Notes under the pieces: generated by a model
The model's database searches: none
What the model was told of the DNA's origin: nothing
The model's input: only the letters and a program-made list of their open reading frames with translations
Position numbers and translations under genes: made by a program
From: Gemmatimonadota bacterium
Lineage (GTDB): Bacteria; Gemmatimonadota; Gemmatimonadetes; Longimicrobiales; Gaopeijiaceae
DNA length: 64,000 nt
NCBI GenBank assembly: GCA_016209885.1
Contig: JACQVF010000030.1
Location: 1-64,000 of the forward strand
Direction of reading: 5' to 3'
Part shown: piece by piece, positions 1-64,000 of the stretch
Numbering within the stretch: position 1 is the first letter of the stretch
Layout: every line of letters begins with the position of its first letter

Positions 1-474
1 GACGACCGGATCGAGACCAGCGGCTACACCGTGTACCCCGAGTACCGCTACGACCGGGAGGTCGAGCGGGCGGAGGCACGCATCATCGGATATCGCGCGG
101 TGAATCAGGTTACCGCCACGACCCGCGACCTCGATTCCGTGGGCAAGCTTATCGACGCGGGGCTCGCCGCCGGCGCGAACCGCGTGGCGGGCATCGAGTT
201 CGCGCTCGCCAACGCCGCGCCCCACCGGGAGCAGGCCTTGCGCCAGGCCGTCGAGAAGGCGCGGCGCGAGGCCAGCGCCATCGCGGATGCGCTGGGCGTG
301 CCGCTGGGCCCCGTGCTCGACGCGCGCACCGAATCGCCGCCGGTCCCGCCCATCTTGCGCGCCGAATCACGGGAGATGGCGGTGGCAGCCGCGGTGCCCA
401 CGCCCATCGAGCCGGGCGCGCTCACCGTGCGGGCCACCGTGACCCTCCGCTTTCGGATCGGAGCGGCGCGTTGA
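1..474 (+). CDS. SIMPL (DUF541) domain protein, 3' part
   Basis: The reading frame is open from the first base, so the start lies outside the window. The visible 157 residues contain the C-terminal half of a SIMPL/DUF541 domain: a TGxTVxPxYxY-like segment (SGYTVYPEYRY), a conserved RAVNQVTATTRDLDSVGKL strand and the helical GANRVAGIEFAL stretch. Members of this family are usually periplasmic or surface-associated; their biochemical role is not settled, so I infer only an extracytoplasmic protein. The stop codon overlaps the TTG start of the next gene (TTGA), suggesting coupled translation. Confidence 0.88.
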   Translation, partial: DDRIETSGYTVYPEYRYDREVERAEARIIGYRAVNQVTATTRDLDSVGKLIDAGLAAGANRVAGIEFALANAAPHREQALRQAVEKARREASAIADALGVPLGPVLDARTESPPVPPILRAESREMAVAAAVPTPIEPGALTVRATVTLRFRIGAAR

Positions 475-944
475 GCTTCGTGAAGCTGCTCCCCCGGCGT
501 CTCTTCCGGGCGCTCACCCGGAACGTGGCCGAGACGCACCCGGGCGAGCCGGACCCGCGGCTGCGAGGCCGGACGTACGCGATCCCCTTCGACGAGATCT
601 GGAACGCCGCCCTGAAGCTCGCGGGCGGCGCGCTGCCGCGCTGGAGGCTGGTCCACACGGACGATCGCGAGGGCGTGATCCGTGCCAAGGCGCGGACCCG
701 CGTCTTCCGCTTCGTGGACGACGTGGTCATCCACATCGGGCTCGACCTGAACGGACAGACGCGGCTAGACCTGCGGTCGCGGTCCCGCAGGGGCTGGGTC
801 GACCTCGGCATGAACGCCCGCCGCATCGGCCGCTTCTGCCGCCGCCTCGACGCGGCTGTGCGCGCGACCCCCGCCCACATCCTCCCGGCCGCGCCGCCCG
901 CCCGCGCTGCATCTGCGCGCACGGCCACGGAAGCGCGGAAGTAG
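471..944 (+). CDS. DUF1499 family protein
   Basis: A 157-residue protein starting at TTG, overlapping the preceding stop by four bases. The core reads as a DUF1499 domain: a PFDEIWNAALKLA helix, an RWRLVHTDDREGVIRA strand pair, an FRFVDDVVIHI strand and the closing SRSRRGWVDLGMNARRIGRF motif (about residues 100-125). No signal peptide is visible. The function of DUF1499 proteins is unknown. The C-terminal 30 residues are Ala/Arg-rich and probably disordered. The overlap with the SIMPL gene makes a shared transcript likely. Confidence 0.85.
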   Translation: MSFVKLLPRRLFRALTRNVAETHPGEPDPRLRGRTYAIPFDEIWNAALKLAGGALPRWRLVHTDDREGVIRAKARTRVFRFVDDVVIHIGLDLNGQTRLDLRSRSRRGWVDLGMNARRIGRFCRRLDAAVRATPAHILPAAPPARAASARTATEARK

Positions 945-1253
945 GGGGCGAGACTCCGGCAGGACCGCGATCAGCGCGTTGCTGGAAAACCCGGCCGAGC
1001 GCTCTGGAGGGGCAGCGCATGACCCCGACGCGATATCGCGGAGCGCCGCGGGCGGGGCCGGGAGCGACGGGGCGGCGCGGAGAGTTGAGCGGAGCGGGTC
1101 ATGCGCTGCCCCTCCCGCCGCAAGTGCATGACCGGCTTTTCGCCTCCCTGTCAGTCGGGGCCCGTCGCGGGCGGAACCGTGGTCGATCCCATCTCGCCCG
1201 CTGGCAACCCGAACAGTAGCTTGGGGCGCGACGCTCGCTCAGGGCAGGGATTC
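945..1253. other. intergenic region with long inverted repeat
   Basis: This 309-bp gap shows no convincing gene. It holds a 110-bp element bounded by perfect 20-bp inverted arms, listed separately, with a 12-bp palindrome inside. I see no strong promoter box before the lipoprotein gene that follows, although an AGGGA ribosome-binding site precedes its ATG. Confidence 0.7.
1006..1115. repeat. 110-bp element with 20-bp perfect inverted ends
   Basis: Bases 1006-1025 are the exact reverse complement of bases 1096-1115. The 70-bp interior contains the 12-bp palindrome CGCGATATCGCG at 1029-1040. As RNA this would form a long hairpin; as DNA it resembles a very short inverted-repeat element. No clear target-site duplication flanks it. 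Confidence 0.8.
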
Positions 1254-2204
1254 ATGCGCCACGCGCTCGTTCTCAGCTTAACCGTGCAGGCCGCGACGCT
1301 CGCGGCCTGTTCCGGCGAACGCGCCGCGGAGCGCCAGCCCGCGCCGGCGGACACCTCCGCCGCCCCGCGCGCCGCCGCCTTGCGCGGGCGCATCTACGAG
1401 CGCCGTATCGCCGTCGTCGCGGTCCAGCGCGACAGCACGATTCTCATCCCGGTCTTCTTCACGGCACGCACGAGCCCCGACCGGGTGGACCGGCAGTTCC
1501 GGGTGTGGATCGCGATGAGCGGCGTCTGGGACCCGTTCTTCGATGCCGAGTGGCACGGTCCCGCGACGCGCACACCCTGGCGCATCCTGCCGCACCGCGC
1601 GCTGCGCCTCGTGGTCGGCCCCGAGGACGCGCTCGAGCGCATCCTCTACCAGGAGGGCGCGCGCAACCTGGAGATCGTCTTCGGCCTCGGCGTCACGGAG
1701 TGGACGGGCCAGCGCGGCGAATGGTACCGCGTCCAACGCGCCACCGCGCGCCTCGCCGGCCGCAGCTTCGCCGGCACCTTGGTGGATATGACCAGGGCGC
1801 GCGCGGCTGACGATCCGGCGCCCGGCGACTGGATCTTCCTGGTGGCCGGCGACACGCTCCAACTCCTGCTTGAGGACCCCAACCCGACGGAGCACTCCGA
1901 CTCCACGTACCACGGTTGGGCGCGGCTGCGGAGCGACGACTACGAATGGCCCACGGTGCACGTGACCTGGAGCCGGGTGCGCCCCTTCGAGCGCGCGCGC
2001 CGCGACGTCCCTCTGAACTGGGAGTTCGTGTCCGAGGACAACGCGCTGGCGGGCGCCCTCGAGGCGGGGACGCCGCACCTGGTCGTAGGCCAGGGGATCG
2101 GGCCGGTGCTCCCCGTGGAGGGGCTGTTCGACGTGCACGGCCGGCTGCGGATCGGCCAGGCCTACGCCGACGTGCGGGGCCTCGCCCGTCACATCCAACG
2201 CTGA
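1254..2204 (+). CDS. hypothetical lipoprotein
   Basis: A 316-residue protein. The ATG at 1254 is chosen because it follows an AGGGA site and opens a lipoprotein signal peptide: MRHALVLSLTVQAATLAACSG has a hydrophobic core and an L-A-A-C lipobox with the lipidated Cys near residue 19. Upstream in-frame codons would bury this signal. The mature part begins with a low-complexity Ala/Pro linker. The body is rich in aromatic residues and has no motif I recognise. By its signal it should be lipid-anchored in the cell envelope. Confidence 0.75.
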   Translation: MRHALVLSLTVQAATLAACSGERAAERQPAPADTSAAPRAAALRGRIYERRIAVVAVQRDSTILIPVFFTARTSPDRVDRQFRVWIAMSGVWDPFFDAEWHGPATRTPWRILPHRALRLVVGPEDALERILYQEGARNLEIVFGLGVTEWTGQRGEWYRVQRATARLAGRSFAGTLVDMTRARAADDPAPGDWIFLVAGDTLQLLLEDPNPTEHSDSTYHGWARLRSDDYEWPTVHVTWSRVRPFERARRDVPLNWEFVSEDNALAGALEAGTPHLVVGQGIGPVLPVEGLFDVHGRLRIGQAYADVRGLARHIQR

Positions 2205-2220
2205 TCCGCGGATCGAAGCC

Positions 2221-3789
2221 GTGAGCGAAGGGCTCGTCCGGGGGCTGCTCACCCTGGCATTCGGCGCGCTGGCCGGCGGCATCACGAACACGATCGCCAT
2301 CTGGATGCTGTTTCACCCCTACACCCCGCCGCGCCTCGGCCGCTGGCGGCTGCGCGGGTTCCAGGGCGCCATCCCCAAGAACCAGGAGCGCCTCGCGAAG
2401 GCGATCGGCCGCACCGTGGGCACGCAGCTTCTCACGGCCGGTGACGTCGCACGCACGGTGGGCGACCGCGCGTTCCGGAAGGCGTTCGACCAGCGGCTGC
2501 GCGACTTCATCGACGCGCTGCTGCACCGGGAGCGGGACTCGCTCCGCGAGACCTTGCCGGCGCCCATCCGCGCGGAGGTCGAGGGCCTCGTGGATGAGAT
2601 CGTGGGGCGCGCGCTCGAGCGACTCACGGAGTTCCTGGCATCGCCCGAGTTCCAGGCCGCCGTGGAACGACGGACCGAGAGCCTGGCCACCGCGATCGCC
2701 GACGAGCCGGTCGCCGGCGTGCTCACACCGGAGCGCGAGGCGGCGGTCGCGGGCGCCGTCGACTCGTGGCTGGCCGGCGCAGTAGAAAGCGAGGGATTCG
2801 AGCGCGCCGTCGCCGATTCAGTCGAGCGGGCCCTCGCCGCGCTCCTGCGTCCGGGCCGCACCCTCGAGGAGGTGCTGCCCGTAGGGCTCGTCAGCTCCCT
2901 GGAGCGCGCCATAGCCCAATACTTGCCGCTGGCGATTCATCGGCTGGGCCGCCTCTTGGAAGACCCGCGCGCCCGCGAGCGCTTCGAGAGCGCGATCCAC
3001 GAGCTCCTCCACCGCTTCCTCCGCGACCTCAAGTTCTACCAGCGGATCGTGGCGACGCTGATCATCACGGAGGACACGGTCAACCGGGTGCTCGATACGA
3101 TCGAGGCGGAAGGCGCCGAGCATCTCTCGGAGATGCTGCGCGACCCCATCGTGCAGGATGCCATGGCCCGCGGCGTGAACGACGCCATCGTCGAGTTCCT
3201 ACGCAAGCCGGTGCGCGCGGTGCTCGGCGAGCCCGAAGACGCGGGCGTGCAGGAGGCGAAGCAGACGCTCGTGGGTTGGGCCGTGCGCCTGGCTCGCGAC
3301 CCCGCGAGCCGCGCGTTCCTGGTGGAGAAGCTCGAGGCCGCCATGCGCCGCGCGGGCACGCGCACGTGGGGTGACGTGCTGGAGAAGATCCCGCCGGAGC
3401 GCCTGACCGAGTGGATCGTGGCCGCCGCCCGGAGCGAGCGCGCTCGGGGAATCTACCACGAGGCCGCGACTCGCCTCGCGAGCGGAATCCTCGACCGACC
3501 CATCGGCGTCCCCGCGGACTGGCTGCCGTCCCGCGCGTCCCAGCGCATGGAGGACGCCCTCGCGGACCCGCTCTGGGGGTGGCTCCAGACCCAGGTGCCC
3601 GCCGTGGTCCAGCGAATCGACATCGCGGCCCGGGTCGAGGAAAAAGTGATGGGATTCCCGATGGAACGACTCGAGGCACTCATCCGCGGCGTCACCGAGC
3701 GGGAGCTGCGGACGATCGTACAGCTCGGCTACATTCTCGGCGCCGTGGTCGGCGCCGTGCTCCTGGGGGTCAGCGCCCTGATCGGATGA
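2221..3789 (+). CDS. DUF445 family membrane protein
   Basis: A 522-residue protein starting at GTG 16 bp after the lipoprotein gene. The N-terminus has the DUF445 hallmarks: a first membrane segment followed by ITNTIAIWMLFHP and LRGFQGAIPKNQERLAKAIG (about residues 20-65). A long, mainly helical charged region follows, and a C-terminal hydrophobic segment (LGYILGAVVGAVLLGVSALIG) ends the protein. This two-anchor arrangement matches the YheB-like branch of DUF445. The biochemical role of the family is unknown; I infer a membrane-anchored helical scaffold. Confidence 0.88.
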   Translation: MSEGLVRGLLTLAFGALAGGITNTIAIWMLFHPYTPPRLGRWRLRGFQGAIPKNQERLAKAIGRTVGTQLLTAGDVARTVGDRAFRKAFDQRLRDFIDALLHRERDSLRETLPAPIRAEVEGLVDEIVGRALERLTEFLASPEFQAAVERRTESLATAIADEPVAGVLTPEREAAVAGAVDSWLAGAVESEGFERAVADSVERALAALLRPGRTLEEVLPVGLVSSLERAIAQYLPLAIHRLGRLLEDPRARERFESAIHELLHRFLRDLKFYQRIVATLIITEDTVNRVLDTIEAEGAEHLSEMLRDPIVQDAMARGVNDAIVEFLRKPVRAVLGEPEDAGVQEAKQTLVGWAVRLARDPASRAFLVEKLEAAMRRAGTRTWGDVLEKIPPERLTEWIVAAARSERARGIYHEAATRLASGILDRPIGVPADWLPSRASQRMEDALADPLWGWLQTQVPAVVQRIDIAARVEEKVMGFPMERLEALIRGVTERELRTIVQLGYILGAVVGAVLLGVSALIG

Positions 3790-3800
3790 ACAGCCGCCCG

Positions 3801-4010
3801 CTAACGGAACAGACCGCCACCCCGCCGCCGCGCGACCGACGGCCGCTCCCGCGGGCGCAGCCAATCGAGCGGCGTGAAGGCGCGCGTCCGCTGGCGGCGC
3901 GAGCCCGGAGGGAGCACCCGGTCGCGGGGACCCGGCAGGCCCGGCGCGCCCAATCCCCAATAGATCCCGATCGCAAGCGCCAGAATCGCACCGATGATCT
4001 CGAGAAACAT
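3801..4010 (-). CDS. small single-span membrane protein
   Basis: A 69-residue protein beginning MFLEIIGAILALAIGIYWGL, a single hydrophobic segment, followed by a basic, Pro/Arg-rich tail. The start is placed at the ATG at 4010, where the hydrophobic segment begins. It is convergent with the DUF445 gene. It resembles in size and form the small membrane protein at 5292-5447, and the two flank the acetamidase gene. No function can be assigned. Confidence 0.5.
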   Translation of the reverse strand: MFLEIIGAILALAIGIYWGLGAPGLPGPRDRVLPPGSRRQRTRAFTPLDWLRPRERPSVARRRGGGLFR

Positions 4011-4156
4011 GGCGACCGCTTTGTACGCCCCTGGCGCGGATTCGTTCCGTGGCGTCCGAGGTTCGCGGCGAACCGGCGAACCGGCGAACGGCCGAGCGGC
4101 GCCCGGACGCCCACCGACTCCGGCCGCGCATCCCCTCACCGCACACAGGAGGACAC

Positions 4157-5233
4157 ATGTTCGGGCTGATCCTGACGTCCCTGGCTCCCGGCGAGACGCA
4201 CAGATTCCACGGATCTCGCCGCCCGACGCTACGAACGCCGCGGCTTCGCCGCGCGCTCCTCCCCATCCCCCTCATGGCGCTCGCGGCACCGCCCGCGGCC
4301 GCCGGCACGACGGCCGCCAACGCCCCGGACACCGTCGTCTTCAAGCCGACGATCGGCTACCAGACGTTCGCGGTGCGCGAACCCGTACTGAGCGTGAAGC
4401 CCGGCACCGTTATCGTTACGGAGACGCTCATGGGGCCCTACTACACGGAGGAGGGGGGCGCCTGGCCAGGCGAGGTGGGGCCAATCTACGTGGAGGGCGC
4501 GACCCCGAACGACATGCTCGCGGTCCGCATCCTGCGAGTCCGCCCGAACCGCGAGCTCGCGCCCGCCCGCATCAACCCCGAGTTCGGCGGCCTCAATGCC
4601 GACGCGCGCGTCCGCTTCCTCAACCCGCCGATTCCCGACCGCCGCTTCCTCTGGCGTCTCGACCGGCAACGCGGTGTCGGCACCCTCGACCTGCCCAACA
4701 GCCGCATGCAGCGCATCGAGATCGAGCTCGAGCCCATGCTCGGCAGGGTGGCCGTGGCGCCAGCGGGTGACGAGGCGTTCAGCGGGCTCTGGCCGGGAAG
4801 CTTCGGCGGGAACATGGATGCGCCGGAGGTCCGCGAGGGCACGACCGTCTACCTCCCCATCTTCCACGATGGCGCCTACCTCTACTTCGGCGACGGGCAC
4901 GCGCGCCAGGGCGAGGGCGAAATCGCCGGCACGGGCCTGGAGACCACCATGGACGTGGTCCTCCAGGTCGACCTCGTCAAAGGCAAGCGCATCGACTGGC
5001 CACGGCTCGAGGACGACCAGTACATCATGGTCGCGGGCAGCGGTCGGCCCCTCATCGACGCCTTCCGCCTCGCCCACGTCGAGCTCGTGGAATGGCTGGA
5101 ACAGGACTACGGGTTCGAGCGCTGGGAAGCGTACCAGGTGCTCGCTCAGCTCGCCGAGAGCACCGTGGCCAACATCGTGGACCCGAACTACACGGTCGTG
5201 GCCAAGTTCCCGAAGCAGTATCTGCCGAGGTAG
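4157..5233 (+). CDS. acetamidase/formamidase family protein, exported
   Basis: A 358-residue protein. The ATG at 4157 is supported by a perfect AGGAGG at 4147-4152. Residues 1-50 form an unusually long basic leader ending in a hydrophobic stretch (LLPIPLMALAAPPAAA), so export is likely. The body follows the FmdA/AmdA fold: VKPGTVIVTETLMGPYY, GPIYVEGATPNDMLAVRI, PGSFGGNMD and a FGDGHARQGEGEIAGTGLE segment holding the family's metal-site histidine and acids. The family hydrolyses short-chain amides to ammonia and a carboxylate; the true substrate and the periplasmic location are inferred. Confidence 0.85.
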   Translation: MFGLILTSLAPGETHRFHGSRRPTLRTPRLRRALLPIPLMALAAPPAAAGTTAANAPDTVVFKPTIGYQTFAVREPVLSVKPGTVIVTETLMGPYYTEEGGAWPGEVGPIYVEGATPNDMLAVRILRVRPNRELAPARINPEFGGLNADARVRFLNPPIPDRRFLWRLDRQRGVGTLDLPNSRMQRIEIELEPMLGRVAVAPAGDEAFSGLWPGSFGGNMDAPEVREGTTVYLPIFHDGAYLYFGDGHARQGEGEIAGTGLETTMDVVLQVDLVKGKRIDWPRLEDDQYIMVAGSGRPLIDAFRLAHVELVEWLEQDYGFERWEAYQVLAQLAESTVANIVDPNYTVVAKFPKQYLPR

Positions 5234-5240
5234 CGGGCGC

Positions 5241-5283
5241 GCGAGCGGGGCGAGCGGGTGAGCGGGTGAGCGCGTGAGCGGGC
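5241..5283 (+). repeat. octamer tandem repeat (GGTGAGCG-like)
   Basis: About five imperfect copies of an eight-base unit (GGTGAGCG and variants GGCGAGCG, CGTGAGCG) lie in the gap between two converging genes. Related octamers recur at 35846-35868, 43706-43733, 45032-45055 and 63693-63721, always at gene ends. Confidence 0.7.
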
Positions 5284-5291
5284 GATACCGC

Positions 5292-5447
5292 TCACCTCCG
5301 GCCCGTGACGGTCTCGTACGCCATGAGCAGGGCGCCGATCGTCAGGAAGATGGGAACGAGGTTCGTGCCCACCAGCACCAGACCGATCACAGTCCAGATG
5401 ACGATCGTCGAGAAGACGTAGCCGCCGGGGAAGAGGTTTCCGAGCAT
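5292..5447 (-). CDS. small two-span membrane protein
   Basis: A 51-residue protein, MLGNLFPGGY..., made almost entirely of two hydrophobic segments (VFSTIVIWTVIGLVLVG and LVPIFLTIGALLMAYETV). The ATG at 5447 follows an AGGAG site at 5455-5459. That site lies in a 10-bp sequence repeated twice in tandem (5451-5470), so two Shine-Dalgarno copies precede the start. It lies 248 bp downstream of the ABC permease gene on the same strand and could be distally co-transcribed. Function unknown. Confidence 0.6.
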   Translation of the reverse strand: MLGNLFPGGYVFSTIVIWTVIGLVLVGTNLVPIFLTIGALLMAYETVTGRR

Positions 5448-5695
5448 CGCGTCTCCTGAGGTCTCCTGAGCTCCCGCTTCGGGCCCGCGGCCGCGCTCGC
5501 CGTCACGTGACGTGGAAGCGGCCACGCCCGCGCGCCGAGCGCGCGCCGACCGCCACGCCGACCGCCGGCGTAATCTGTGCTCCGGCCCGCCGCTTGTCCA
5601 CTCCTCGCACCGGATACGCGGGCCGCGGCTCTGCCTCGTGCTGTAGCGGCCGAATGGTGACGACCAATCGCCAATCGCCAATCGCGAATCGCCGA

Positions 5696-7426
5696 CTACA
5701 ACTCCAGCTCCCGGAACTTCCGCACGCCCGCGCGCAGCGGCCAGGCCACTGCCAGCGCCGTGAGCGCTAGGGCGCCGCCCAGGCCCAGCGCGAGCGGCGC
5801 GAGCCCGGCCTGCGCCAAGGGCGCGCCCTGGAGCCGCGCACGCAGGAAGAGGTAGACGGGCCACGCCTCCAGCATCACCACGCCCGCCAGGTAGGCGACG
5901 GCCGCCATCATGAACAGGAGGCCGCCGAACGACGTGGGGATCTCCGCGACGTTCTCCGTCTCGAACTGGGGATACAGCGCGCCGAACCCCAGGGCGAGCG
6001 CCGAGATGGCGAAGGTCGCGGCGATGACCGTGCCGGACGAGAGCCAGAAGAGGAAGGACGAGACCTGGAGGAGCAGGTTCGTCGTCACGATGAGCGGCAC
6101 CGCCACAGCCAGGAGCGGCACCGTCCCGACCCAGTACTTCGACCAGAACACCGAGCGCACATCCAGCGGGGACGACCGGAGCAGCCACATCATCCGCCCC
6201 TCGATGGACATGGCCGGGAAGATGAACCGCGCGGCAATAGCGGCGAGCACGAAGCCGGCCAGCCCCATGTTGAGGAACGACACGATGTGGATGAGGAAGA
6301 AGGAGACGCGCTCACCCGTGTAGAGCGGGAGCACGCGAATGTTGTACACGTACACGACCACCAGCACGGCCAGCAGGATGAGCTGAGACCACTGGGTCGT
6401 GTCGCGGAAGAAGACCCGGATCTCCTTCGCCACCAGCTCCCGCGTACGCGTGGAGGCGAAGGCCAGGACCCGCTCCACCGCGCGGCGCCGCACCCGCCCC
6501 GCCCTGCGCTCCGCGCCCTCCTGCGCGCGCGTGAACCCCGCGCCGTAGCCGCGGCCGTGGAGCCACGCGCCGAGCACGACGAACGCCGCCGCCGTGCTCC
6601 AGAGCAGGAGGAACGGGAAGAGCTCCACCTCGCCGGTGAGGTACGACATGAGCGTCTCAGACGCCCACTCGCTCGGGAGCCAGGGCGACGTGGGTGTGCG
6701 GAGCACGGCGATGAAGTCCACCAGGTCGCGGAACTCCTCCGGACGCACCAGCCGCTCCGGACGCAGGAAGCGGAAGAGCGAGATCACGCCCGCGGCGGCG
6801 AAGAGGCCGATGAGCGCCAGCAGATCACGCGTCCGGCGCGCCGGGAAGACGTTGACGAGCACCAGCGTCGTGGCCGAGCCGACAACCCCGGGGATCACGA
6901 TGAAGGGCACCATCGTCGCGAGCGCCAGCAGATAGAACGTCACGTCCGCCGCATAGATGACCCCGTACGCCGCGACCAGCGGCACCACCATGAGCCCCAC
7001 CATCCACGAGGAGTTCGCCACCGTCTCCCCCAGCTTGACCCCGTAGAGGCGAATCGTGTCCACGGGCGCCGCGACCAGCAGCTCCAGGTCCTGGGACAGG
7101 AAGAAGGTGGAAAGCGCCGTGATCACGTTCGACAGGAGGAGGATCATGAGGAACGTGACCAGTGCGAGACCGAAGAGCTTCGCCGCCAGCAGGTCGCCGA
7201 TCCCCTGGGTCGCGCGGAAGTAGAGGAGCATGCGGAAGAGGATCGCGAAGAGGAACGCCCAGAAGAACAGTGCCACGCCGCCCAGCACGACGAACTTGAA
7301 GAAGCGCGCCTCGTCGCGGCGCGCGCGGTTCCACTTCTGGACGAGCTTTGGCCGCACGAGCCAGAAGAGGCTCGGCTGCGCCGATGGGAGCGTTGCCGCC
7401 CGTACGGCAGCGTTCGCCTCCATCAT
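5696..7426 (-). CDS. ABC exporter permease
   Basis: A 576-residue integral membrane protein with about twelve hydrophobic segments, including FFKFVVLGGVALFFWAFLFA, FMILLLSNVITALSTFFLSQ and LLFMMAAVAYLAGVVMLEAW. The architecture matches the large putative ABC-exporter permease family that pairs with a separate ATPase. The central cytoplasmic stretch is Arg-rich (residues near 310-340). The start is one of two adjacent ATGs (7426 or 7423), immediately after the ATPase stop at 7429. The exported substrate cannot be told from sequence. The transglutaminase-like gene upstream suggests an envelope-related role. Confidence 0.82.
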   Translation of the reverse strand: MMEANAAVRAATLPSAQPSLFWLVRPKLVQKWNRARRDEARFFKFVVLGGVALFFWAFLFAILFRMLLYFRATQGIGDLLAAKLFGLALVTFLMILLLSNVITALSTFFLSQDLELLVAAPVDTIRLYGVKLGETVANSSWMVGLMVVPLVAAYGVIYAADVTFYLLALATMVPFIVIPGVVGSATTLVLVNVFPARRTRDLLALIGLFAAAGVISLFRFLRPERLVRPEEFRDLVDFIAVLRTPTSPWLPSEWASETLMSYLTGEVELFPFLLLWSTAAAFVVLGAWLHGRGYGAGFTRAQEGAERRAGRVRRRAVERVLAFASTRTRELVAKEIRVFFRDTTQWSQLILLAVLVVVYVYNIRVLPLYTGERVSFFLIHIVSFLNMGLAGFVLAAIAARFIFPAMSIEGRMMWLLRSSPLDVRSVFWSKYWVGTVPLLAVAVPLIVTTNLLLQVSSFLFWLSSGTVIAATFAISALALGFGALYPQFETENVAEIPTSFGGLLFMMAAVAYLAGVVMLEAWPVYLFLRARLQGAPLAQAGLAPLALGLGGALALTALAVAWPLRAGVRKFRELEL

Positions 7427-7428
7427 CG

Positions 7429-8231
7429 TCAGGTCCCGGAGGGCTCCCGCAGGCTGGCCACGAGCTCCGCCACCTTCTCCCACCCGTCACCGCCAGGAAG
7501 ATGTCCTCGAGGTGCGCCTCCCCCCGATGCACGAGCGACCGCAGATCCTCCATCGATCCCTGGGCCGCGATCCGCCCGCTGTCGATGATGCCGATGCGGT
7601 CGCAAAGCACCTCCGCGACCTCGAGGGTATGCGTGGAGAGGAAGACGGCGCCGCCATCCCGGACGAACCTCCGCAGCAGATCCTTGAGCAGGCGCGCCGA
7701 ACGCGGATCGAGCCCCACCGTGGGTTCGTCCACCACGATGAGCTCGGGCTCGTGGATGAGCGCGGAGCTGATGAGCAGCTTCTGGCGCATCCCGTGGGAG
7801 TAGCTCTCGATGAGCTCGTGCTTCCAGTCCGCCAGCTCGAACATCTCGAGGAGGTGGTCCGCGCGCAGCTCCGTCTCGCGGCCGTCCTGGCCCCACAGCC
7901 CCGCCACGAAGCGCAGGAACTCGGAGCCGGAGAGCTTCTCGTAGACGAAGGGCCGGTCCGGGATATAGCCGATCCGCCGCTTCGCACGGATCGGATCGCG
8001 GACCACGTCATCACCGCCGATGAGGATCCGCCCTTCCGTGGGCTGGAGCACTCCGGCGATCATGCGGATCGTGGTCGTCTTCCCCGCGCCGTTCGGGCCC
8101 AGGAATCCGAAGATCTCGCCCCGGCGCACGCTGAGGTCGATGGCGTCCACGGCGGTGAAGCGGCCGTAGCGCTTCGTGACGCGCTCGAAGCGGATGATCT
8201 CGCCGCCCGCCGGTTCGCGCGCTCCGCTCAT
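7429..8231 (-). CDS. ABC transporter ATPase, frameshifted near its 3' end
   Basis: The first 251 residues read as a complete ABC ATPase: Walker A GPNGAGKT at 45-52, signature YSHGMRQK at 144-151, Walker B LIVVDEP at 164-170 and the switch histidine in STHTLE. After LEDIFLAVTGG the frame runs on without stop deep into the permease gene. Moving one base at the CCC run 7479-7481 restores EKVAELVASLREPSGT and a stop at 7429, three bases before the permease ATG. The gap of 803 bp is one short of a multiple of three, so a single lost base is the simplest explanation. The start ATGA overlaps the upstream stop. Confidence 0.85.
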
Positions 8232-9772
8232 TCCAGCACCTCGATGTTCAGCTTGCCGATGAGCCGCACGATCTCCACCTGGTTCGCGAGTCCGCCCGTC
8301 ACGAAGCGCAGGTGGCCGGCGTCCGCCGGCACCTGGCCGAACGTCGGGTCCACAGCCACCCACTGGCCCAGCCAGACTTCCGGCCACGCGTGGTAGAAGA
8401 AGCGGCCGTCTACGTAGACCAGCCCGACGGCCGTGCGGGCGGGCAGGCCCAGGGCGCGTGCCAGCGCCACGTAGAGCACGGTGTGCTCGTTGCAGTCGCC
8501 CTTCTGCGCCTCCAGCACCTGGACCGCGCTCGGAACGCTGAACGTGATCTCTTTCTCCAGCATGGCGTTCACGGCGCCGGTCAGCCGTTGGGCCACGCGC
8601 TTCGGCTCGAGCTGCCAGGACATGCGCCACCCGGCGATCTGCCGCGCCTGCCCCATGATCCGCGGGTCGTCACTCTGGATGAGCGGCTCGGCGACCAGCG
8701 CGTCCTTGAGATCCATCTTCTTGTAGGGGAGCGAGTACCCCGGCTCGAGCTCGCCCCAGCGCTCGCGCCGCACGATGAGCGTGTCGCCCCGCAGCTCCTG
8801 GCGCCCGCCCGACAGCTCGAAGCCGGACAGCTCCACGCCGCTCAAGCGGAAGCGCAGCACGTCGTGCTGCTCGACGTCCCCGAGGTCCACGTCGCTCTGG
8901 ACCGCCGTGCTCAGAATGATGTCGTTGTCGAGGGGCGAACCCGCGAGCAGCCGTGCCTGCTCGAGCTCCCAGCGCGCGATCTCGTACTCCGTGCGCTCCA
9001 TGGCGAAGCCCAGCGGGCTCGAGGCGCGAACGATCCGCCCGTCCTCGTCCACCCAGCTCGAGACCTCGACGCCGCCGTAGCGCTCCGTGATGAGCCAGGA
9101 GGGCACCGTGTCGAAGCGTGCGGCCACCCAGGCGCCCGCCACCGAGTCATAGGCCGCACTGTCCGGGACGACGATCGTATCGTGGGCATCCACCTGCACC
9201 TCGACCGTGCGCATGGCGAGGGCCGACGGGTCGAAGATGGGTAGCCGGTAGGTTTCGCCGACCTCGAGCTCGCCGCCGACGGCGACGCGGATGGGCAGCA
9301 CCGCCGCGAAGATGGGCGGCTCGCTCAACCGGTAGGAGAGCTTCTGGGGCTCGCCGCCCGCCTCGACGGATACCTCCAGGACCGTATCACCCGCCACCGC
9401 GCCGGTCGCCTGAAAGCGCCCGACATCGGAGTCGAGGGAGAACTCGAAGCGCTGGAGCACGAGCGCGGGTGAGAGACGCACCCGTGTCCGCACCACCGCC
9501 CGGCCCGTACGCCCGAGCGCCGGCAGCTCCAGCGTCATCACGTCGTCCAGCAAGAAGCCGTCCGGCACCGTGTCCAGCCGCGACGTGGCGAGCCCCACGG
9601 AGCGGCCGCCCATCCGCAGGGCATAGAACTCCGTCCCCGGCGCCAGAGCGCGCGCCGCCTCGGCCAGCCGAGTCACCTCGGGCTGGAAATACTCGCGCCG
9701 CACCTGCCAGCCGACCGTGAGCAGCCAGGTCAGAAGGATCAGCCCGCCGATGATGCGCCGGTGCACACGCAT
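8228..9772 (-). CDS. transglutaminase-like domain protein, membrane-anchored
   Basis: A 514-residue protein. Residues 8-22 (IIGGLILLTWLLTVGW) form an N-terminal membrane anchor. A long beta-rich region follows. The C-terminal transglutaminase-like core has Cys427 in GDCNEHTVLY, His461 in FYHAWPEVW and Asp475 in VDPTFGQ, the expected catalytic triad order. The family includes protein cross-linkers and cysteine proteases; which this is cannot be decided. It is the first gene of an operon with the ABC exporter (ATGA overlap), so a shared envelope function is likely. Confidence 0.88.
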   Translation of the reverse strand: MRVHRRIIGGLILLTWLLTVGWQVRREYFQPEVTRLAEAARALAPGTEFYALRMGGRSVGLATSRLDTVPDGFLLDDVMTLELPALGRTGRAVVRTRVRLSPALVLQRFEFSLDSDVGRFQATGAVAGDTVLEVSVEAGGEPQKLSYRLSEPPIFAAVLPIRVAVGGELEVGETYRLPIFDPSALAMRTVEVQVDAHDTIVVPDSAAYDSVAGAWVAARFDTVPSWLITERYGGVEVSSWVDEDGRIVRASSPLGFAMERTEYEIARWELEQARLLAGSPLDNDIILSTAVQSDVDLGDVEQHDVLRFRLSGVELSGFELSGGRQELRGDTLIVRRERWGELEPGYSLPYKKMDLKDALVAEPLIQSDDPRIMGQARQIAGWRMSWQLEPKRVAQRLTGAVNAMLEKEITFSVPSAVQVLEAQKGDCNEHTVLYVALARALGLPARTAVGLVYVDGRFFYHAWPEVWLGQWVAVDPTFGQVPADAGHLRFVTGGLANQVEIVRLIGKLNIEVLE

Positions 9773-9909
9773 GCCATGCCCATCGCGCCCGAGGGTCGCG
9801 AAAACCTCTTACTTCAAATCTAGCAAACTCGGTCCGGGCGGGTAACAGCGGCAGTTTACCGCGTGGACGGCGCGGGCGTGTGGATGGCGTGGGCAGCCCC
9901 GGCGCAGCG

Positions 9910-11058
9910 CTAGGCTTCCCCTCCCCTTCTCGCGCTCCGCACTAGCATGCGGCGAGGCTCGATGGACGCCGTGCGGGCAAGCTCCCGGTGAACGCGGGCC
10001 ACCCGTTCGACCTGCCCCTTGGCCGGGAAGCGCTCGTAGAAGCCGTCGGCCCGGAAGCTCCGCTTGAGGAAGCGCCAGGGCTCGAGCCTCCGCTCCCAGC
10101 GAGCCACGCGCCCGTCCTCCGGACGCTCATCCGTGAAGGCCAGGTCGGCGCACACGCGCACCATCGCCTTGAGCGCGACCGATGACGTCACCATGTAGGC
10201 GGGACTGTCCCAGGCGTCCTCCCAGACCCGCTCGGCCGCCTTGAAGAAATCGCGGAGTACGTGGTAGAAGCGCTCGGCCGCGCGCGCGCCCGCCCCCGCC
10301 TCCAGCGCTGCCGGGTCGCCCTGCAGCCAGCGGTGGACCTCGTTGAACAGCTCGGCCTGGAGAATCCACTTTGGCTGCTGGCTGCGCCCGCCCAGCCGGT
10401 TGATGCGGTAGCGAAGCGGGCTGTCCGGCTCCTCGTAGAGCTTCTGCACGATGGCTGCCGCCAGCTTGCGGTCCGGCGTGGTCCACGAGATCCGCTCGTA
10501 GAGGTCCACGAGATGGCTCTTGTTGATGCGCGTCGGGGTCGAGTTGATGATCACGAACATCTCGGTGGCGAAGTCCCCGCTGCGCCCGTCGAAGATGACG
10601 CACGGCACATAGAGGGCGCGGGCCTCGTCCGGCCGGCTCTCGCTGTAGAAGTGGAGCGCGGCCAGCCGGTGCTGGCCGTCGATGACCAGGTACTTGCCCC
10701 GCGGCTCCTCCAGGTGGCCCACCTGAGCGAGGTCGCCGATCGGCTCGAAGGCGAGTGTCTCGGCGGTGAAGAGCAACACGGGCCCGGGAATCGGCGGCTG
10801 GCTCACCACCGTCTCGTAGAAATTCTTGATGGCGCCCACCTTCCTGCGCGAGAGCTGCCGCTGGAACGCCTTGTCCGACCGCTCGATGCGGGCGATGAAC
10901 TTCGCGATCTCGTCGCCCTCCGGCACCTTCTCGGGCGCGATCTGCGTGCCTTCGTCGTAGAAGCGGCTGATGAAGCGCACCTTGCCGAGCAGGTCTTCCG
11001 CCCGGTGGGCAACGAAGTAGAAGACGCCATCCTTCTGCCGAATCTGGGTCGCCAGCAT
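9910..11058 (-). CDS. DGQHR domain protein (DndB-related)
   Basis: A 382-residue protein with the diagnostic DGQHRLAAL motif near residue 125, preceded by GKYLVI, and a MFVIINSTPTRINKSHL segment near 165. These mark the DGQHR family, which includes the phosphorothioation regulator DndB and many stand-alone proteins of unknown role; the fold is related to ParB-like domains. No dndCDE genes are present nearby, so it is not part of a recognisable phosphorothioation system. It is the last gene of the cutA-TPR-macro operon, 15 bp after the macro gene. Confidence 0.85.
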   Translation of the reverse strand: MLATQIRQKDGVFYFVAHRAEDLLGKVRFISRFYDEGTQIAPEKVPEGDEIAKFIARIERSDKAFQRQLSRRKVGAIKNFYETVVSQPPIPGPVLLFTAETLAFEPIGDLAQVGHLEEPRGKYLVIDGQHRLAALHFYSESRPDEARALYVPCVIFDGRSGDFATEMFVIINSTPTRINKSHLVDLYERISWTTPDRKLAAAIVQKLYEEPDSPLRYRINRLGGRSQQPKWILQAELFNEVHRWLQGDPAALEAGAGARAAERFYHVLRDFFKAAERVWEDAWDSPAYMVTSSVALKAMVRVCADLAFTDERPEDGRVARWERRLEPWRFLKRSFRADGFYERFPAKGQVERVARVHRELARTASIEPRRMLVRSARRGGEA

Positions 11059-11073
11059 CGCGTGGCTCCTCTG

Positions 11074-11574
11074 TTAGCCAACGGGCTTCAGCATGCCTTC
11101 GAACACGCTTTTTTCGTACTCGCTCTCCACGATGATGAGCACTTCCCGCGGGCAGGGATACCTCGCCTGGTGCTCCAGGATCATCGGGATCATGACCGCC
11201 GCCGCCGTCTCGGTCTCCAGATTGCCGGCCCCGGTGCCCAGCGGCGGGAGCGCCAGCGTCTCGATCCCCCACTCCGCCGCGCGGCGCAGCCCGTTCAGGA
11301 GCGCGAGCCGCATGAGTGCGGCCGTAGTCTCTTGCTCCGGCGACCGGAGCACGACATGGATGAGGAAAGACACGCCCAGTTCGCCGCCCTCCGTGATGGT
11401 CGCGCCGCCCACCGGCAGCTCGCCCATCGCCTGCAGGCGCCCCCGCGCCACCGGCCCCATGTGCAGCTCCAGCCGCCGGCTCACCGGCGTGATGGCGAGC
11501 CCGTCGGAGCCGACGGGGCGCAGCACCGCTCCCGCCTCCACGAACAACAGGTCGTCGACCCGAACCTCGATCAC
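11074..11574 (-). CDS. macro domain protein
   Basis: A 166-residue stand-alone macro domain. The GTG at 11574 is chosen because it forms a GTGA overlap with the stop of the TPR gene and opens directly into the first strand VIEVRVDDLLFVEAGAVL. The macro fold is supported by GGATITEGGEL, a VSFLIHVV strand and the LALPPLGTGAGNLE loop followed by a helix. Macro domains bind ADP-ribose or related nucleotides and some remove ADP-ribose from proteins. The GxGxG-type LPPLGTGAG loop is intact, so ligand binding is plausible; enzymatic activity is inference. Confidence 0.82.
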   Translation of the reverse strand: MIEVRVDDLLFVEAGAVLRPVGSDGLAITPVSRRLELHMGPVARGRLQAMGELPVGGATITEGGELGVSFLIHVVLRSPEQETTAALMRLALLNGLRRAAEWGIETLALPPLGTGAGNLETETAAAVMIPMILEHQARYPCPREVLIIVESEYEKSVFEGMLKPVG

Positions 11575-12767
11575 CGGCCCGACAGCTCCCGCGCCTTCCG
11601 GTACATCATCGCCGCCTGTTCGGGAAGGTGCTTCTTGTCGTAGATGATCCCCATGGTGTAGTACGCCCTCGAGTTGTTCGGCTGGATCCGCGACGCCTGC
11701 TCCAGCGCCTCCAGCGCCTCGTCGATACGCCCGAGCTGGTTCAGCGCCTCCCCCCGATAGAAGTGCGCGGCCGCATGGTCGGGATCCACGTCGCACACCC
11801 ACCGAAGCTCGGCCTCCGCCTGCAAGTAGAGCCCCCGCTTGAAATGCAGGATGCCGAGGTTCGTGCGCACATCCACGCGGTCCGCATCGATGCGAACCGC
11901 CTTGCGCAGCTCGCGATCCGCAGCCTCGAAGCGACCGAGCGCGCCCAACGCCGCGCCCAGGTTCGAAAGGATCTCTACGTTGTCCGGATCCAGCTCCCGG
12001 GCGGCCTCGTACTGTTCGATGGCCAGCTCGTGGGCACCGATGCGATCGTAGAGCACGCCGAGGTTGTTTCGCGGCCGCGGATCCATCGGGGTCTCCCCGA
12101 TCACCTGGAGGTAGAGCTCGATCGCCTCCGCGAACCGCCGCCCCTTCTCGAGCTCCCGGGCCTCCAGCAGCCGCTCACCGCCCGTCTGCGGCTCCGGCAC
12201 GACCATCGCCTCGGCGCTCCTCTCGCCGCCGGCCTCATCCCCTTCGCCGCCGGAAGCCTCCGCCGGCGCCGGCTCACCCTCGTCGGCCTCCGCGGCCGGC
12301 CCCGCGCCCTCACCCTCACCCTCGGCACCGCCCGCGTCCAGGCGAGGCTCGCCGAACCCCAGTTCCCCCTGCCCGCCCGGGGCGCCTCCGGCACCGGCCC
12401 GATCCCCCGACCCGGGGGCGGCGGCCGCGCCGCTCGAGGTCGAATCCGGAGCCAGCAGCGTCAGAGCCGGCGGGTCCGCCGGTGGGTCCGCCGGCGATGA
12501 CGGCGCCGCGTCAGGGCGCGCCCCCCTTTCCCCGTGCCCCGCCGTCAGGTCGTCTGTCGGGTCAATGCCCATAGCTCCCATGCCGCTCATAGCGCCCGGC
12601 GGCAAGCCCGTGCCGCCCGAGCTCGTCTCGACGCCCAGGCCCGACGCCGCTCCTTCCTGCGGCAGCACCCGGCCCCCGAGCGAGCCCCGTGGCCGCTCGC
12701 CGCTCATGCCCTCCGGGAGTGCTGGCCGAGGGCGCTGATGCCGACGGTGCCGCCTGTACCTGCCCAT
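11571..12767 (-). CDS. TPR repeat protein with long disordered N-terminus
   Basis: A 398-residue protein. Residues 1-190 are low-complexity Gly/Ala/Pro/Glu sequence, including a short repeated PPADPPA stretch; residues 195-395 carry about six tetratricopeptide repeats, with clear units such as NNLGVLYDRIGAHELAIEQY, LSNLGAALGALGRFEAADRE and YYTMGIIYDKKHLPEQAA. TPR arrays are protein-interaction scaffolds. The ATG overlaps the cutA stop by one base (TAATG) and its own stop overlaps the macro start, so the three are surely co-translated. Confidence 0.85.
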   Translation of the reverse strand: MGRYRRHRRHQRPRPALPEGMSGERPRGSLGGRVLPQEGAASGLGVETSSGGTGLPPGAMSGMGAMGIDPTDDLTAGHGERGARPDAAPSSPADPPADPPALTLLAPDSTSSGAAAAPGSGDRAGAGGAPGGQGELGFGEPRLDAGGAEGEGEGAGPAAEADEGEPAPAEASGGEGDEAGGERSAEAMVVPEPQTGGERLLEARELEKGRRFAEAIELYLQVIGETPMDPRPRNNLGVLYDRIGAHELAIEQYEAARELDPDNVEILSNLGAALGALGRFEAADRELRKAVRIDADRVDVRTNLGILHFKRGLYLQAEAELRWVCDVDPDHAAAHFYRGEALNQLGRIDEALEALEQASRIQPNNSRAYYTMGIIYDKKHLPEQAAMMYRKARELSGR

Positions 12768-13111
12768 TACCGGCTCTCGCCTCCCCGTGTCTCCTGCGCA
12801 ACCCAGGCGAGGTAGGGCAGGTGACCCGCACCCACGGGAAGCGCTAGAAGCTCCGGCACCTCATACGGGTGGAGCTCCGGCAGGCGAGTCAGCAGGTCGC
12901 GCAGCACGCCCTCCGTGGTCTTGAGGATCACCAGCGCCTCGGACGCCCGCTCCACCTCGCCCTTCCACCAGTACAGGGAGACGATCCCGGGAACGATGTT
13001 CCCGCACGCCACGAGCCGCTCCTCCACGAGGCACCGGACGAACGCCTCGGCGGCGTCCGCATCCGGCAGCGTGGTGAGCACCACCCGCGTCGCGTACTCC
13101 CCGCCAGCCAT
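12767..13111 (-). CDS. cutA: divalent-cation tolerance protein CutA
   Basis: A 114-residue protein matching the compact CutA1 family: VVLTTLPDADAAEAFVRCLVEERLVACGNIVPGI, SLYWWKGEVE, ALVILKTTEGVLRDLLTRL and the closing HPYEVPELLALPV. The ATG at 13111 is preferred over one 51 bp upstream because it gives the usual length and has a purine-rich site (GGAG/GAGAG) before it. CutA forms trimers; its role in copper tolerance is disputed. Here it leads an operon with a TPR, a macro and a DGQHR protein. Confidence 0.9.
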   Translation of the reverse strand: MAGGEYATRVVLTTLPDADAAEAFVRCLVEERLVACGNIVPGIVSLYWWKGEVERASEALVILKTTEGVLRDLLTRLPELHPYEVPELLALPVGAGHLPYLAWVAQETRGGESR

Positions 13112-13206
13112 GGCCGCTCTCCACTCCGCTTCGGTATCCGCGGCAGATCGCCGAAGAACCAACGAAGAACCAACTAACTTAAACTAAACTAGCCAAGCTC
13201 CCGGTC

Positions 13207-15069
13207 TCAGCCCACGAAGACCGTCTGAGCCTCGTCCGCCTCGTAGAAGGAGTCGATCAGCTCGCCGTAGCGTTCCTCGACCACCGGACGCTTGACCTTC
13301 AGCGTCGGCGTGAGGTCGCCGCGCTCGATCGTAAACTCCTGCTCGAGCAGCGCGATCTTCTTCGGCATCTCGAAGCGCGCCAGGTGGCTGAGCTCGCCCA
13401 GCACCTCCTGCTCCGTGAACTGCTGCACCCGCGGATCCGAGATCAGCTCGCGGCGCGTCGAGTAGGAGATCCCCTGCGCCCGCGCCCACTCACCGAGCGT
13501 CTCGAAGTTCGGGACCACCAGGAGCGCCGCGAACTTGCGCCTGTCGCCCACCATGACGACCTGGTCGACGAAGCGGTTGCGCTTGACGCGGTTCTCAACA
13601 GGCTGCGGCGCGATCTTCTTGCCGCCCGCCGTCACGATGAGGTCCTTCTTCCGGTCCGTGATGCGGAGGAAGCCGTCCTCATCGATCTCGCCGATGTCCC
13701 CCGTATGCAGCCAGCCGTCCGGATCCAGCGCCTTCCGGGTGTCCTCCGGGCGGCGGTAGTAGCCCCTCATGACCTGAGGGCCCCGGATCAGGATCTCACC
13801 GTCCTCGGCGATCCGCTCCTCGGTCCCCGGAATCGGTTTGCCCACCGTGCCGATGCGGTAGTCCTGGAACGTGTTCACGTTGGTGACCGGGCTCGTCTCC
13901 GTCAGCCCATAGCCCTCCAGGATGGTCATCCCGGCGCCGTAGAAGAACTTGATGATCGCGGGGGCCAGCGGCGCGCTGCCGCTCACGAAGAAGCGGATCC
14001 GCCCGCCCGCGCCCGCACGCACCTTGCGGAAGACCAGTCGGTCGGCCACCGCGTGCCGCAGCGCGAGGAAGAAGCCCGGACGGCGGCCCGCGAGCTTATC
14101 CTCCGCCCAAGTGTCGCCCACCCGCTTGGCCCAGCGCACCAGCTTGCCTCTGACGCCCGGCGTCGCCATGACCCGCCCGTAGAACTTCTCGTAGAGGCGC
14201 GGCGCGCCCACCAGCAGGCTCGGCCGGACCGCCACCATGTCCTGGGGCACAGACTCCAGCGAGCGCGCGTACGCGATGCAGCACCCCACGTGGAAGAGCA
14301 GATAATCGACCATCCGCTGGAGCGCGTGGGAGAGGGGGAGCAGGCTGAGCGCCACGTCCGCGGTGCCGATCGCCAGCACGATCTCGCACGCGTGGATGTT
14401 GGACGCCATGTTGTTGTGAGTCAGCATCACGCCCTTCGGCTCCCCCGTCGTGCCCGACGTGTAGATGAGCGTCGCCACGTCGTCGGGCGCGGCCCGCAGC
14501 GCCTCCTGCCGGAAATGTCCGTCGTCGTTGCCCAGCGGTTCCTGCACTCCGAGGCTGAGCAGCGCCTCGAACGTGCGAACGCCCGGCGGCAAGCTTTTCG
14601 GAACATCGAACACCACGATGTGCTCGAGCGCCGGAAGGCGATCCCGGATCTGCATGACCTTCTCGAGCTGCGCCCACGTGGAGACGAAGACCAGGCGGGC
14701 CCCCGAGTCGCGGAGGAGGTAGGCGATCTGCTCAGGAACCAGCGTCGCGTAGATGGGCACATCCACGATCCCGGCGCACAGGCACGCGTAGTCCGCCAGC
14801 GCCCACTCAGGCCGGTTCTCGCTCAGGATCGCTGCGCGGTCGCCGCGCTCGAGCCCGAGGGCACGGAGCCCTCCGGCCAGCCGCCTCACCTGGTCGAAGA
14901 CCTGCAGGTAGGAGATGGACCGCCACGCGCCGCCGGACCAGTAGGACAAGGCCGGCGCCGCGCCGTGGCGATCCACGGCCTCCAGGAAGACCCGGATCAG
15001 CGTGCCGCGGGGCACCTCGAGCGGATTTGACACGTGGTCTCGCGGCGCCACCCAGGTCTCTCGTCGCAT
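13207..15069 (-). CDS. long-chain fatty acid-CoA ligase (AMP-forming)
   Basis: A 620-residue adenylate-forming enzyme of the FadD/long-chain acyl-CoA synthetase type. The P-loop TLIYTSGTTGEPKGVMLTHN, the acyl-adenylate motif EGYGLTETSPV, and the late GWLHTGDIGEIDEDGFLRI and TDRKKDLIVTAGGKKIAPQ signatures with the C-terminal domain lysine region (LTPTLKVKRPVV) are all present. It activates free fatty acids to acyl-CoA for degradation or lipid synthesis. It lies 18 bp after the OsmC gene and may share its transcript. Enoyl-CoA hydratase and 3-hydroxyacyl-CoA dehydrogenase genes occur later in the window. Confidence 0.93.
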   Translation of the reverse strand: MRRETWVAPRDHVSNPLEVPRGTLIRVFLEAVDRHGAAPALSYWSGGAWRSISYLQVFDQVRRLAGGLRALGLERGDRAAILSENRPEWALADYACLCAGIVDVPIYATLVPEQIAYLLRDSGARLVFVSTWAQLEKVMQIRDRLPALEHIVVFDVPKSLPPGVRTFEALLSLGVQEPLGNDDGHFRQEALRAAPDDVATLIYTSGTTGEPKGVMLTHNNMASNIHACEIVLAIGTADVALSLLPLSHALQRMVDYLLFHVGCCIAYARSLESVPQDMVAVRPSLLVGAPRLYEKFYGRVMATPGVRGKLVRWAKRVGDTWAEDKLAGRRPGFFLALRHAVADRLVFRKVRAGAGGRIRFFVSGSAPLAPAIIKFFYGAGMTILEGYGLTETSPVTNVNTFQDYRIGTVGKPIPGTEERIAEDGEILIRGPQVMRGYYRRPEDTRKALDPDGWLHTGDIGEIDEDGFLRITDRKKDLIVTAGGKKIAPQPVENRVKRNRFVDQVVMVGDRRKFAALLVVPNFETLGEWARAQGISYSTRRELISDPRVQQFTEQEVLGELSHLARFEMPKKIALLEQEFTIERGDLTPTLKVKRPVVEERYGELIDSFYEADEAQTVFVG

Positions 15070-15087
15070 CCCGTGTCACGGCCGCGT

Positions 15088-15507
15088 TCAGCGGCGCACG
15101 ATCTCGGAGGTGAATTCGATGTCGCGGCGCAGCGAGTGGAGCACGCTGCAGTAGCGGTCCACCGAAAGCTCGACCGCGCGCCGAAGCTTCGCTTCGTCCG
15201 CCTCCGCAACACCCTCCGTGACATAGCGGGCGAGGATCCGGACGTAGCGCCGCGGCTGCGTCTCCGCGCGTTCGCCCTCGATCTGCACGTCGAGCCGCGT
15301 GAGTGGCACGCGCATCTTCTCGAGGATGTCCACGATGTCGCTCCCCGTGCAGCCCGCCAGGCTGAAGAGAAGCGTCTCCATGGGCCCCGGGCCCGCCTTC
15401 GAGTCGCCGTCGATGGTGACGGGTGCTCCGCCTTGGCTCTCGCCGCGGAACACCCTTCCACCGCCCGTCCACGACAGTCCGATCCTCCTCAATTGCCCCA
15501 TAGGCAC
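15088..15507 (-). CDS. OsmC family peroxiredoxin-like protein
   Basis: A 139-residue OsmC/Ohr-fold protein. Markers are the DSKAGPGPMETLLFSLAGCTG segment, with the active-site-type Cys in AGCTGSDIV (about residue 53), and the YRYVxExG-type ARYVTEGVAEADEAKLRRAVELS helix. A second Cys (DRYCSVLHSL) sits late in the protein, as in OsmC/YhfA-like proteins. The family reduces organic peroxides with thiols. YhfA-like members are less well characterised, so peroxidase activity is probable rather than shown. Confidence 0.88.
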   Translation of the reverse strand: MPMGQLRRIGLSWTGGGRVFRGESQGGAPVTIDGDSKAGPGPMETLLFSLAGCTGSDIVDILEKMRVPLTRLDVQIEGERAETQPRRYVRILARYVTEGVAEADEAKLRRAVELSVDRYCSVLHSLRRDIEFTSEIVRR

Positions 15508-15555
15508 TCGCCGCGGGTGCCCCGGCCCACGCCCTGACAGGTCACTGAAGCACTG

Positions 15556-16005
15556 CTAGCCGTGGCTGTCCGGGAAAAGCTGCTGCGGGGCGTCGCCCGT
15601 CAGAGCCACCAGGGTCTCCCGCGCGTGCTCCACGTGGCGCACCGCCTCCGGGTCCGCGGGCGCGTACTGCAGGAACGCGCGCAGATGGGCGACGACCTCG
15701 TTCTCGTCCAGCCCCGCCCGGAGCAGCAGGAACGCCAGCCCATAGTGCGCGCCCGCGAGCGTGGGATCCCTTTGGAGCACGTGCCGGTACGTCTTCGCCG
15801 CCTCGTCCGTCATCCCGATCCGCGTGTACGCGATGGCGATCTGCTGGAGCACCGTCGCGTCGCCCGGCAATTCGCGGAGCGCGAGGCGAAACGAGGTCAG
15901 GGCCTCGTGATACTTCCCCTCGGCCATGAGCTCGATCCCCTCCCGGTAGTAGTCGACGCGCGCTTCCGCGCGGCGCCCGCTGAACAATCTCTTCCACCAG
16001 GCCAT
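15556..16005 (-). CDS. TPR repeat protein
   Basis: A 149-residue protein with about three tetratricopeptide repeats after a short basic N-terminus (MAWWKRLFSGRRAEARVDYY). Recognisable units are GIELMAEGKYHEALTSFRLA, AIAYTRIGMTDEAAKTYRHV and LAFLLLRAGLDENEVVAHL. It has no signal peptide and no catalytic motif. It is likely a small cytoplasmic adaptor. The 120-bp gap upstream, before the Trm112-like gene, suggests its own promoter. Confidence 0.8.
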   Translation of the reverse strand: MAWWKRLFSGRRAEARVDYYREGIELMAEGKYHEALTSFRLALRELPGDATVLQQIAIAYTRIGMTDEAAKTYRHVLQRDPTLAGAHYGLAFLLLRAGLDENEVVAHLRAFLQYAPADPEAVRHVEHARETLVALTGDAPQQLFPDSHG

Positions 16006-16126
16006 GGGACAGGAGAGTTTGGGCAGGGCGGAGATGCCAAGCAGCGACCGGACGCAAACTAAGCCGGCCCCCAGACCCGCGCAACGCTGGCTCCCGTCGC
16101 CCCGTCAGCGGCCAGCCGCTCGCTCG

Positions 16127-16756
16127 CTAGAACGTCCGGCGTGCCGCCAGGATACCGTCAGCCTCGAAGACCCGCTCGAGCCGGGCGGCCGCGAGCGCAT
16201 CGCGGGCGTGCGGCGGCGCGTCCAGCACCACCACCCGCCCCAGGGGCGCCACGGTGCGCACCGCCTCCTCGACGAACCGATCGGCGTCGGGTCCGGAAAG
16301 GGCGATGGCGCGGAGCGCGCCGGAGTGGAGGGGCAGCCCCGGAGCCGCCGCGATCCGGGTCACGCCCGGGGTTTCCGGCCAGGCACGGAGCCGCGCCTCG
16401 ACCGCCACCACCTCGATCCCCGCGATCGTGGCCGTCAGCGCCGGCGCGAAGCGCGCCTGGGGACCCACCAGAACGATGTACCCTGGCCCCTCCGCCACGC
16501 CCAACAGCGCAGCGAGCCCCAGTGCGTCGTCCGGCGTGCCCGGCTCCAGCGGCGCCTCCTCCGGCGGCGATGGGCCGCCGAACGGCACTCTCAGGTCCGC
16601 GAAGCCTTCAACCACCGGGTACCTCAACCTGCAGTTCGGGCACCCCAGCTCGCCCTCGAGCACCCGCCGAGACTCCACGCGGCGGGCCAGAAGGATGAGC
16701 CCGAACTCCGGACCGCAGCGGGGACAGCGCAGGATGTCGGTGATGAGGATGTGCAT
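16127..16756 (-). CDS. Trm112-like zinc ribbon with degenerate methyltransferase-like domain
   Basis: A 209-residue protein. The ATG at 16756 overlaps the queD stop (TGATG). Residues 1-55 form a Trm112-type zinc ribbon: ILRCPRCG and GELGCPNCRLRYPVVEG supply two CxxC pairs and the usual closing strand. The rest looks like a Rossmann methyltransferase core (YIVLVGPQARFAP, IEVVAVEA, GLPLHSGALRAIALSGPD, PLGRVVVLDAP), but it lacks a clear GxGxG SAM loop. I infer a zinc-binding partner or a divergent SAM-dependent enzyme; the substrate is unknown. Confidence 0.68.
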   Translation of the reverse strand: MHILITDILRCPRCGPEFGLILLARRVESRRVLEGELGCPNCRLRYPVVEGFADLRVPFGGPSPPEEAPLEPGTPDDALGLAALLGVAEGPGYIVLVGPQARFAPALTATIAGIEVVAVEARLRAWPETPGVTRIAAAPGLPLHSGALRAIALSGPDADRFVEEAVRTVAPLGRVVVLDAPPHARDALAAARLERVFEADGILAARRTF

Positions 16757-17172
16757 CACTCGGCGCCGGCAGGTCCCGCTCCGCCAGGCGGCAGGAACGG
16801 CGCCGCGCCGAACTGCGCCCACTGCGTCGGGGTCTCCCAGACCCGCGCGTAGAGGAGCGCGGCCGCCATCCTCGGCGGCAAGCCCTTCTTCAGCTCCTCG
16901 TAGAAGTATCGCGCCTGGTTCTCCGCGCTCGGTTCCATCTCCGTGAACGGAGGAAGGTCGTTCAGGTTGCGGTGGTCGAACGCGTCCGCCAGCTCGTTCA
17001 GGTAACGCTTGACGTCCACGAAGTCGTAGGCAATCCCCGCCTCGTTCAGCTCCTCCGCCTGCAGGGCCACCTCCACAACGTAGCGGTGCCCGTGCAGCCG
17101 CTCGCATTTCCCGCGGTAGTTACGCAGGAAGTGGGCAGCGTCGTAATGGGCCTGTACGCTCACGATGTACAT
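16756..17172 (-). CDS. queD: 6-carboxytetrahydropterin synthase
   Basis: A 138-residue member of the PTPS/QueD family. Zinc ligands His14, His27 and His29 (AHYDAAHF and ERLHGHRY), the catalytic Cys23 in GKCERLHGH, the DFVDVKRYLNEL helix, FDHRNLND and the PSAENQARYFYEEL motif are all in place. QueD converts dihydroneopterin triphosphate to 6-carboxytetrahydropterin in queuosine/7-deazaguanine synthesis. The gene immediately downstream of folE supplies exactly this substrate-making step, so the pairing is functional. Only folE and queD of the pathway are seen here; queC, queE and queF would lie elsewhere. Confidence 0.9.
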   Translation of the reverse strand: MYIVSVQAHYDAAHFLRNYRGKCERLHGHRYVVEVALQAEELNEAGIAYDFVDVKRYLNELADAFDHRNLNDLPPFTEMEPSAENQARYFYEELKKGLPPRMAAALLYARVWETPTQWAQFGAAPFLPPGGAGPAGAE

Positions 17173-17201
17173 TCTTGCCCCCGCCTCTCCTTCCCTGCCC
17201 C

Positions 17202-17244
17202 GGAGGGTTAGAGGGTTAGAAAACCTCTAACCCTCTAACCCTCT
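17202..17244. repeat. 18-bp perfect palindromic hairpin between folE and queD
   Basis: Bases 17203-17220 are the exact reverse complement of 17226-17243, separated by five bases (17221-17225, AAACC). Each arm is two copies of an eight-base GAGGGTTA unit. The hairpin begins directly at the folE stop codon and ends 30 bp before the queD start. No T-tract follows on the transcribed strand, so it is not a standard intrinsic terminator. It could attenuate or protect the folE message. Confidence 0.85.
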
Positions 17245-17888
17245 CACGTCAGTATCGGATGTGCCAGGCAGAGCCTGAGAAACTCTTCCCGCGTCTTCAG
17301 GTCCTCCAGGAACGCGCCCCGCATGGCGGACGTGATCGTCTTCGAGTTCTGCTTCTCGACGCCCCGCATCATCATGCAGAGGTGATAGGCCTCGATGACG
17401 ACGCCGACGCCCTGGGGCTCGATGGCGTCCCAGAGCGCCTGCGCCACCTGCTCCGTCAGTCGCTCCTGGACCTGAAGCCGGCGGGCGAACACCTCCACGA
17501 GCCGCGGGATCTTGCTGAGCCCGAGGATCTTCCCGTTGGGGATGTAGGCCACGTGCACCTTGCCGAAGAACGGCAGCATATGGTGCTCGCAGAGGGAGTA
17601 GACCTCGATGTCCTTCACGAGTACCATATTGTGGTGCGGCTCCTCGAACAGCGCATCCACCACCACCTGCCCCGGCGAGAGCCGGTAGCCGCGCGTCAGC
17701 CACTGCCAGCTCTTCTCGACTCGCTCCGGCGTCTTCCGCAACCCTTCGCGCGTCGGGTCTTCGCCGAGCCGGCGCAGCATCTCGGCCACCAGCTCCTGGA
17801 AGGGCACCTGGCTCAGATCGATCCGCGCAAGCTTGCGTTCGGTCGTAGCCACCTCGAGACCTGCCTTTCTCGCATTCGCGATCCCCAT
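17244..17888 (-). CDS. folE: GTP cyclohydrolase I
   Basis: A 214-residue protein. The ATG at 17888 follows AGGGG and gives the usual family length; a longer in-frame start exists 69 bp upstream. Family signatures are [20 protein letters not shown], the zinc site Cys/His in [29 protein letters not shown] and the late Cys in [17 protein letters not shown]. The enzyme converts GTP to 7,8-dihydroneopterin triphosphate, feeding folate and, via the adjacent queD, queuosine synthesis. Confidence 0.94.
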
Positions 17889-18509
17889 TCTCGACCCCTG
17901 CGCCAGCGCCGAAGCGAAGGTGATCCGTTCCGCCCGAGGACGCAACTGCGGCCGCACCCTCGCGGGCGGGGCACCAGAGATACCCCACTCGCGGCGGCGG
18001 TTTCCGCAACTCCGGGGTCTGCGCGCTCTGCGCCCGCCGCCTCCCGGCCGCGCAACGCGAAGCCTACGGACCGGAGATCGGTGAGACGCCCTGGGTCAGC
18101 GACCGTAAGCGGTGGCGGAGGGCAATTCGTGATTCGCGAGCAGGCGTGACGAAGCCCAGCCAAGCGCTCATCGCTCGAAAAGAACGGACGCGCTGGAGGG
18201 TGGTCTTATGAAGCCCGGCATCAACCTCTCGGTGACTCCCCCGACGGTTCCGCCTTCCCCGCGATGAGGGCCTGACGTACGCGTCGGGAGTCAGCCCCGG
18301 CTTCACGCAGTGCTGGCTCAAAAACAGGATCCCTCCAGCACGTCCAATCGCAATATACGCTGCCACTCCGTGCAAGTCTAGCACGCGGGTCAGGCGCGTC
18401 AGGCGCATTCAGGCGCTGAGGCGCTCAGGCACTTCGCGCGATTCACGCGCTGCGCGCGCGGCACGCGCTCGGGCTCCCCGAGCGCGCACGCTCCGCGCTC
18501 GCCCCCGAT
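17889..18509. other. 621-bp region without a convincing gene
   Basis: No frame here has convincing codon usage or family features. A 114-codon minus-strand frame (18064-18408) is Arg/Ser-rich and not supported. The stretch 18389-18435 contains imperfect CAGGCGCGT-like tandem repeats. A 9-bp perfect hairpin (18465-18473 with 18477-18485) sits just beyond the matrixin-gene stop and could end that transcript, although no T-tract follows. The 18150-18380 part has slightly lower GC and could be degraded or non-coding RNA sequence. Confidence 0.55.
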
Positions 18510-19244
18510 TCAGGGCGGCACGAGATCGCGTCGCGCGTGGTACAGCGCCCGAAGCGTGGCGCGATCCGCACGGGTGAGCGTGTCGCCCGGGATGAGCCCC
18601 GACCACATCAGGTCCCGTGGGTTCGGCGAATGGCTCAGGATCCCCAGGGCGTGGCCCATCTCGTGCGTGACCAGTCGCCGCAGCCGCACCGCGTCCGTCC
18701 CGGGGCGCGACGAGATCGTGACCACCAGCGCAATCCGCGTGGAGTCGCCATCCGCACGCGGCCACCGTTTCAGCCGCTTCACGGGCGCACCGCCTTCGTC
18801 CCGGCCTTCCTCGATGCAGCCTTGCGTCGATGCGGCCCCCGATGTCGCGGGCCCTACGCAGTCATCCGGCACACGCACGGCGCGGGGCCCATCCGCCCAA
18901 ACCAGAAGCACCCCCGCCCGCCCCGGATCCGCCGCCTCCCTCAGCCGTACCTCGCCGAGGGCCGCCGCCCGGTTCCAGGCCGCAGATGCGTCACTCAGCG
19001 CCTCCGCCAGCGACGGACGCGTGGGATCGCTCGCCTCCATTACGAGAACGGGAACGGTGGCGCCCAGACCCCAGTGGAACGTGAACATGTCCGCCGCAGC
19101 CGAGTCGCCCACTGCTACCGGCAGGAGCAGCCGAAAGTCGTACGGGAGGTCCGCTTCACTCGGGGAAAGCGGCAGCGTCGGAGTCTCGCAGCCGGGCGCC
19201 AGCAGAATGGCCGCCAGCCCGCACAGTCGCTCTACCGCCCTCAC
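18510..19244 (-). CDS. matrixin-like zinc metalloprotease, lipoprotein
   Basis: A 244-residue protein starting at GTG, overlapping the upstream stop (GTGA). A lipoprotein signal is seen in LAAILLAPGCETP, with Cys near residue 19. The C-terminal part carries the extended zinc site HEMGHALGILSH (194-205), the HExxHxxGxxH metzincin pattern, followed by a Met-turn candidate in DLMWSG (Met213). The preceding region has a matrixin-like TRIALVVTI strand. It should act as a surface- or periplasm-anchored peptidase. It is co-transcribed with the barrel-like protein upstream. Confidence 0.82.
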   Translation of the reverse strand: MRAVERLCGLAAILLAPGCETPTLPLSPSEADLPYDFRLLLPVAVGDSAAADMFTFHWGLGATVPVLVMEASDPTRPSLAEALSDASAAWNRAAALGEVRLREAADPGRAGVLLVWADGPRAVRVPDDCVGPATSGAASTQGCIEEGRDEGGAPVKRLKRWPRADGDSTRIALVVTISSRPGTDAVRLRRLVTHEMGHALGILSHSPNPRDLMWSGLIPGDTLTRADRATLRALYHARRDLVPP

Positions 19245-19915
19245 CTCTCACCTCCCGGCCCCACCGTGACCCCCACCAGCAGCCTCGCCACGCTTCCATC
19301 CACGCCGCCCTCACGCCGGAACGCTACCGAGCCAAACGAATGCCCCTGCAGCTCCAGCTCGATACGCAACGGCAAATCGACAGGAGGCTTTACGCCCGCT
19401 CCGCCCATGAGCAGAAGCCCCGTGTGGCTCCCCTCGCGCAGGATCGCCAGCTCGGAACCATGGTACGCGATGAGCCCTGCGCCCGCCCGCCCGTACAGCC
19501 ACCGGACCCGCGGACGGTAGCGTAGTCCCAGGGTCCCGTGTACCACCGTGACCTCGCCCGCATGCCAGCGGCCGCCGGGTCCGTTGCCATCCAGGCCGCC
19601 CCGACTCAGGGCCGCCACAAACTCTAGCGAAAGCTGCTCGTCCACCGGATGAAGGAGCGCCGCGCCCAGGAACGGAGAGGGCCCGGGCCGGAGCGTGGCG
19701 CTCCCGGCCTCGAGCCGCCCCTCGTGCACGACGTCCGCCTGCGCCAGTACCGTGGATAGCGCCACCCCCGCCCGCGCCTCGACCCGAAGCACCGGCGCCT
19801 GCGCAACCAGCGGCGTCGACCCACAGGCCGCCCACAGGCCGGCGCCCATGAGCGGCCGACGCAGCCGACGCACCCACCTGCGAATTCCCTCCAGCGGGCG
19901 TCTCCTCGGCCTCAC
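19241..19915 (-). CDS. predicted outer-membrane beta-barrel protein
   Basis: A 224-residue protein with a basic N-terminus (Arg-rich) and a hydrophobic signal ending GSTPLVAQA. The mature part shows alternating hydrophobic strands separated by turns (SLEFVAALSRGGLD, TLGLRYRPRVRWLYGRAG, RIELELQGHSFGSVAF) and ends VARLLVGVTVGP, consistent with an eight-strand OmpA/OmpX-like barrel. No family is recognised. The overlap with the matrixin-like lipoprotein suggests the two are expressed together at the outer membrane. Confidence 0.65.
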   Translation of the reverse strand: MRPRRRPLEGIRRWVRRLRRPLMGAGLWAACGSTPLVAQAPVLRVEARAGVALSTVLAQADVVHEGRLEAGSATLRPGPSPFLGAALLHPVDEQLSLEFVAALSRGGLDGNGPGGRWHAGEVTVVHGTLGLRYRPRVRWLYGRAGAGLIAYHGSELAILREGSHTGLLLMGGAGVKPPVDLPLRIELELQGHSFGSVAFRREGGVDGSVARLLVGVTVGPGGER

Positions 19916-20110
19916 CTTCCTCGAATCCGCTCCCGCCCAGCCCCCCCCCGCGCAAGATCCTGCGCCACGCTCCCGGCCGGCGCAAGCTGGCCGCTGCTCC
20001 TGGCCCTCGACCCGCGCTCACCCGTTCCCCTCCGCAGACCCGCCCCGCTGCACTCGGGCGCCCGCCTTACCGCCACACATTCTCCTTCCGGCACGCCATG
20101 CGCCCACAGG

Positions 20111-20139
20111 TTGACAGACCCCCGAACCCTCTCTAGCGT
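20111..20139 (+). promoter_or_regulatory. candidate promoter, possibly for leaderless transcript
   Basis: A perfect TTGACA at 20111-20116 is followed after 17 bp by TAGCGT at 20134-20139 (T, A and final T match the -10 consensus). An ATG begins six bases after the -10 box, at 20146. With normal spacing transcription would begin at or next to that ATG, giving a leaderless message. It is the best upstream promoter for the metal-importer genes. Confidence 0.55.
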
Positions 20140-20145
20140 ACACTC

Positions 20146-20502
20146 ATGTATCCACAGCGGGCCCGACGGCCGGACGGGACTATCGCCGTGATTCGGAAGG
20201 CGATCGCCATCACGATCATCGGCGTGCTCGGCGGACTGCCCGTCGGCGTGCCGATCCTCGACCGCGATCTCGTGCGCGAGCACCCGGTTGTGGAGGCACA
20301 CCACCATCCGGGCGCCTGTGTGCGCTCGCATGACCACACGCTGTGCACGGCGTGGGGCTCGCTCCGCGTGGCGTCGCACTCGCGGCCGATCGCGCACGTT
20401 CCGGAGGAAGTTCGCCTCCTGCTGCGGACCCCCGTCGACGTCGCGACGCTCGCCCGGCTCGACCTCGCTTCCCCTCATCCCCGCGCGCCGCCCCTGGCCT
20501 GA
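20146..20502 (+). CDS. small exported or membrane-anchored His/Cys-containing protein
   Basis: A 118-residue protein if the ATG at 20146 is used; a GTG at 20188 would give a shorter form beginning at the hydrophobic segment (VIRKAIAITIIGVLGGLPVGV). After this signal-like segment comes a short His/Cys-rich stretch (VEAHHHPGACVRSHDHTLC), which could bind metal. It precedes a metal-importer operon, so a role in metal sensing or delivery is plausible but unproven. No family is recognised. There is no Shine-Dalgarno before 20146, in line with a leaderless start. Confidence 0.5.
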   Translation: MYPQRARRPDGTIAVIRKAIAITIIGVLGGLPVGVPILDRDLVREHPVVEAHHHPGACVRSHDHTLCTAWGSLRVASHSRPIAHVPEEVRLLLRTPVDVATLARLDLASPHPRAPPLA

Positions 20503-20568
20503 CGCGCAGGTCCGGGACTGGACGTATTCCCGGGTCCTGACGGACGTGTCTCGCGCCTGACCGGGGTG

Positions 20569-20603
20569 TCCTCGGAATCCTCGGAATCCTCGGAATCCTC
20601 GGG
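20569..20603 (+). repeat. 9-bp tandem repeat, nearly four copies
   Basis: The unit TCCTCGGAA occurs three times in tandem (20569-20595) followed by a partial copy to 20603. It lies between the small His-rich protein gene and the outer-membrane protein gene. Confidence 0.9.
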
Positions 20604-20644
20604 CAGGCACGCCAGCCAACGGTTCCCACCCAGGGGAGAGTACG

Positions 20645-22153
20645 GTGACATTTTCGAGTCTCTATCGATGCGTTCGGCGGATGGCCGTGCGAGGGCTCGT
20701 GGCCGCAGCCGTGGGCCTCGTGGCGGCGGGCCGGGCCGACGCGCAGGCGGCGCCGTCCGCCGCGGTGGACTCGCTGCGCCGCGAGATCGCCGCCCTCCGG
20801 GCGCAGATCGACAGCCTGCGGGAGACGCTTTCTCTGGGCGCTCGGGGAGCACGTGAGCCCGCAGCGCCTCGCGATGAGCTTGCCGCGCTGCGCGCCGCGG
20901 CAGCGGCAGCCGTGGCTGACACCGCGGCGGCCGCGGGCGCCGTCGCCCGGCTTCGGGAGGCGGCCAGGGCAGTAGCTGCGGACACCGCGGCGCCGCAGGA
21001 CAGTCTTGCCGAGCTCCGCGCCGCGGCCGAAGCGGCGGCCCGCTCGGGCGAGACGCAACCGCAGCCCCAGACGCCTCCGCCGCAGACGCAGTTCATCGGA
21101 CGCGAGCGAAGCCTCCAGGCGCTCAACCCGGAGATCAGCGTCAATACGGACGTATTCACCTTCCTCACGAGCGATTCGCCGGACGAGGACAACTTCGTGC
21201 CTCGGGAGTTTGAGATCTCCTTGCAGGCGCCACTCGATCCTTACTCGCGGGCCAAGATCTTCGTCTCGTACCACGCCGAGGGTGGCACGCCGGCGCCGTT
21301 CGGCGAAGTCGAGGGCGTCGGTGGGCACGGGGAGGGCGAGGGAAGCGCGACGGAAGTCGAGGAGGGCTACGTCCAATGGGTCAACCTGCCCGGCGGACTG
21401 GGGCTTTCCCTCGGGAAAATCCGCCAGCGGCTGGGCACGCTGAATCGCTGGCACCGACACGCGCTGCCGGCCCAGTCGCTGCCGCTGCCCTACCTCGCCT
21501 GGCTCGGCGAGGAGGGCCTGGCGCAGACGGGCGCGTCGCTCTACTGGCTTGCGCCGGTCCACGGCTTCGGGACCTACGAGCTCTGGATGGACGTCATGCG
21601 AAGCGGCAACGAGTCGATGTTCGGCGAATCCCGCAAGCCGAACGTGCTCGGCCACCTGAACGCGTTCTGGGAGCTCTCGCCTGCCACGTACTTCGAGATC
21701 GGCGCGAGCGGCCTGGTGGGCCGCTATGAGGAGGAGGGTGTGCGCGCGGACGCCCAGCTCTTCAGCGTGGAAACGGCGTTCAACTGGCGCCCCCCGGAGC
21801 GCTCCCTCTACCGGGACCTCACGCTGCGCGCGGCGCTCCTCCTGCATCGACGCGACCCACTCGAGGCGCCGGGCGGGGACGTGGAGATGCGGAGCTCCTT
21901 CGGCGCGTACGCGCTCGGCGAGTACCGCCTGTCGCAGCGCTGGGTGGCGGGACTGCGATACGACTACGTGGAGAACCCCGACGTCGACGGCGAGAGCGCG
22001 TGGATGCTCGCGCCGACGCTGACCTGGTGGCAGAGCGAATGGGTGCGGATCCGGGCCGAGTACGATCTGCTGGATGGGCCCGACCAGACGATGGGCCAGT
22101 TCTTGATCCAGTTCACGTTCGCCATGGGCCCCCACAAGCACGAGACATACTGA
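20645..22153 (+). CDS. outer-membrane porin-like protein of the metal-importer operon
   Basis: A 502-residue protein starting at GTG after a GGGAG site. It has a signal peptide ending AAGRADAQA. Residues 35-140 are an Ala-rich coiled coil (DSLRREIAALRAQIDSLRETL). The C-terminal 350 residues show many amphipathic strands ending in an aromatic-rich finale (FLIQFTFAMGPHKHETY), typical of an outer-membrane barrel. A Gly/His/Glu-rich loop (GVGGHGEGEG) could bind metal. Directly upstream of the metal-binding-protein gene, it is likely the outer-membrane entry or docking partner; this is inferred from position. Confidence 0.75.
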   Translation: MTFSSLYRCVRRMAVRGLVAAAVGLVAAGRADAQAAPSAAVDSLRREIAALRAQIDSLRETLSLGARGAREPAAPRDELAALRAAAAAAVADTAAAAGAVARLREAARAVAADTAAPQDSLAELRAAAEAAARSGETQPQPQTPPPQTQFIGRERSLQALNPEISVNTDVFTFLTSDSPDEDNFVPREFEISLQAPLDPYSRAKIFVSYHAEGGTPAPFGEVEGVGGHGEGEGSATEVEEGYVQWVNLPGGLGLSLGKIRQRLGTLNRWHRHALPAQSLPLPYLAWLGEEGLAQTGASLYWLAPVHGFGTYELWMDVMRSGNESMFGESRKPNVLGHLNAFWELSPATYFEIGASGLVGRYEEEGVRADAQLFSVETAFNWRPPERSLYRDLTLRAALLLHRRDPLEAPGGDVEMRSSFGAYALGEYRLSQRWVAGLRYDYVENPDVDGESAWMLAPTLTWWQSEWVRIRAEYDLLDGPDQTMGQFLIQFTFAMGPHKHETY

Positions 22154-22225
22154 GCGGGCCGGTCGCGGATCCGGAAAGGACGCGCCCGGTAACCACACCA
22201 CGAACGAAGGAACGAAGGAACGACG

Positions 22226-23305
22226 ATGATCAGCTACGCGCTGGTTCTGCTGACCGCTGTCGCACCGGTCCTGGCGCGACCGGCCGTCCACAGCTCCGAC
22301 GGCCCCGAACCCCCCGCACGGGTGGGACCCGCGCCGCTGCGGGTCGTGACGACCCTGTCGGTCTACGCATCCATCGCGCGCGAGATCGGCGGCAACGAGG
22401 TGGAGGTGATGTCCATCGCCTCCCCCGTCGAGGACGCGCATTTCGTGCGGCCGAAGCCGAGTTTCGCCCTCGAGCTCCGGCGCGCGGACCTGTTTGTGAG
22501 CACGGGGCTCGATCTCGAGCTATGGGTGCCGCCGCTGCTGGACAAGGCGGGCAACGCGCGGGTGATCGAGGGCGCAACGGGCTACGTCGCGACCTACCCG
22601 GGCATCCAGCTCCTGGACATCCCGGCCGTGGCGAACCGGAGCCAGGGTGATATCCACATCTTCGGCAATCCGCACCTCCACACCGATCCGCTCCGCGCCG
22701 TACAGATCGCCCGAAACATCACGACGGGCCTGAAGAAAGTCGCGCCCGACCGCGCGCCGACCTTCGACCAGCGCCTGGCCAGCTTCACGGACCGGATCTA
22801 CCGCCGCCTGTTCGGCGACGAACTGGTGGATGCGCTCGGCGGTGAGACGCTCGAGAAGCTCGCCAGGTCCGGCAACCTATTCGCGTTCCTCGACTCGCAC
22901 GCCCTCGACGGCGAGCCGCTGGTCCATCGGCTCGGCGGCTGGCTCGCCGCGGCTGCGCCGTTTCGCGGCAAGGAGATCGTCTGCTACCACAAGGATTGGG
23001 CGTACTTCGAGGACCGCTTCCAGATCCACTGCGCCGAGTTCGTCGAGCCGAAGCCGGGGATCCCGCCGACCCCGGGCCATGTGGCCAGGGTCATCCAGAC
23101 GATGCAGCAGCGCGGCGTGAGAGTCGTCCTCGCCGCGAACTACTACGACCGCAACAAGGTCGAGGCCGTGGCCCGCCGCGGGAACGGTGTGCCCGTCATT
23201 GTCACCCTGTACCCCGGCGGAATGACGGGCGTCAACGACTACTTCGCCCTCGTCGACCACTGGGTAGCCGCGCTGGCGGACGCGTTCCGCAAGCTCAGCT
23301 CCTGA
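22226..23305 (+). CDS. metal ABC transporter substrate-binding protein (ZnuA/TroA family)
   Basis: A 359-residue protein. The ATG follows AAGGAACG, part of a GAACGAAG tandem repeat at 22202-22224. Signal-like residues precede the family opening LRVVTTLSVYASIAREIGG. Metal-site candidates are His in VEDAHFVRPKPSFA, His in GNPHLHTDPLRAVQIA, the CYHKDWAYFEDRF segment and an acidic residue late in the protein (GVNDYFALVDHW). Members capture zinc or manganese in the periplasm; which metal is not certain. It is followed 28 bp later by the permease. Confidence 0.9.
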   Translation: MISYALVLLTAVAPVLARPAVHSSDGPEPPARVGPAPLRVVTTLSVYASIAREIGGNEVEVMSIASPVEDAHFVRPKPSFALELRRADLFVSTGLDLELWVPPLLDKAGNARVIEGATGYVATYPGIQLLDIPAVANRSQGDIHIFGNPHLHTDPLRAVQIARNITTGLKKVAPDRAPTFDQRLASFTDRIYRRLFGDELVDALGGETLEKLARSGNLFAFLDSHALDGEPLVHRLGGWLAAAAPFRGKEIVCYHKDWAYFEDRFQIHCAEFVEPKPGIPPTPGHVARVIQTMQQRGVRVVLAANYYDRNKVEAVARRGNGVPVIVTLYPGGMTGVNDYFALVDHWVAALADAFRKLSS

Positions 23306-23333
23306 CCGCGAACCGCCACGGAGGAAGCGCCCA

Positions 23334-24224
23334 ATGCTCGATCTCATCCTCACGCCAACGGTATGCGCGCTGGTCATCCTGCTGGCCCACGCCTACTTCG
23401 GGCTGCACATCATCAAGCGGGGCATCATCTTTGTGGACCTGGCGCTCGCCCAAATCGCCGCGCTCGGCAGCACCGTGGCGGTCATGGTCGGCTTCCACGC
23501 GGGCACCCCCACCGCCTACGCGTTCGCCTATGCGTTCACGCTCATCGGGGGCCTCATCTTCAGCTTCAGCCGCATGGAGGACTCGCCCGTCCCCCAGGAG
23601 GCGATCATCGGGATCACCTTCGTCGTCGCCTCGGCGACGGTCATCCTCCTGGCGAGCTTCTCCGCGGAGGGGGCCGAGCAGATCAAGGAGACGCTGACCG
23701 GAACCCTCATCTGGGTGACCTGGGCCGACGTCCTCAAGATCCTGGGGGCCTACGTGGTGGTCACCCTGTTCCACTACGTGTTCCGGCGCCCCATGCTCGC
23801 CATCTCCTTCACGCCGGAACGCCAGCGGCATCTGCGGCTCTGGGACTTCCTATTCTACGCGAGCTTCGGCTTCGTGATCACCATGTCGGTGCCGGTCGCC
23901 GGGGTCCTCATGGTGTTCAGTGTGCTCGTGATTCCGGCGGTCATCGCCTTCCTCTACACCCGCCGCTTCCTGAGCGCGCTGCTCCTGGCCTGGGCGTCCG
24001 GGACCGTCGCCATCGTGGGCGGGATCACCGTCTCCTTCCTCTGGGACGTCACGACGGGGCCGCTGCTGGTCTGCGCCTTCGGCGCCGCTCTTATCCTCGC
24101 GGCCGCCATCCGGCCGTTGATTGTCCGGGGACGCGCCCGAGGCATCGAGGTGCCCGAGTTCCTCGCCCGCGAGGAACAGATCGTTTCCCCCATCGCGCTG
24201 CAGCCGAGCGCGGAAAAGAGCTGA
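23334..24224 (+). CDS. metal ABC transporter permease (ABC-3 family)
   Basis: A 296-residue membrane protein with about eight hydrophobic segments, with GGAGG before the ATG. Family hallmarks include HIIKRGIIFVDLALAQIAALG, SPVPQEAIIGITFVVASA and the SVPVAGVLMVFSVLVIPA segment. It forms the membrane channel for zinc or manganese with the preceding binding protein. The usual ATPase gene is missing on both sides. The C-terminal tail past residue 265 is hydrophilic and cytoplasmic. Confidence 0.9.
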   Translation: MLDLILTPTVCALVILLAHAYFGLHIIKRGIIFVDLALAQIAALGSTVAVMVGFHAGTPTAYAFAYAFTLIGGLIFSFSRMEDSPVPQEAIIGITFVVASATVILLASFSAEGAEQIKETLTGTLIWVTWADVLKILGAYVVVTLFHYVFRRPMLAISFTPERQRHLRLWDFLFYASFGFVITMSVPVAGVLMVFSVLVIPAVIAFLYTRRFLSALLLAWASGTVAIVGGITVSFLWDVTTGPLLVCAFGAALILAAAIRPLIVRGRARGIEVPEFLAREEQIVSPIALQPSAEKS

Positions 24225-24307
24225 CTTCGGTGCTCTCCGCGCTCTCGGCGCTCCGGCGGACGCACCGGCGGACGCGCGTGGAGTGAGCGGTTTCGGATCG
24301 CGGACGC

Positions 24308-25195
24308 TCAGGACGACCGGAGCGACTCCGGTCCGCGGAAAGAGCGCAGCAGGCGCAGGTTCCGTGTGTCGTGGAGCACGCCAGCCCCTTCTTTCGGCGT
24401 CTCGATGATCTTGGGCACCCGGCCGAAGCGCGGGTCTGTCATGATGCGTCGAAACGGGAGCTCGCCGAGCGACCCCTGACCGATCTGCTCGTGCCGGTCC
24501 TTCCGGGACGCGAGCGGGTGGCGGGAGTCGTTGAGATGAAAAAGCCGAAGGCGGCCCAGGCCGATGAGCGCATCGAATTCGCGCAGCACGCCGTCGTAGT
24601 CGCGAACCAGATCGTAGCCCGCCGCATAAACGTGGCACGTATCGAGGCAGACGCCGAGACGTCGCCGTAGCGGGTGCGGCACTCGCCGGATCATGTAAGC
24701 CAGCTCCTCGAAGCTCGCCCCCAGGGCGTGACCGGTGCCGGCCGTCGTCTCCAGGAGGACAACAGTCGGCGCCGGCACGCGGGATAAGGCGCGAGCGAGG
24801 GCGTCGGCGTTCCGGGCGAGGCCGCTCTCGCGATCGCCGTCCGTCGCGTGGCCCGGATGGGTGACCAGGTACTTCAGCTCGAGAAGTGCACAACGCTCGA
24901 GCTCGCGGATGAACGCCTCGAGCGACCGCCGGTAAAGCGCCGGGTCCGGGGATGCCAGATTGATCAAGTAGGAGTCGTGCGCGATGGCTATGCGGATCCC
25001 GTGGCTCCGCCGCTCCGCCCTGAAGGCCGCCCGCTCCTCTGGGTCGAGCCTCGGCTCGCGCCAGCGGTTCGGCTGCTTCGTGAAAAGCTGAAGCACGCAG
25101 GCGCCAATCTCGCGCCCGCGCCCCGGCGCCCGCCGTATACCTCCGGCCACCGATACGTGCGCGCCAAGCTCGTCACGCGACGCCGGCCCCTTCAT
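24308..25195 (-). CDS. nfo: deoxyribonuclease IV (AP endonuclease)
   Basis: A 295-residue TIM-barrel endonuclease IV. The opening LGAHVSVAGGI, IAHDSYLINLASPD, YLVTHPGHATDG, VVLLETTAGTGHALG, GVCLDTCHVYAAGYD and LFHLNDSRHPLASRKDRHE with QIGQGSLG supply the conserved His, Glu and Asp ligands of the trinuclear zinc site. It cleaves DNA 5' to abasic sites in base excision repair. It lies 18 bp after the coiled-coil gene on the same strand. Confidence 0.95.
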   Translation of the reverse strand: MKGPASRDELGAHVSVAGGIRRAPGRGREIGACVLQLFTKQPNRWREPRLDPEERAAFRAERRSHGIRIAIAHDSYLINLASPDPALYRRSLEAFIRELERCALLELKYLVTHPGHATDGDRESGLARNADALARALSRVPAPTVVLLETTAGTGHALGASFEELAYMIRRVPHPLRRRLGVCLDTCHVYAAGYDLVRDYDGVLREFDALIGLGRLRLFHLNDSRHPLASRKDRHEQIGQGSLGELPFRRIMTDPRFGRVPKIIETPKEGAGVLHDTRNLRLLRSFRGPESLRSS

Positions 25196-25213
25196 CGCCC
25201 GCGGTTCGACAGC

Positions 25214-25843
25214 TCAGTACGGCGGGGCCGTGCGATACGGGACCAGGCCCCGCGAGAACGCCAGGTCATCCGCCCGCGCGTGCCGCGCCCTCACTTCCAC
25301 CAGAAGCTCGTCGATCACAGGCCCGACCTCGCGGACGCGCCGCTCGAGCTCCCGCCGCTGTTCCAGTGCCTCTCGCACCCCGGGACGTTCCAGGTAGCGC
25401 GTCGAGTCGCGCGGCTCCACCCTGGTAGGCACGCCGCGGGCGCGCGAGACCGCGGCGAGGTACACCTGCCGCGCATCGCCCAGTGCCTTCTCGAGGCGCG
25501 CTCGCTCGGCCAGCAGACCCAGAAGCCGGACCTCAGCCTGTATCGCCGAGCGCGCCGCCGCCCGCGTCGGCTCCAGCTCCGGCGCCGCCTCCAACTCTTC
25601 CAGACGCCGGAGCAGATCCTCCTTGCCGCGCCGCACCTCGGCGTACCGCTGCGCCAGCCCCTCCCGCTCCGCCGCCGCGTTCACCACCGCCACCTGCCGC
25701 GACAGGGCGCGATTCTCCAGGAGAAGCTGCCGGAGCGCGGCCTGCCCGAGCGGCAGCTCTTCCGAACGATCCAGCGGCACCGCGCACAGAAGAAGCGCCA
25801 CCACACTGCTCAGTACGATCCCGACAACGACTTTCCACTTCAT
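25214..25843 (-). CDS. membrane-anchored coiled-coil protein
   Basis: A 209-residue protein. Residues 5-22 (VVVGIVLSSVVALLLCAVPL) form a signal anchor. The rest is a nearly continuous predicted coiled coil rich in Leu, Arg and Glu (RQLLLENRALSRQVAVV, KEDLLRRLEELEA, REALEQRRELERRVREVG). No catalytic motif is visible. It is probably a periplasmic helical protein. The nfo gene follows 18 bp later, but a functional link is not evident. Confidence 0.68.
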   Translation of the reverse strand: MKWKVVVGIVLSSVVALLLCAVPLDRSEELPLGQAALRQLLLENRALSRQVAVVNAAAEREGLAQRYAEVRRGKEDLLRRLEELEAAPELEPTRAAARSAIQAEVRLLGLLAERARLEKALGDARQVYLAAVSRARGVPTRVEPRDSTRYLERPGVREALEQRRELERRVREVGPVIDELLVEVRARHARADDLAFSRGLVPYRTAPPY

Positions 25844-26278
25844 CGAAACCGGCGCTCCCCGGGCGGCCAGCCGCCCGATTCATCACCGGATACCCCGTCA
25901 CCACCTCGTGAAAGATGCAGGAAGCGCACCACCTCACCCGTTCTCCAAATAGGTACGAGCATGGGTCTCCAGCGCGCCGGCGCGCCGACGCGCTAGCCCT
26001 GGGCCCGCGCGCTGGCTCGCCCGGCGGCGCTGGTGCGAAAAGTTTTCGGTCCTTCCGATCCTCCGTATCGACTCGCAGCAGCCGCGGCCGGCGGCCGGAA
26101 GTTCGCTCGATACGCCCATCTCTTTCATGTGCAACATATTAGGCACGCCGCCCGCCACCGCAGGGAACTCGGCATGCGTCTTGACACTCTCTGAAGACGT
26201 GACGGGTCCGGGAGCCGGCAGATCAAGATCCCCGGATGGCACACTACGACACTACGATGGTTCGAAAAGGGGGGTTCC
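25844..26278. other. 435-bp intergenic region
   Basis: No gene is supported. The region separates a leftward gene from a rightward one, so both promoters should lie here. A TTGACA at 26181-26186 is present, but no good -10 follows at the right spacing. The patch 26120-26150 is locally AT-rich. A purine-rich AAAAGGGGGG precedes the GTG at 26279. Confidence 0.5.
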
Positions 26279-26749
26279 GTGCGCATATGTGCTGATGGGT
26301 TCATCGTGCTCGAAGAGCCGCGCAGGCTGCGGACGCCGGGTCCGCCGGCTCCGTCCCAGAGCGTTCTGGATCCCATGCCCGAAGACGAGGCGATCTCGTT
26401 CCTTCTTTCCCATGCGTTCCCCGGCCGGCGCCGAATCGTGCGGCCGCTTACCCCTGCCGAGCGGCGGTTGATCCGGTTGGCCGGGTGGGCGTCCTCGGTG
26501 AACGAGCGCATGACGCTGCTGGATCCGGTCTGGCGCGCGATCACCGAGCCCGTAGAGGGGACCGCGCGTTCGAGTCCCGTCCTGATCCAGGTCGCAGAGT
26601 ACGGCGGTCGCTGGGCCTACCCGCTCTACGGGGAGGGTGGGACGACGCGCGTGCGTCCGGCCGGCGGAATGCCGGTCAGCCGGCTGAACGGCCAGGGCCG
26701 CGCGGAACGCATCGAGCTCTGCACGGCGCGTCGGGCGCGTCGTCGCTGA
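26279..26749 (+). CDS. hypothetical protein
   Basis: A 156-residue protein starting at GTG five bases after an AAAAGGGGGG site. Codon third positions are GC-rich across the frame, as in neighbouring genes, which supports it as real. The centre (PLTPAERRLIRLAGWASSVNERMTLLDPVWRAI) looks helical and the C-terminal part (VLIQVAEYGGRWAYPLYGE) looks like strands. There is no signal peptide. I do not recognise a family. Confidence 0.55.
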   Translation: MRICADGFIVLEEPRRLRTPGPPAPSQSVLDPMPEDEAISFLLSHAFPGRRRIVRPLTPAERRLIRLAGWASSVNERMTLLDPVWRAITEPVEGTARSSPVLIQVAEYGGRWAYPLYGEGGTTRVRPAGGMPVSRLNGQGRAERIELCTARRARRR

Positions 26750-26810
26750 CTGGCCGGCCGCCCCTGCGGGCCGCATCTTTTGATCGGCTCAGGGCGGCGG
26801 CCCGCCCTGT

Positions 26811-28802
26811 GTGCCCCGGCGCGTGGTCGTGCGGGTGGTTCTCCTCGTCGCCGCGCGCCGGGGCGACCCGCTGCGGAGTGAGGTACAGTCGGCGTTGCGG
26901 TTGGTGGCTTCATCGTTCGCAGTCGCGCCCGCGTTGCTGCTCGCGTCGGTCTCCTCCGGCGCTGCACAGGACGTGGAGCTGGCGTCCGCGCTGCGCGGGA
27001 TGCCACTCCCGGCGGCCTACTACGCGCGCGTAGCGCAGCAGCCCCATTTCTTCGAGATCGGCCAGGGCTGGATCGGGCGCGCAACCCGGGCGGCGCTCGC
27101 GAGCCGCGCCGTTGCCGGGCAGCTTCCCCTCCTGGTCATCCCCGCGCTCTTCAGCGACTCCCCGGATCCTCCCTTCTCGTCCGCGGCGCTGCAGGCGGTC
27201 CTCTTCGATGGACCTGCGGAGCACGGCACGCTGTCGGACTACTACGCCGAGGTCTCGGGCCGCCGTTTCCGGGTCGCCGGGCGCGTCGTACCCTGGGTCC
27301 GGACTGCGCTCACCCGCGCGCAGGTCGTGGGCTCCTCTTACGGCCTCGGCGACGACGCGCGGACCGGCGAGTTCCTGGTGCAGGCGCTGGCCGCCGCCGA
27401 CAGCACCACCGCTTTCGGGGCGTTCGACAACGATGGCGCGGACGGCGTGCCCAACAGCGACGACGATGACGGCTTCGTGGATGCCGTCGCTTTCGAGTTC
27501 GCGGAAGTAGCGGCGTCCTGCGGGGGTCCGGGGATCTGGCCGCACCGCTCACGCGTCGCCGGATGGACGGGCGCTCCATATGCGACGAAAGACCAGCGCC
27601 CGGACGGCTCGCCCGTGCGCGTGAATGACTACATCGTCCAATCCGCCGTCTCGTGCGCCGGCGACCGCATCCAGACGGCGGCCACGATCGCCCACGAGCT
27701 CGGTCACGTCCTCGGGCTGCCCGACATCTACCACCCCGTGGACGGGATCCTCCCCGCCCAGCGCCGCTGGATCCTGGGATGCTGGGACCTCATGGCCGCA
27801 GGCTCCTGGGGCTGCGGCGACGGGGCGAGCAACGCCCACGCCCTGCGGCCGACGCACATGGGCGCCTGGAGCAAGGAGCGCCTGGGCTGGATCGCCCTCG
27901 ATACCGTGGGCCCCGTGCGCGAGCAGGAGTTTCGGCTCGAGCCCGTAGAGCTTGCGGGTCGCGGCCTCCGCATCCCCGTCGCCGGCTCGGAGTACTTCCT
28001 GGTGGAGCATCGGGCGCGCACCGGGTTCGACGCCGAACTCCCCGCCGCCGGCGTCCTCATCTACCATGTGGACCCCACGGCGCCGTTCCGGCCTTGTGCC
28101 GCCTGCCCTCGCACCTACCGCGTGTCCCTGGAGGAAGCAGACGGGAACCGCGCCCTCCTGCGCACCGCGGCGGAGGGAGGAAACCGTGGCGAGGCCGGCG
28201 ACGCCTTCGCGGCGCTGACGGCACAGGCATCCTTCTCGAACGTGACCGTACCATCCACGCGTTCGAACCGCGACTCGGTCACCGCCGTGACGCTCCATGC
28301 TATCGAGCTGAACGGCGCGGGTCGAGCGCGTGTCCTTCTCTCGACCGCTGAGACACCGGCGGTCCTGGGCACCGCGCTCCCGCAAGGGACGGCGTTGCGC
28401 CCGTACGCGGCCTCCGTCCGCGCCGGCGGCGGCGCACTCCCCTACCGCTGGGAGCTGGCGGCCGGCGTGATCCCGGAGGGGGTCCGCTTCGTGGACTCCA
28501 CCGCCACGTTCGCCGGTACACCGCTGCAGCCGGGCGAGTTCACGGTTACCGTGCGAGTCCAGGACATCCGTGGCTCAACGGCGCTCGCGCCCGCGACGCT
28601 CCGGATCGACGACGCCGCCATCCCGCTCGTGGTCCTGCTCCAGCCGCTTCTAGTGACGCCCGCGACTCCGCCCACGGAGCTCGAGCAGCACTATCTTGAC
28701 CTGAACGGAAACAGGAACGGCCGTTACGACCTGGGCGACCTGCGGGCCCGGGTCCTCTCCAACCCCGCTCTGCTGGAAGGCACCGCGGCCGTCTCACGCT
28801 GA
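26811..28802 (+). CDS. secreted M6-type metalloprotease with dockerin-like tail
   Basis: A 663-residue protein; the GTG at 26811 is tentative, since a start nearer the hydrophobic signal (ASSFAVAPALLLASVSSGAAQ, residues 33-53) is possible. The zinc site HELGHVLGLPD is at 295-305, followed by DIYHP and WDLMAAGSW, as in the M6/immune-inhibitor-A-like group. Residues 525-600 form an Ig-like putative cell-surface domain (PYRWELAAGVIPEGVRF, ATFAGTPLQPGEFTVTVRV). Residues 628-645 carry a DLNGNRNGRYDLGDL calcium-loop motif like one half of a dockerin. It should be exported and degrade proteins. Confidence 0.85.
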   Translation: MPRRVVVRVVLLVAARRGDPLRSEVQSALRLVASSFAVAPALLLASVSSGAAQDVELASALRGMPLPAAYYARVAQQPHFFEIGQGWIGRATRAALASRAVAGQLPLLVIPALFSDSPDPPFSSAALQAVLFDGPAEHGTLSDYYAEVSGRRFRVAGRVVPWVRTALTRAQVVGSSYGLGDDARTGEFLVQALAAADSTTAFGAFDNDGADGVPNSDDDDGFVDAVAFEFAEVAASCGGPGIWPHRSRVAGWTGAPYATKDQRPDGSPVRVNDYIVQSAVSCAGDRIQTAATIAHELGHVLGLPDIYHPVDGILPAQRRWILGCWDLMAAGSWGCGDGASNAHALRPTHMGAWSKERLGWIALDTVGPVREQEFRLEPVELAGRGLRIPVAGSEYFLVEHRARTGFDAELPAAGVLIYHVDPTAPFRPCAACPRTYRVSLEEADGNRALLRTAAEGGNRGEAGDAFAALTAQASFSNVTVPSTRSNRDSVTAVTLHAIELNGAGRARVLLSTAETPAVLGTALPQGTALRPYAASVRAGGGALPYRWELAAGVIPEGVRFVDSTATFAGTPLQPGEFTVTVRVQDIRGSTALAPATLRIDDAAIPLVVLLQPLLVTPATPPTELEQHYLDLNGNRNGRYDLGDLRARVLSNPALLEGTAAVSR

Positions 28803-28842
28803 ACCCGATACGCCAACGTGCCGGCCGCGGGCTGGAGCCGGC

Positions 28843-30243
<1,401 letters not shown>

Positions 30244-30408
30244 CTCCCCTCCTCTCGTCTCCGTCCCTCCCCGGTCGTGTGATCAGTGTTCAGTGATCCA
30301 TGACGGCGATCGGTAGCGCTCGGGTACCGCGTACTGGCTCCTCATCGCTAGTTCGCTAGTCGCTGTTCACTGTCCACGGTCCACGTCTCACCTGCACTCC
30401 ACTGCGCA

Positions 30409-31131
30409 TCACTTCCTGGGCGGCTGGCTCGGCCGCATCTCCACGCGGCTCACGTGTGCGTTCGCCGGATAGGCGACAAGGTCGAGCACGGCCCGCGCGA
30501 CGTCCTCAGGCTGCAGCATCCAGGCGTTCTCCGGGGCGACCTCCCGGCCCCGAAACTCCGTGTTCACGCTTCCGGGCATGATGACGCTGACCCGGATGTT
30601 GTCGTAGCGCAGGTCGAGCATCATGGCCTCGGTGAGGCCGATGAGGCCGAACTTCGACGCGTTGTACGCGCAGCCGCCGGCAAAGGCGTTGCGCCCCGCC
30701 AGCGACCCGATGTTGATGATCCACCCGCCGCCCCCGCGCTTCATGTGCGGCGCCGCCGCGCGAGCGCAACAGAACGCGCCGTCCAGGTTCGTCTCGATCT
30801 GCGACTTCCAGTCCTCGACGGACATCTCGTCTACCGGCGCGAAGTAACCCACGCCCGCGTTGTTCACGAGCACGTCGAGCCGCCCGAATCGCTCGACGGT
30901 TCTCGCCACCAGCCGGTCGCAGTCCGCGGGGCGGCGCACGTCGCACCGCACCCCGAGAATGGACCCGAAGCCACGCCGCGCCAGCGCCCCGGCGGTCTCG
31001 CTCACGTCGCGTTCCGTCCGCGCGCTGACCACGACATGGGCGCCCGCGTCGGCGAGGGCTTCCGCGATCGCACGTCCGATCCCTTTCGTGCTTCCGGTGA
31101 CGATGCAGACTTGCCCGCTCAAGTCTGGCAT
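30409..31131 (-). CDS. SDR family oxidoreductase
   Basis: A 240-residue classical short-chain dehydrogenase. The cofactor loop TGSTKGIG is at 13-20, NNAG lies in VLVNNAGVGYFAP, the Ser in NIGSLAGRNAF and the YNASKFGLIGL motif supply the catalytic residues, and an Arg after the second strand (VVVSARTERD) suggests NADP use. The substrate is unknown. It lies 165 bp upstream of fumC on the same strand; that gap contains short reiterated words but no gene. Confidence 0.88.
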   Translation of the reverse strand: MPDLSGQVCIVTGSTKGIGRAIAEALADAGAHVVVSARTERDVSETAGALARRGFGSILGVRCDVRRPADCDRLVARTVERFGRLDVLVNNAGVGYFAPVDEMSVEDWKSQIETNLDGAFCCARAAAPHMKRGGGGWIINIGSLAGRNAFAGGCAYNASKFGLIGLTEAMMLDLRYDNIRVSVIMPGSVNTEFRGREVAPENAWMLQPEDVARAVLDLVAYPANAHVSRVEMRPSQPPRK

Positions 31132-31359
31132 ATCCTATCCTCCACGTCGACAACCCTTGACCGGCCCAACGAGCACCACCGCGTGCTGCGCGATTGCCGG
31201 CGCGGGCAGCGGTTTGGTAACATAGCGAACTTGCCCGTGCGGGGCAGGCGGCACCAGGGCTCGCGGGCCGGGGCCGGGGCCGGGGCAGAGCCGGGCGGGC
31301 ACGACGCTGCCGCGGGTACCGCGGGCGTTACAGGCTCCTGACAGGGAGCACGAGGACCC

Positions 31360-32082
31360 ATGGGCGACACGAAGGTGGCCGTCGTCACCGGCGGGGCGGT
31401 GCGCCTGGGCAGGGCGATCACCCTTGGGCTCGCGCACGCCGGCTACGATGTCGTGATCAACTATCACCGCTCCGGCCGCGCGGCGGATGCGGTGGCCGCG
31501 GAGGTGCGCGCCCTGGGCCGCCGGGCCGAGCTCGCCCACGGCGACGTGGCCTGCACGCGAGATGTGGAGGCGGTCGTCGGGCGGGCACGCGAGCTGGGGC
31601 GCCTCGACCTCCTCGTGAACAACGCGTCTCTATTCGAGGCGAGGCCCCTGCTCGAGATCAGCGAGGAGGAATGGGACCGAGTGCTCGGCGTGAACCTGAA
31701 GGGACCGTTTCTCATGGCGCAGGCGGCGACCCCGCTGCTCAGGGAAGCGCGGGGATGCATCGTCAACATCGTGGATCTCTCCGCGTTCCAGCCCTGGCCG
31801 CACTTCGCGCACCACGCGGTCTCCAAGGCCGGCCTGCTCCACCTCACCCGCGTGCTCGCGCGCGCCCTCGGCCCCGAGATCCGCGTCAACGCGGTCGCGC
31901 CCGGCCCGGTGCTGCCGCCCGACCGCTACCCGCCCGAGCAGATCGAGCGCTCGCGGCGGGCCACCGTGCTCGGGCGCTGGGGCTCGCCCGAGGACGTGGT
32001 CCGCGCCGTCCTTTTCCTGGCCGACTCGCCCTATATCACCGGAGAGGTTGTCGTGGTGGACGGAGGACGCCTGCTCACCTGA
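31360..32082 (+). CDS. SDR family, pteridine-reductase-like protein
   Basis: A 240-residue SDR. The N-terminal TGGAVRLGRAI loop (TGxxxRxG) is the variant typical of pteridine reductases and FolM rather than the usual TGxxxGxG. NNASLFE and GLLHLTRVLARALGP are also typical of that branch. The catalytic YxxxK is replaced: the position reads HAVSK (AHHAVSKAGL), His for Tyr. Either another residue serves as acid or the protein is altered in function. A GAGG site precedes the ATG. Confidence 0.83.
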   Translation: MGDTKVAVVTGGAVRLGRAITLGLAHAGYDVVINYHRSGRAADAVAAEVRALGRRAELAHGDVACTRDVEAVVGRARELGRLDLLVNNASLFEARPLLEISEEEWDRVLGVNLKGPFLMAQAATPLLREARGCIVNIVDLSAFQPWPHFAHHAVSKAGLLHLTRVLARALGPEIRVNAVAPGPVLPPDRYPPEQIERSRRATVLGRWGSPEDVVRAVLFLADSPYITGEVVVVDGGRLLT

Positions 32083-32191
32083 GCGGCCGCGTGGCGCCGA
32101 ATGGACCGCGGCCACGGCGTCGCCCAAGACCGCCCCCCGGCGATGGCCCGCAAGAGCGGCGATTCGAGGCGGCGGCGGAGCTCAGGGCTCG

Positions 32192-33202
32192 TCACGTCAC
32201 CCGCTCTCCCGCCACCCCGCTGACCCGCTCCCTGAGTTCCGTGATCTCCTTCTCCGCCGCCATCACGGCCGTGGTCGCGTCACCCACCGCCGTGGTGATC
32301 TGTCGCACGAGCTGGCTGCGCACGTCGCCCGCAGCGAACAACCCCTCGAGAGACGTCTCCATGCGGTTGTCCGTGAGCAGGTAGCCCACGGCATCGTGAT
32401 CCGCATGCTCCTTGATGAGGTGCACGTTCGGTGAGAAGCCCACGAAGACGAAGATGCCGGTGACCGCGAGCTCGCGAGTCGGGCCCACACCCTCGAAGTC
32501 GTACTCGCCATCGGGCCGGCGCGTGCCCTGGAGGATCAGCCGCTTCACGCCCGTCCCGTCGCCCTCGATCGCCTTCACGACCGTGTTCCAGATCACCTCG
32601 ATCTTCGGGTTCCGCAGCGCACGCTCCTGGATCACCTTCTGCGCGCGGAACGCGGCCCGGCGATGGATAAGGTAGACCCTCTTCCCGTAGCGGGTCAGGA
32701 ACTCGCCCTCCTCCACCGCGGCGTCACCGCCGCCCACCACCGCGATGACCTCGTCCTGGAAGAACGCCCCGTCGCAGATCGCACAGTAGCTCACGCCCCG
32801 CCCCGCCAACTCCACCTCGCCCGGCACACCCAGCTTGTTCGCCGTGCCACCGGCCGTGAAGATCACGGTGGGCGCCAGGTACACGCCGCCGGACTCGCAC
32901 TCGACGATCCAGCGCTCGAAGGGGTCCGACGCCCCCGGGTTGCGACGGATCGCCGTCACCACGTCCGTGACGAATTCCGTCCCGAACTTCTGGGCGTGCT
33001 TCGTCATGAGCTCCGCCAGCTCCATGCCGCCCACGTGCTCGAAGCCGGGATAGTCTTCGATGTCCTTCGTGTTGAGGAGCTCGCCGCCCGGCAGTCCCCG
33101 CTCGATCACCACCGCGTTCAGCTTCGAACGCCCGGTGTAGAGGGCGGCAGTGAGACCGGCCGGACCCGCCCCCACGACGATCGTGTCGTATCGCTTGCTC
33201 AT
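32192..33202 (-). CDS. trxB: thioredoxin reductase
   Basis: A 336-residue flavoprotein; the ATG at 33202 opens directly into the FAD-binding strand (RYDTIVVGAGPAGLTAALY). The redox pair Cys140-Cys143 (SYCAICDGAFF), the NADPH loop VVGGGDAAVEEGEFL and the second FAD motif GLFAAGDVRSQLVRQI are complete. The usual HRR motif (LIHRRAAFRAQKV) supports NADPH use. It reduces thioredoxin for thiol homeostasis. A related ferredoxin-NADP reductase gene lies 190 bp upstream on the same strand. Confidence 0.94.
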   Translation of the reverse strand: MSKRYDTIVVGAGPAGLTAALYTGRSKLNAVVIERGLPGGELLNTKDIEDYPGFEHVGGMELAELMTKHAQKFGTEFVTDVVTAIRRNPGASDPFERWIVECESGGVYLAPTVIFTAGGTANKLGVPGEVELAGRGVSYCAICDGAFFQDEVIAVVGGGDAAVEEGEFLTRYGKRVYLIHRRAAFRAQKVIQERALRNPKIEVIWNTVVKAIEGDGTGVKRLILQGTRRPDGEYDFEGVGPTRELAVTGIFVFVGFSPNVHLIKEHADHDAVGYLLTDNRMETSLEGLFAAGDVRSQLVRQITTAVGDATTAVMAAEKEITELRERVSGVAGERVT

Positions 33203-33391
33203 CCCATTCCCTTCCGTCTTGCTATGTCTCGCCCCCACCCCCAGGGCGTCGGGACTCCGGCGATGGGGCTCCTCCTGCCAAGGGCGCTCGCCGCGAGGCG
33301 ATGCCCCGGGCTGCCACGCACAACCCGTGCCCCCCCTTCGATCCAGAGGCGCAACACCTGGGGACCGGGCGGGGTTCCGACGCGCTGGCCG

Positions 33392-34444
33392 CTATCGCCC
33401 CTGGAAGATCTTGAGGTGCGTCGAATGCCCGGGGTTCACCCGCGCCTTGGGATCGACGTAGTGGACCGCGTGGTTCACCGCGATCGCCGCCTCGCCGAAG
33501 CCCGTGGCGATGAGGTCGAGCTTACCCTCGTAGCCGACGCCATCACCGGCGGCGAACACCCCGGGGATCGACGTCTCCATGGTGGAACTCACGCGGATAC
33601 GGTGGCCGTCCAGCTCGATCCCCCAGCGCTCGAGGGGCCCCAGGTCCGGCTTGAAGCCCAGCAGCGCCAGGACCACGTCCACCACGAGGGTCTGCTCGCT
33701 GTTCTCGCGCCGATTGTCGTAGACGGTGACCCGCTCGACCTGGCTGTTCCCCTGGATCTCCTTGACCTCGTGGTGGATGAGGACGTCGAGCTCGCCCGCC
33801 GACTGCGCCGCCCTGAGGAGCTCGACGCTCCGTTCGTGGGCACGGAACGCGTCCCGCCGGTGGACCAACGTGAGCCGGGACGCCCGATCCTTGAGCGCGA
33901 GTGCCCAATCGACCGCCGAGTCGCCGCCACCCACGATCAGCACCCGCTTGCCTCGCAGCGCCTCCGCGTCCCGGACCGCGTAATAGACGCCCCGGTCCAG
34001 GAGCTCCTCATAGCCCGGCACCTCCAGCGGGCGAGGGGTGAAGGCTCCTTTCCCCACGGCGATCACGACGGTATGCGTGAGGTAGCGGCCGCGGCGTCCG
34101 ACCAGCACGAACGACCGATCCCGCCGCTCCAGCTCCAGGATCTCCTCGTCGAGCACCACCTCCGGGTTGAACTGGAGTCCCTGCTGGATGAGCTGGAGCG
34201 CGAGATCCTTCGCCAGGATCTTCGGGAAGCCGCCTACGTCGAAGATGTACTTCTCCGCATACAGGGCCGTGAGCTGGCCGCCCAGCTCGGGCAGCGAATC
34301 CACGATGCGAGCACTCACGCCGCGCATCCCGGCATAGAACGCGGCGAACAGGCCGGTAGGCCCTCCTCCGAGGATCGTCAGGTCCCGGTGCTCGTGTTCG
34401 ATCCGTTCGCTCAACTCCTCGACTCCTCCACTCCCGGCGCGCAT
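33392..34444 (-). CDS. ferredoxin-NADP reductase type 2 (TrxR-like FNR)
   Basis: About 350 residues from the ATG at 34444; upstream starts at 34459 or 34483 are also open. It is built like thioredoxin reductase (DLTILGGGPTGLFAAFYAG, VLIVGGGDSAVDWALAL, TLVHRRDAFRAHERS, GVFAAGDGVGYEGKLDL) but lacks the CxxC pair, having YYAVRDAEALRGKR there instead. This matches the YumC-type ferredoxin-NADP reductases, which pass electrons between NADPH and ferredoxin. The C-terminal NHAVHYVDPKARVNPGHST extension is characteristic. Confidence 0.9.
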   Translation of the reverse strand: MRAGSGGVEELSERIEHEHRDLTILGGGPTGLFAAFYAGMRGVSARIVDSLPELGGQLTALYAEKYIFDVGGFPKILAKDLALQLIQQGLQFNPEVVLDEEILELERRDRSFVLVGRRGRYLTHTVVIAVGKGAFTPRPLEVPGYEELLDRGVYYAVRDAEALRGKRVLIVGGGDSAVDWALALKDRASRLTLVHRRDAFRAHERSVELLRAAQSAGELDVLIHHEVKEIQGNSQVERVTVYDNRRENSEQTLVVDVVLALLGFKPDLGPLERWGIELDGHRIRVSSTMETSIPGVFAAGDGVGYEGKLDLIATGFGEAAIAVNHAVHYVDPKARVNPGHSTHLKIFQGR

Positions 34445-34566
34445 CGCCGCGGCCGCCATCCTCGCAGTCCGGGGAAGCAGCACGCCATAGACTTCTGTTT
34501 ACCCTCGCTCCGCGCACGGGGTTCGACGGCCAGGCCGCTGGCGCCGCCCCGCCCGACAGCCGCCAG

Positions 34567-35850
34567 TTATTCCGCCCGGGCCTCCGCCACACCCCCGCTC
34601 CCCCCGGTCCCGCCCCGATAGAGCATCGACTCGCGGTAGCGCTTCACCCCGCGGATCACGAGCAGCTTTATCAGCACGGCGAGGGGGATTGCGATGAGCA
34701 GCCCGACGAAGCCGAAGAAGAAGCCCCCCACGCTGAGTGCGAGGATCACCCACACGGGGTGGAGCCCCACGGACTCGCCCACGATGCGCGGGCTGATCAC
34801 GGTGCCCTCCAGCACCTGAACCAGCCCGAAGACCAGCACCACCTTGCCCAGCGAGAGCAGCACGTTACCGCTCACCAGCGCGATGAGCACGGCAGGAACG
34901 AGGCTCGCGATCAGGCCCAGGTAAGGAACCACGTTGAAGGCCGCCGCCACGACGCCGACCAGCCCCGCGTGGGGGAAGCGGAGCATCCAGAGGCCGAGCC
35001 CCGTGAGGGTCCCGATGATGAGGGCCACCGTCAACTGGCCGCGCAGGTAGCGGGACAGCAGACGGTCATACTCCCTCGCGAAGCCGACCATGACCTCCCG
35101 CCGCTCCCGGGGGAGGAGCTCCGCGAGCCGCACGGTCAGCCGGTCGTAATCCCGCAGCAGGTAGAAGGTGAGGATCGGCGTGAGGACGACATAGCCGAGC
35201 ACGGTGAGCGCTGACCCGAGGCCGCGCCCCAATCCGAGAACGGCGGCCCACGCTTTCCGGGCGATGGCCTCCTTTCGTGTCTCCAGGAAAGCGATGACGC
35301 TTTCGGGCTCGACGCGGCGCAGCCGCTCGATCCAACTCCGCTCATCCACGATCGGCAGATCGAGGCGGAGCAGCCGTTCCTCCATGAGGGCCAGCCAGTC
35401 GCCGACGCGTTTCACGATCAGCGGCGCCCGGTCGATGAGCCGCGCGACCTCCTCTCCCAGCGCGGGCACCACCACGAGCGCCGCCACCACCATCGCGCCC
35501 AGGGCAGGGAGCGCCAGGAGCACCACGGCGATGGAGCGGGCGACCCCTCGCGCCGCGATGCGGTCCACCGCTGGGTCCAGGATGTAGGCGAGGACGAGGG
35601 CCAGCACGAACGGCGCGAGCAGGAATCCCGTCGTGTCCAGCACCCACAGCAGCGTGAGGATGGCGGCCACCGTGATGACGAGCGCGTGGCCCGGCCGGCC
35701 CCGGAAGGGCAGAAGGAGCGCCACCAGCAGCCAGAAGAGAACGAACGGCGAAAGGATCGCTCGCAGACTGTAGAGGAACGCCGCCAGCACGAGCACGGCG
35801 CCCGCCGCCTGTGCGGCCCGCCACGGCGACTCCGGCGCCTGTCCGCTCAC
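34567..35850 (-). CDS. AI-2E family transporter-like membrane protein
   Basis: A 427-residue polytopic protein with about eight membrane segments. Typical features of the AI-2E/PerM family are the early LILDPAVD-like LAYILDPAVDRI, the soluble helical domain near residues 150-230, the FYLLRDYDRL motif and the late VVPYLGLIASLVPAVLIAL and VIGPRIVG-like ISPRIVGESVGLHPVWVILAL. Named for the E. coli TqsA exporter, most members have other or unknown substrates. The GTG start overlaps the Nudix stop (GTGA). Confidence 0.88.
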   Translation of the reverse strand: MSGQAPESPWRAAQAAGAVLVLAAFLYSLRAILSPFVLFWLLVALLLPFRGRPGHALVITVAAILTLLWVLDTTGFLLAPFVLALVLAYILDPAVDRIAARGVARSIAVVLLALPALGAMVVAALVVVPALGEEVARLIDRAPLIVKRVGDWLALMEERLLRLDLPIVDERSWIERLRRVEPESVIAFLETRKEAIARKAWAAVLGLGRGLGSALTVLGYVVLTPILTFYLLRDYDRLTVRLAELLPRERREVMVGFAREYDRLLSRYLRGQLTVALIIGTLTGLGLWMLRFPHAGLVGVVAAAFNVVPYLGLIASLVPAVLIALVSGNVLLSLGKVVLVFGLVQVLEGTVISPRIVGESVGLHPVWVILALSVGGFFFGFVGLLIAIPLAVLIKLLVIRGVKRYRESMLYRGGTGGSGGVAEARAE

Positions 35851-36314
35851 CCGCTCACCCGCTCCAAAACCTTCGCGGCCTTGCGAAGCACCCCGCGCGT
35901 GTTGTCATAGCTGATCTTCCGGATCGCCGCAGGGATCGGAAGCCAGCGGCACTCCGTGATCCCTTCGCCGACCTCGGGGAGGGGGTCGCCGCGCTCCGAG
36001 CGCATGAGATAGAACACGCAGAACTTGTGGATCAGCTCGTCCCCGACGCGGAAGTACCAATCGATCGTGCCCAGGAGGGGACCCAGCTCCAGATCGTCGA
36101 TCCCCGTCTCCTCCCGAACCTCCCGCAGCGCCGCCGCCGCCGCGTCCTCCTGCGTCTCCACGTGCCCTTTGGGCAGCCCCCAATTCCGGTACGGGTCACG
36201 AATCAGGAGCACGTGCGGCTCGCCGCCGCTCACGGTACGAGCCACGACGCCGCCGGCGCTGCGTTCCCGGCGCGCCGCGCGGCGCGCGGGTCGCTGCCGC
36301 GCGCGCGGGCTCAT
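35847..36314 (-). CDS. Nudix hydrolase
   Basis: A 155-residue protein from the ATG at 36314; longer in-frame extensions are Cys/Arg-rich and unlikely. The Nudix box is complete at residues 50-72 (GHVETQEDAAAAALREVREE followed by TGI), preceded by NWGLPK. This branch hydrolyses nucleoside diphosphates linked to another group; diadenosine polyphosphate or mutated nucleotide substrates are possible. The gene overlaps the AI-2E-type gene by four bases, indicating an operon. Confidence 0.88.
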   Translation of the reverse strand: MSPRARQRPARRAARRERSAGGVVARTVSGGEPHVLLIRDPYRNWGLPKGHVETQEDAAAAALREVREETGIDDLELGPLLGTIDWYFRVGDELIHKFCVFYLMRSERGDPLPEVGEGITECRWLPIPAAIRKISYDNTRGVLRKAAKVLERVSG

Positions 36315-36435
36315 CGCGGTAGCGGCGTGCCCCAAAGAGGGGCACAGCGGCCCGGTCCCAAGCGCGACGACGCCCGCGCCCCACCCTGGCGGCCAGCCGC
36401 AGCACGACGGACCGGAATCCCCTTTCGCGGCACGT

Positions 36436-37425
36436 TCAGAATACGCGCAGCTTGATGTAGCGCTGCGGGTTCTTCCGCAGGTCCGCAAGCAGGCTCTGCA
36501 GCTCGTCGAGCGCCTGCTCCGCACGCACGTAGAGTAGCGAGTCGCCGATCAGGCGTCCGAGCCCGCCCTGGCCCGACTCCAGCTGCGCGGTCAGGCGGTC
36601 GATGCGCGCGAACGTCGAGTCGATCGTCGCCAGCGTGCCCTCCAGCTCGTCCACCGCGGAGGCAAGGTCCGATGTCAGCCGGTCCACGTGGCTCGCCGCG
36701 GAGCGGGCGTGCAGGACCAGGCTGTCCACGTCGCCGGACGCGATCGTGACCTCCAGTCGCTGGAACGTGCGGTTGGCCACCTCCGCGGCATCGCCGATCT
36801 GCCCCGTCGTCTCCCTGAGCGTCGTCGCCAGCTCGTCCAGCGTCGTCGCCTGCTGCTCCACCAGCCGGGTGAGCTGCTCGCTCACCTCCTGAATGTTCTC
36901 GATGGCCCGCCGGACGTTCAGCGCGGTCTCCTCCGTGAACGCCAGCTCGACCCGGTCCGTGAGCACTGCCAGGTTCTCGGCGATCTGCTCGGCGACCGCA
37001 GTGAGCTGCGAGATGTCGGGCAGTGCATAGCCGGGCAGTACGCTCGGATCCGAAGACCCCTCGTATTCCAGATGGGGGTATCGGGAGCGCGGCAGGATCT
37101 CCGCCTGCCAGTCGCCGAACAGCGACTCGGGCGACAGGAGCACGACCGGATCCGCCGGGAGCTCCACGTCCGCATCCACGCGCATGGACACGATCACGGC
37201 GCCGCCACCCGGCTCCACCGCGATCTGCTCCACGCGCCCGATGCTCACGCCCCTCAGCTTCACGTTGTTCCCCTCGGTGAGCTGACCGATCTCGCGCAGG
37301 CGCGCCTGCAGGTCCACCGTCCTCTGCCCCCAGTAGGCGCCCTGGAGCCACAGCGTGCCCACCAAGACGACCGCCGCGCTCACGACGATGACCGCGCCGA
37401 CCACGACCTCGTTCCGCCGCGTCAC
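36436..37425 (-). CDS. mlaD: MlaD family lipid-transport protein (MCE domain)
   Basis: A 329-residue protein beginning at GTG with an N-terminal anchor (EVVVGAVIVVSAAVVLVGTLW). The MCE domain follows: REIGQLTEGNNVKLRGVSIGRV and the VELPADPVVLLSPESLFGD stretch (about residues 40-110). The rest is a long amphipathic helical region (TLDELATTLRETTGQIGDAA, LDELQSLLADLRKNPQRY). MCE proteins form periplasmic rings that carry phospholipids between membranes. The start overlaps the ATPase stop, placing it last in the mlaE-mlaF-mlaD operon. Confidence 0.9.
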   Translation of the reverse strand: MTRRNEVVVGAVIVVSAAVVLVGTLWLQGAYWGQRTVDLQARLREIGQLTEGNNVKLRGVSIGRVEQIAVEPGGGAVIVSMRVDADVELPADPVVLLSPESLFGDWQAEILPRSRYPHLEYEGSSDPSVLPGYALPDISQLTAVAEQIAENLAVLTDRVELAFTEETALNVRRAIENIQEVSEQLTRLVEQQATTLDELATTLRETTGQIGDAAEVANRTFQRLEVTIASGDVDSLVLHARSAASHVDRLTSDLASAVDELEGTLATIDSTFARIDRLTAQLESGQGGLGRLIGDSLLYVRAEQALDELQSLLADLRKNPQRYIKLRVF

Positions 37426-38171
37426 ACGTCCTCCCCGATGAGCTCGGGCCGCCCTTCAATGAAACCGCGGACCACCGGATCCTCGGACCGCCGGATCTCG
37501 TCCGACGTCCCCACGAAACGCACCTTGCCCTGGTACAGCATCGCGATGCGGTCCGCGATGCGATACGCGTCCTCCATGTCGTGGGTGATCACGAGACCGG
37601 TCACGCCCAGCTCGTCCTTCATGCGAAGGATCAGCCGGTCGATCACGGTCTTCGTCACCGGATCCAGACCCGTCGTCGGCTCGTCGTAGAGCACGTACTT
37701 CGGATGTGTCGCGATGGCGCGGGCGAGCCCCGCCCGCTTCTTCTGGCCACCGGAAAGCTCCGCAGGATAGCGCTCCTCGAAGCCTGCCAGATCGACGAGC
37801 GCCAGCGCCTCCCGCACACGCTCCCGGATCTCCTCCTCCGTCATCCCCGGGATCCGCCGCAGCCCCATCCCCACGTTCTCGCCCACGCTCATGGAGTCGA
37901 AGAGCGCGGCGAACTGGAAGACATAGCCGACCCTGCGCCGTAGCTCGTAGAGCTCGCTGCGCGAGAGCTCGGTCACCCGCTCCCCGTCCACCCACGCCTC
38001 CCCGGAATCGGGGATCAGCAGCCCCACGATGTGCTTCAGCGCAACCGACTTGCCCACGCCCGACTGCCCGATGAGCGCCATGGTCTCGCCTTCCTGCACT
38101 TCCAGCGAGAACCCCTGGAGAATCTGCTTGTCAGCGAACGACTTGTGGATGTCCACGAGCCGGATGCTCAT
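37422..38171 (-). CDS. mlaF: lipid-transport ABC ATPase
   Basis: A 249-residue ABC ATPase. Walker A GQSGVGKS is at 35-42, the Q-loop in YVFQFAALFDSMSV, signature LSGGQ at 139-143 followed by the family-typical KKRAGLARAIA, and Walker B VLYDEPTTGLDP near 160-171. The start ATGA overlaps the permease stop and its own stop overlaps the MCE start. It powers inter-membrane phospholipid transport with MlaE and MlaD. Confidence 0.93.
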   Translation of the reverse strand: MSIRLVDIHKSFADKQILQGFSLEVQEGETMALIGQSGVGKSVALKHIVGLLIPDSGEAWVDGERVTELSRSELYELRRRVGYVFQFAALFDSMSVGENVGMGLRRIPGMTEEEIRERVREALALVDLAGFEERYPAELSGGQKKRAGLARAIATHPKYVLYDEPTTGLDPVTKTVIDRLILRMKDELGVTGLVITHDMEDAYRIADRIAMLYQGKVRFVGTSDEIRRSEDPVVRGFIEGRPELIGEDV

Positions 38172-38950
38172 AGCAGCACCGCGGCCCAGAAGGCATCCAG
38201 CACGAGAATCACCATGCTGGAGGCCACCACCGCACGGGTCGTGGCGCGGCCCACGCCCTCCGCACCACCCAGGGTCGCGAAACCATAGTAGCAGCCCAGC
38301 AACGTGACCGTCAGCCCGAACGACGTCGCTTTGATGATGGAGAAGCGCACGTCGAACGGCTCGAAGAAGAGCTTGAGCCCGCGGACGAACTCCTCCGTGG
38401 ACATGTCGAGCATGTAAAGCGAGGTCACCCACCCGGCCGTGATGCCGATGGCGTCCGCGAGCATGGTGACCACGGGGAACATGATCGTCCCCGCCAGGAC
38501 CCGGGGCACGACCAGGTAGGCCACCGGGTCGTACGCCAGCGTCTCCAGGGCATCGATCTGCTCGGTCACGCGCATGGTGCCGAGCTCGGCCGCGATGTTG
38601 GCGCCCACGCGACCCGCCAGCGCGAGCCCCGTCAGCACGGGCCCCAGCTCCAGGATCATCGTCTTGCCGACCAGCGTGCCCACGAAGTAGATCGGCACTG
38701 CGCCCGTGAACGTGTAGGACGCCTGCAGCGCGAGCACGATCCCGGTGAACGTGGCGATGAACAGGGCGATCGGCACCGACTCCACGCCGATGCGCGCCAT
38801 CTGGACCACCAGCAGCCGCCCCCACGTCGCCGCGTCCCGCGTGGCGCGCACCGTGCTCGCGCTCAGGGCGCCGAACCGGCCCAGCCCCGCGGCCGCATCG
38901 AAGGCATAGCGGCCCACCGAGCCGAAGAACGCGGCGATAGGCTTCGTCAT
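38168..38950 (-). CDS. mlaE: lipid-transport ABC permease
   Basis: A 260-residue membrane protein from the ATG at 38950, the usual MlaE length; an ATG at 38962 is an alternative. Family signatures are YFVGTLVGKTMILELGPVLT, AGRVGANIAAELGTMRVTEQ and IDALETLAYDPVAYLVVPRV, followed by LLGCYYGFATLGGAEGVGRA near the C-terminus. It is the inner-membrane component of the lipid transporter and the first gene of the operon. No periplasmic mlaC or outer-membrane mlaA gene is seen nearby. Confidence 0.93.
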   Translation of the reverse strand: MTKPIAAFFGSVGRYAFDAAAGLGRFGALSASTVRATRDAATWGRLLVVQMARIGVESVPIALFIATFTGIVLALQASYTFTGAVPIYFVGTLVGKTMILELGPVLTGLALAGRVGANIAAELGTMRVTEQIDALETLAYDPVAYLVVPRVLAGTIMFPVVTMLADAIGITAGWVTSLYMLDMSTEEFVRGLKLFFEPFDVRFSIIKATSFGLTVTLLGCYYGFATLGGAEGVGRATTRAVVASSMVILVLDAFWAAVLL

Positions 38951-39163
38951 GGCGAGCAACATAGGACGCGCGGCGCCGAGGTCGCTAGTGCACCCGACCG
39001 CAAGTACGGCCGCATTCGAGCGCCAAAGCGCCGCTCCAGCGAAAAGCGACGACGAGGAAATCGCAGCGCCTGTTCGAGGTGGATTGACGCTGCTGGAGTG
39101 GATCGAGCGGCGCTCGCATGCACGCGCATCTACGCCGCGCAGCACTCGCAGGTCGCTGACCTG

Positions 39164-39997
39164 CTAACCTGCGGTACCCCGGCGGGCGGCCACGAAGCGG
39201 ATCTCCGTCACCGCCGGCGCCTCGCCCAGCTCTGCGGCCAGCGCATAAAAGCGGACGAGCCCGGCCAGCACGCCCTCATCCAGCTCGTAGCGCAGCGAGC
39301 CCCAGTAGCGGAGCAACCAGTCGGCCGGGCGGCGCAAGCGGCTCGCGTGCCGCCGGGCAAGCTCCTCGGCGTGGGCCAGAAAGAAAGCACGCGACTCCCG
39401 CAGCCGCTCGGCGAGTCCCTGGAGCTCCTCGTCCCGCTCTTCGCCGCACCCCGTCTGCCACAGGGCATAGACGAACGGCAGTTCCGTCCAGTCCATCCAG
39501 GCGTGACCCAGGTCGGTGAAGTGGCGAGGGCTCGCCTCGCGCCGGTCCAGCGCCGGATCGCCGATCCAGAGGGCCGCGTCCACGCCTCGGGCGAACGGAT
39601 CTTCACGGCGCTGGTCGAACCACAGGTAGGAGGCGCGCACGCCCCAGCGCAGCTCGAGGAGGATGCGGGTGAGGACCACGGAGGTGGCGGATGCCGTCGG
39701 CACCGCGACCGTCACCGCGCCCAGCTCCGCGGGCCGCGCATCCGCTTCCAGCAGGATGCTCCACGCTCGCCCCACCGACGCGATGGCGAAACCCTCCAGC
39801 ACGCGGTAGCGCTCGGCATGGCGCGCGTACTCGATGCTCGACGCCGGTGCCACGTCCACGCGGCCCAAGGCCAGCAACGTGTTCAGTTCAGCGGGCGTGC
39901 CCTGGACGAGCTCGACCCCCGCCGGCGGCCCGCAGTCCAGGAAAGCCGCGTGCACCGGAAACACATTCGCGTACGCGATATCGCCAAGGCGTACCAT
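39164..39997 (-). CDS. mqnA: chorismate dehydratase of the futalosine pathway
   Basis: A 277-residue protein from the ATG at 39997, where the family opening MVRLGDIAYANVFPV begins; a GTG 36 bp upstream is also possible. Periplasmic-binding-protein-like MqnA features include ELNTLLALGRVDVAPASSIEYA, the AVTVAVPTASATSVVLTRILL segment and ALWIGDPALDRR. MqnA converts chorismate to 3-enolpyruvoyl-benzoate, the first step of the futalosine menaquinone route. Other mqn genes are not in the window. Confidence 0.88.
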   Translation of the reverse strand: MVRLGDIAYANVFPVHAAFLDCGPPAGVELVQGTPAELNTLLALGRVDVAPASSIEYARHAERYRVLEGFAIASVGRAWSILLEADARPAELGAVTVAVPTASATSVVLTRILLELRWGVRASYLWFDQRREDPFARGVDAALWIGDPALDRREASPRHFTDLGHAWMDWTELPFVYALWQTGCGEERDEELQGLAERLRESRAFFLAHAEELARRHASRLRRPADWLLRYWGSLRYELDEGVLAGLVRFYALAAELGEAPAVTEIRFVAARRGTAG

Positions 39998-40071
39998 GCC
40001 ACTCGAAGCCGGAACCGGGACAACCCGCGCCACGAAAACCGGCGCAAGCTAGGCGCTGGACGGCGCCTCGG

Positions 40072-40466
40072 TCAATTCGCGCCCGCCGCAACCGTATCGT
40101 CACCCGGCGCGCGTAGCGGAAGCTGGACAGCGAAGAGCGCGCCGGACTCCGGGCGCCGGCGCGCCCCCACGCGCCCGCCGTGCGCCTCGACGATCGTTCG
40201 GCAGATGGGAAGCCCCAGCCCCATACCCTTGCGCTTCGTGGTCACGAACGGCTCGAAAACGGAGCGCGCCTGGTCCGGTGTCAGGCCGGGACCGTTGTCC
40301 GCACATAGAAGACCGCGAAGATCAACCAGGCGTGACGGAGCGGGGCGGCCATGCGCCCCCGCCAGCGCACGAGCAACGCCGCGAGCTCCGCCGCCAGCAC
40401 GACCTTCCCTGCCAGCGCGGCAACGCGCGGCACGAGTTCCCATTCCACGCGCTGCGATGGCCCCAA
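40072..40466 (-). pseudogene. fragment of sensor histidine kinase ATPase domain
   Basis: The last 75 residues show an unmistakable C-terminal half of a GHKL ATPase domain: DNGPGLTPDQARSVFEPFVT (G1/F boxes), TTKRKGMGLGLPICRTIVEA (G2 box) and the closing HGGRVGARRRPESGALFAVQ. No dimerisation domain, His box or N box is present upstream, so the gene is truncated. A second lesion is likely: adding one base at the CC pair 40299-40300 joins an upstream frame ending FAVFYVR to DNGPGL, the normal V-R-D-N-G-P-G context. It is not expected to be functional. Confidence 0.7.
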
Positions 40467-40472
40467 CGGCGG

Positions 40473-40838
40473 TCAGGTGTCGCCGCCGTTGGGCGGAGGC
40501 ATGTCGTTCTCGAGCGTGAAAACGATCTCCTCCGACCCCGGATTCGGCGACGACACCGTGTACGCGACCCGCACTCGCTTCACCGCGCGGTTCCGGTCCG
40601 TGACCGCGATCTCGAAGTCGAGATCCTGCTCCGGAGAGGTGATGCGGGTGCGCACGCGCTCGCCAGGGTCCGCCTGACGCCCGGGCGCCGGGTTCCTGAA
40701 CAGCGTCATGGTAGACTGGCGCCCGCTCTCCAATCCCCGGGTCACCTTCACCAGACGCAGCCAGTCCGGCTGGTAGCTGATCGCGTACCGGTGCCCGCGC
40801 TGGTCGGTCCCCGTACCCTCACGATTGTGCCGTGCCAT
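40473..40838 (-). CDS. hypothetical protein
   Basis: A 121-residue protein with a GGAGG site seven bases before the ATG. The sequence has no signal peptide. It contains strands such as RYAISYQPDWLRLVKV and LDFEIAVTDRNRAVKRVRVAY, suggesting a small beta-rich soluble protein. I do not recognise the family. It lies just before the decayed kinase fragment on the same strand. Confidence 0.65.
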   Translation of the reverse strand: MARHNREGTGTDQRGHRYAISYQPDWLRLVKVTRGLESGRQSTMTLFRNPAPGRQADPGERVRTRITSPEQDLDFEIAVTDRNRAVKRVRVAYTVSSPNPGSEEIVFTLENDMPPPNGGDT

Positions 40839-40991
40839 CGCCGCCTCCGCATGACGGGAAAAACGGGAATTTTCGCCGCGCTCCCCGAATGTTTACCCGC
40901 CCCGATTTGTTGTCAAGTTTCATGCAGCCGGAGGCCGCAACGCCGCCGAGCGTCGCGGGATGGAGCGAGTCGCCCTGCGGGGAATCCGCGG

Positions 40992-42128
40992 TTATAATCG
41001 CACGGGAACCGGAACGAACGTGAGCAAAAAAAACACGATCGCCACCCAACCCAGTGCCCGCCGTCCCGGGCCCAACGCCGGCGCGTCCTGGAGTACGCGC
41101 GGATGGCCGAGCCGCCCGCGTCCCAGAACGACGGCCACGGCGAGCCAGAGCCACCACCCCCACCAGAGCCAGCCCAGCGGCACCAACAGGAAGAGAAGCG
41201 CCGTCGCCACCCAGCGCTGTCTCTCGCCCGCTACCGCGTACAGAATGTGACCGCCGTCGAGCTGCCCCAGAGGGAGAAGGTTGAGCGCCGTCACGAAGAG
41301 GCCCAGCCAGCCCGCGAAGGCCACCGGGTGAAGTACGATGGCGCTGCCTGCCGCGGCCGCACTGGGCAGTGGCGCCAGGAGCGCGAGCAGGAGCGAGTTC
41401 CCGATCCAGAGAGGCTCGCCCGCGAACGGGATCACGAACGGCGTAACGGGGTCGCCGCCCACCGGCGCTACGTGGGACATCCGGAAGCCGATCAGCAGCA
41501 CGGGGATGGAGACGAGAAAGCTCGCCGCCGGCCCCGCGACCCCCACATCCAGCAGGATTCGGCGGTTGATCACCGGAGAACGCACGCGAATGAAGGCACC
41601 CAGCGTCCCCACCACCGAGAGGTAGGGCGGAAACGGGATAAAGTACGGAAGCGTGACCCGCAGCCGGTGTCGCCGCGCCGCCACGTAATGCCCGAACTCG
41701 TGGGCCAACAGAATGGCCAGAAGCGTGACCGCGAAGGGCGCGCCCCGCGTCAGCGCGACCCAGTCCACCCCTGTCGGGACCGGCAGCCAGACTGGACCCA
41801 GCCCTACCGGCACGGCTCGCAGTGGGTCCACCCCCTCCAGCAACGCGCCCGCCGCCAGCGTCGTGAACAGCGTGAGCAGGAGGAGCACGCCATGAAGGAC
41901 CACCCGCGGCGACCGGTCCGGCCCCAGCGGACGCACCAGCGCAAGCTCCGTACGGTCCGGCAGCCGCACCGCGTACCACGGACCTTCCCACGCCTCCACC
42001 ACCCGCCGCACCTCCGGGTCGCCCAGGTCGACCCCCGGGCGTAGCTCCCCGTGAATGATCTCGTCCCGCGGCGCCGCGGTGATGCGATAGCTGGCGAACA
42101 GCTCGATCCAGTCCCCCGCGTCCGGCAC
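40992..42128 (-). CDS. site-2 protease family (M50) membrane metalloprotease
   Basis: A 378-residue membrane protein. The zinc site HEFGHYVAARRH is at 143-154 inside a hydrophobic segment and the third ligand Asp291 lies in NLLPLGQLDGGHILY, the pair that defines intramembrane M50 proteases. An N-terminal 75-residue soluble domain (ITAAPRDEIIHGELRPG) precedes the first membrane span. There is no PDZ domain. Members cleave membrane-bound regulators or remnant signal peptides; the substrate here is unknown. Confidence 0.88.
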   Translation of the reverse strand: MPDAGDWIELFASYRITAAPRDEIIHGELRPGVDLGDPEVRRVVEAWEGPWYAVRLPDRTELALVRPLGPDRSPRVVLHGVLLLLTLFTTLAAGALLEGVDPLRAVPVGLGPVWLPVPTGVDWVALTRGAPFAVTLLAILLAHEFGHYVAARRHRLRVTLPYFIPFPPYLSVVGTLGAFIRVRSPVINRRILLDVGVAGPAASFLVSIPVLLIGFRMSHVAPVGGDPVTPFVIPFAGEPLWIGNSLLLALLAPLPSAAAAGSAIVLHPVAFAGWLGLFVTALNLLPLGQLDGGHILYAVAGERQRWVATALLFLLVPLGWLWWGWWLWLAVAVVLGRGRLGHPRVLQDAPALGPGRRALGWVAIVFFLLTFVPVPVRL

Positions 42129-42411
42129 GCCTTCCGCTCCCCGGCCTCCGCCGCGCGGCGGGGCGCCACCGCGCTCCCCTCGGCGCCCCTTGACCCTGCG
42201 GCGGCTGGCCTTTAAGTTCTCGCTGAATCCTCAGACAGGTTTAGAACCGGCCGGACGAACGCATCGGCGTCGTTAGGCCTGAGCGCCTACCCAAGTCATT
42301 TCCGGTTCTTCTTGAGGCCAGACCGATGGTCGGATTCCCGCTGAGCGCCCGCGGAAGCGGCGGCGTTTCAGCCGATTCTCCACCGTGCCTCTGCGAACGA
42401 CGGAGCGTGTT

Positions 42412-43665
42412 GTGGACATTACCGAGCTGAAGAGCAAGTCAATCCCCGAGCTTCACCAAATGGCGGAGGAGCTGAACATTCAGAACTACTCGGGGCTCCG
42501 CAAGCAGGATCTCATCTTCCGCATCGAGCAGAGCCTGCTGGACAGCGATGTGATTCTGCGCGGCGAGGGTGTGCTTGAGATCCTGCCGGAAGGCTACGGG
42601 TTCCTCCGCTCCCAGGACTGGAATTACCTGTACGGGCCCGATGACATCTACGTGAGCCCGTCGCAGATCAAGCGGTTCGACCTTCGCACGGGCGACACGG
42701 TAATGGGTCAGGTCCGGCCACCCAAGGAGGGCGAGCGCTATCTGGCCCTTCTGAAGGTCGAGCTGGTGAACGGGGAGGACCCGGAGAAGGCGAAGCATCG
42801 GATCGGGTTCGACAACCTGCGGCCCCGCTACCCCGAGGAGCGCATCACGCTGGAGAACAAGGCAGGTGATCTCTCCATGCGGCTGGTCGACCTGATCGCG
42901 CCCATCGGAAAGGGACAACGCGGCCTCATCGTCTCGCCGCCGAAGGCGGGGAAGACGATCCTGCTACAGAAGATGGCGAACTCGATCCTGGAGAACCATT
43001 CGGAGATCCATCTCATCGTGCTGCTCATTGATGAGCGCCCCGAGGAAGTCACGGATATGGAGGAGCACGTGGACGCCGAGATCATCAGCTCGACGTTCGA
43101 CGAGCCGGCGGAGCGCCACACCCAGGTCGCCGAGATGGTGCTCGAAAAGGCGAAGCGCCTGGTGGAGCACGGTCGCGACGTGGTGATCCTCCTGGACTCC
43201 ATCACCCGGCTGGCGCGGGCATACAACACGACCGTGCCGCATTCCGGAAAGATCCTGTCCGGCGGCGTGGACGCGAACGCGCTCCATAAGCCGAAGCGCT
43301 TCTTCGGTGCCGCGCGCAACATCGATGGGGGCGGCTCGTTCACCATCATCGCCACCGCGCTCATCGAGACCGGAAGCCGCATGGACGAGGTGATCTTCGA
43401 GGAGTTCAAGGGCACCGGGAACCAGGAGCTCGTTCTGGACCGGCACATCGCGGACAAGCGCATCTTCCCGGCCATCGACATCAACCGGTCGGGCACGCGG
43501 CGCGAGGAGCTGCTTCTGAGCGACATGGAGCTGAACCGCATCTACCTGCTCCGAAACTTCCTCTCCGACATGCCGCCGGCCGAAGCCGTCGAGTTCCTGC
43601 TGGACCGCCTGCGGCGGGTGAAGACGAACAAGGAGTTCCTCGATTCCATCGCCACGGGGCAGTAG
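42412..43665 (+). CDS. rho: transcription termination factor Rho
   Basis: About 417 residues from the GTG at 42412, preceded by a GGAG site; a GTG at 42385 is an alternative. The N-terminal domain ([19 protein letters not shown]), the cold-shock-like RNA-binding motif [10 protein letters not shown], the P-loop [14 protein letters not shown] near residue 175, Walker [18 protein letters not shown] and the R-loop region [20 protein letters not shown] are intact. It is a hexameric RNA-dependent ATPase that ends transcription. An intrinsic terminator follows. Confidence 0.97.
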
Positions 43666-43705
43666 GCCCCCAGTAGGCCCCCGTCCCCTGGATCCCCACC
43701 AGCGC

Positions 43706-43733
43706 GTGAGCGCGTGAGCGCGCGAGCGCGCGG
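43706..43733 (+). repeat. octamer tandem repeat (CGTGAGCG-like)
   Basis: Three to four copies of an eight-base CGTGAGCG/CGCGAGCG unit lie between the rho stop and its terminator hairpin. They are close relatives of the octamers at 5241-5283 and 45032-45055. Confidence 0.7.
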
Positions 43734-43763
43734 GACCACTGCGGCGCCGCTCTCTGGAAGCAG

Positions 43764-43804
43764 CGAGCCCTGCCGAAGCGATCTCCAGCAGGGCTCGTCG
43801 TTTT
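43764..43804 (+). terminator. intrinsic terminator after rho
   Basis: A perfect 10-bp stem (43764-43773 with 43788-43797) around a 14-base loop is followed by TCGTTTT. It lies about 100 bp past the rho stop, between converging genes. A near-copy of the hairpin lies at 45079-45111. Confidence 0.8.
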
Positions 43805-43867
43805 CTGCCGCCGCGGTCGGGATGCGGTCTCACCCGCTCACAACCGGGGAGGCGAGGAAGGGCGGGG

Positions 43868-44401
43868 CTACTCGCTGATCACCGCCGCGTAGCGCGGGTT
43901 GACGACCAGCTTCTCGCCCTCGAAGACCTTGCGGTCCCACGGGAAGATGACCGTGGCATCCGTCTCCAGGGCGTAATAGTCGGGCTTATAGCCCGACGGC
44001 CGCGCGAAGCTCGTGGCGGTCCGGACCTCGGCGGGGCGGAGCTCGCGGATGGCGGCCAGCGCCAGGCGCAGCGTCTCGCCCGTGGTGCAGATCTCGTCCA
44101 CCAGGAGCACCCGCTTGCCCGCGGCCTGCGGTGGCGCGGCCGAGAGGAGCGTAGGCCGCCGGCGCACATCGTCGCCGACCCGCCGCGAGATCTTGATGGA
44201 GAAGAAGTCCAGGCCCAGGATCGACGCAATCACCGCACCGGGAATGACGCCGGCCTTCGCGATGCCGACCACGATCTGCGGATTGTAATCGCGAGCCACG
44301 CGTAAGGCGAGCGCCCGGCACAGCTCGCCGAACATCTCCCAGGACAGGTCCAGGAACTGCTCGCCGGCGGCATCCGCCGGGAGGGGCATCCGTGTAGCCA
44401 T
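43868..44401 (-). CDS. purine phosphoribosyltransferase-type protein
   Basis: A 177-residue type-I phosphoribosyltransferase. The PRPP loop VLLVDEICTTGETL is at 98-111, preceded by the IVVGIAKAGVIPGAVIAS strand-loop. The general form matches hypoxanthine/xanthine-guanine phosphoribosyltransferases and related regulatory PRTs. It likely salvages a purine base, but the base specificity cannot be read. The gene is single, convergent with rho. Confidence 0.85.
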   Translation of the reverse strand: MATRMPLPADAAGEQFLDLSWEMFGELCRALALRVARDYNPQIVVGIAKAGVIPGAVIASILGLDFFSIKISRRVGDDVRRRPTLLSAAPPQAAGKRVLLVDEICTTGETLRLALAAIRELRPAEVRTATSFARPSGYKPDYYALETDATVIFPWDRKVFEGEKLVVNPRYAAVISE

Positions 44402-44587
44402 GGCTCTCTCCGCGCCTCGGACGGTGAGCGGATGTAAAAGCTATCCTCAGGCGGCGGGCGGGGCAACCGTCAGGCGAATCTCGCGCCTCGCCGGCTCACC
44501 GCCGCCCCGTTTGACGGCGGCGCACGCGCCTCGCATCCTGCTTCGCATCCTGCGCTCAGACCGCCCCGGCGCGGCAAGGAGGCTACG

Positions 44588-45055
44588 GTGGATCGGACGC
44601 TTCAGGACACGGCGGACGCTGCGCTCGAGCGAGCGATCCGCGATCGGGGAGCCCGCGATCCCCGGGACGCGTGCCGTGCGCTTCTCAGGCACGTGCGGGC
44701 TCGGGACCGCGAGGCCTACGAGCGGGCTGTCGCTTACTACGAGGAGACGCTCGTTCCCACGACCGCGTCGGGCGAAGCGGAGCCGCTCGAGGCCTGGCTT
44801 GACTACGCGCGCCTCGTCGCGCGCACCGCAGCCCCCGGGCGCACTGTCGAGATCGACGGCGCCGGCGTCGCCCGGGACTGCGTGCCCCCGATCCCGCCGG
44901 ACCGCCTCGTGCTCCATCTTCCCGACGGTGGCGACCCGCCCGCTCTGCTCGTAGCGCAACCCGCCACCATGACGCCCGCCCAGGAAGCGACCTGCGATCT
45001 CCTGCTCGGCGGACGCGTGACGCTCAGGGAAGCGGGCGAGCGGGCGAGCGGGTGA
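44588..45055 (+). CDS. hypothetical protein
   Basis: A 155-residue protein starting at GTG after an AAGGAGG site, strong support for translation. The N-terminal two thirds is helical and charged (ALERAIRDRGARDPRDACRA, REAYERAVAYYEETLVP); the C-terminal third has strands (DRLVLHLPDGGDPPALLVAQ). No signal peptide or known motif is present. The stop lies inside an octamer tandem repeat (45032-45055), so the last eight residues derive from repeat DNA. Confidence 0.65.
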   Translation: MDRTLQDTADAALERAIRDRGARDPRDACRALLRHVRARDREAYERAVAYYEETLVPTTASGEAEPLEAWLDYARLVARTAAPGRTVEIDGAGVARDCVPPIPPDRLVLHLPDGGDPPALLVAQPATMTPAQEATCDLLLGGRVTLREAGERASG

Positions 45056-45078
45056 GTGCTCCTGGTGCCCCGAAAGAG

Positions 45079-45111
45079 CGAGCCCTGTCGAATGGATCCC
45101 GGCAGGGTTCG
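45079..45111. terminator. hairpin between converging genes
   Basis: Arms 45079-45087 and 45103-45111 pair with one G-U wobble around a 15-base loop. Sequence and loop closely match the terminator hairpin after rho. It lies between the hypothetical gene and the M1 peptidase gene, both of which end here. No T-tract follows, so strength as an intrinsic terminator is uncertain. Confidence 0.6.
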
Positions 45112-45115
45112 CCGC

Positions 45116-48100
45116 TCACCGGCTGCCGCCAACCGACACCAGGGCGCGCGTCGCCCACGCGCCGTGGCGCCCCTGGACGGCAAGCGCGGGGTCCGAGGAC
45201 CAGAAGGGGAAACGAAGATCTAGGGTAAGGGAGCCGCTCAGCGTCGCGCGGAGTCCAAGGCCCGCGTCCGCCAGCACTCGGGTATCGCGCGCAGGGAGGG
45301 GACACGGCGCGGCTTGCGTGGCAGCCCCGGGGCCGCGGGTCGCCGGGACCGACCCCGCGCCTCTCCAGGAAGCCCCGTCCTCGGCCGCGCGGCACGCCGC
45401 CGCGAGGCCGGCCCACCCCGCGTCCGCGAACGCGGTAGGCCCGAGCTTCATGCCACCGGTGACCACGAGCGGAACGCCCATCTCGAGACTGCCGGCGACG
45501 AGGGCGTCGGCGGCGAGGACCGGATCGAAGCCACGCAGGTTGCCGTCCCCCGGGACGTGGACCCAGGGAGTCCCGTCCACGAAGAGCGATCCCGCGCTCC
45601 GCATCCACGGGTTGCCGACGAGCTCGTACGGGCCCGCGCCCGCCAGATAGAAGAGCCGCTCCCGCGGAACGGCAGGATCACGAGGCCCTCCCCCTCCACC
45701 GGCGCCTGCGTGGTCAGGCCGGAACCCACCGGCCACCCCCGCGAACAGGCGGCCGCCGAGCCACGCGCCCGACCCGGATCGCCGCTCCGCGCCCACGCTC
45801 CCGGAGCCGCGAGCATAGACCACTCCCCGCGTGCTGGCTCCCGCCGCCAGCCCGAGATCCAGCACGACCCCGCCGCCGGCGCGAGTCCGCTCCTCTTGCC
45901 AGACGGCTCCCGCCTCGACGGTCGTCGCGCGTACCGGCTCCCAGCGCAGCACGCGCAGGAAGTCCGGATCGTACACGTGCGCCACGGAGGCAAAGAGGCG
46001 CCCTCGCCTGCGGAGCCGCGACTGCGGGGGTCGGCTGAAATCGGTCTCGCCGGAGACCCGCGCCCACACCCGCCCTTCGCCCACCAGGCCCTCCGCGCGG
46101 AGATCGGGCCGCGGCCGGCCGAGCAGGATCGGGTTCTCGATCGTCACGTGGGCACTCCCGAAGTCGCCCTGGCCGGCATCCAGGCCGAGGACACCCACCC
46201 GCAACGCGGGGGCGCCAACCCGTATCGTGGAGCGGGCCACCGTACCCATGTAGCTGGTCCGGCGCTCCAGGCCCAGCACCAGCCCACCGGCGTCGTTCGC
46301 CCAGACCAGCGGAAAGTAGCCCACGGCAAGCCGATCCCGGTACGCGGGCAGCGGTCGCAGCGGGCTCGCCCAGCCCCCAGTCCGCGGAGCCGAGCGGAAG
46401 AGACGAAAGAGCCGGGGCTGCCAGCGGTTGTTAAGCGCGTTCCAGTCCAGGACGCGGCCGTCAGGATCCAGCTCGATCCGCTGAGGCCGCTCCCGCGTTC
46501 GCACCACGACCCGCTCTGACCGCGCCCGTCCTGGCACCACTGTGTCCACCGGCTCGCCGCCCGCCCACACCCGCACCGGCACCGGCATGACGAGCTCGCC
46601 CAGCCGGCGCACCTCGAACCCCACGCTCCATCCGCCCTCCGGCCCGGGGCTGAGCGAAACGTCTCCCATGGCATAGTCCAGCAGGCCGATCCCGTGCAGC
46701 CACTGGCCGAAGAACCAGTCGAGATCGAGGCGCAGCACCTCCTCCGCGGTCCGCCGGAACACGTCCTCGTCCACGTGCCGCAGCCGGAACCGCTCGTAGT
46801 AGATGCGGAGGAACCGCACGAATGCGTCGCGGCCCACGAGATCACGAAGCATGCGCAGCACGAGGGCGCCCTTCGTGTAGACCATGCCGTTGTAGACCGC
46901 CGGCTCCGCGTACTCCTCCGACGGCAGCGACACGGGCTGCGAGACCCCCGCGAGGTCCATGAGCAGGACGGTCGCCTCCGAGCCCAGCCACCACCCGCGG
47001 CCACCGCCGTGCTCCTCGAAGAACCACGCCGACTGGAACGAGGTGAACCCTTCATCCAGCCAGGCGTCGCGCCACTCGTTGTTCGCCAGGATCCCGTACA
47101 CGTAGAGATGCCCGACCTCGTGCAGGATCACGCTCTGGGAGGCGGAGCCGTTCATGACGAGCATGGGGAACTCGGTCCCGCCGCCCTCCAGCCGGTGGAG
47201 GTTCGTGACCTGCGGGTAGGGGTAGTCGCCGAAGATGGTGTCCAGCCAGGCGAGCGCCGTCGCGGTCCGCTGCACGGCGATCCCGCCGCCCCACTCCGGC
47301 TCGCCCCCGGGCCGGTACAGCACCCGGATGACCACGTCCTCGAAGCGGCCTTCCTCGTAGACATAGGCCGGGTCCACGGACCACCCGAAATCGTGGACGT
47401 CTTCCGCGTACCAACGCACGCGTTTCGTCCCGGAGGGCCGCGCCTCGCGCAGGAGCCCCAACGGCTCCTCCGGTCGGAGTGTGCGTGCCGGCCAGACACC
47501 GCAGATCCGTCGGCCCTCCCGCTCGACGCACGGCGGCCCGCCGCCCGCGCCGTACCATTCCCGCTGGTGCTCGATCCCGGCCACCCTCGCCGCCGCGCCG
47601 CGCTCCCACCCCGGATCACCGCTGACGGGCACGCCGGTCGCCCCCACGACCTGATCGTCCGCGAGCTCCAGCGTCACATCGAAGGTCGCGAACTCGCCAT
47701 AGAACTCGCCCTGCGGGTACAGCGGATGCGGCTGCCAGCCGAACCGGTCGTAGACCGCCACTTTCGGGAACCAGTGCGCGAAGTCGTAATGGCGGCCGCG
47801 CCGGCCCTGGCGACGCGGCAGCGTCGAGAGCCGCGCCCGCCAGTCAAGATTCACCACCAGCGCCTCGCCCGGCGCGAGCGGCCGCGGCAGGCGAAAGGCG
47901 GCCACCGTCGAGTCCGGCGCATAGGGATAGCGTGGCGGCACCGCTACACCGTCGAAGGTTACCGTCCCCAGCCGCTCGTACGCGTGATCGTCAGGACCGA
48001 GGTCCTGGAATCGCCGCACGCCCAACTCGAGCTCACGGCGCGCCCAGAGCGAGTGCGCCCGGAACGCGTTGAGATAGAGATGCAGGTAGAAGTCGGTCAG

Positions 48101-48313
48101 CGTATCGGGAGACGCGTTCGTGTAGCGCAGCCGTGCCCGGCCCTGAAGAGCGGCCGCGGACTCCTCGAGGCGCGCCTCGATCCGGTACGTTACGCCCTGT
48201 TGCCATGAGCCGCGCGCGACTTCCCGGAGCAATGCCGCCGTCGCCGCCTCGTCGAGGTGCGAACGCGGGCTGCCGGCGGGAGCGGAGGAGCGATCAGCGG
48301 CCACTCCGCTCAC
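45116..48313 (-). CDS. M1-family metallopeptidase fused to an outer-membrane barrel
   Basis: A 1065-residue protein from the GTG at 48313. The peptidase half has GGGTEFPMLVMNG (the GxMEN-like exopeptidase position, here GTEFP) and HEVGH at 398-402 with Glu421 18 residues on (LDEGFTSF), a full zinc site. From about residue 640 to the end the sequence becomes strand-rich (VGYFPLVWANDAGGLVLGLE, GSLFVDGTPWVHVPGDGNLR, LRATLSGSLTLDLRFPF), as in a surface-antigen-type barrel. Codons upstream of the GTG encode a signal peptide but no standard start. Predicted to sit at the outer membrane and trim peptides. Confidence 0.85.
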   Translation of the reverse strand: MSGVAADRSSAPAGSPRSHLDEAATAALLREVARGSWQQGVTYRIEARLEESAAALQGRARLRYTNASPDTLTDFYLHLYLNAFRAHSLWARRELELGVRRFQDLGPDDHAYERLGTVTFDGVAVPPRYPYAPDSTVAAFRLPRPLAPGEALVVNLDWRARLSTLPRRQGRRGRHYDFAHWFPKVAVYDRFGWQPHPLYPQGEFYGEFATFDVTLELADDQVVGATGVPVSGDPGWERGAAARVAGIEHQREWYGAGGGPPCVEREGRRICGVWPARTLRPEEPLGLLREARPSGTKRVRWYAEDVHDFGWSVDPAYVYEEGRFEDVVIRVLYRPGGEPEWGGGIAVQRTATALAWLDTIFGDYPYPQVTNLHRLEGGGTEFPMLVMNGSASQSVILHEVGHLYVYGILANNEWRDAWLDEGFTSFQSAWFFEEHGGGRGWWLGSEATVLLMDLAGVSQPVSLPSEEYAEPAVYNGMVYTKGALVLRMLRDLVGRDAFVRFLRIYYERFRLRHVDEDVFRRTAEEVLRLDLDWFFGQWLHGIGLLDYAMGDVSLSPGPEGGWSVGFEVRRLGELVMPVPVRVWAGGEPVDTVVPGRARSERVVVRTRERPQRIELDPDGRVLDWNALNNRWQPRLFRLFRSAPRTGGWASPLRPLPAYRDRLAVGYFPLVWANDAGGLVLGLERRTSYMGTVARSTIRVGAPALRVGVLGLDAGQGDFGSAHVTIENPILLGRPRPDLRAEGLVGEGRVWARVSGETDFSRPPQSRLRRRGRLFASVAHVYDPDFLRVLRWEPVRATTVEAGAVWQEERTRAGGGVVLDLGLAAGASTRGVVYARGSGSVGAERRSGSGAWLGGRLFAGVAGGFRPDHAGAGGGGGPRDPAVPRERLFYLAGAGPYELVGNPWMRSAGSLFVDGTPWVHVPGDGNLRGFDPVLAADALVAGSLEMGVPLVVTGGMKLGPTAFADAGWAGLAAACRAAEDGASWRGAGSVPATRGPGAATQAAPCPLPARDTRVLADAGLGLRATLSGSLTLDLRFPFWSSDPALAVQGRHGAWATRALVSVGGSR

Positions 48314-48390
48314 GACCGATGCATGGAGGAACGCCGCGGCGAGAAGCGCGCCCCGAATCGGCGCGGGCGAGCGTCCGCTTCCTGGGGACC

Positions 48391-50646
48391 CTAGAATCCC
48401 GTCAACCCGAACTGGCGGGTGAACTTCAAGATGAACGCCCGGTTCAGCGGACCCTCACGCGGCCCCGTCCCGCGCGCCTCGTTGTAGACCAGGAACAGCC
48501 CTGTTCCGGCCGTGTTCAGCCAGCCGAAGCGCAGGTTCGACGACCAGGCATCGAACCGATCGCTGTACTGCACGAGGGACTGCACGAAGATGTGCGGCGT
48601 GAAGAAATAGCCCAGGCGCCAGGCCACGAGCTTCACGTCGAAGCTCCCTTCGGCCAGATCCAGCTTATCGTACGTAGCGCGCAGCGAGCCGCTCAGCGAC
48701 GCCCCCCGCCGCACGGTGATCGTCGCGCCCGCGCCCCGACGGCGCCCCGACAGAAAGCCGGCCCAGTCCAGCGTGCCATCAAGGGAGACCGGCGCGCCCG
48801 GGTTGGTATTGTAGCGCCAGGCCAGATCGAAGTTGTCGTAGGTGCCGGGTGGCACCACGATGCCCGGCGCGACCTCGAACGGCGCCTTGAGCCCCTCCCG
48901 CGTGAAGTTCACCGCGGGACTGAAGAATGCGCCGTTCGCGAACTCGACATGGTTGTCGATGTGGAGCTGCCCGCTCTCCTGGAAGCCATCGAAGTCGAAC
49001 CACCCCTTCCAGCTCGTGTGGGGACGCAGCTCGCGCAACCATGGCAGCGAGGACGGGCGGACCTTGTTGCCGACCCGAGCCTCGTAGAAGCGATAGCCGC
49101 GCCGGTCCAGGAATCCGGCCTCGGGGTTGAAGTCCTCGCCCACTTCAATCACCCGCGCCCAGAGCTCCCAGGCCCGCGTCTCATACGTAGCGCGCACGCT
49201 GTAGGCTCCGTCGTGACCCGTTCGCCCGGGTGTCTCCGTCTTCGCCACGTACGCGTCGATGGTGGCGGCGGCCCCGATCCCCAGCCGCCCGTCCAACCCG
49301 TACGTGCGGTTCCAGGCCCCGGAGCTGTCCGTGGTCACCCGACTCACGAAGATGCCCCCCACCCGAGACCGGCTCGGCAGCTCCCGCTGGAGCCGCGCCA
49401 CCGAGTACGCGTTCTCCGGCTGCACCCCCGCTACATCGCCCGTGCGGATGTGGAGCGCCCCCACCGTGAGCCCCGCCACCTTCCCCGTGAGCCGCCCACC
49501 CCCCTGGATCGGAACCGGAACGCCCCCAGGTCCGATCCCCATCCGGCGGCTGAAGAACAGCTCCACGGATTGGGGCGTGCCCGCAGAGAAGAGGCCCGCA
49601 TTCTCCAGAAAGAACGGGCGCTTCTCGGGAAAGAAAAGCGGAAACCGGGTGAGGTTCACCTGCTGATCGTCCACCTCGACCTGGGCGAAATCCGTGTTGT
49701 ACGTGACATCCAGCGTGAGGCTCGGCGTAACCCCCACCTTGAGGTCACCACCCAGCTCCGTGGGATACCCGAACGCGTCTGCCGCCTCGTAGTCGCGCTG
49801 CGCGGACGCCAGTACGTACGGCGTCAAATACGCTGTACGATGGCCCGGGACCTCGAGCCCCCCCAGCGTACCCGCCCGTGACAAGCGGTAGAAGTCGAAG
49901 TTGCGGGGAACCCGGGACCAGAAGTCCACCTCGTTCTTCCGCCGGATCTGCCGCGACAGGTTGAGACCCCAGCGCTGCTCCCGCCCCCCTGCGTACCGCA
50001 GCGTCGTGAACGGAATCCGGAACTCCGCGTACCACCCACGCTCGTCCACGGACGTGGCCACCGTCCAGCTGCCGTCCCAGTTGACGTTGTACCCACCTCC
50101 CGATCCCGCCTCCTGCCGCATCCCCCGGCGCCGCACTTCACCGCCAACGCCCTCCTTCGAGACCTGCCCATCGTGCTCGATCCCCGCCGGATTCGTGGCG
50201 AACAAGAAGCCGTTTTGACGGTCAAGATACGTGTCCAGGATGACGGAGAACGCGTCACTGTTCTTGATGTCCGCGTCGCGAATCGCCTCACCCTGGACGA
50301 TCCCCGCCGGATCGGAGTCGTACAGCCAGGCGGCCACATAGAGAGCCTCGTCGTCGAAGACGATCCGGACCTCGGTCCGCTCGGTCGGAGCCTCGCCCTC
50401 CCGCGGCTCGAACTGCACGAAGCCCTCGATCGCCGGGGTGAGCGACCACAACTCCTCGTCGAGCCTGCCGTCGATGACCGGCGTCTGCGACGCCCGCGCC
50501 GCCGCAGCCACCGGCGCCGCCCACGACGCATCACTGCCGGCCGACGAATCACTCGAATCCTGCCCCGCCGCCCGGCTCACGCCCACGAGGGACACCACCA
50601 GAACGATCGCCGTCCAGCCGCCGCGACGGCTCCTAGCGCTACTCAT
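48391..50646 (-). CDS. DUF5916 protein (CBM9-like domain plus outer-membrane barrel)
   Basis: A 751-residue protein from the ATG at 50646, which opens a signal peptide (GGWTAIVLVVSLVGVSRAAGQ). Residues 50-250 form a family-9 carbohydrate-binding-like domain (TPVIDGRLDEELWSLTP, VRIVFDDEALYVAAWLYDSD, WYAEFRIPFTTLRY). The remaining two thirds is the DUF5916 barrel (TYNTDFAQVEVDDQQVNLTR, FFPEKRPFFLENAGLFSAG, ending ILKFTRQFGLTGF). The DTDFAQVE..N..RFPLFFPEKR..F signature is diagnostic. The role is unknown; its 3' end lies 77 bp before the M1-barrel start. Confidence 0.9.
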   Translation of the reverse strand: MSSARSRRGGWTAIVLVVSLVGVSRAAGQDSSDSSAGSDASWAAPVAAAARASQTPVIDGRLDEELWSLTPAIEGFVQFEPREGEAPTERTEVRIVFDDEALYVAAWLYDSDPAGIVQGEAIRDADIKNSDAFSVILDTYLDRQNGFLFATNPAGIEHDGQVSKEGVGGEVRRRGMRQEAGSGGGYNVNWDGSWTVATSVDERGWYAEFRIPFTTLRYAGGREQRWGLNLSRQIRRKNEVDFWSRVPRNFDFYRLSRAGTLGGLEVPGHRTAYLTPYVLASAQRDYEAADAFGYPTELGGDLKVGVTPSLTLDVTYNTDFAQVEVDDQQVNLTRFPLFFPEKRPFFLENAGLFSAGTPQSVELFFSRRMGIGPGGVPVPIQGGGRLTGKVAGLTVGALHIRTGDVAGVQPENAYSVARLQRELPSRSRVGGIFVSRVTTDSSGAWNRTYGLDGRLGIGAAATIDAYVAKTETPGRTGHDGAYSVRATYETRAWELWARVIEVGEDFNPEAGFLDRRGYRFYEARVGNKVRPSSLPWLRELRPHTSWKGWFDFDGFQESGQLHIDNHVEFANGAFFSPAVNFTREGLKAPFEVAPGIVVPPGTYDNFDLAWRYNTNPGAPVSLDGTLDWAGFLSGRRRGAGATITVRRGASLSGSLRATYDKLDLAEGSFDVKLVAWRLGYFFTPHIFVQSLVQYSDRFDAWSSNLRFGWLNTAGTGLFLVYNEARGTGPREGPLNRAFILKFTRQFGLTGF

Positions 50647-51366
50647 CCCTGTTGCTTCCCTGGATTCCTTGGGTCTCTGCCGGCTCGTGCGTCCAGGCGC
50701 CCACACCCTTCCCTCCGGCGCTTGCACCCCAGCGGCCCCGGAAAGTTGTCGCGCTCGAACGTCCACCTCGACCCGATCTCCGCCGCCCCACAGCGCGCGG
50801 GAAAGTACTCAAAGATGGACATCCGCCGCCCCGCAAACAAGGGCTCGGACCCCGGGATCGGAGCCCGGGAGACTCCGCGAGGAGGATGCTAGTTCCCGGC
50901 GATCACCGTCCCCATGAGGTTCGTCGGGGATGGGCCGCCCATCGGACTACAGATCCTGGGAGATACCTGGGGTTGGTTGTCGTGAGCCTGCGACAGGCGT
51001 CAACGAGGCAAGGGCTGTGCCCTTGGAGGGCGAAACCGAGGTAGTCCGAAGACCGGGCGAGAGTCTCCAGCTTGGGGGAGCGTGGGCTCGGGACGCTCGG
51101 GACCGATCGTGTTGACCGGCTCGTGGTTAGCCACTACCTCACGCTGGCCGACGCCGCCCGGGGCACGGGGCTTCCGTGCACGCCTCTTGCTGCGTAAACC
51201 GCGCCGGCGTGTGGAGCTTGGTGGACCGCCGACCACGCATGTGGCGAGGATACATCAACAGTGCGGCCGGTCGGGTGCCCCGGAGGTCGTATGGGAAACT
51301 CTTGGGGAACCCGGAATGCGCGTCCAAGGCCCCGGCGGTGAGCAGGCCCTGCCAAGACAGCATATG
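50647..51366. other. 720-bp region without a gene, hairpin-rich
   Basis: No frame is convincing. From about 50984 to 51100 the plus strand can form three short, near-perfect hairpins in a row: GCCTG/CAGGC at 50986-50998, a 7-bp stem at 51009-51025 and GAGCGT/ACGCTC at 51078-51098. A further purine-rich stretch (GGGCGAAACCGAGGTAGTCC) lies between. This pattern suggests structured RNA or a remnant of a ribozyme-type element. It also must contain the promoter of the DUF5916 gene. Confidence 0.5.
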
Positions 51367-53226
51367 CTAGCCCGTCACCTGATATGCGACGCCCCACGCC
51401 CCCAGGCCCAGATGCGTCGCCAGCACGGGCGTGGCGGGCGCAGCCAAGACCTCCACCTCGCCGAACCGTGTCCGCAGTGCCGCGCCCACGCTCTCCGCCA
51501 CGTCGGGACACCCCACGTGCACGACACCGAAACGGAGCCCGGCCGTGGCGGTCGGGATGCTGCGTTCGAGGTGCTCGAGCATCCGCGGAAGCACGTTGGC
51601 ACGGCCCCGCGCCCGCCCCGCAGCGTGAACCCGACTCGCGGCGTCGACCGCCAGGATCGGCTTCACGTCGAGGAGTCCGCCGAGCCACGCCTTGCCGCGG
51701 CTCACGCGGCCGGAGGCCAGAAGCCGGTCGAAGGTGTCCACGGTGAAGAAAAGGCCAGAGCGGTCGCGCACCCGGCCGAGCTCCTCCGCGATCTCTCCGG
51801 CGCCCTGCCCCTGCTCCGCCAGCTCGGCCGCCCGCAGCACCAACAGCCCCTGGAGGAGCGAGGCGCCGCGGGAGTCCACCAGCCGAATGGGGGCATCCGC
51901 GAAACGGCGGGCAGCCGCCTCCGCCGAAGCGAGCGTCCCCGACAGCGACGCCCCCAGGATGACCCCTAGCACCGTCTCGCCATCGGCCGCCGCCCGCTGG
52001 AAGCCCTCGAGAAAAGCCGCCGGCGGTGGCTGTGACGTGCCCGGGTGCTCTCCGGCTCGAAGCAGCTCGACGAAGCCCTCCGCATCGATGTCCAGGCCAT
52101 CGCGGAGCACCCGATCACCATAGACCAGCGACAGCGGAACGACATGGATGCCGTGGGCACGCACCACCGCCTCGGGCAGATCACAGGCGCTGTCCGTGAC
52201 GATGCTGATCGGCCGCCGGGCCAGCGCTACATGGGCCGCCGCTGCGCGCGCTACCACAGCGTGCTGTACATGCATATCCTCGGCCTTGTGGGTCAGCAGG
52301 TGGCCCAGGGAGCGCAGATACGTGAAGACCGCGTCCGGCGCGTCCGTGTGCACGTGGACCTTGAGGACGTCCCCCGCACGAATGGCGATCAGCGAATCCC
52401 CGAGCCGGCTCAGTGCGTCTTTCACGACCTCGGCGGCCGGCAGTCCGTCGCCGCGCGCCAGCGCCTCCGTGCAGAAGCGGTAGCGTTCCGACTCGGCCGG
52501 ATAGGCGGCGAGCGCCGCAGCCAGTGGCTCGTCTTCCGTCTCCCCCGGAGCCTCCGCCGCACCGGCCGGCGCACGGAGCCGCTCGGACTCCTGCGGCACG
52601 AGAACGGGGTCGCCGTTGATGTACGCGACGATCCCCTCCAGGCAGTGCACGAAGCCCTTCGCGCCCGCGTCCACCACCCCTGCCGCCCTTAGCTGCGGGA
52701 GAAGCTCCGGGGTCCGTGCCAGGGACGACCGCGCCCGCTTCACCAGCCGCTCGGCGAGCACTGCGAAGTCCCGCGCGTCGTGACACCCGCGCTCCGCCTC
52801 CTCCGACGTCTCCCGCATCACCGTGAGGATCGTCCCCTCCACCGGACGCTCGAGCGCCGCGTACAGCCGGCGCACCGCCGCAGCCATCGCCTCCGCGAAC
52901 TCGAGGGCCGTAAGTCGCGCCCGCGCCCTCACGCTCTCCGAGAAGCCCAGGAGGAAGTGCGAGAAGATCATCCCGCAGTTGCCGCGCGCGCCCAGCACCG
53001 CCGCGTCTGCTGCGTCCAGCGCCACGGCGGCCAGCGCACGCTCGCGGTTCGAACGCAGCCGGTCCGAGATCGAGCGGAGGGTCAGAGCGAGATTCGTCCC
53101 CGTGTCGCCGTCAGGGACGGGAAACACGTTGATGCGGTTCAGCTCCGCACGGCACCGCTGCCCGTGCTCGCACATGGCCAGGAGCGCACGGCGGAGCCGA
53201 GGCCCATCGAGGTAAGCGATTCTCAC
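51367..53226 (-). CDS. DAK2 (DhaL-like) and DegV domain fusion, fatty-acid-kinase-like
   Basis: A 619-residue protein from the GTG at 53226, which follows GGAGG; an in-frame start at 53307 is weaker. Residues 1-200 form a DhaL/DAK2 nucleotide-binding domain (INVFPVPDGDTGTNLALTLR, GARGNCGMIFSHFLLGF, RPVEGTILTVMRET). Residues 335-619 form a DegV lipid-binding domain (ISIVTDSACDLPEAVV, HPGTSQPPPAAF, LGASLSGTLASAE). In Firmicutes these domains are separate FakA kinase and FakB carrier proteins that phosphorylate fatty acids; here they are one chain. It lies 108 bp after gyrB. Confidence 0.88.
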   Translation of the reverse strand: MRIAYLDGPRLRRALLAMCEHGQRCRAELNRINVFPVPDGDTGTNLALTLRSISDRLRSNRERALAAVALDAADAAVLGARGNCGMIFSHFLLGFSESVRARARLTALEFAEAMAAAVRRLYAALERPVEGTILTVMRETSEEAERGCHDARDFAVLAERLVKRARSSLARTPELLPQLRAAGVVDAGAKGFVHCLEGIVAYINGDPVLVPQESERLRAPAGAAEAPGETEDEPLAAALAAYPAESERYRFCTEALARGDGLPAAEVVKDALSRLGDSLIAIRAGDVLKVHVHTDAPDAVFTYLRSLGHLLTHKAEDMHVQHAVVARAAAAHVALARRPISIVTDSACDLPEAVVRAHGIHVVPLSLVYGDRVLRDGLDIDAEGFVELLRAGEHPGTSQPPPAAFLEGFQRAAADGETVLGVILGASLSGTLASAEAAARRFADAPIRLVDSRGASLLQGLLVLRAAELAEQGQGAGEIAEELGRVRDRSGLFFTVDTFDRLLASGRVSRGKAWLGGLLDVKPILAVDAASRVHAAGRARGRANVLPRMLEHLERSIPTATAGLRFGVVHVGCPDVAESVGAALRTRFGEVEVLAAPATPVLATHLGLGAWGVAYQVTG

Positions 53227-53334
53227 TTCGCCTCCGCCCTTCAGCCGCAGGGATTGCGAAGGGGGCAACCGGTGCCGCGGCTTTTCGTGGACCTGCGCCA
53301 GGAGCACGGCTGCCGCGACAGTTTCTCGAACCCC

Positions 53335-55347
<2,013 letters not shown>

Positions 55348-55710
55348 TCACGCGCCTGGGGCGCCTGCGGCGCCTGAGCGCTCTTCCCCGGCACCCGGGT
55401 CCTGCGCGAGCACGAACACGAGTTTGTCGATCCGGCCCCGCGAACGCCCCGCGTTCAACCGGGCCAGGATCTCCCGCCTCATCACGTTCAGCTCCATGAG
55501 CCACGCGCTGCTTCGCACGCCCACGACGAGGGTCGATCCCGAAAGCCTGAGCGGACCCGTCACCGCCGCGATCCCCTCGCCCACCCGTGGCTCCCAGTCC
55601 GCCAGAGCCTTCACCCGCTCCACCTGCTCGGCGACCCCTGCCTGCTCCAGCACCCGCGGAACCAGCTCCCCCACCCGGCTCACGCCACCCCTCCGCCGCG
55701 GGCCCGTCAC
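55348..55710 (-). CDS. DciA-type DUF721 protein
   Basis: A 120-residue protein starting at GTG with a GTGA overlap with recF. The DUF721 core is seen in VGELVPRVLEQAGV, WEPRVGEGIAAVTGPLRLSG, TLVVGVRSSAWLMELNVMRR and EILARLNAGRSRGRIDKLVF. DciA proteins load the replicative helicase DnaB in bacteria lacking DnaC. The position between recF and gyrB is common in diverse phyla and supports this reading. Confidence 0.85.
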   Translation of the reverse strand: MTGPRRRGGVSRVGELVPRVLEQAGVAEQVERVKALADWEPRVGEGIAAVTGPLRLSGSTLVVGVRSSAWLMELNVMRREILARLNAGRSRGRIDKLVFVLAQDPGAGEERSGAAGAPGA

Positions 55711-56825
55711 GCGTAGACCCTTCCGTCGCGAATCCGCCAGCGCGCCAGCGCGTCCGCTCGCAGCCGCACATCACGCTCCTTCGGGGCCGTGAGGATCACC
55801 TGACCGCTACCCTCCCGGTCCAGCAGCGCCAGCACCCGCTCCGACCGCCCCGCGTCCAGCTCCGCGAGGACATCGTCCAGAAGCAGCAGCGGCGTCCGCC
55901 CCTTCACCTCGCGGATCGCGTCCGCCTGCACCAGCCGGAGCGCCAGCGCCGCAGTGCGGCGCTGGCCCGCTGACGCGAACTCGCGCAGACTGAGCGTCCC
56001 GGCCGCCCCGGCGAAGGTCAGCGCCAGATCATCCCGGTGCGGCCCCACCACCGTCATGCCCACCCGCCGCTCCCGCCGCATCGAGCTCGCCAGCGCCGCC
56101 TGAAACGCCGACCCGATCTCCGTCTCGCCCGCCGCCCCCTCCAGCGCAAGATCCGGCGCATACGCCAACTCCGCCGTCGAACCCCCCGAAATCGCCTCGT
56201 AGTACGCTGAGAACACCGGGCCCCACCGCCCAACCCAGCGCCGCCTCACCGCCACGATCCGCGAGCCCGCACGCACCAACCCCTGATCCCACGCTCCCAC
56301 CACCGCGGGCGGCGCCTCGTCGCGCAAAGCCACGTTCCTCCGAGAGAGAACCTGCCGGTACTCCTGCAACGCCCGCAGATACCCGCGCTCCGCGAGCGAC
56401 AGCCCAACGTCCAGGAATCGGCGCCGCACCCAGGGACCATCGCTCACGATCCCCACATCCGACGGCGAGAAGATTACCGCACCCAGATGCCCCAGCGCAT
56501 CCGCGAGCCGCGACGGCTCACCCCCGTTCACCGTCACCTTCTTGCGCCGCCCCAGCCGCTCGTACGCCGCCACCACCTCCGCCACTCCCCCTACCTCGTC
56601 CTCCACACACCCGACTACCCGAAAAAACCCTTCCCCGAACGCCACCAGCTGGCCGTCTTGAGCACCCTGGAAGGAACGGAAAATCTCTAGGTAATAAATC
56701 GCCTCCAGGAGGTTCGTCTTCCCCTGGGCGTTCTCTCCCACCACTGCCACGCCCGCAGGGGGAAACTCCAGATGCTGCACCCCCAGGTTGCGGAATCCGT
56801 GTAGCCCAAGCCGCTTCAGAACCAC
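55707..56825 (-). CDS. recF: DNA replication and repair protein RecF
   Basis: A 372-residue SMC-like ATPase beginning at GTG. Walker A GENAQGKTNLLEAIYYLE near residue 32, FSPSDVGIVSDGPWVRRRFLD, the signature SAGQRRTAALALRL and Walker B PLLLLDDVLAELD with the D-loop are all present. RecF helps load RecA on gapped DNA. It begins a recF-dciA-gyrB operon but dnaA and dnaN, its usual upstream partners, are not present here. Confidence 0.95.
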   Translation of the reverse strand: MVLKRLGLHGFRNLGVQHLEFPPAGVAVVGENAQGKTNLLEAIYYLEIFRSFQGAQDGQLVAFGEGFFRVVGCVEDEVGGVAEVVAAYERLGRRKKVTVNGGEPSRLADALGHLGAVIFSPSDVGIVSDGPWVRRRFLDVGLSLAERGYLRALQEYRQVLSRRNVALRDEAPPAVVGAWDQGLVRAGSRIVAVRRRWVGRWGPVFSAYYEAISGGSTAELAYAPDLALEGAAGETEIGSAFQAALASSMRRERRVGMTVVGPHRDDLALTFAGAAGTLSLREFASAGQRRTAALALRLVQADAIREVKGRTPLLLLDDVLAELDAGRSERVLALLDREGSGQVILTAPKERDVRLRADALARWRIRDGRVYA

Positions 56826-56987
56826 GGCAGACCGACGACGAACGGCCCCGGAATCACACCGAAATGTATCACCGTCACCCCCGGCGCGCCACTCCGAATC
56901 CGCGGCTCAAATACGCTCTTTCCGCCACCTCCCCCGCCCCGCGTGCGCGGCGTGATAAACAAATGTTTTCGGAAAAACGGGAACGCG

Positions 56988-57773
56988 TTACCGCCCCTGA
57001 AACGCCGGCGTTCGCTTGTCCAGGAACGCGCGCATCCCTTCCTGCATGTCCGTCGTGGAGGCGAGAAGCCCGAAGAGGTGGGACTCGAAGGAGAGGGCAT
57101 CTTCCGTGCTGGTCTCCAGGGCGCGGTGGACCGCGTGGATGGCGAGGCGGACGGCTACGGGCCCGTTCTTGAGGATTCGTTGAAGCAGTTCTTCGGCTCG
57201 CGGGAGTAGCTCCGCCTTGGGAGCCACGGCGTTCACGAGGCCGATGCGGTGGGCTTCGTTCGCGTCGATCGTATCGCCGGTGAGGATCATGGCGAGGGCC
57301 CGTCCGAGCCCGACGATCCGGGCTAGCCGCACGGTCCCGCCGTAGCCGGGAATGATCCCCAGGCTCACCTCCGGGAGACCGAAGCGCGCGTTTTCGCCGG
57401 CAATGCGCAAATGGCAGGCGAGAGCCAGCTCGCAGCCGCCGCCCAGGGCGTAGCCGTTGACCGCGGCCACCACGGGCTTGGGGAAGCGCTCGATGTCGAG
57501 GAGCACGCGCTGCCCCTGGCGGCTCACCTCGACGCCGCTCAGCGGGTCCATCCGGGCGAGCTCGGCGATATCGGCGCCGGCCACGAAGGCCTTCTCGCCC
57601 GTTCCGGTGACGATCACCCCGCGCACCGCGTCCTCATCGCGGAGCTCAGCGAACGCGCACTCCAGCGCCGCTATGGTCTCCCTGTTCAGGGCGTTCAGCT
57701 TCTCCGGGCGATTCACCCGCACCACCGCGACTGCGTCGCGGCGCTCCACCGTGACCAGCTCGTGCCCGCTCAT
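56988..57773 (-). CDS. enoyl-CoA hydratase/isomerase family protein
   Basis: A 261-residue crotonase-fold protein from the ATG at 57773. The oxyanion-hole strands AFVAGADIAEL and GYALGGGCELALACHLRIA and the Glu-bearing PEVSLGIIPGYGGTVRLARI segment with GRALAMILTG match hydratases active on short-chain enoyl-CoA. With the acyl-CoA ligase and 3-hydroxyacyl-CoA dehydrogenase in this window it fits fatty-acid degradation. It is transcribed on its own, 162 bp upstream of the recF start on the same strand. Confidence 0.92.
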   Translation of the reverse strand: MSGHELVTVERRDAVAVVRVNRPEKLNALNRETIAALECAFAELRDEDAVRGVIVTGTGEKAFVAGADIAELARMDPLSGVEVSRQGQRVLLDIERFPKPVVAAVNGYALGGGCELALACHLRIAGENARFGLPEVSLGIIPGYGGTVRLARIVGLGRALAMILTGDTIDANEAHRIGLVNAVAPKAELLPRAEELLQRILKNGPVAVRLAIHAVHRALETSTEDALSFESHLFGLLASTTDMQEGMRAFLDKRTPAFQGR

Positions 57774-58068
57774 CCTCGTCCTCGTGGGTAAGACGGCGCG
57801 TTGTAGGGGCGCCGGCACTACCTGGCTGCGCCCGGCGAAAAAGCTACGGACCTCGGCGGCGGCTCGCCACTCGTTGCCAATCCGCCGGCGCCGAACCGGG
57901 AGCCCTTCGGGAGCCCCAAGGCGGCATGGCATCGGCACTCGCGGCGGGTTAGCTTAGGTCATTGTGGCGCGGAGCCGTAACGGCGGCGACCGCCGCGCGG
58001 GCGCCGGGGGCAGGGCACGGAAGGCGCAACGGGATGAGCGACACCCGCCGCAAGGGAGGAGTGAGCCG

Positions 58069-58488
58069 ATGAGTCGATCGCTGAACAAGGTGATGCTGAT
58101 CGGAAACGTAGGCGCGGAACCGGAGATCCGCATGACCCCAAGCGGCACCAAGGTCGCCAAGGTCTCCCTGGCCACGAACCGGACCTTCACCGACCGGGCG
58201 GGCCAGCAACAGGAACGGACGGACTGGCATCGCCTTACGTTCTTCGGCAAGCTCTCCGACATCGTGGAGCAGTGGGTGCACAAGGGCCACCGGCTCTACG
58301 TCGAAGGTCGGATCGAGTACTCCCAAACCACCGATGACTCCGGGAGCCCTCGCTACTGGACCGACGTCGTCGTCACCGAGATGGTCATGCTGGGAACCGG
58401 CGCGGGACCCGAGGCGGCTGCCCCGGAGCCGTCGCGCCTCGCTGCCAACGAGGCCCTCACCGACGTGGATGACGACCTTCCGTTCTAG
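58069..58488 (+). CDS. ssb: single-stranded DNA-binding protein
   Basis: A 139-residue protein; the ATG at 58069 follows AGGGAGGA at 58053-58060. The OB fold is typical: LNKVMLIGNVGAEPEIRMTP, KVAKVSLATNRTF, ERTDWHRLTFFGKLSDIVEQ, VHKGHRLYVEGRIEYSQTTD. A short linker leads to the acidic tip DVDDDLPF that recruits replication and repair proteins. It forms a tetramer on single-stranded DNA. Upstream it is divergent from the enoyl-CoA hydratase gene. Confidence 0.96.
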   Translation: MSRSLNKVMLIGNVGAEPEIRMTPSGTKVAKVSLATNRTFTDRAGQQQERTDWHRLTFFGKLSDIVEQWVHKGHRLYVEGRIEYSQTTDDSGSPRYWTDVVVTEMVMLGTGAGPEAAAPEPSRLAANEALTDVDDDLPF

Positions 58489-58677
58489 CGGCGGATGCTC
58501 CCTCCCCGGGCCCCGCGGGCGCGGTCGGCACTGGGGACGATGCGGACAGGGCCGAGCGGCCCCGCGCCCCGCGCCGCTGACACCGCGCGGTCCGATCGCG
58601 CACCGGGCCCGCGATCGCAGGACGATCGCAGCACAACGGATGGCCGCGTAGGACGACCCCCAGGCCCACAGTAACGA

Positions 58678-58704
58678 CAAAAGCGACCGCGGACGCGGTC
58701 GCTT
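58678..58704 (-). terminator. intrinsic terminator for the leftward unknown-gene operon
   Basis: A perfect 10-bp GC-rich stem (58681-58690 with 58695-58704, loop GGAC) is followed on the minus strand by TTTTGTCGTT. It lies 36 bp beyond the stop of the gene at 58740, between converging genes. On the plus strand no T-tract follows, so it mainly ends the leftward transcript. Confidence 0.8.
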
Positions 58705-58739
58705 ACCAGCCTCTCCGTACCACCCAGGCCCGCCCCGCG

Positions 58740-59090
58740 CTACTCCACCGCCTCCACCCGAATCTCCTCTTCCCACAGCCCGAGCAGATACTCGTGGTAC
58801 CGCCCCGGATGCCGACGGTAGTCCTCCACCCACACCTCGAACGGCGGCAGAGCCAGCCGTCGCGTCATCCGCTCCGTCAACAGCCCTACCATCCCACTGA
58901 ACGAAACCTCGCCCTCCTCCCCCGACTCGCGCGCAGCCTCCTGGGCCAGCACGTAGATCTCATCCGGCGAAAGCAGCAGGAAAAGCTCTGCCACCTGCGC
59001 CGAACAGTAGTCGTGATACTTGGCCCGGAGAATCTGCGCGTCCAGCTCCCCAGTCCCTTCCGAATGAGGCCTGCCCCCGGCCTCGCTCAC
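58740..59090 (-). CDS. hypothetical protein, related to the protein at 59824-60417
   Basis: A 116-residue soluble protein starting at GTG. It is helical with a central LRAKYHDYCSAQVAELFLLL stretch and a late RRLALPPFEVWVEDYRRHPG motif. Both line up with RARYEQYRRRQAARLVTLIA and LLPLPPFERWREDLANNP in the larger protein encoded 0.7 kb away, in the same order and spacing, so I infer a shared unnamed domain of about 90 residues. The GTG overlaps a TGA in another frame (GTGA), hinting at a small upstream gene. Function unknown. Confidence 0.65.
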   Translation of the reverse strand: MSEAGGRPHSEGTGELDAQILRAKYHDYCSAQVAELFLLLSPDEIYVLAQEAARESGEEGEVSFSGMVGLLTERMTRRLALPPFEVWVEDYRRHPGRYHEYLLGLWEEEIRVEAVE

Positions 59091-59196
59091 TCCAACACCC
59101 CCAGGTAGAGGCCCACTTCGCCGCCTCGCGCAGCCGCATCACCTCGCGGCTCCGCCCCAGTCGCATCGCCTCTACCTTTACGCCCCACCCTTCCAT
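59087..59196 (-). CDS. possible 36-residue peptide, frame interrupted
   Basis: An ATG at 59196 follows a GGGAGG site with good spacing and encodes MEGWGVKVEAMRLGRSREVM, then RLREA. In this frame it runs on across the next gene start. Shifting one base near 59119-59124 gives EVGLYLGVLE and a stop that overlaps the next GTG, the junction style used by nearly every gene pair here. Either a one-base loss has broken a tiny gene, or the peptide is chance. It has no recognisable family. Confidence 0.3.
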
Positions 59197-59215
59197 GCGT
59201 CAAGCCTCCCGTTCC

Positions 59216-59437
59216 TCAGGTGGCCCGCTCCGGAAACTGCCCGATCCCCTGCCCCCTCACCTCCTCCTCCGACCCCTCCCCCCGCCCACGAAGGTGCCGA
59301 TATATGGAACGACGCGTCAGCCCGTACAACACCACCCGGCTCAGAAACTCCGGGTCCGTGCGCTGCACTTCCTCCGCCTGCGCCGCCAGGTCACGCGGCA
59401 ACCGCACATGAATCTGCACGGAACACGTCTCCCACAT
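59216..59437 (-). CDS. ribbon-helix-helix-like small protein
   Basis: A 73-residue protein from the ATG at 59437, preceded by GGGGGAAGG. The opening strand CSVQIHVRLPRDLAAQAEEV followed by DPEFLSRVVLYGLTRRSIY has the strand-helix-helix pattern of CopG/Arc-type DNA-binding proteins. The tail is acidic (GSEEE). A GTG start at 59524 would add 29 residues. It is the first gene of the leftward set and sits beside an AT-rich region with a perfect palindrome, so autoregulation is plausible. Confidence 0.55.
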   Translation of the reverse strand: MWETCSVQIHVRLPRDLAAQAEEVQRTDPEFLSRVVLYGLTRRSIYRHLRGRGEGSEEEVRGQGIGQFPERAT

Positions 59438-59551
59438 CGCCTTCCCCCAGGGCTCTCGTACTACGAAAAACAGCGAATCCTCCTCACGCCGCCAACCCGG
59501 GCCGCGTCCGCGGCTTCCGGCCACTCGCTATCCTCGGGCGAATGAAGTTGC

Positions 59552-59580
59552 ATGATAGTCCGCGAATTACTTCCGCGCAA
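59552..59580 (-). promoter_or_regulatory. candidate promoter for the ribbon-helix-helix gene
   Basis: On the minus strand TTGCGC (about 59575-59580) is followed after 17 bp by TATCAT (59552-59557), five of six matches to the -10 consensus. Transcription would start near 59545, about 105 bp before the ATG at 59437. Confidence 0.45.
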
Positions 59581-59700
59581 GCCTTTTCTGTAACCTCACA
59601 TGTTTCAAGGGGTTATCTGTAAGTAATTTCAACATAATAACTTACGACTTTCACCCTCCCGTATCCACTTGTTCACAGGGAGGTGAGCCCATGCGTGTTT

Positions 59701-59717
59701 TTCGAAATTATTTCGAA
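59701..59717. promoter_or_regulatory. 17-bp perfect palindrome, candidate operator
   Basis: TTCGAAAT and ATTTCGAA flank a single T. It lies in the AT-rich gap upstream of the ribbon-helix-helix gene, about 120 bp beyond its candidate promoter. The symmetry and setting suggest a dimeric repressor site; the binding protein is not known. Confidence 0.5.
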
Positions 59718-59823
59718 TGATGTGGCGCCGTTGCTGGGATTTGGGAGGGTAGTCGGGGAAAGAGCGCGCGGAGGTGCCGCGGGATTTTTTGGGAATTCTG
59801 GGGAGCGGGCAACGCGTGCGAGA

Positions 59824-60417
59824 TCACGGGAGCACGGAGCGCAGGAAAGCCTCCAGCGTATGCGGTTCGAAGGAGCGGAAGCGCTCGCGGACATCGGCCG
59901 GGGTCGGTTCGCGGAAGATGTCGGCGGTTCGGAGCGAGGCGGGCCGGCCCGGGGAGTGGAAGGCGATGAAGCCTCGCCATCCGTCCTCGTCGGCGTACAC
60001 GTTTAGGGCGGCATGCCAGACGCTTCCCCCGTGGGCGAGGGTACGTGTGTCCGTGAGGGTGGAGCGGCGGTGTGTGCGCGGCCTGGCGCCCCAGGCCTCA
60101 TCTTCGAGGTGGGCGAGCGGGTTGTTGGCCAGATCTTCGCGCCAGCGCTCGAAGGGCGGGAGCGGCAGGAGCTGGAGGCAGAGCTCGACGAGTGCGCGGG
60201 CGGGGTCCTTTGGGTCGAACGCGGCGCGCTGCAGGGCGCGGGCTCGCGCCGTCCGGTAGAGCGGCCGGACTGCGTCCCTCGCGATGAGCGTGACAAGCCG
60301 GGCGGCCTGTCGCCGCCGGTACTGTTCGTAGCGCGCCTTTAGCTGTGCCTCCGTGAGCTCCGGGCGTGGGAGAGAGCCCGGCGCGCGGTGGCCCGTAGCA
60401 TAGTGGGCGCGGTCCAT
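59824..60417 (-). CDS. hypothetical protein, larger member of a local pair
   Basis: A 197-residue protein from the ATG at 60417, preceded by GGGGA. Residues 20-110 (LTEAQLKARYEQYRRRQAAR to LPLPPFERWREDLANNP) align with the small protein at 58740-59090. A C-terminal extension has aromatic strands (SVWHAALNVYADEDGWRGFI) and a helical end (DVRERFRSFEPHTLEAFLRS). No signal peptide or known catalytic motif is present. It begins 47 bp after the 302-residue gene and ends at the AT-rich gap. Confidence 0.65.
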   Translation of the reverse strand: MDRAHYATGHRAPGSLPRPELTEAQLKARYEQYRRRQAARLVTLIARDAVRPLYRTARARALQRAAFDPKDPARALVELCLQLLPLPPFERWREDLANNPLAHLEDEAWGARPRTHRRSTLTDTRTLAHGGSVWHAALNVYADEDGWRGFIAFHSPGRPASLRTADIFREPTPADVRERFRSFEPHTLEAFLRSVLP

Positions 60418-60464
60418 AGGGTCCCCAGGGGTCGTGGTCCAGAGCGTCGTGCGGGCGCCGCGTC

Positions 60465-61373
60465 TCAATGCGCCGTGTGGCTTCCTGCCCACTCGGGGAC
60501 CGGGAGCGCGACGGGCTCGCTCAGCGGCTCGCGCATGCTGAGCTGGGCGAGGGTGCGGCGCACCCCGAACGTTTCGAGCACGTGACGTAGGGCGCGGTAG
60601 CGCTCGGGCTCGAAGCGCGCGTACAGGCGTCCGAACCCGGCGCGGATCTCCTCCATTTCGCGGATCGTCTCCGACAGAGAGAGGGGGAGGGGGAAGCGCA
60701 CCTGGTAGCGCAGCAGGGGATCAGGGTCCTCGGCGTGCGCCCTGCGAATGTCACGAGCGGGGAACGCCGCAAGGAGCGCCTCTTCGAGGATCGGGTGGCC
60801 CGTACGGTGGCCACCCTCGAAGAAGAGCGTGTTCGCGTCGTAGTCGAGGTGGGCGCGCGCCAGGCGCTCCGGCCCCGTGACGATTCGGACCGCCGTTGCC
60901 TCGTGAAGGTCGAGATCACGGGATACGTCCCGGAATCCGATGCGCAGAAGCGTGGGCCGCGCGATTGCACTGAAGCCGGTTCGTCCCAGCACGCTGAGAG
61001 CCAGGCCGAAGCAGTACTGTCCAAGCGGTCCGATCACTTCGCCGCCGCTCGCGAGCCGCGACGTCTGCGGCGTCTCCAGGAGAGAGCGCACGTACCGGAG
61101 CGTCGGATCGTAGACCCAGTCCAGGATCACGAGCTCGGCGCCAAGGTCGAGGCGCTTTACCTGAGCGCTCCCCAGGTCGATCACCTCGGACGACGACGCG
61201 TACTCGCCGTCCAGGACGAGGGCGAGGCCGATGTCCTCGATGCGGCCGCCGGGGAGATCGAGCTCGTGGCGATCCCGATACTGAACGATGGCCCGCGTGA
61301 GCGGCAACTCGCACACGCCGGGGACGTCCGCCATGGCCTCCGGGCGTGGCCTGGGCTGCACGGCGACTCTCAT
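60465..61373 (-). CDS. hypothetical protein
   Basis: A 302-residue protein; GGGAGGA precedes the ATG. The N-terminal part has strands (IEDIGLALVLDGEYASSSEV, DLGAELVILDWVYDP), the middle is Gly-rich (ASGGEVIGPLGQYCFGLALS), and the C-terminal third is helical and charged (SLSETIREMEEIRAGFGRLY). I recognise no family, signal peptide or catalytic motif. It leads the leftward group of unknown genes ending at the terminator near 58.7 kb. Confidence 0.7.
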   Translation of the reverse strand: MRVAVQPRPRPEAMADVPGVCELPLTRAIVQYRDRHELDLPGGRIEDIGLALVLDGEYASSSEVIDLGSAQVKRLDLGAELVILDWVYDPTLRYVRSLLETPQTSRLASGGEVIGPLGQYCFGLALSVLGRTGFSAIARPTLLRIGFRDVSRDLDLHEATAVRIVTGPERLARAHLDYDANTLFFEGGHRTGHPILEEALLAAFPARDIRRAHAEDPDPLLRYQVRFPLPLSLSETIREMEEIRAGFGRLYARFEPERYRALRHVLETFGVRRTLAQLSMREPLSEPVALPVPEWAGSHTAH

Positions 61374-61565
61374 AGGCTTCCTCCCGGTGAAACCGCGCGC
61401 TCGCGAAGCCGTCGGCGCGGCAAGGCAGCGAGGGCGGAGGCGGGGATTCGGGACTAGAAGGATAGCAATCTGTTTCCCAACTCCGCAAGCGATTTTCTAC
61501 GATGGCCTCGGGTGAGGACGGCATGGGACAGGGCCGGCCAGACAGCGTGACCGCCCGGGCCGCCC

Positions 61566-61594
61566 TTGTCGTAGAGCGCGGGGGCGGCTAAAAT
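61566..61594 (+). promoter_or_regulatory. rpsU promoter
   Basis: TTGTCG (61566-61571, four of six matches) and TAAAAT (61589-61594, five of six) are separated by exactly 17 bp. Transcription would begin near 61601, giving a leader of about 48 bases before the GTG start of rpsU. Confidence 0.6.
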
Positions 61595-61648
61595 ATGCAG
61601 CTTCGGTCGTGGCCGTGGATCGTGAACCCCGCGGGAAAGGTGCTCGTA

Positions 61649-61852
61649 GTGGAGGTCATCATTGGAGACAACGAGAGTCTGGAGCGGGCGCTTCGGCGCT
61701 TCAAGCGGAAGGTACAGCGGTCGGGGCTCTACTCGGAGCTTCGCAAGCGCCGGTACTACGAAAAGCCGAGTCAGCAGCGGAAGCGGAAGCGCGAGGCCGC
61801 GATCCGTCGCGAGCGCCGTCGGCGTAGACGCCAGCATCACGTGCCGATCTGA
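61649..61852 (+). CDS. rpsU: 30S ribosomal protein S21
   Basis: A 67-residue protein from the GTG at 61649, preceded by GGGAAAGG. An ATG at 61595 directly after the -10 box is in frame but would lie at or upstream of the transcription start. The sequence is classic S21: [38 protein letters not shown] and a very basic tail. S21 binds the small subunit near the mRNA anti-Shine-Dalgarno helix. It has its own promoter and terminator. Confidence 0.95.
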
Positions 61853-61892
61853 GGCAGGCAGCTCCACGGGTAGGCATTCGGTCGCGATCCTC

Positions 61893-61920
61893 ACGGCTCC
61901 GGACGGAGCCGTTTCCGTCT
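61893..61920 (+). terminator. rpsU terminator hairpin
   Basis: A perfect 8-bp stem (61893-61900 with 61905-61912, loop GGAC) starts 40 bp after the rpsU stop and is followed by TTCCGTCTTCG, a weak pyrimidine tract. It lies between converging genes. Confidence 0.65.
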
Positions 61921-61958
61921 TCGTCCTCGCCGGGCCCGGACCCGGATCGGTCCACGGC

Positions 61959-62765
61959 TCACGCCGCCGTTCGCAGAAACAGCGGATACAGATCTTCCCA
62001 GACGGCGAGCCGTTGGTGCGGTAGGACGTCGCCTGCGAAGCGGGCTATGAGCCGGTAGAGCGCGGGCCGCTCCCGCAGCCTGGAAGGGCTCAACCCCGTC
62101 ATGCCTGCGACGGCGCGGCAGAAGTTACCCCCGGACGAGAACCCGAGAAGCAGTGCGGCGCGGCCGATGCTGAGTTGCGGCCGCGTGGAGAGCAGGTGCC
62201 CGGCGGCGAGGATGCGGAACCATCGCAGGTAGAGGAACGGCGATGGGAGTCCGCGCCGACGGAAGCGCGCCTTGAGGGCGCCCTGCGACACGCCAGTCAC
62301 TCGTGTGAGTCGGTTCAGATCGGCGTAGCGGGCAGGGTACTCCAGAACGCGCCGCGCGAACCCGCAGAACGCCGCGGGGAGCGGGCGCCCGCTCGCATGG
62401 CCCAATCCCCTCAGAATCTCATCGGCGAATGATGGCGATGCGGTCGCACCCATCAGGGCGGCGAGGCGCGCGGGCCGGTCGTCCACGCCGAGGATCGCCA
62501 CGCCGATCCCTGCATCCGGGCCGTAGGCTACGTGGCGAGCGCGCGTCGCAGGGGCCAGAATGAGCACGGGCGCCCGTTGGGCGCCGAGGGCGCCGGCCCG
62601 GCGCACGAGCGGCAGCACCTCCTCTGTGGTCACGACCAGGCGCGGAAATCCGCGCTCCTGGGCTTCCAGCGCCTCGCTCTCCCCGCAGATGACGTCCTCA
62701 TCCGCGCGCGCCGCGCGCGCCACAGCGTCCCTTAGACGCCCTTCCGGCAGGGCAGCGGCGATCAC
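61959..62765 (-). CDS. AraC-type helix-turn-helix regulator
   Basis: A 268-residue protein starting at GTG three bases after the dehydrogenase stop. The C-terminal 90 residues form an AraC-type double helix-turn-helix: ADLNRLTRVTGVSQGALKAR and IGRAALLLGFSSGGNFCRAV with AGMTGLSPSRLRE. The N-terminal 130 residues resemble a receiver-like or degenerate sensing fold (PRLVVTTEEVLPLVRRAGAL, IGVAILGVDDRPARLAALMG) with no clear ligand site. Being co-transcribed with a 3-hydroxyacyl-CoA dehydrogenase, it may regulate lipid metabolism; that is inference. Confidence 0.8.
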   Translation of the reverse strand: MIAAALPEGRLRDAVARAARADEDVICGESEALEAQERGFPRLVVTTEEVLPLVRRAGALGAQRAPVLILAPATRARHVAYGPDAGIGVAILGVDDRPARLAALMGATASPSFADEILRGLGHASGRPLPAAFCGFARRVLEYPARYADLNRLTRVTGVSQGALKARFRRRGLPSPFLYLRWFRILAAGHLLSTRPQLSIGRAALLLGFSSGGNFCRAVAGMTGLSPSRLRERPALYRLIARFAGDVLPHQRLAVWEDLYPLFLRTAA

Positions 62766-62768
62766 GAC

Positions 62769-63647
62769 TCAGAGGGGAAGCGGGACCGGCGTCGGGCCCG
62801 AGTAGTCGTAGAAGCCGCGGCCTGCCTTGCGCCCGTAGCGGCCCATGGCGTTGAGGCGCTTGAGAAGGGGCGGGGGCGCATAGCGGCTCTCTCGGTACTC
62901 GGCGAACATGATCTCAGCGATGCGGTATAGTGTATCGTTACCCACGAAGTCGCACAGGGTCAAGGGGCCCATGGGGTGTCCGCACCCCAGGACCATCCCG
63001 CGGTCGATGTCCTCGATGCTCGCCACGCCACGCTCCGCCGCGCGAATCGCGTCCAGCATGAAGGGGACCAGCAGAAGGTTCACCACGAACCCCGAGTTGT
63101 CCTTTGCGGTGACGGGCTCCTTCCCCAGCGCGCGGGCGAAGGCCAACGCTGCGTCGAACGCTTCCCGGCTCGTGGCGATCGTGCGCACGACCTCCACGAG
63201 CTTCATGACGGGCACGGGGTTGAAGAAGTGGAGACCGAGCATGCACTCGGGCCGCTTCGTGGCCGCGGCCATCTCCGTAAGCGTGAGCGAGCTCGTGTTG
63301 GACGCGAAGACCGTATTCGGCCCGCAGACGCGGTCCAGCTTCGCGAACAGCTCCTGCTTCGCCTCAAGATCCTCTACGATCGCCTCGATGACGAGATCGC
63401 GGTCGGCCAGATCCTGGAGCTCGGTCGTGAACGCGATCCGGCCCCACGCCTCGTCGCGCCTCTCGGCAGCAAGCTTGCCCCGCTCCACGGCACGATCCAT
63501 GGACGCGCGAATGCGCTTCCTTCCCGCGTCGACGGCGCCGCCGTCGACCTCCCGGACCACGATGTCGAAGCCCGCGGTGGCCGCCACCTCGGCGATCCCG
63601 CTCCCCATGAGCCCGCACCCGACGACTCCCAGCTTCCGGATCTCCAA
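62769..63647 (-). CDS. 3-hydroxybutyryl-CoA dehydrogenase
   Basis: A 292-residue NAD-dependent dehydrogenase. The Rossmann loop GVVGCGLMGSGIAEVAA is at the N-terminus, the catalytic region has FASNTSSLTLTEMAAA and LGLHFFNPVPVMKLVEVV (active-site His), and GKEPVTAKDNSGFVVNLLLV begins the dimerisation domain. It interconverts acetoacetyl-CoA and 3-hydroxybutyryl-CoA and likely longer chains. It precedes the AraC-type regulator by three bases. Confidence 0.93.
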   Translation of the reverse strand: MEIRKLGVVGCGLMGSGIAEVAATAGFDIVVREVDGGAVDAGRKRIRASMDRAVERGKLAAERRDEAWGRIAFTTELQDLADRDLVIEAIVEDLEAKQELFAKLDRVCGPNTVFASNTSSLTLTEMAAATKRPECMLGLHFFNPVPVMKLVEVVRTIATSREAFDAALAFARALGKEPVTAKDNSGFVVNLLLVPFMLDAIRAAERGVASIEDIDRGMVLGCGHPMGPLTLCDFVGNDTLYRIAEIMFAEYRESRYAPPPLLKRLNAMGRYGRKAGRGFYDYSGPTPVPLPL

Positions 63648-63694
63648 GGTTCCCTCCTACCTGAGTACGGCCATGACAGTGTGAGCAATCGGCC

Positions 63695-64000
63695 TCAGCC
63701 GCTCAACCGCTCGCCCGCTCCCGTTCCGAACAGATCGCTCGTGATGGTCTTGACGTGCCGCCGGATCCAGCGGCGCCACGACGCCGGCGGCGGCTCCAGG
63801 GTCTCTCCGGCCTCCAGCCGGTCCAGGACCCCTTCCACCTCGCTGCGCACCTCATGGAGCCGCTTGCGGTGGGCCCGCGCCACCGCCCAAACGATGAGCC
63901 CCACGATACCGGCGCCCGCGGTCGCGCCCGCGCCCAGGGCCAGAGCGAGCGGGGCGAGCGTCGCTGCGCCGGCGGCCGCGAAGAACGTCGCGGCTCCACC
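63695..64000 (-). CDS. membrane protein, 3' part
   Basis: The frame is open to the window edge, so only the C-terminal 101 residues are seen. A Gly/Ala-rich double hydrophobic region (AATLAPLALALGAGATAGAG, then IVGLIVWAVA) is followed by a helical cytoplasmic tail (HRKRLHEVRSEVEGVLDRLE) ending RRHVKTITSDLFGTGAGERL. The family is not recognised. The 3' end lies in octamer-like repeats (63693-63721). Confidence 0.55.
   Translation of the reverse strand, partial: GGAATFFAAAGAATLAPLALALGAGATAGAGIVGLIVWAVARAHRKRLHEVRSEVEGVLDRLEAGETLEPPPASWRRWIRRHVKTITSDLFGTGAGERLSG

Follow-up and report, generated by a model that had tools for sequence, protein, structure and literature searches.

Parts of the locus described here resemble several known systems. 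Ribbon-helix-helix (RHH) regulators of the Arc/MetJ/CopG type offer the nearest comparison for its smallest protein. In type II toxin-antitoxin pairs with RHH antitoxins, the usual layout is an RHH gene, then a gene for a small protein, with an operator palindrome upstream. The ExsA-ExsD-ExsC-ExsE system of Pseudomonas is a partner switch built from a regulator, a helical partner and a chaperone-like antagonist. Finally, the YbjN/AmyR/DR1245 proteins and the class I type III secretion chaperones have a compact fold that may recur at this locus, and Deinococcus DR1245, which is YbjN-like, binds the SSB-like protein DdrB (PMC3575483). A literature search found no published description of the A-RHH-B-D302 locus itself.

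The window (the whole 64-kb stretch of DNA that was analysed) comes from one of the 115 contigs of a 4.15-Mb draft genome. Four leftward (- strand) genes span positions 58740-61373, between ssb (58069..58488, + strand), which is convergent with the last of them, and rpsU, encoding S21 (61595..61852, + strand); both flanking genes are conserved. In the direction of transcription these are D302 (60465..61373, although the start may be 61334; 302 aa), B (59824..60417; 197 aa), RHH (59216..59437; 73 aa) and A (58740..59090; 116 aa). A hairpin resembling an intrinsic terminator follows A on the same strand (58681..58704), with a 10-bp stem (AAGCGACCGCG/CGCGGTCGCTT), a 4-nt loop and a TTTTG tail. 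A preliminary description of this DNA had placed these genes and the closing terminator in the same way, and had called the arrangement operon-like, which is supported here with D302-B and RHH-A as the probable transcription units. It had also counted a fifth leftward frame; the candidate, 58960-59196, is read in a different frame over part of A and has no relatives that we could find, leaving four supported genes. Third-position GC is high in the orthologs of all four. The proposal that none belongs to a known family held in our searches: at E 1, nothing in Pfam, NCBIfam, PHROGs or PADLOC matched A, RHH, B or D302, and comparison of the family profiles with the PDB by sequence gave nothing convincing.

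Conservation centres on the RHH and A genes, which form the core of the locus. Of 298 genomes taken as a sample of the phylum, 102 gave an RHH match, always a single one; the window's own family accounts for 74 of the sampled genomes, 71 of them with RHH. In genomes with RHH, A is found beside it, no more than about 0.6 kb away and in the same orientation, unless the two genes have ended up on separate contigs. Both genes occur in 77 of 80 named loci, the other three beginning within about 220 nt of A, and A was matched in 77/98 relatives. All but two of the named loci (78/80) are titled Gemmatimonadota, whether by an old or new name, an order or a candidate genus; the remaining two are from an uncultured bacterium and from a sequence titled Gammaproteobacteria, whose synteny is identical and whose title is probably wrong. 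The gene order in the window's family is recF-ECH-ssb-A-RHH-B-D302-C-rpsU, and the flanks in common are recF, enoyl-CoA hydratase, ssb, rpsU and 3-hydroxyacyl-CoA dehydrogenase. Many relatives carry an additional, divergent gene, C (about 225 aa), in the interval from D302 to rpsU; the window, where this interval is too short to hold it, lacks C. Among the 58 loci extending from ssb to rpsU, the full C-D302-B-RHH-A set is found in 32, a set lacking C (D302-B-RHH-A) in 14, one lacking B (C-D302-RHH-A) in 10, and D302-RHH-A in two. Close pairs give dN/dS values of 0.02-0.6, mostly below 0.2, indicating purifying selection.

The fixed synteny, single copy number and purifying selection together argue for vertical inheritance rather than a mobile island. 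The preliminary description had envisaged a possible regulated accessory system; the locus is instead single-copy, vertical and syntenic and not a patchy mobile island. A viral or mobile origin was also rejected, as no relatives of B were found in viral contigs. A cluster of small uncharacterised proteins could also be an anti-phage or other defence island. We regard this as highly improbable given the core-genome distribution, the same result in viral contigs, and the finding that neither PADLOC nor PHROGs gave a match at E 1.

The proteins of the core pair were then compared with known families. The RHH protein, for which a DNA-binding or ribbon-helix-helix character had been suggested beforehand, follows the pattern strand VQLxVRLP, helix, DPEFLSRV turn, helix. 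None of 27 members matched a Pfam RHH family, and no PDB chain matched. A profile-profile comparison (hhalign) with the RHH_1 proteins of relatives was in register at the strand and first helix, with a score of 20.1 at a probability of only 21%; 30 column-shuffled profiles scored at most 14.0, and A scored 15.1. The protein resembles Arc/MetJ/CopG regulators in length, strand pattern, helix order and this weak but in-register match, and differs from them in lacking a Pfam RHH match, in having DPEFLSRV at the turn instead of G-R-S-R-S, and in its fixed pairing with A. From these sequence features, the RHH protein is likely to bind DNA.

Protein A consists of a single helical domain of about 90 residues, with the pattern LRAKYxDYCSAQVA...LPPFExWxxDY...GLW and invariant residues C29, S30, L81, P82 and Y91. 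The earlier suggestion that A and B have such a domain in common, and that it is unnamed, was borne out when the profile and neighbourhood checks proposed with it were run: the two window proteins align by BLASTP (E 2e-4, 27/88 identical) and by hhalign (E 3.6e-15, probability 98.5), and the genes are neighbours in other Gemmatimonadota genomes. The common pattern is LRxKYxxYCSAQ/RRRQA...LPPFExWxxDY, and the AlphaFold model of B (pLDDT 88) shows the domain as helical throughout. Judged by these comparisons, A and B share a predicted helical domain that matches no described family. In families lacking RHH, an A-like domain heads a protein of 259-286 residues, the remainder of which is SAM methyltransferase-like (in one member Methyltransf_25 matches at E 2.8e-5, under the curated cut-off).

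In B, the A-like domain occupies residues 23-110 and is followed by a C-terminal beta domain (about 118-197) with the pattern WxAxL..WRGFIxF..RTAxIFRE..FLRSxLP. Protein C has the two domains of B in swapped order, beta first and helical last. The helical domains of A, B and C match one another by hhalign at E 1e-12 to 2e-15, and the beta domains of B and C at E 8e-15; over the window's genome, the C profile matches only A and B. In Palauibacter-type loci (L118, L126, L129, L131, L132, L136), a gene for a stand-alone beta protein directly follows A, and these separate A and beta genes are the split counterpart of B; beta proteins also stand alone elsewhere in the phylum. The helical and beta domains are thus tied together, being found both fused and as adjacent genes, and their reuse in several proteins (B, C, the methyltransferase-like fusions and the stand-alone forms) suggests that they are adaptors. 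A fold search with B gave no match reaching E 1e-3 (best 0.15). Matches of B to PUR-alpha/WGR (E 0.15-0.7) and of C to a KorA-like protein (E 0.065) were set aside as too weak.

These results bear on whether RHH and A form a type II toxin-antitoxin pair, with RHH as antitoxin, A as toxin, and B, D302 and C as passengers. The order of an RHH gene and then a small gene, with a palindrome upstream (see below), is the usual layout of such pairs. However, the genes here are well separated rather than overlapping or nearly so (mean RHH-A gap 128 nt, range 0-284), and no toxin or defence family was matched. The putative partner domain behaves as an adaptor, recurring in B, C and the methyltransferase-like fusions, and RHH belongs to the core genome, as a single-copy, vertically inherited gene of fixed synteny in the window's family, where a patchy, mobile or multi-copy gene would be expected. 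We therefore consider a toxin-antitoxin pair very unlikely; it is on distribution that both this reading and that of a defence island fail.

D302 was approached through its AlphaFold model (pLDDT 86.5). In the model, residues 139-254 run helix, three strands, helix, two strands, helix (a-bbb-a-bb-a), the same order that the published residue ranges give for AmyR (PMC5398634), and so agree with the single compact domain, a-b-b-b-a-b-b-a, of the YbjN/class I type III secretion chaperone-like fold. Foldseek returned AmyR at E 0.054, YbjN and ExsC at 0.094, SigE at 0.24 and ARPC2 of the Arp2/3 complex at 0.019, none below 1e-3; the ARPC2 matches (E about 0.02) were rejected as too weak, and comparison with BFVD gave nothing significant. 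Compared with the YbjN/AmyR/DR1245 proteins and secretion chaperones, D302 has twice the length, carries an additional beta domain at the N terminus and ends in an invariant His; it has no sequence match to them, the Foldseek values being 0.05 and above. On the strength of the modelled strand and helix order, D302 is probably, if weakly, YbjN/secretion-chaperone-like.

The D302 gene lies directly upstream of B, to which its product shows nothing in common. Of the 48 loci that have both, 21 show a stop-start overlap of 1 or 4 nt, and 43 show either such an overlap or a gap of at most 26 nt, so that the two are probably co-translated. D302 is present with no detectable B in 12/58 loci, and B therefore cannot be its sole client.

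The recurring neighbours of the locus are recF, ssb and gyrB in the window's family and ligD, ku, parA and lexA in other families, and for this reason DNA maintenance is the first guess for the process being regulated. As an observation on these loci themselves, the neighbourhood is suggestive. The leading rival to gene regulation goes further, and holds that RHH-A binds chromosomal DNA (or SSB) and that D302 is DR1245-like, the module serving repair or partition. The locus is fixed beside ssb and recF in the window's family and beside ligD/ku or parA/lexA in others, the modelled D302 fold hints at a YbjN-like protein, and the binding of DdrB by DR1245 offers a precedent (PMC3575483). On the other side, the support is one of neighbourhood only, A is convergent with ssb and outside the ssb operon, and the Palauibacter-type loci adjoin short-chain-dehydrogenase-like (FabI-type) and glycosyltransferase-like genes instead. 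For the window's family, five single-contig genomes put the locus 270-705 kb from dnaA; there it is not an origin feature, and an origin-proximal location was rejected. Outside this family the distance is 708 kb in one genome of another family and 10-30 kb in two genomes of a third. On balance, a direct role in DNA maintenance appears unlikely. The DR1245-DdrB pair is nonetheless worth noting given the ssb gene beside the D302 cluster, although it proves nothing.

Between B and RHH lies a conserved control region of about 390 nt, which probably contains the promoter for RHH-A. The spacing between the two genes is 394 +/- 45 nt (52 loci), and this constancy first raised the suspicion of a structured RNA, which was dropped when the region gave no Rfam match and its palindrome showed no covariation. 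In gene direction, the order is B, GGAACAnnTGGnTT, palindrome, a TTGCG-N17-TAnnnT promoter, a 5' leader and RHH; in many relatives, a terminator-like TTTTTTGnAAAAAA element lies 3' of B. In the window, the conserved upstream element (59662..59675, - strand; consensus GGAACAnnTGGnTT) reads TGAACAAGTGGATA and lies 31-34 nt before the palindrome. The -35-like hexamer TTGCGC (59575..59580, - strand), of which TTGCG is kept at the same place in relatives, is followed after 17 nt by the -10-like hexamer TATCAT (59552..59557, - strand) of the candidate RHH-A promoter, which is absent from a strict sigma-70 scan. A further inverted repeat of the window, TTCGAAAT/ATTTCGAA at 59701-59717, shows no conservation when relatives are aligned.

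The 25-bp palindrome (59620..59644, unstranded; inverted repeat GTAAGTAATT/AATAACTTAC, 59619-59645) lies upstream of the RHH-A promoter and reads TAAGTAATTTCAACATAATAACTTA, against a consensus of TAAGTCGTTGTnnnACAACGACTTA. When the window site was left out of the weight matrix, it still scored 28.2, and the runner-up in the 64 kb scored 3.8. In nearly all loci, the top-scoring match within 420 nt upstream of RHH belongs to this class of palindrome, most of these matches scoring 15-22 of 22, compared with 11-14 in shuffles. The arms vary, with no covariation of paired positions beyond expectation, which points to a putative DNA dimer site rather than an RNA hairpin. A second, weaker copy (59591..59615, unstranded) lies 29 bp from the first. 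Tandem palindromes occur also in more distant families and are absent from most of the window's family; a regular second copy at 29 bp, found only in the window and a few loci, was discarded as a general feature.

These properties would fit binding of the palindrome by RHH and autoregulation of its own cluster, since the best site upstream of RHH is of this class in nearly all loci and behaves as a DNA site. However, the motif is more widespread. Allowing as many as 3 mismatches, a search of 58 genomes of the family gave 50 occurrences, compared with 2 for a reversed control. Sites away from RHH in these genomes, with neighbouring genes named by reading the sequences, are located upstream of type IV pilin genes (L250, L262, L267), before gyrA (L252, L254), near parA/mnmG (L246, L256, L263) and in the gap separating fructose-bisphosphatase-like from large surface-protein-like genes (L243, L247, L251). 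Moreover, a sequence model of the palindrome finds equally strong and frequent matches (best E 6e-6) in 58 genomes lacking RHH, near parA/parB (L306-L308, L310, L323), gyrB (L313), a pilin gene (L311) and flagellar or sigma-factor genes (L316, L320). Because the motif is equally strong in genomes that have no RHH, RHH alone is probably not its reader, and autoregulation is rather improbable. The operator-like palindrome of the preliminary description is thus real and conserved upstream of RHH, but is not specific to the locus. By these motif distributions, a class-wide regulator other than RHH probably reads the palindrome, and its targets appear to include RHH-A.

Together, these observations lead us to favour, tentatively, a lineage-specific chromosomal regulatory module of the Gemmatimonadota, made up of a DNA-binding protein, its partner A, the adaptors B and C, and the chaperone-like D302. 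In such a module, the RHH-like protein would bind DNA as a dimer, and A would be its obligatory partner, either binding RHH by way of the helical domain or acting as the RHH output partner. B and C could join or compete in the RHH-A complex via the same domain, their beta domain bringing an input, and D302 may hold or sequester a product of the cluster, most likely B. This partner switch would set the activity of RHH, and transcription of RHH-A would itself be controlled by the class-wide palindrome regulator. The proposed cluster would work like ExsA-ExsD-ExsC-ExsE, with its parts in one cluster, but by analogy only, as no secretion system is found at the cluster and there is no sequence relation. 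A bolder proposal, which seems improbable to us, is that the A and beta domains are a Gemmatimonadota-specific adaptor toolkit that forms, with RHH and D302, a new chromosome-associated regulatory complex coupled to SSB and to repair or partition.

The cluster, kept together in many families, is probably an unstudied regulatory module of the Gemmatimonadota, a phylum that is abundant in soil and water and whose regulation is almost unstudied. What is new is a pair of domains absent from Pfam and shuffled among several proteins, beside a probable DNA-binding protein that is single-copy and keeps a fixed partner. Across the class, the palindromic motif further connects the locus with parA and with gyrase, pilin and flagellar genes. 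The interest of these proteins is mainly that of a new toolkit in an understudied phylum, and the locus offers a conserved entry point that is directly testable in cultured relatives.

Families that lack the ribbon-helix-helix protein (RHH) have a domain resembling the helical domain of protein A joined to a methyltransferase-like one (loci L326, L327, L328, L330 and L332), and these fusion genes adjoin mutM-like or RlmI-like genes. Outside the window's own family (L055, L124 and L333-L336), the RHH-A gene pair is found near ligD, often with ku, or else near parA and lexA. The beta domain of B stands alone as separate proteins of ~95 residues (L339, L340 and L342-L345), for which Pfam gave no match; several of their genes adjoin a mechanosensitive-channel-like or ABC transporter gene.

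At L051, a remnant of B (7558-7866) that keeps the beta-domain end FIGSEKAPLIAFLCSTLP lies between the D302 and RHH genes, suggesting that B is decaying in some lineages. Because it holds the Gemmatimonadota locus with identical synteny, the record JAHEKL010000246.1 (L064), titled Gammaproteobacteria, is probably a mislabelled or mixed bin.

The 25-bp palindrome TAAGTCGTTGTnnnACAACGACTTA (59620-59644 in the window) recurs across Gemmatimonadota (L243-L271, L306-L325) near genes read as parA/parB, gyrA, gyrB, type IV pilin, flagellar/sigma-factor and surface-protein genes. This palindrome marks a putative class-wide regulon, apparently not previously described.
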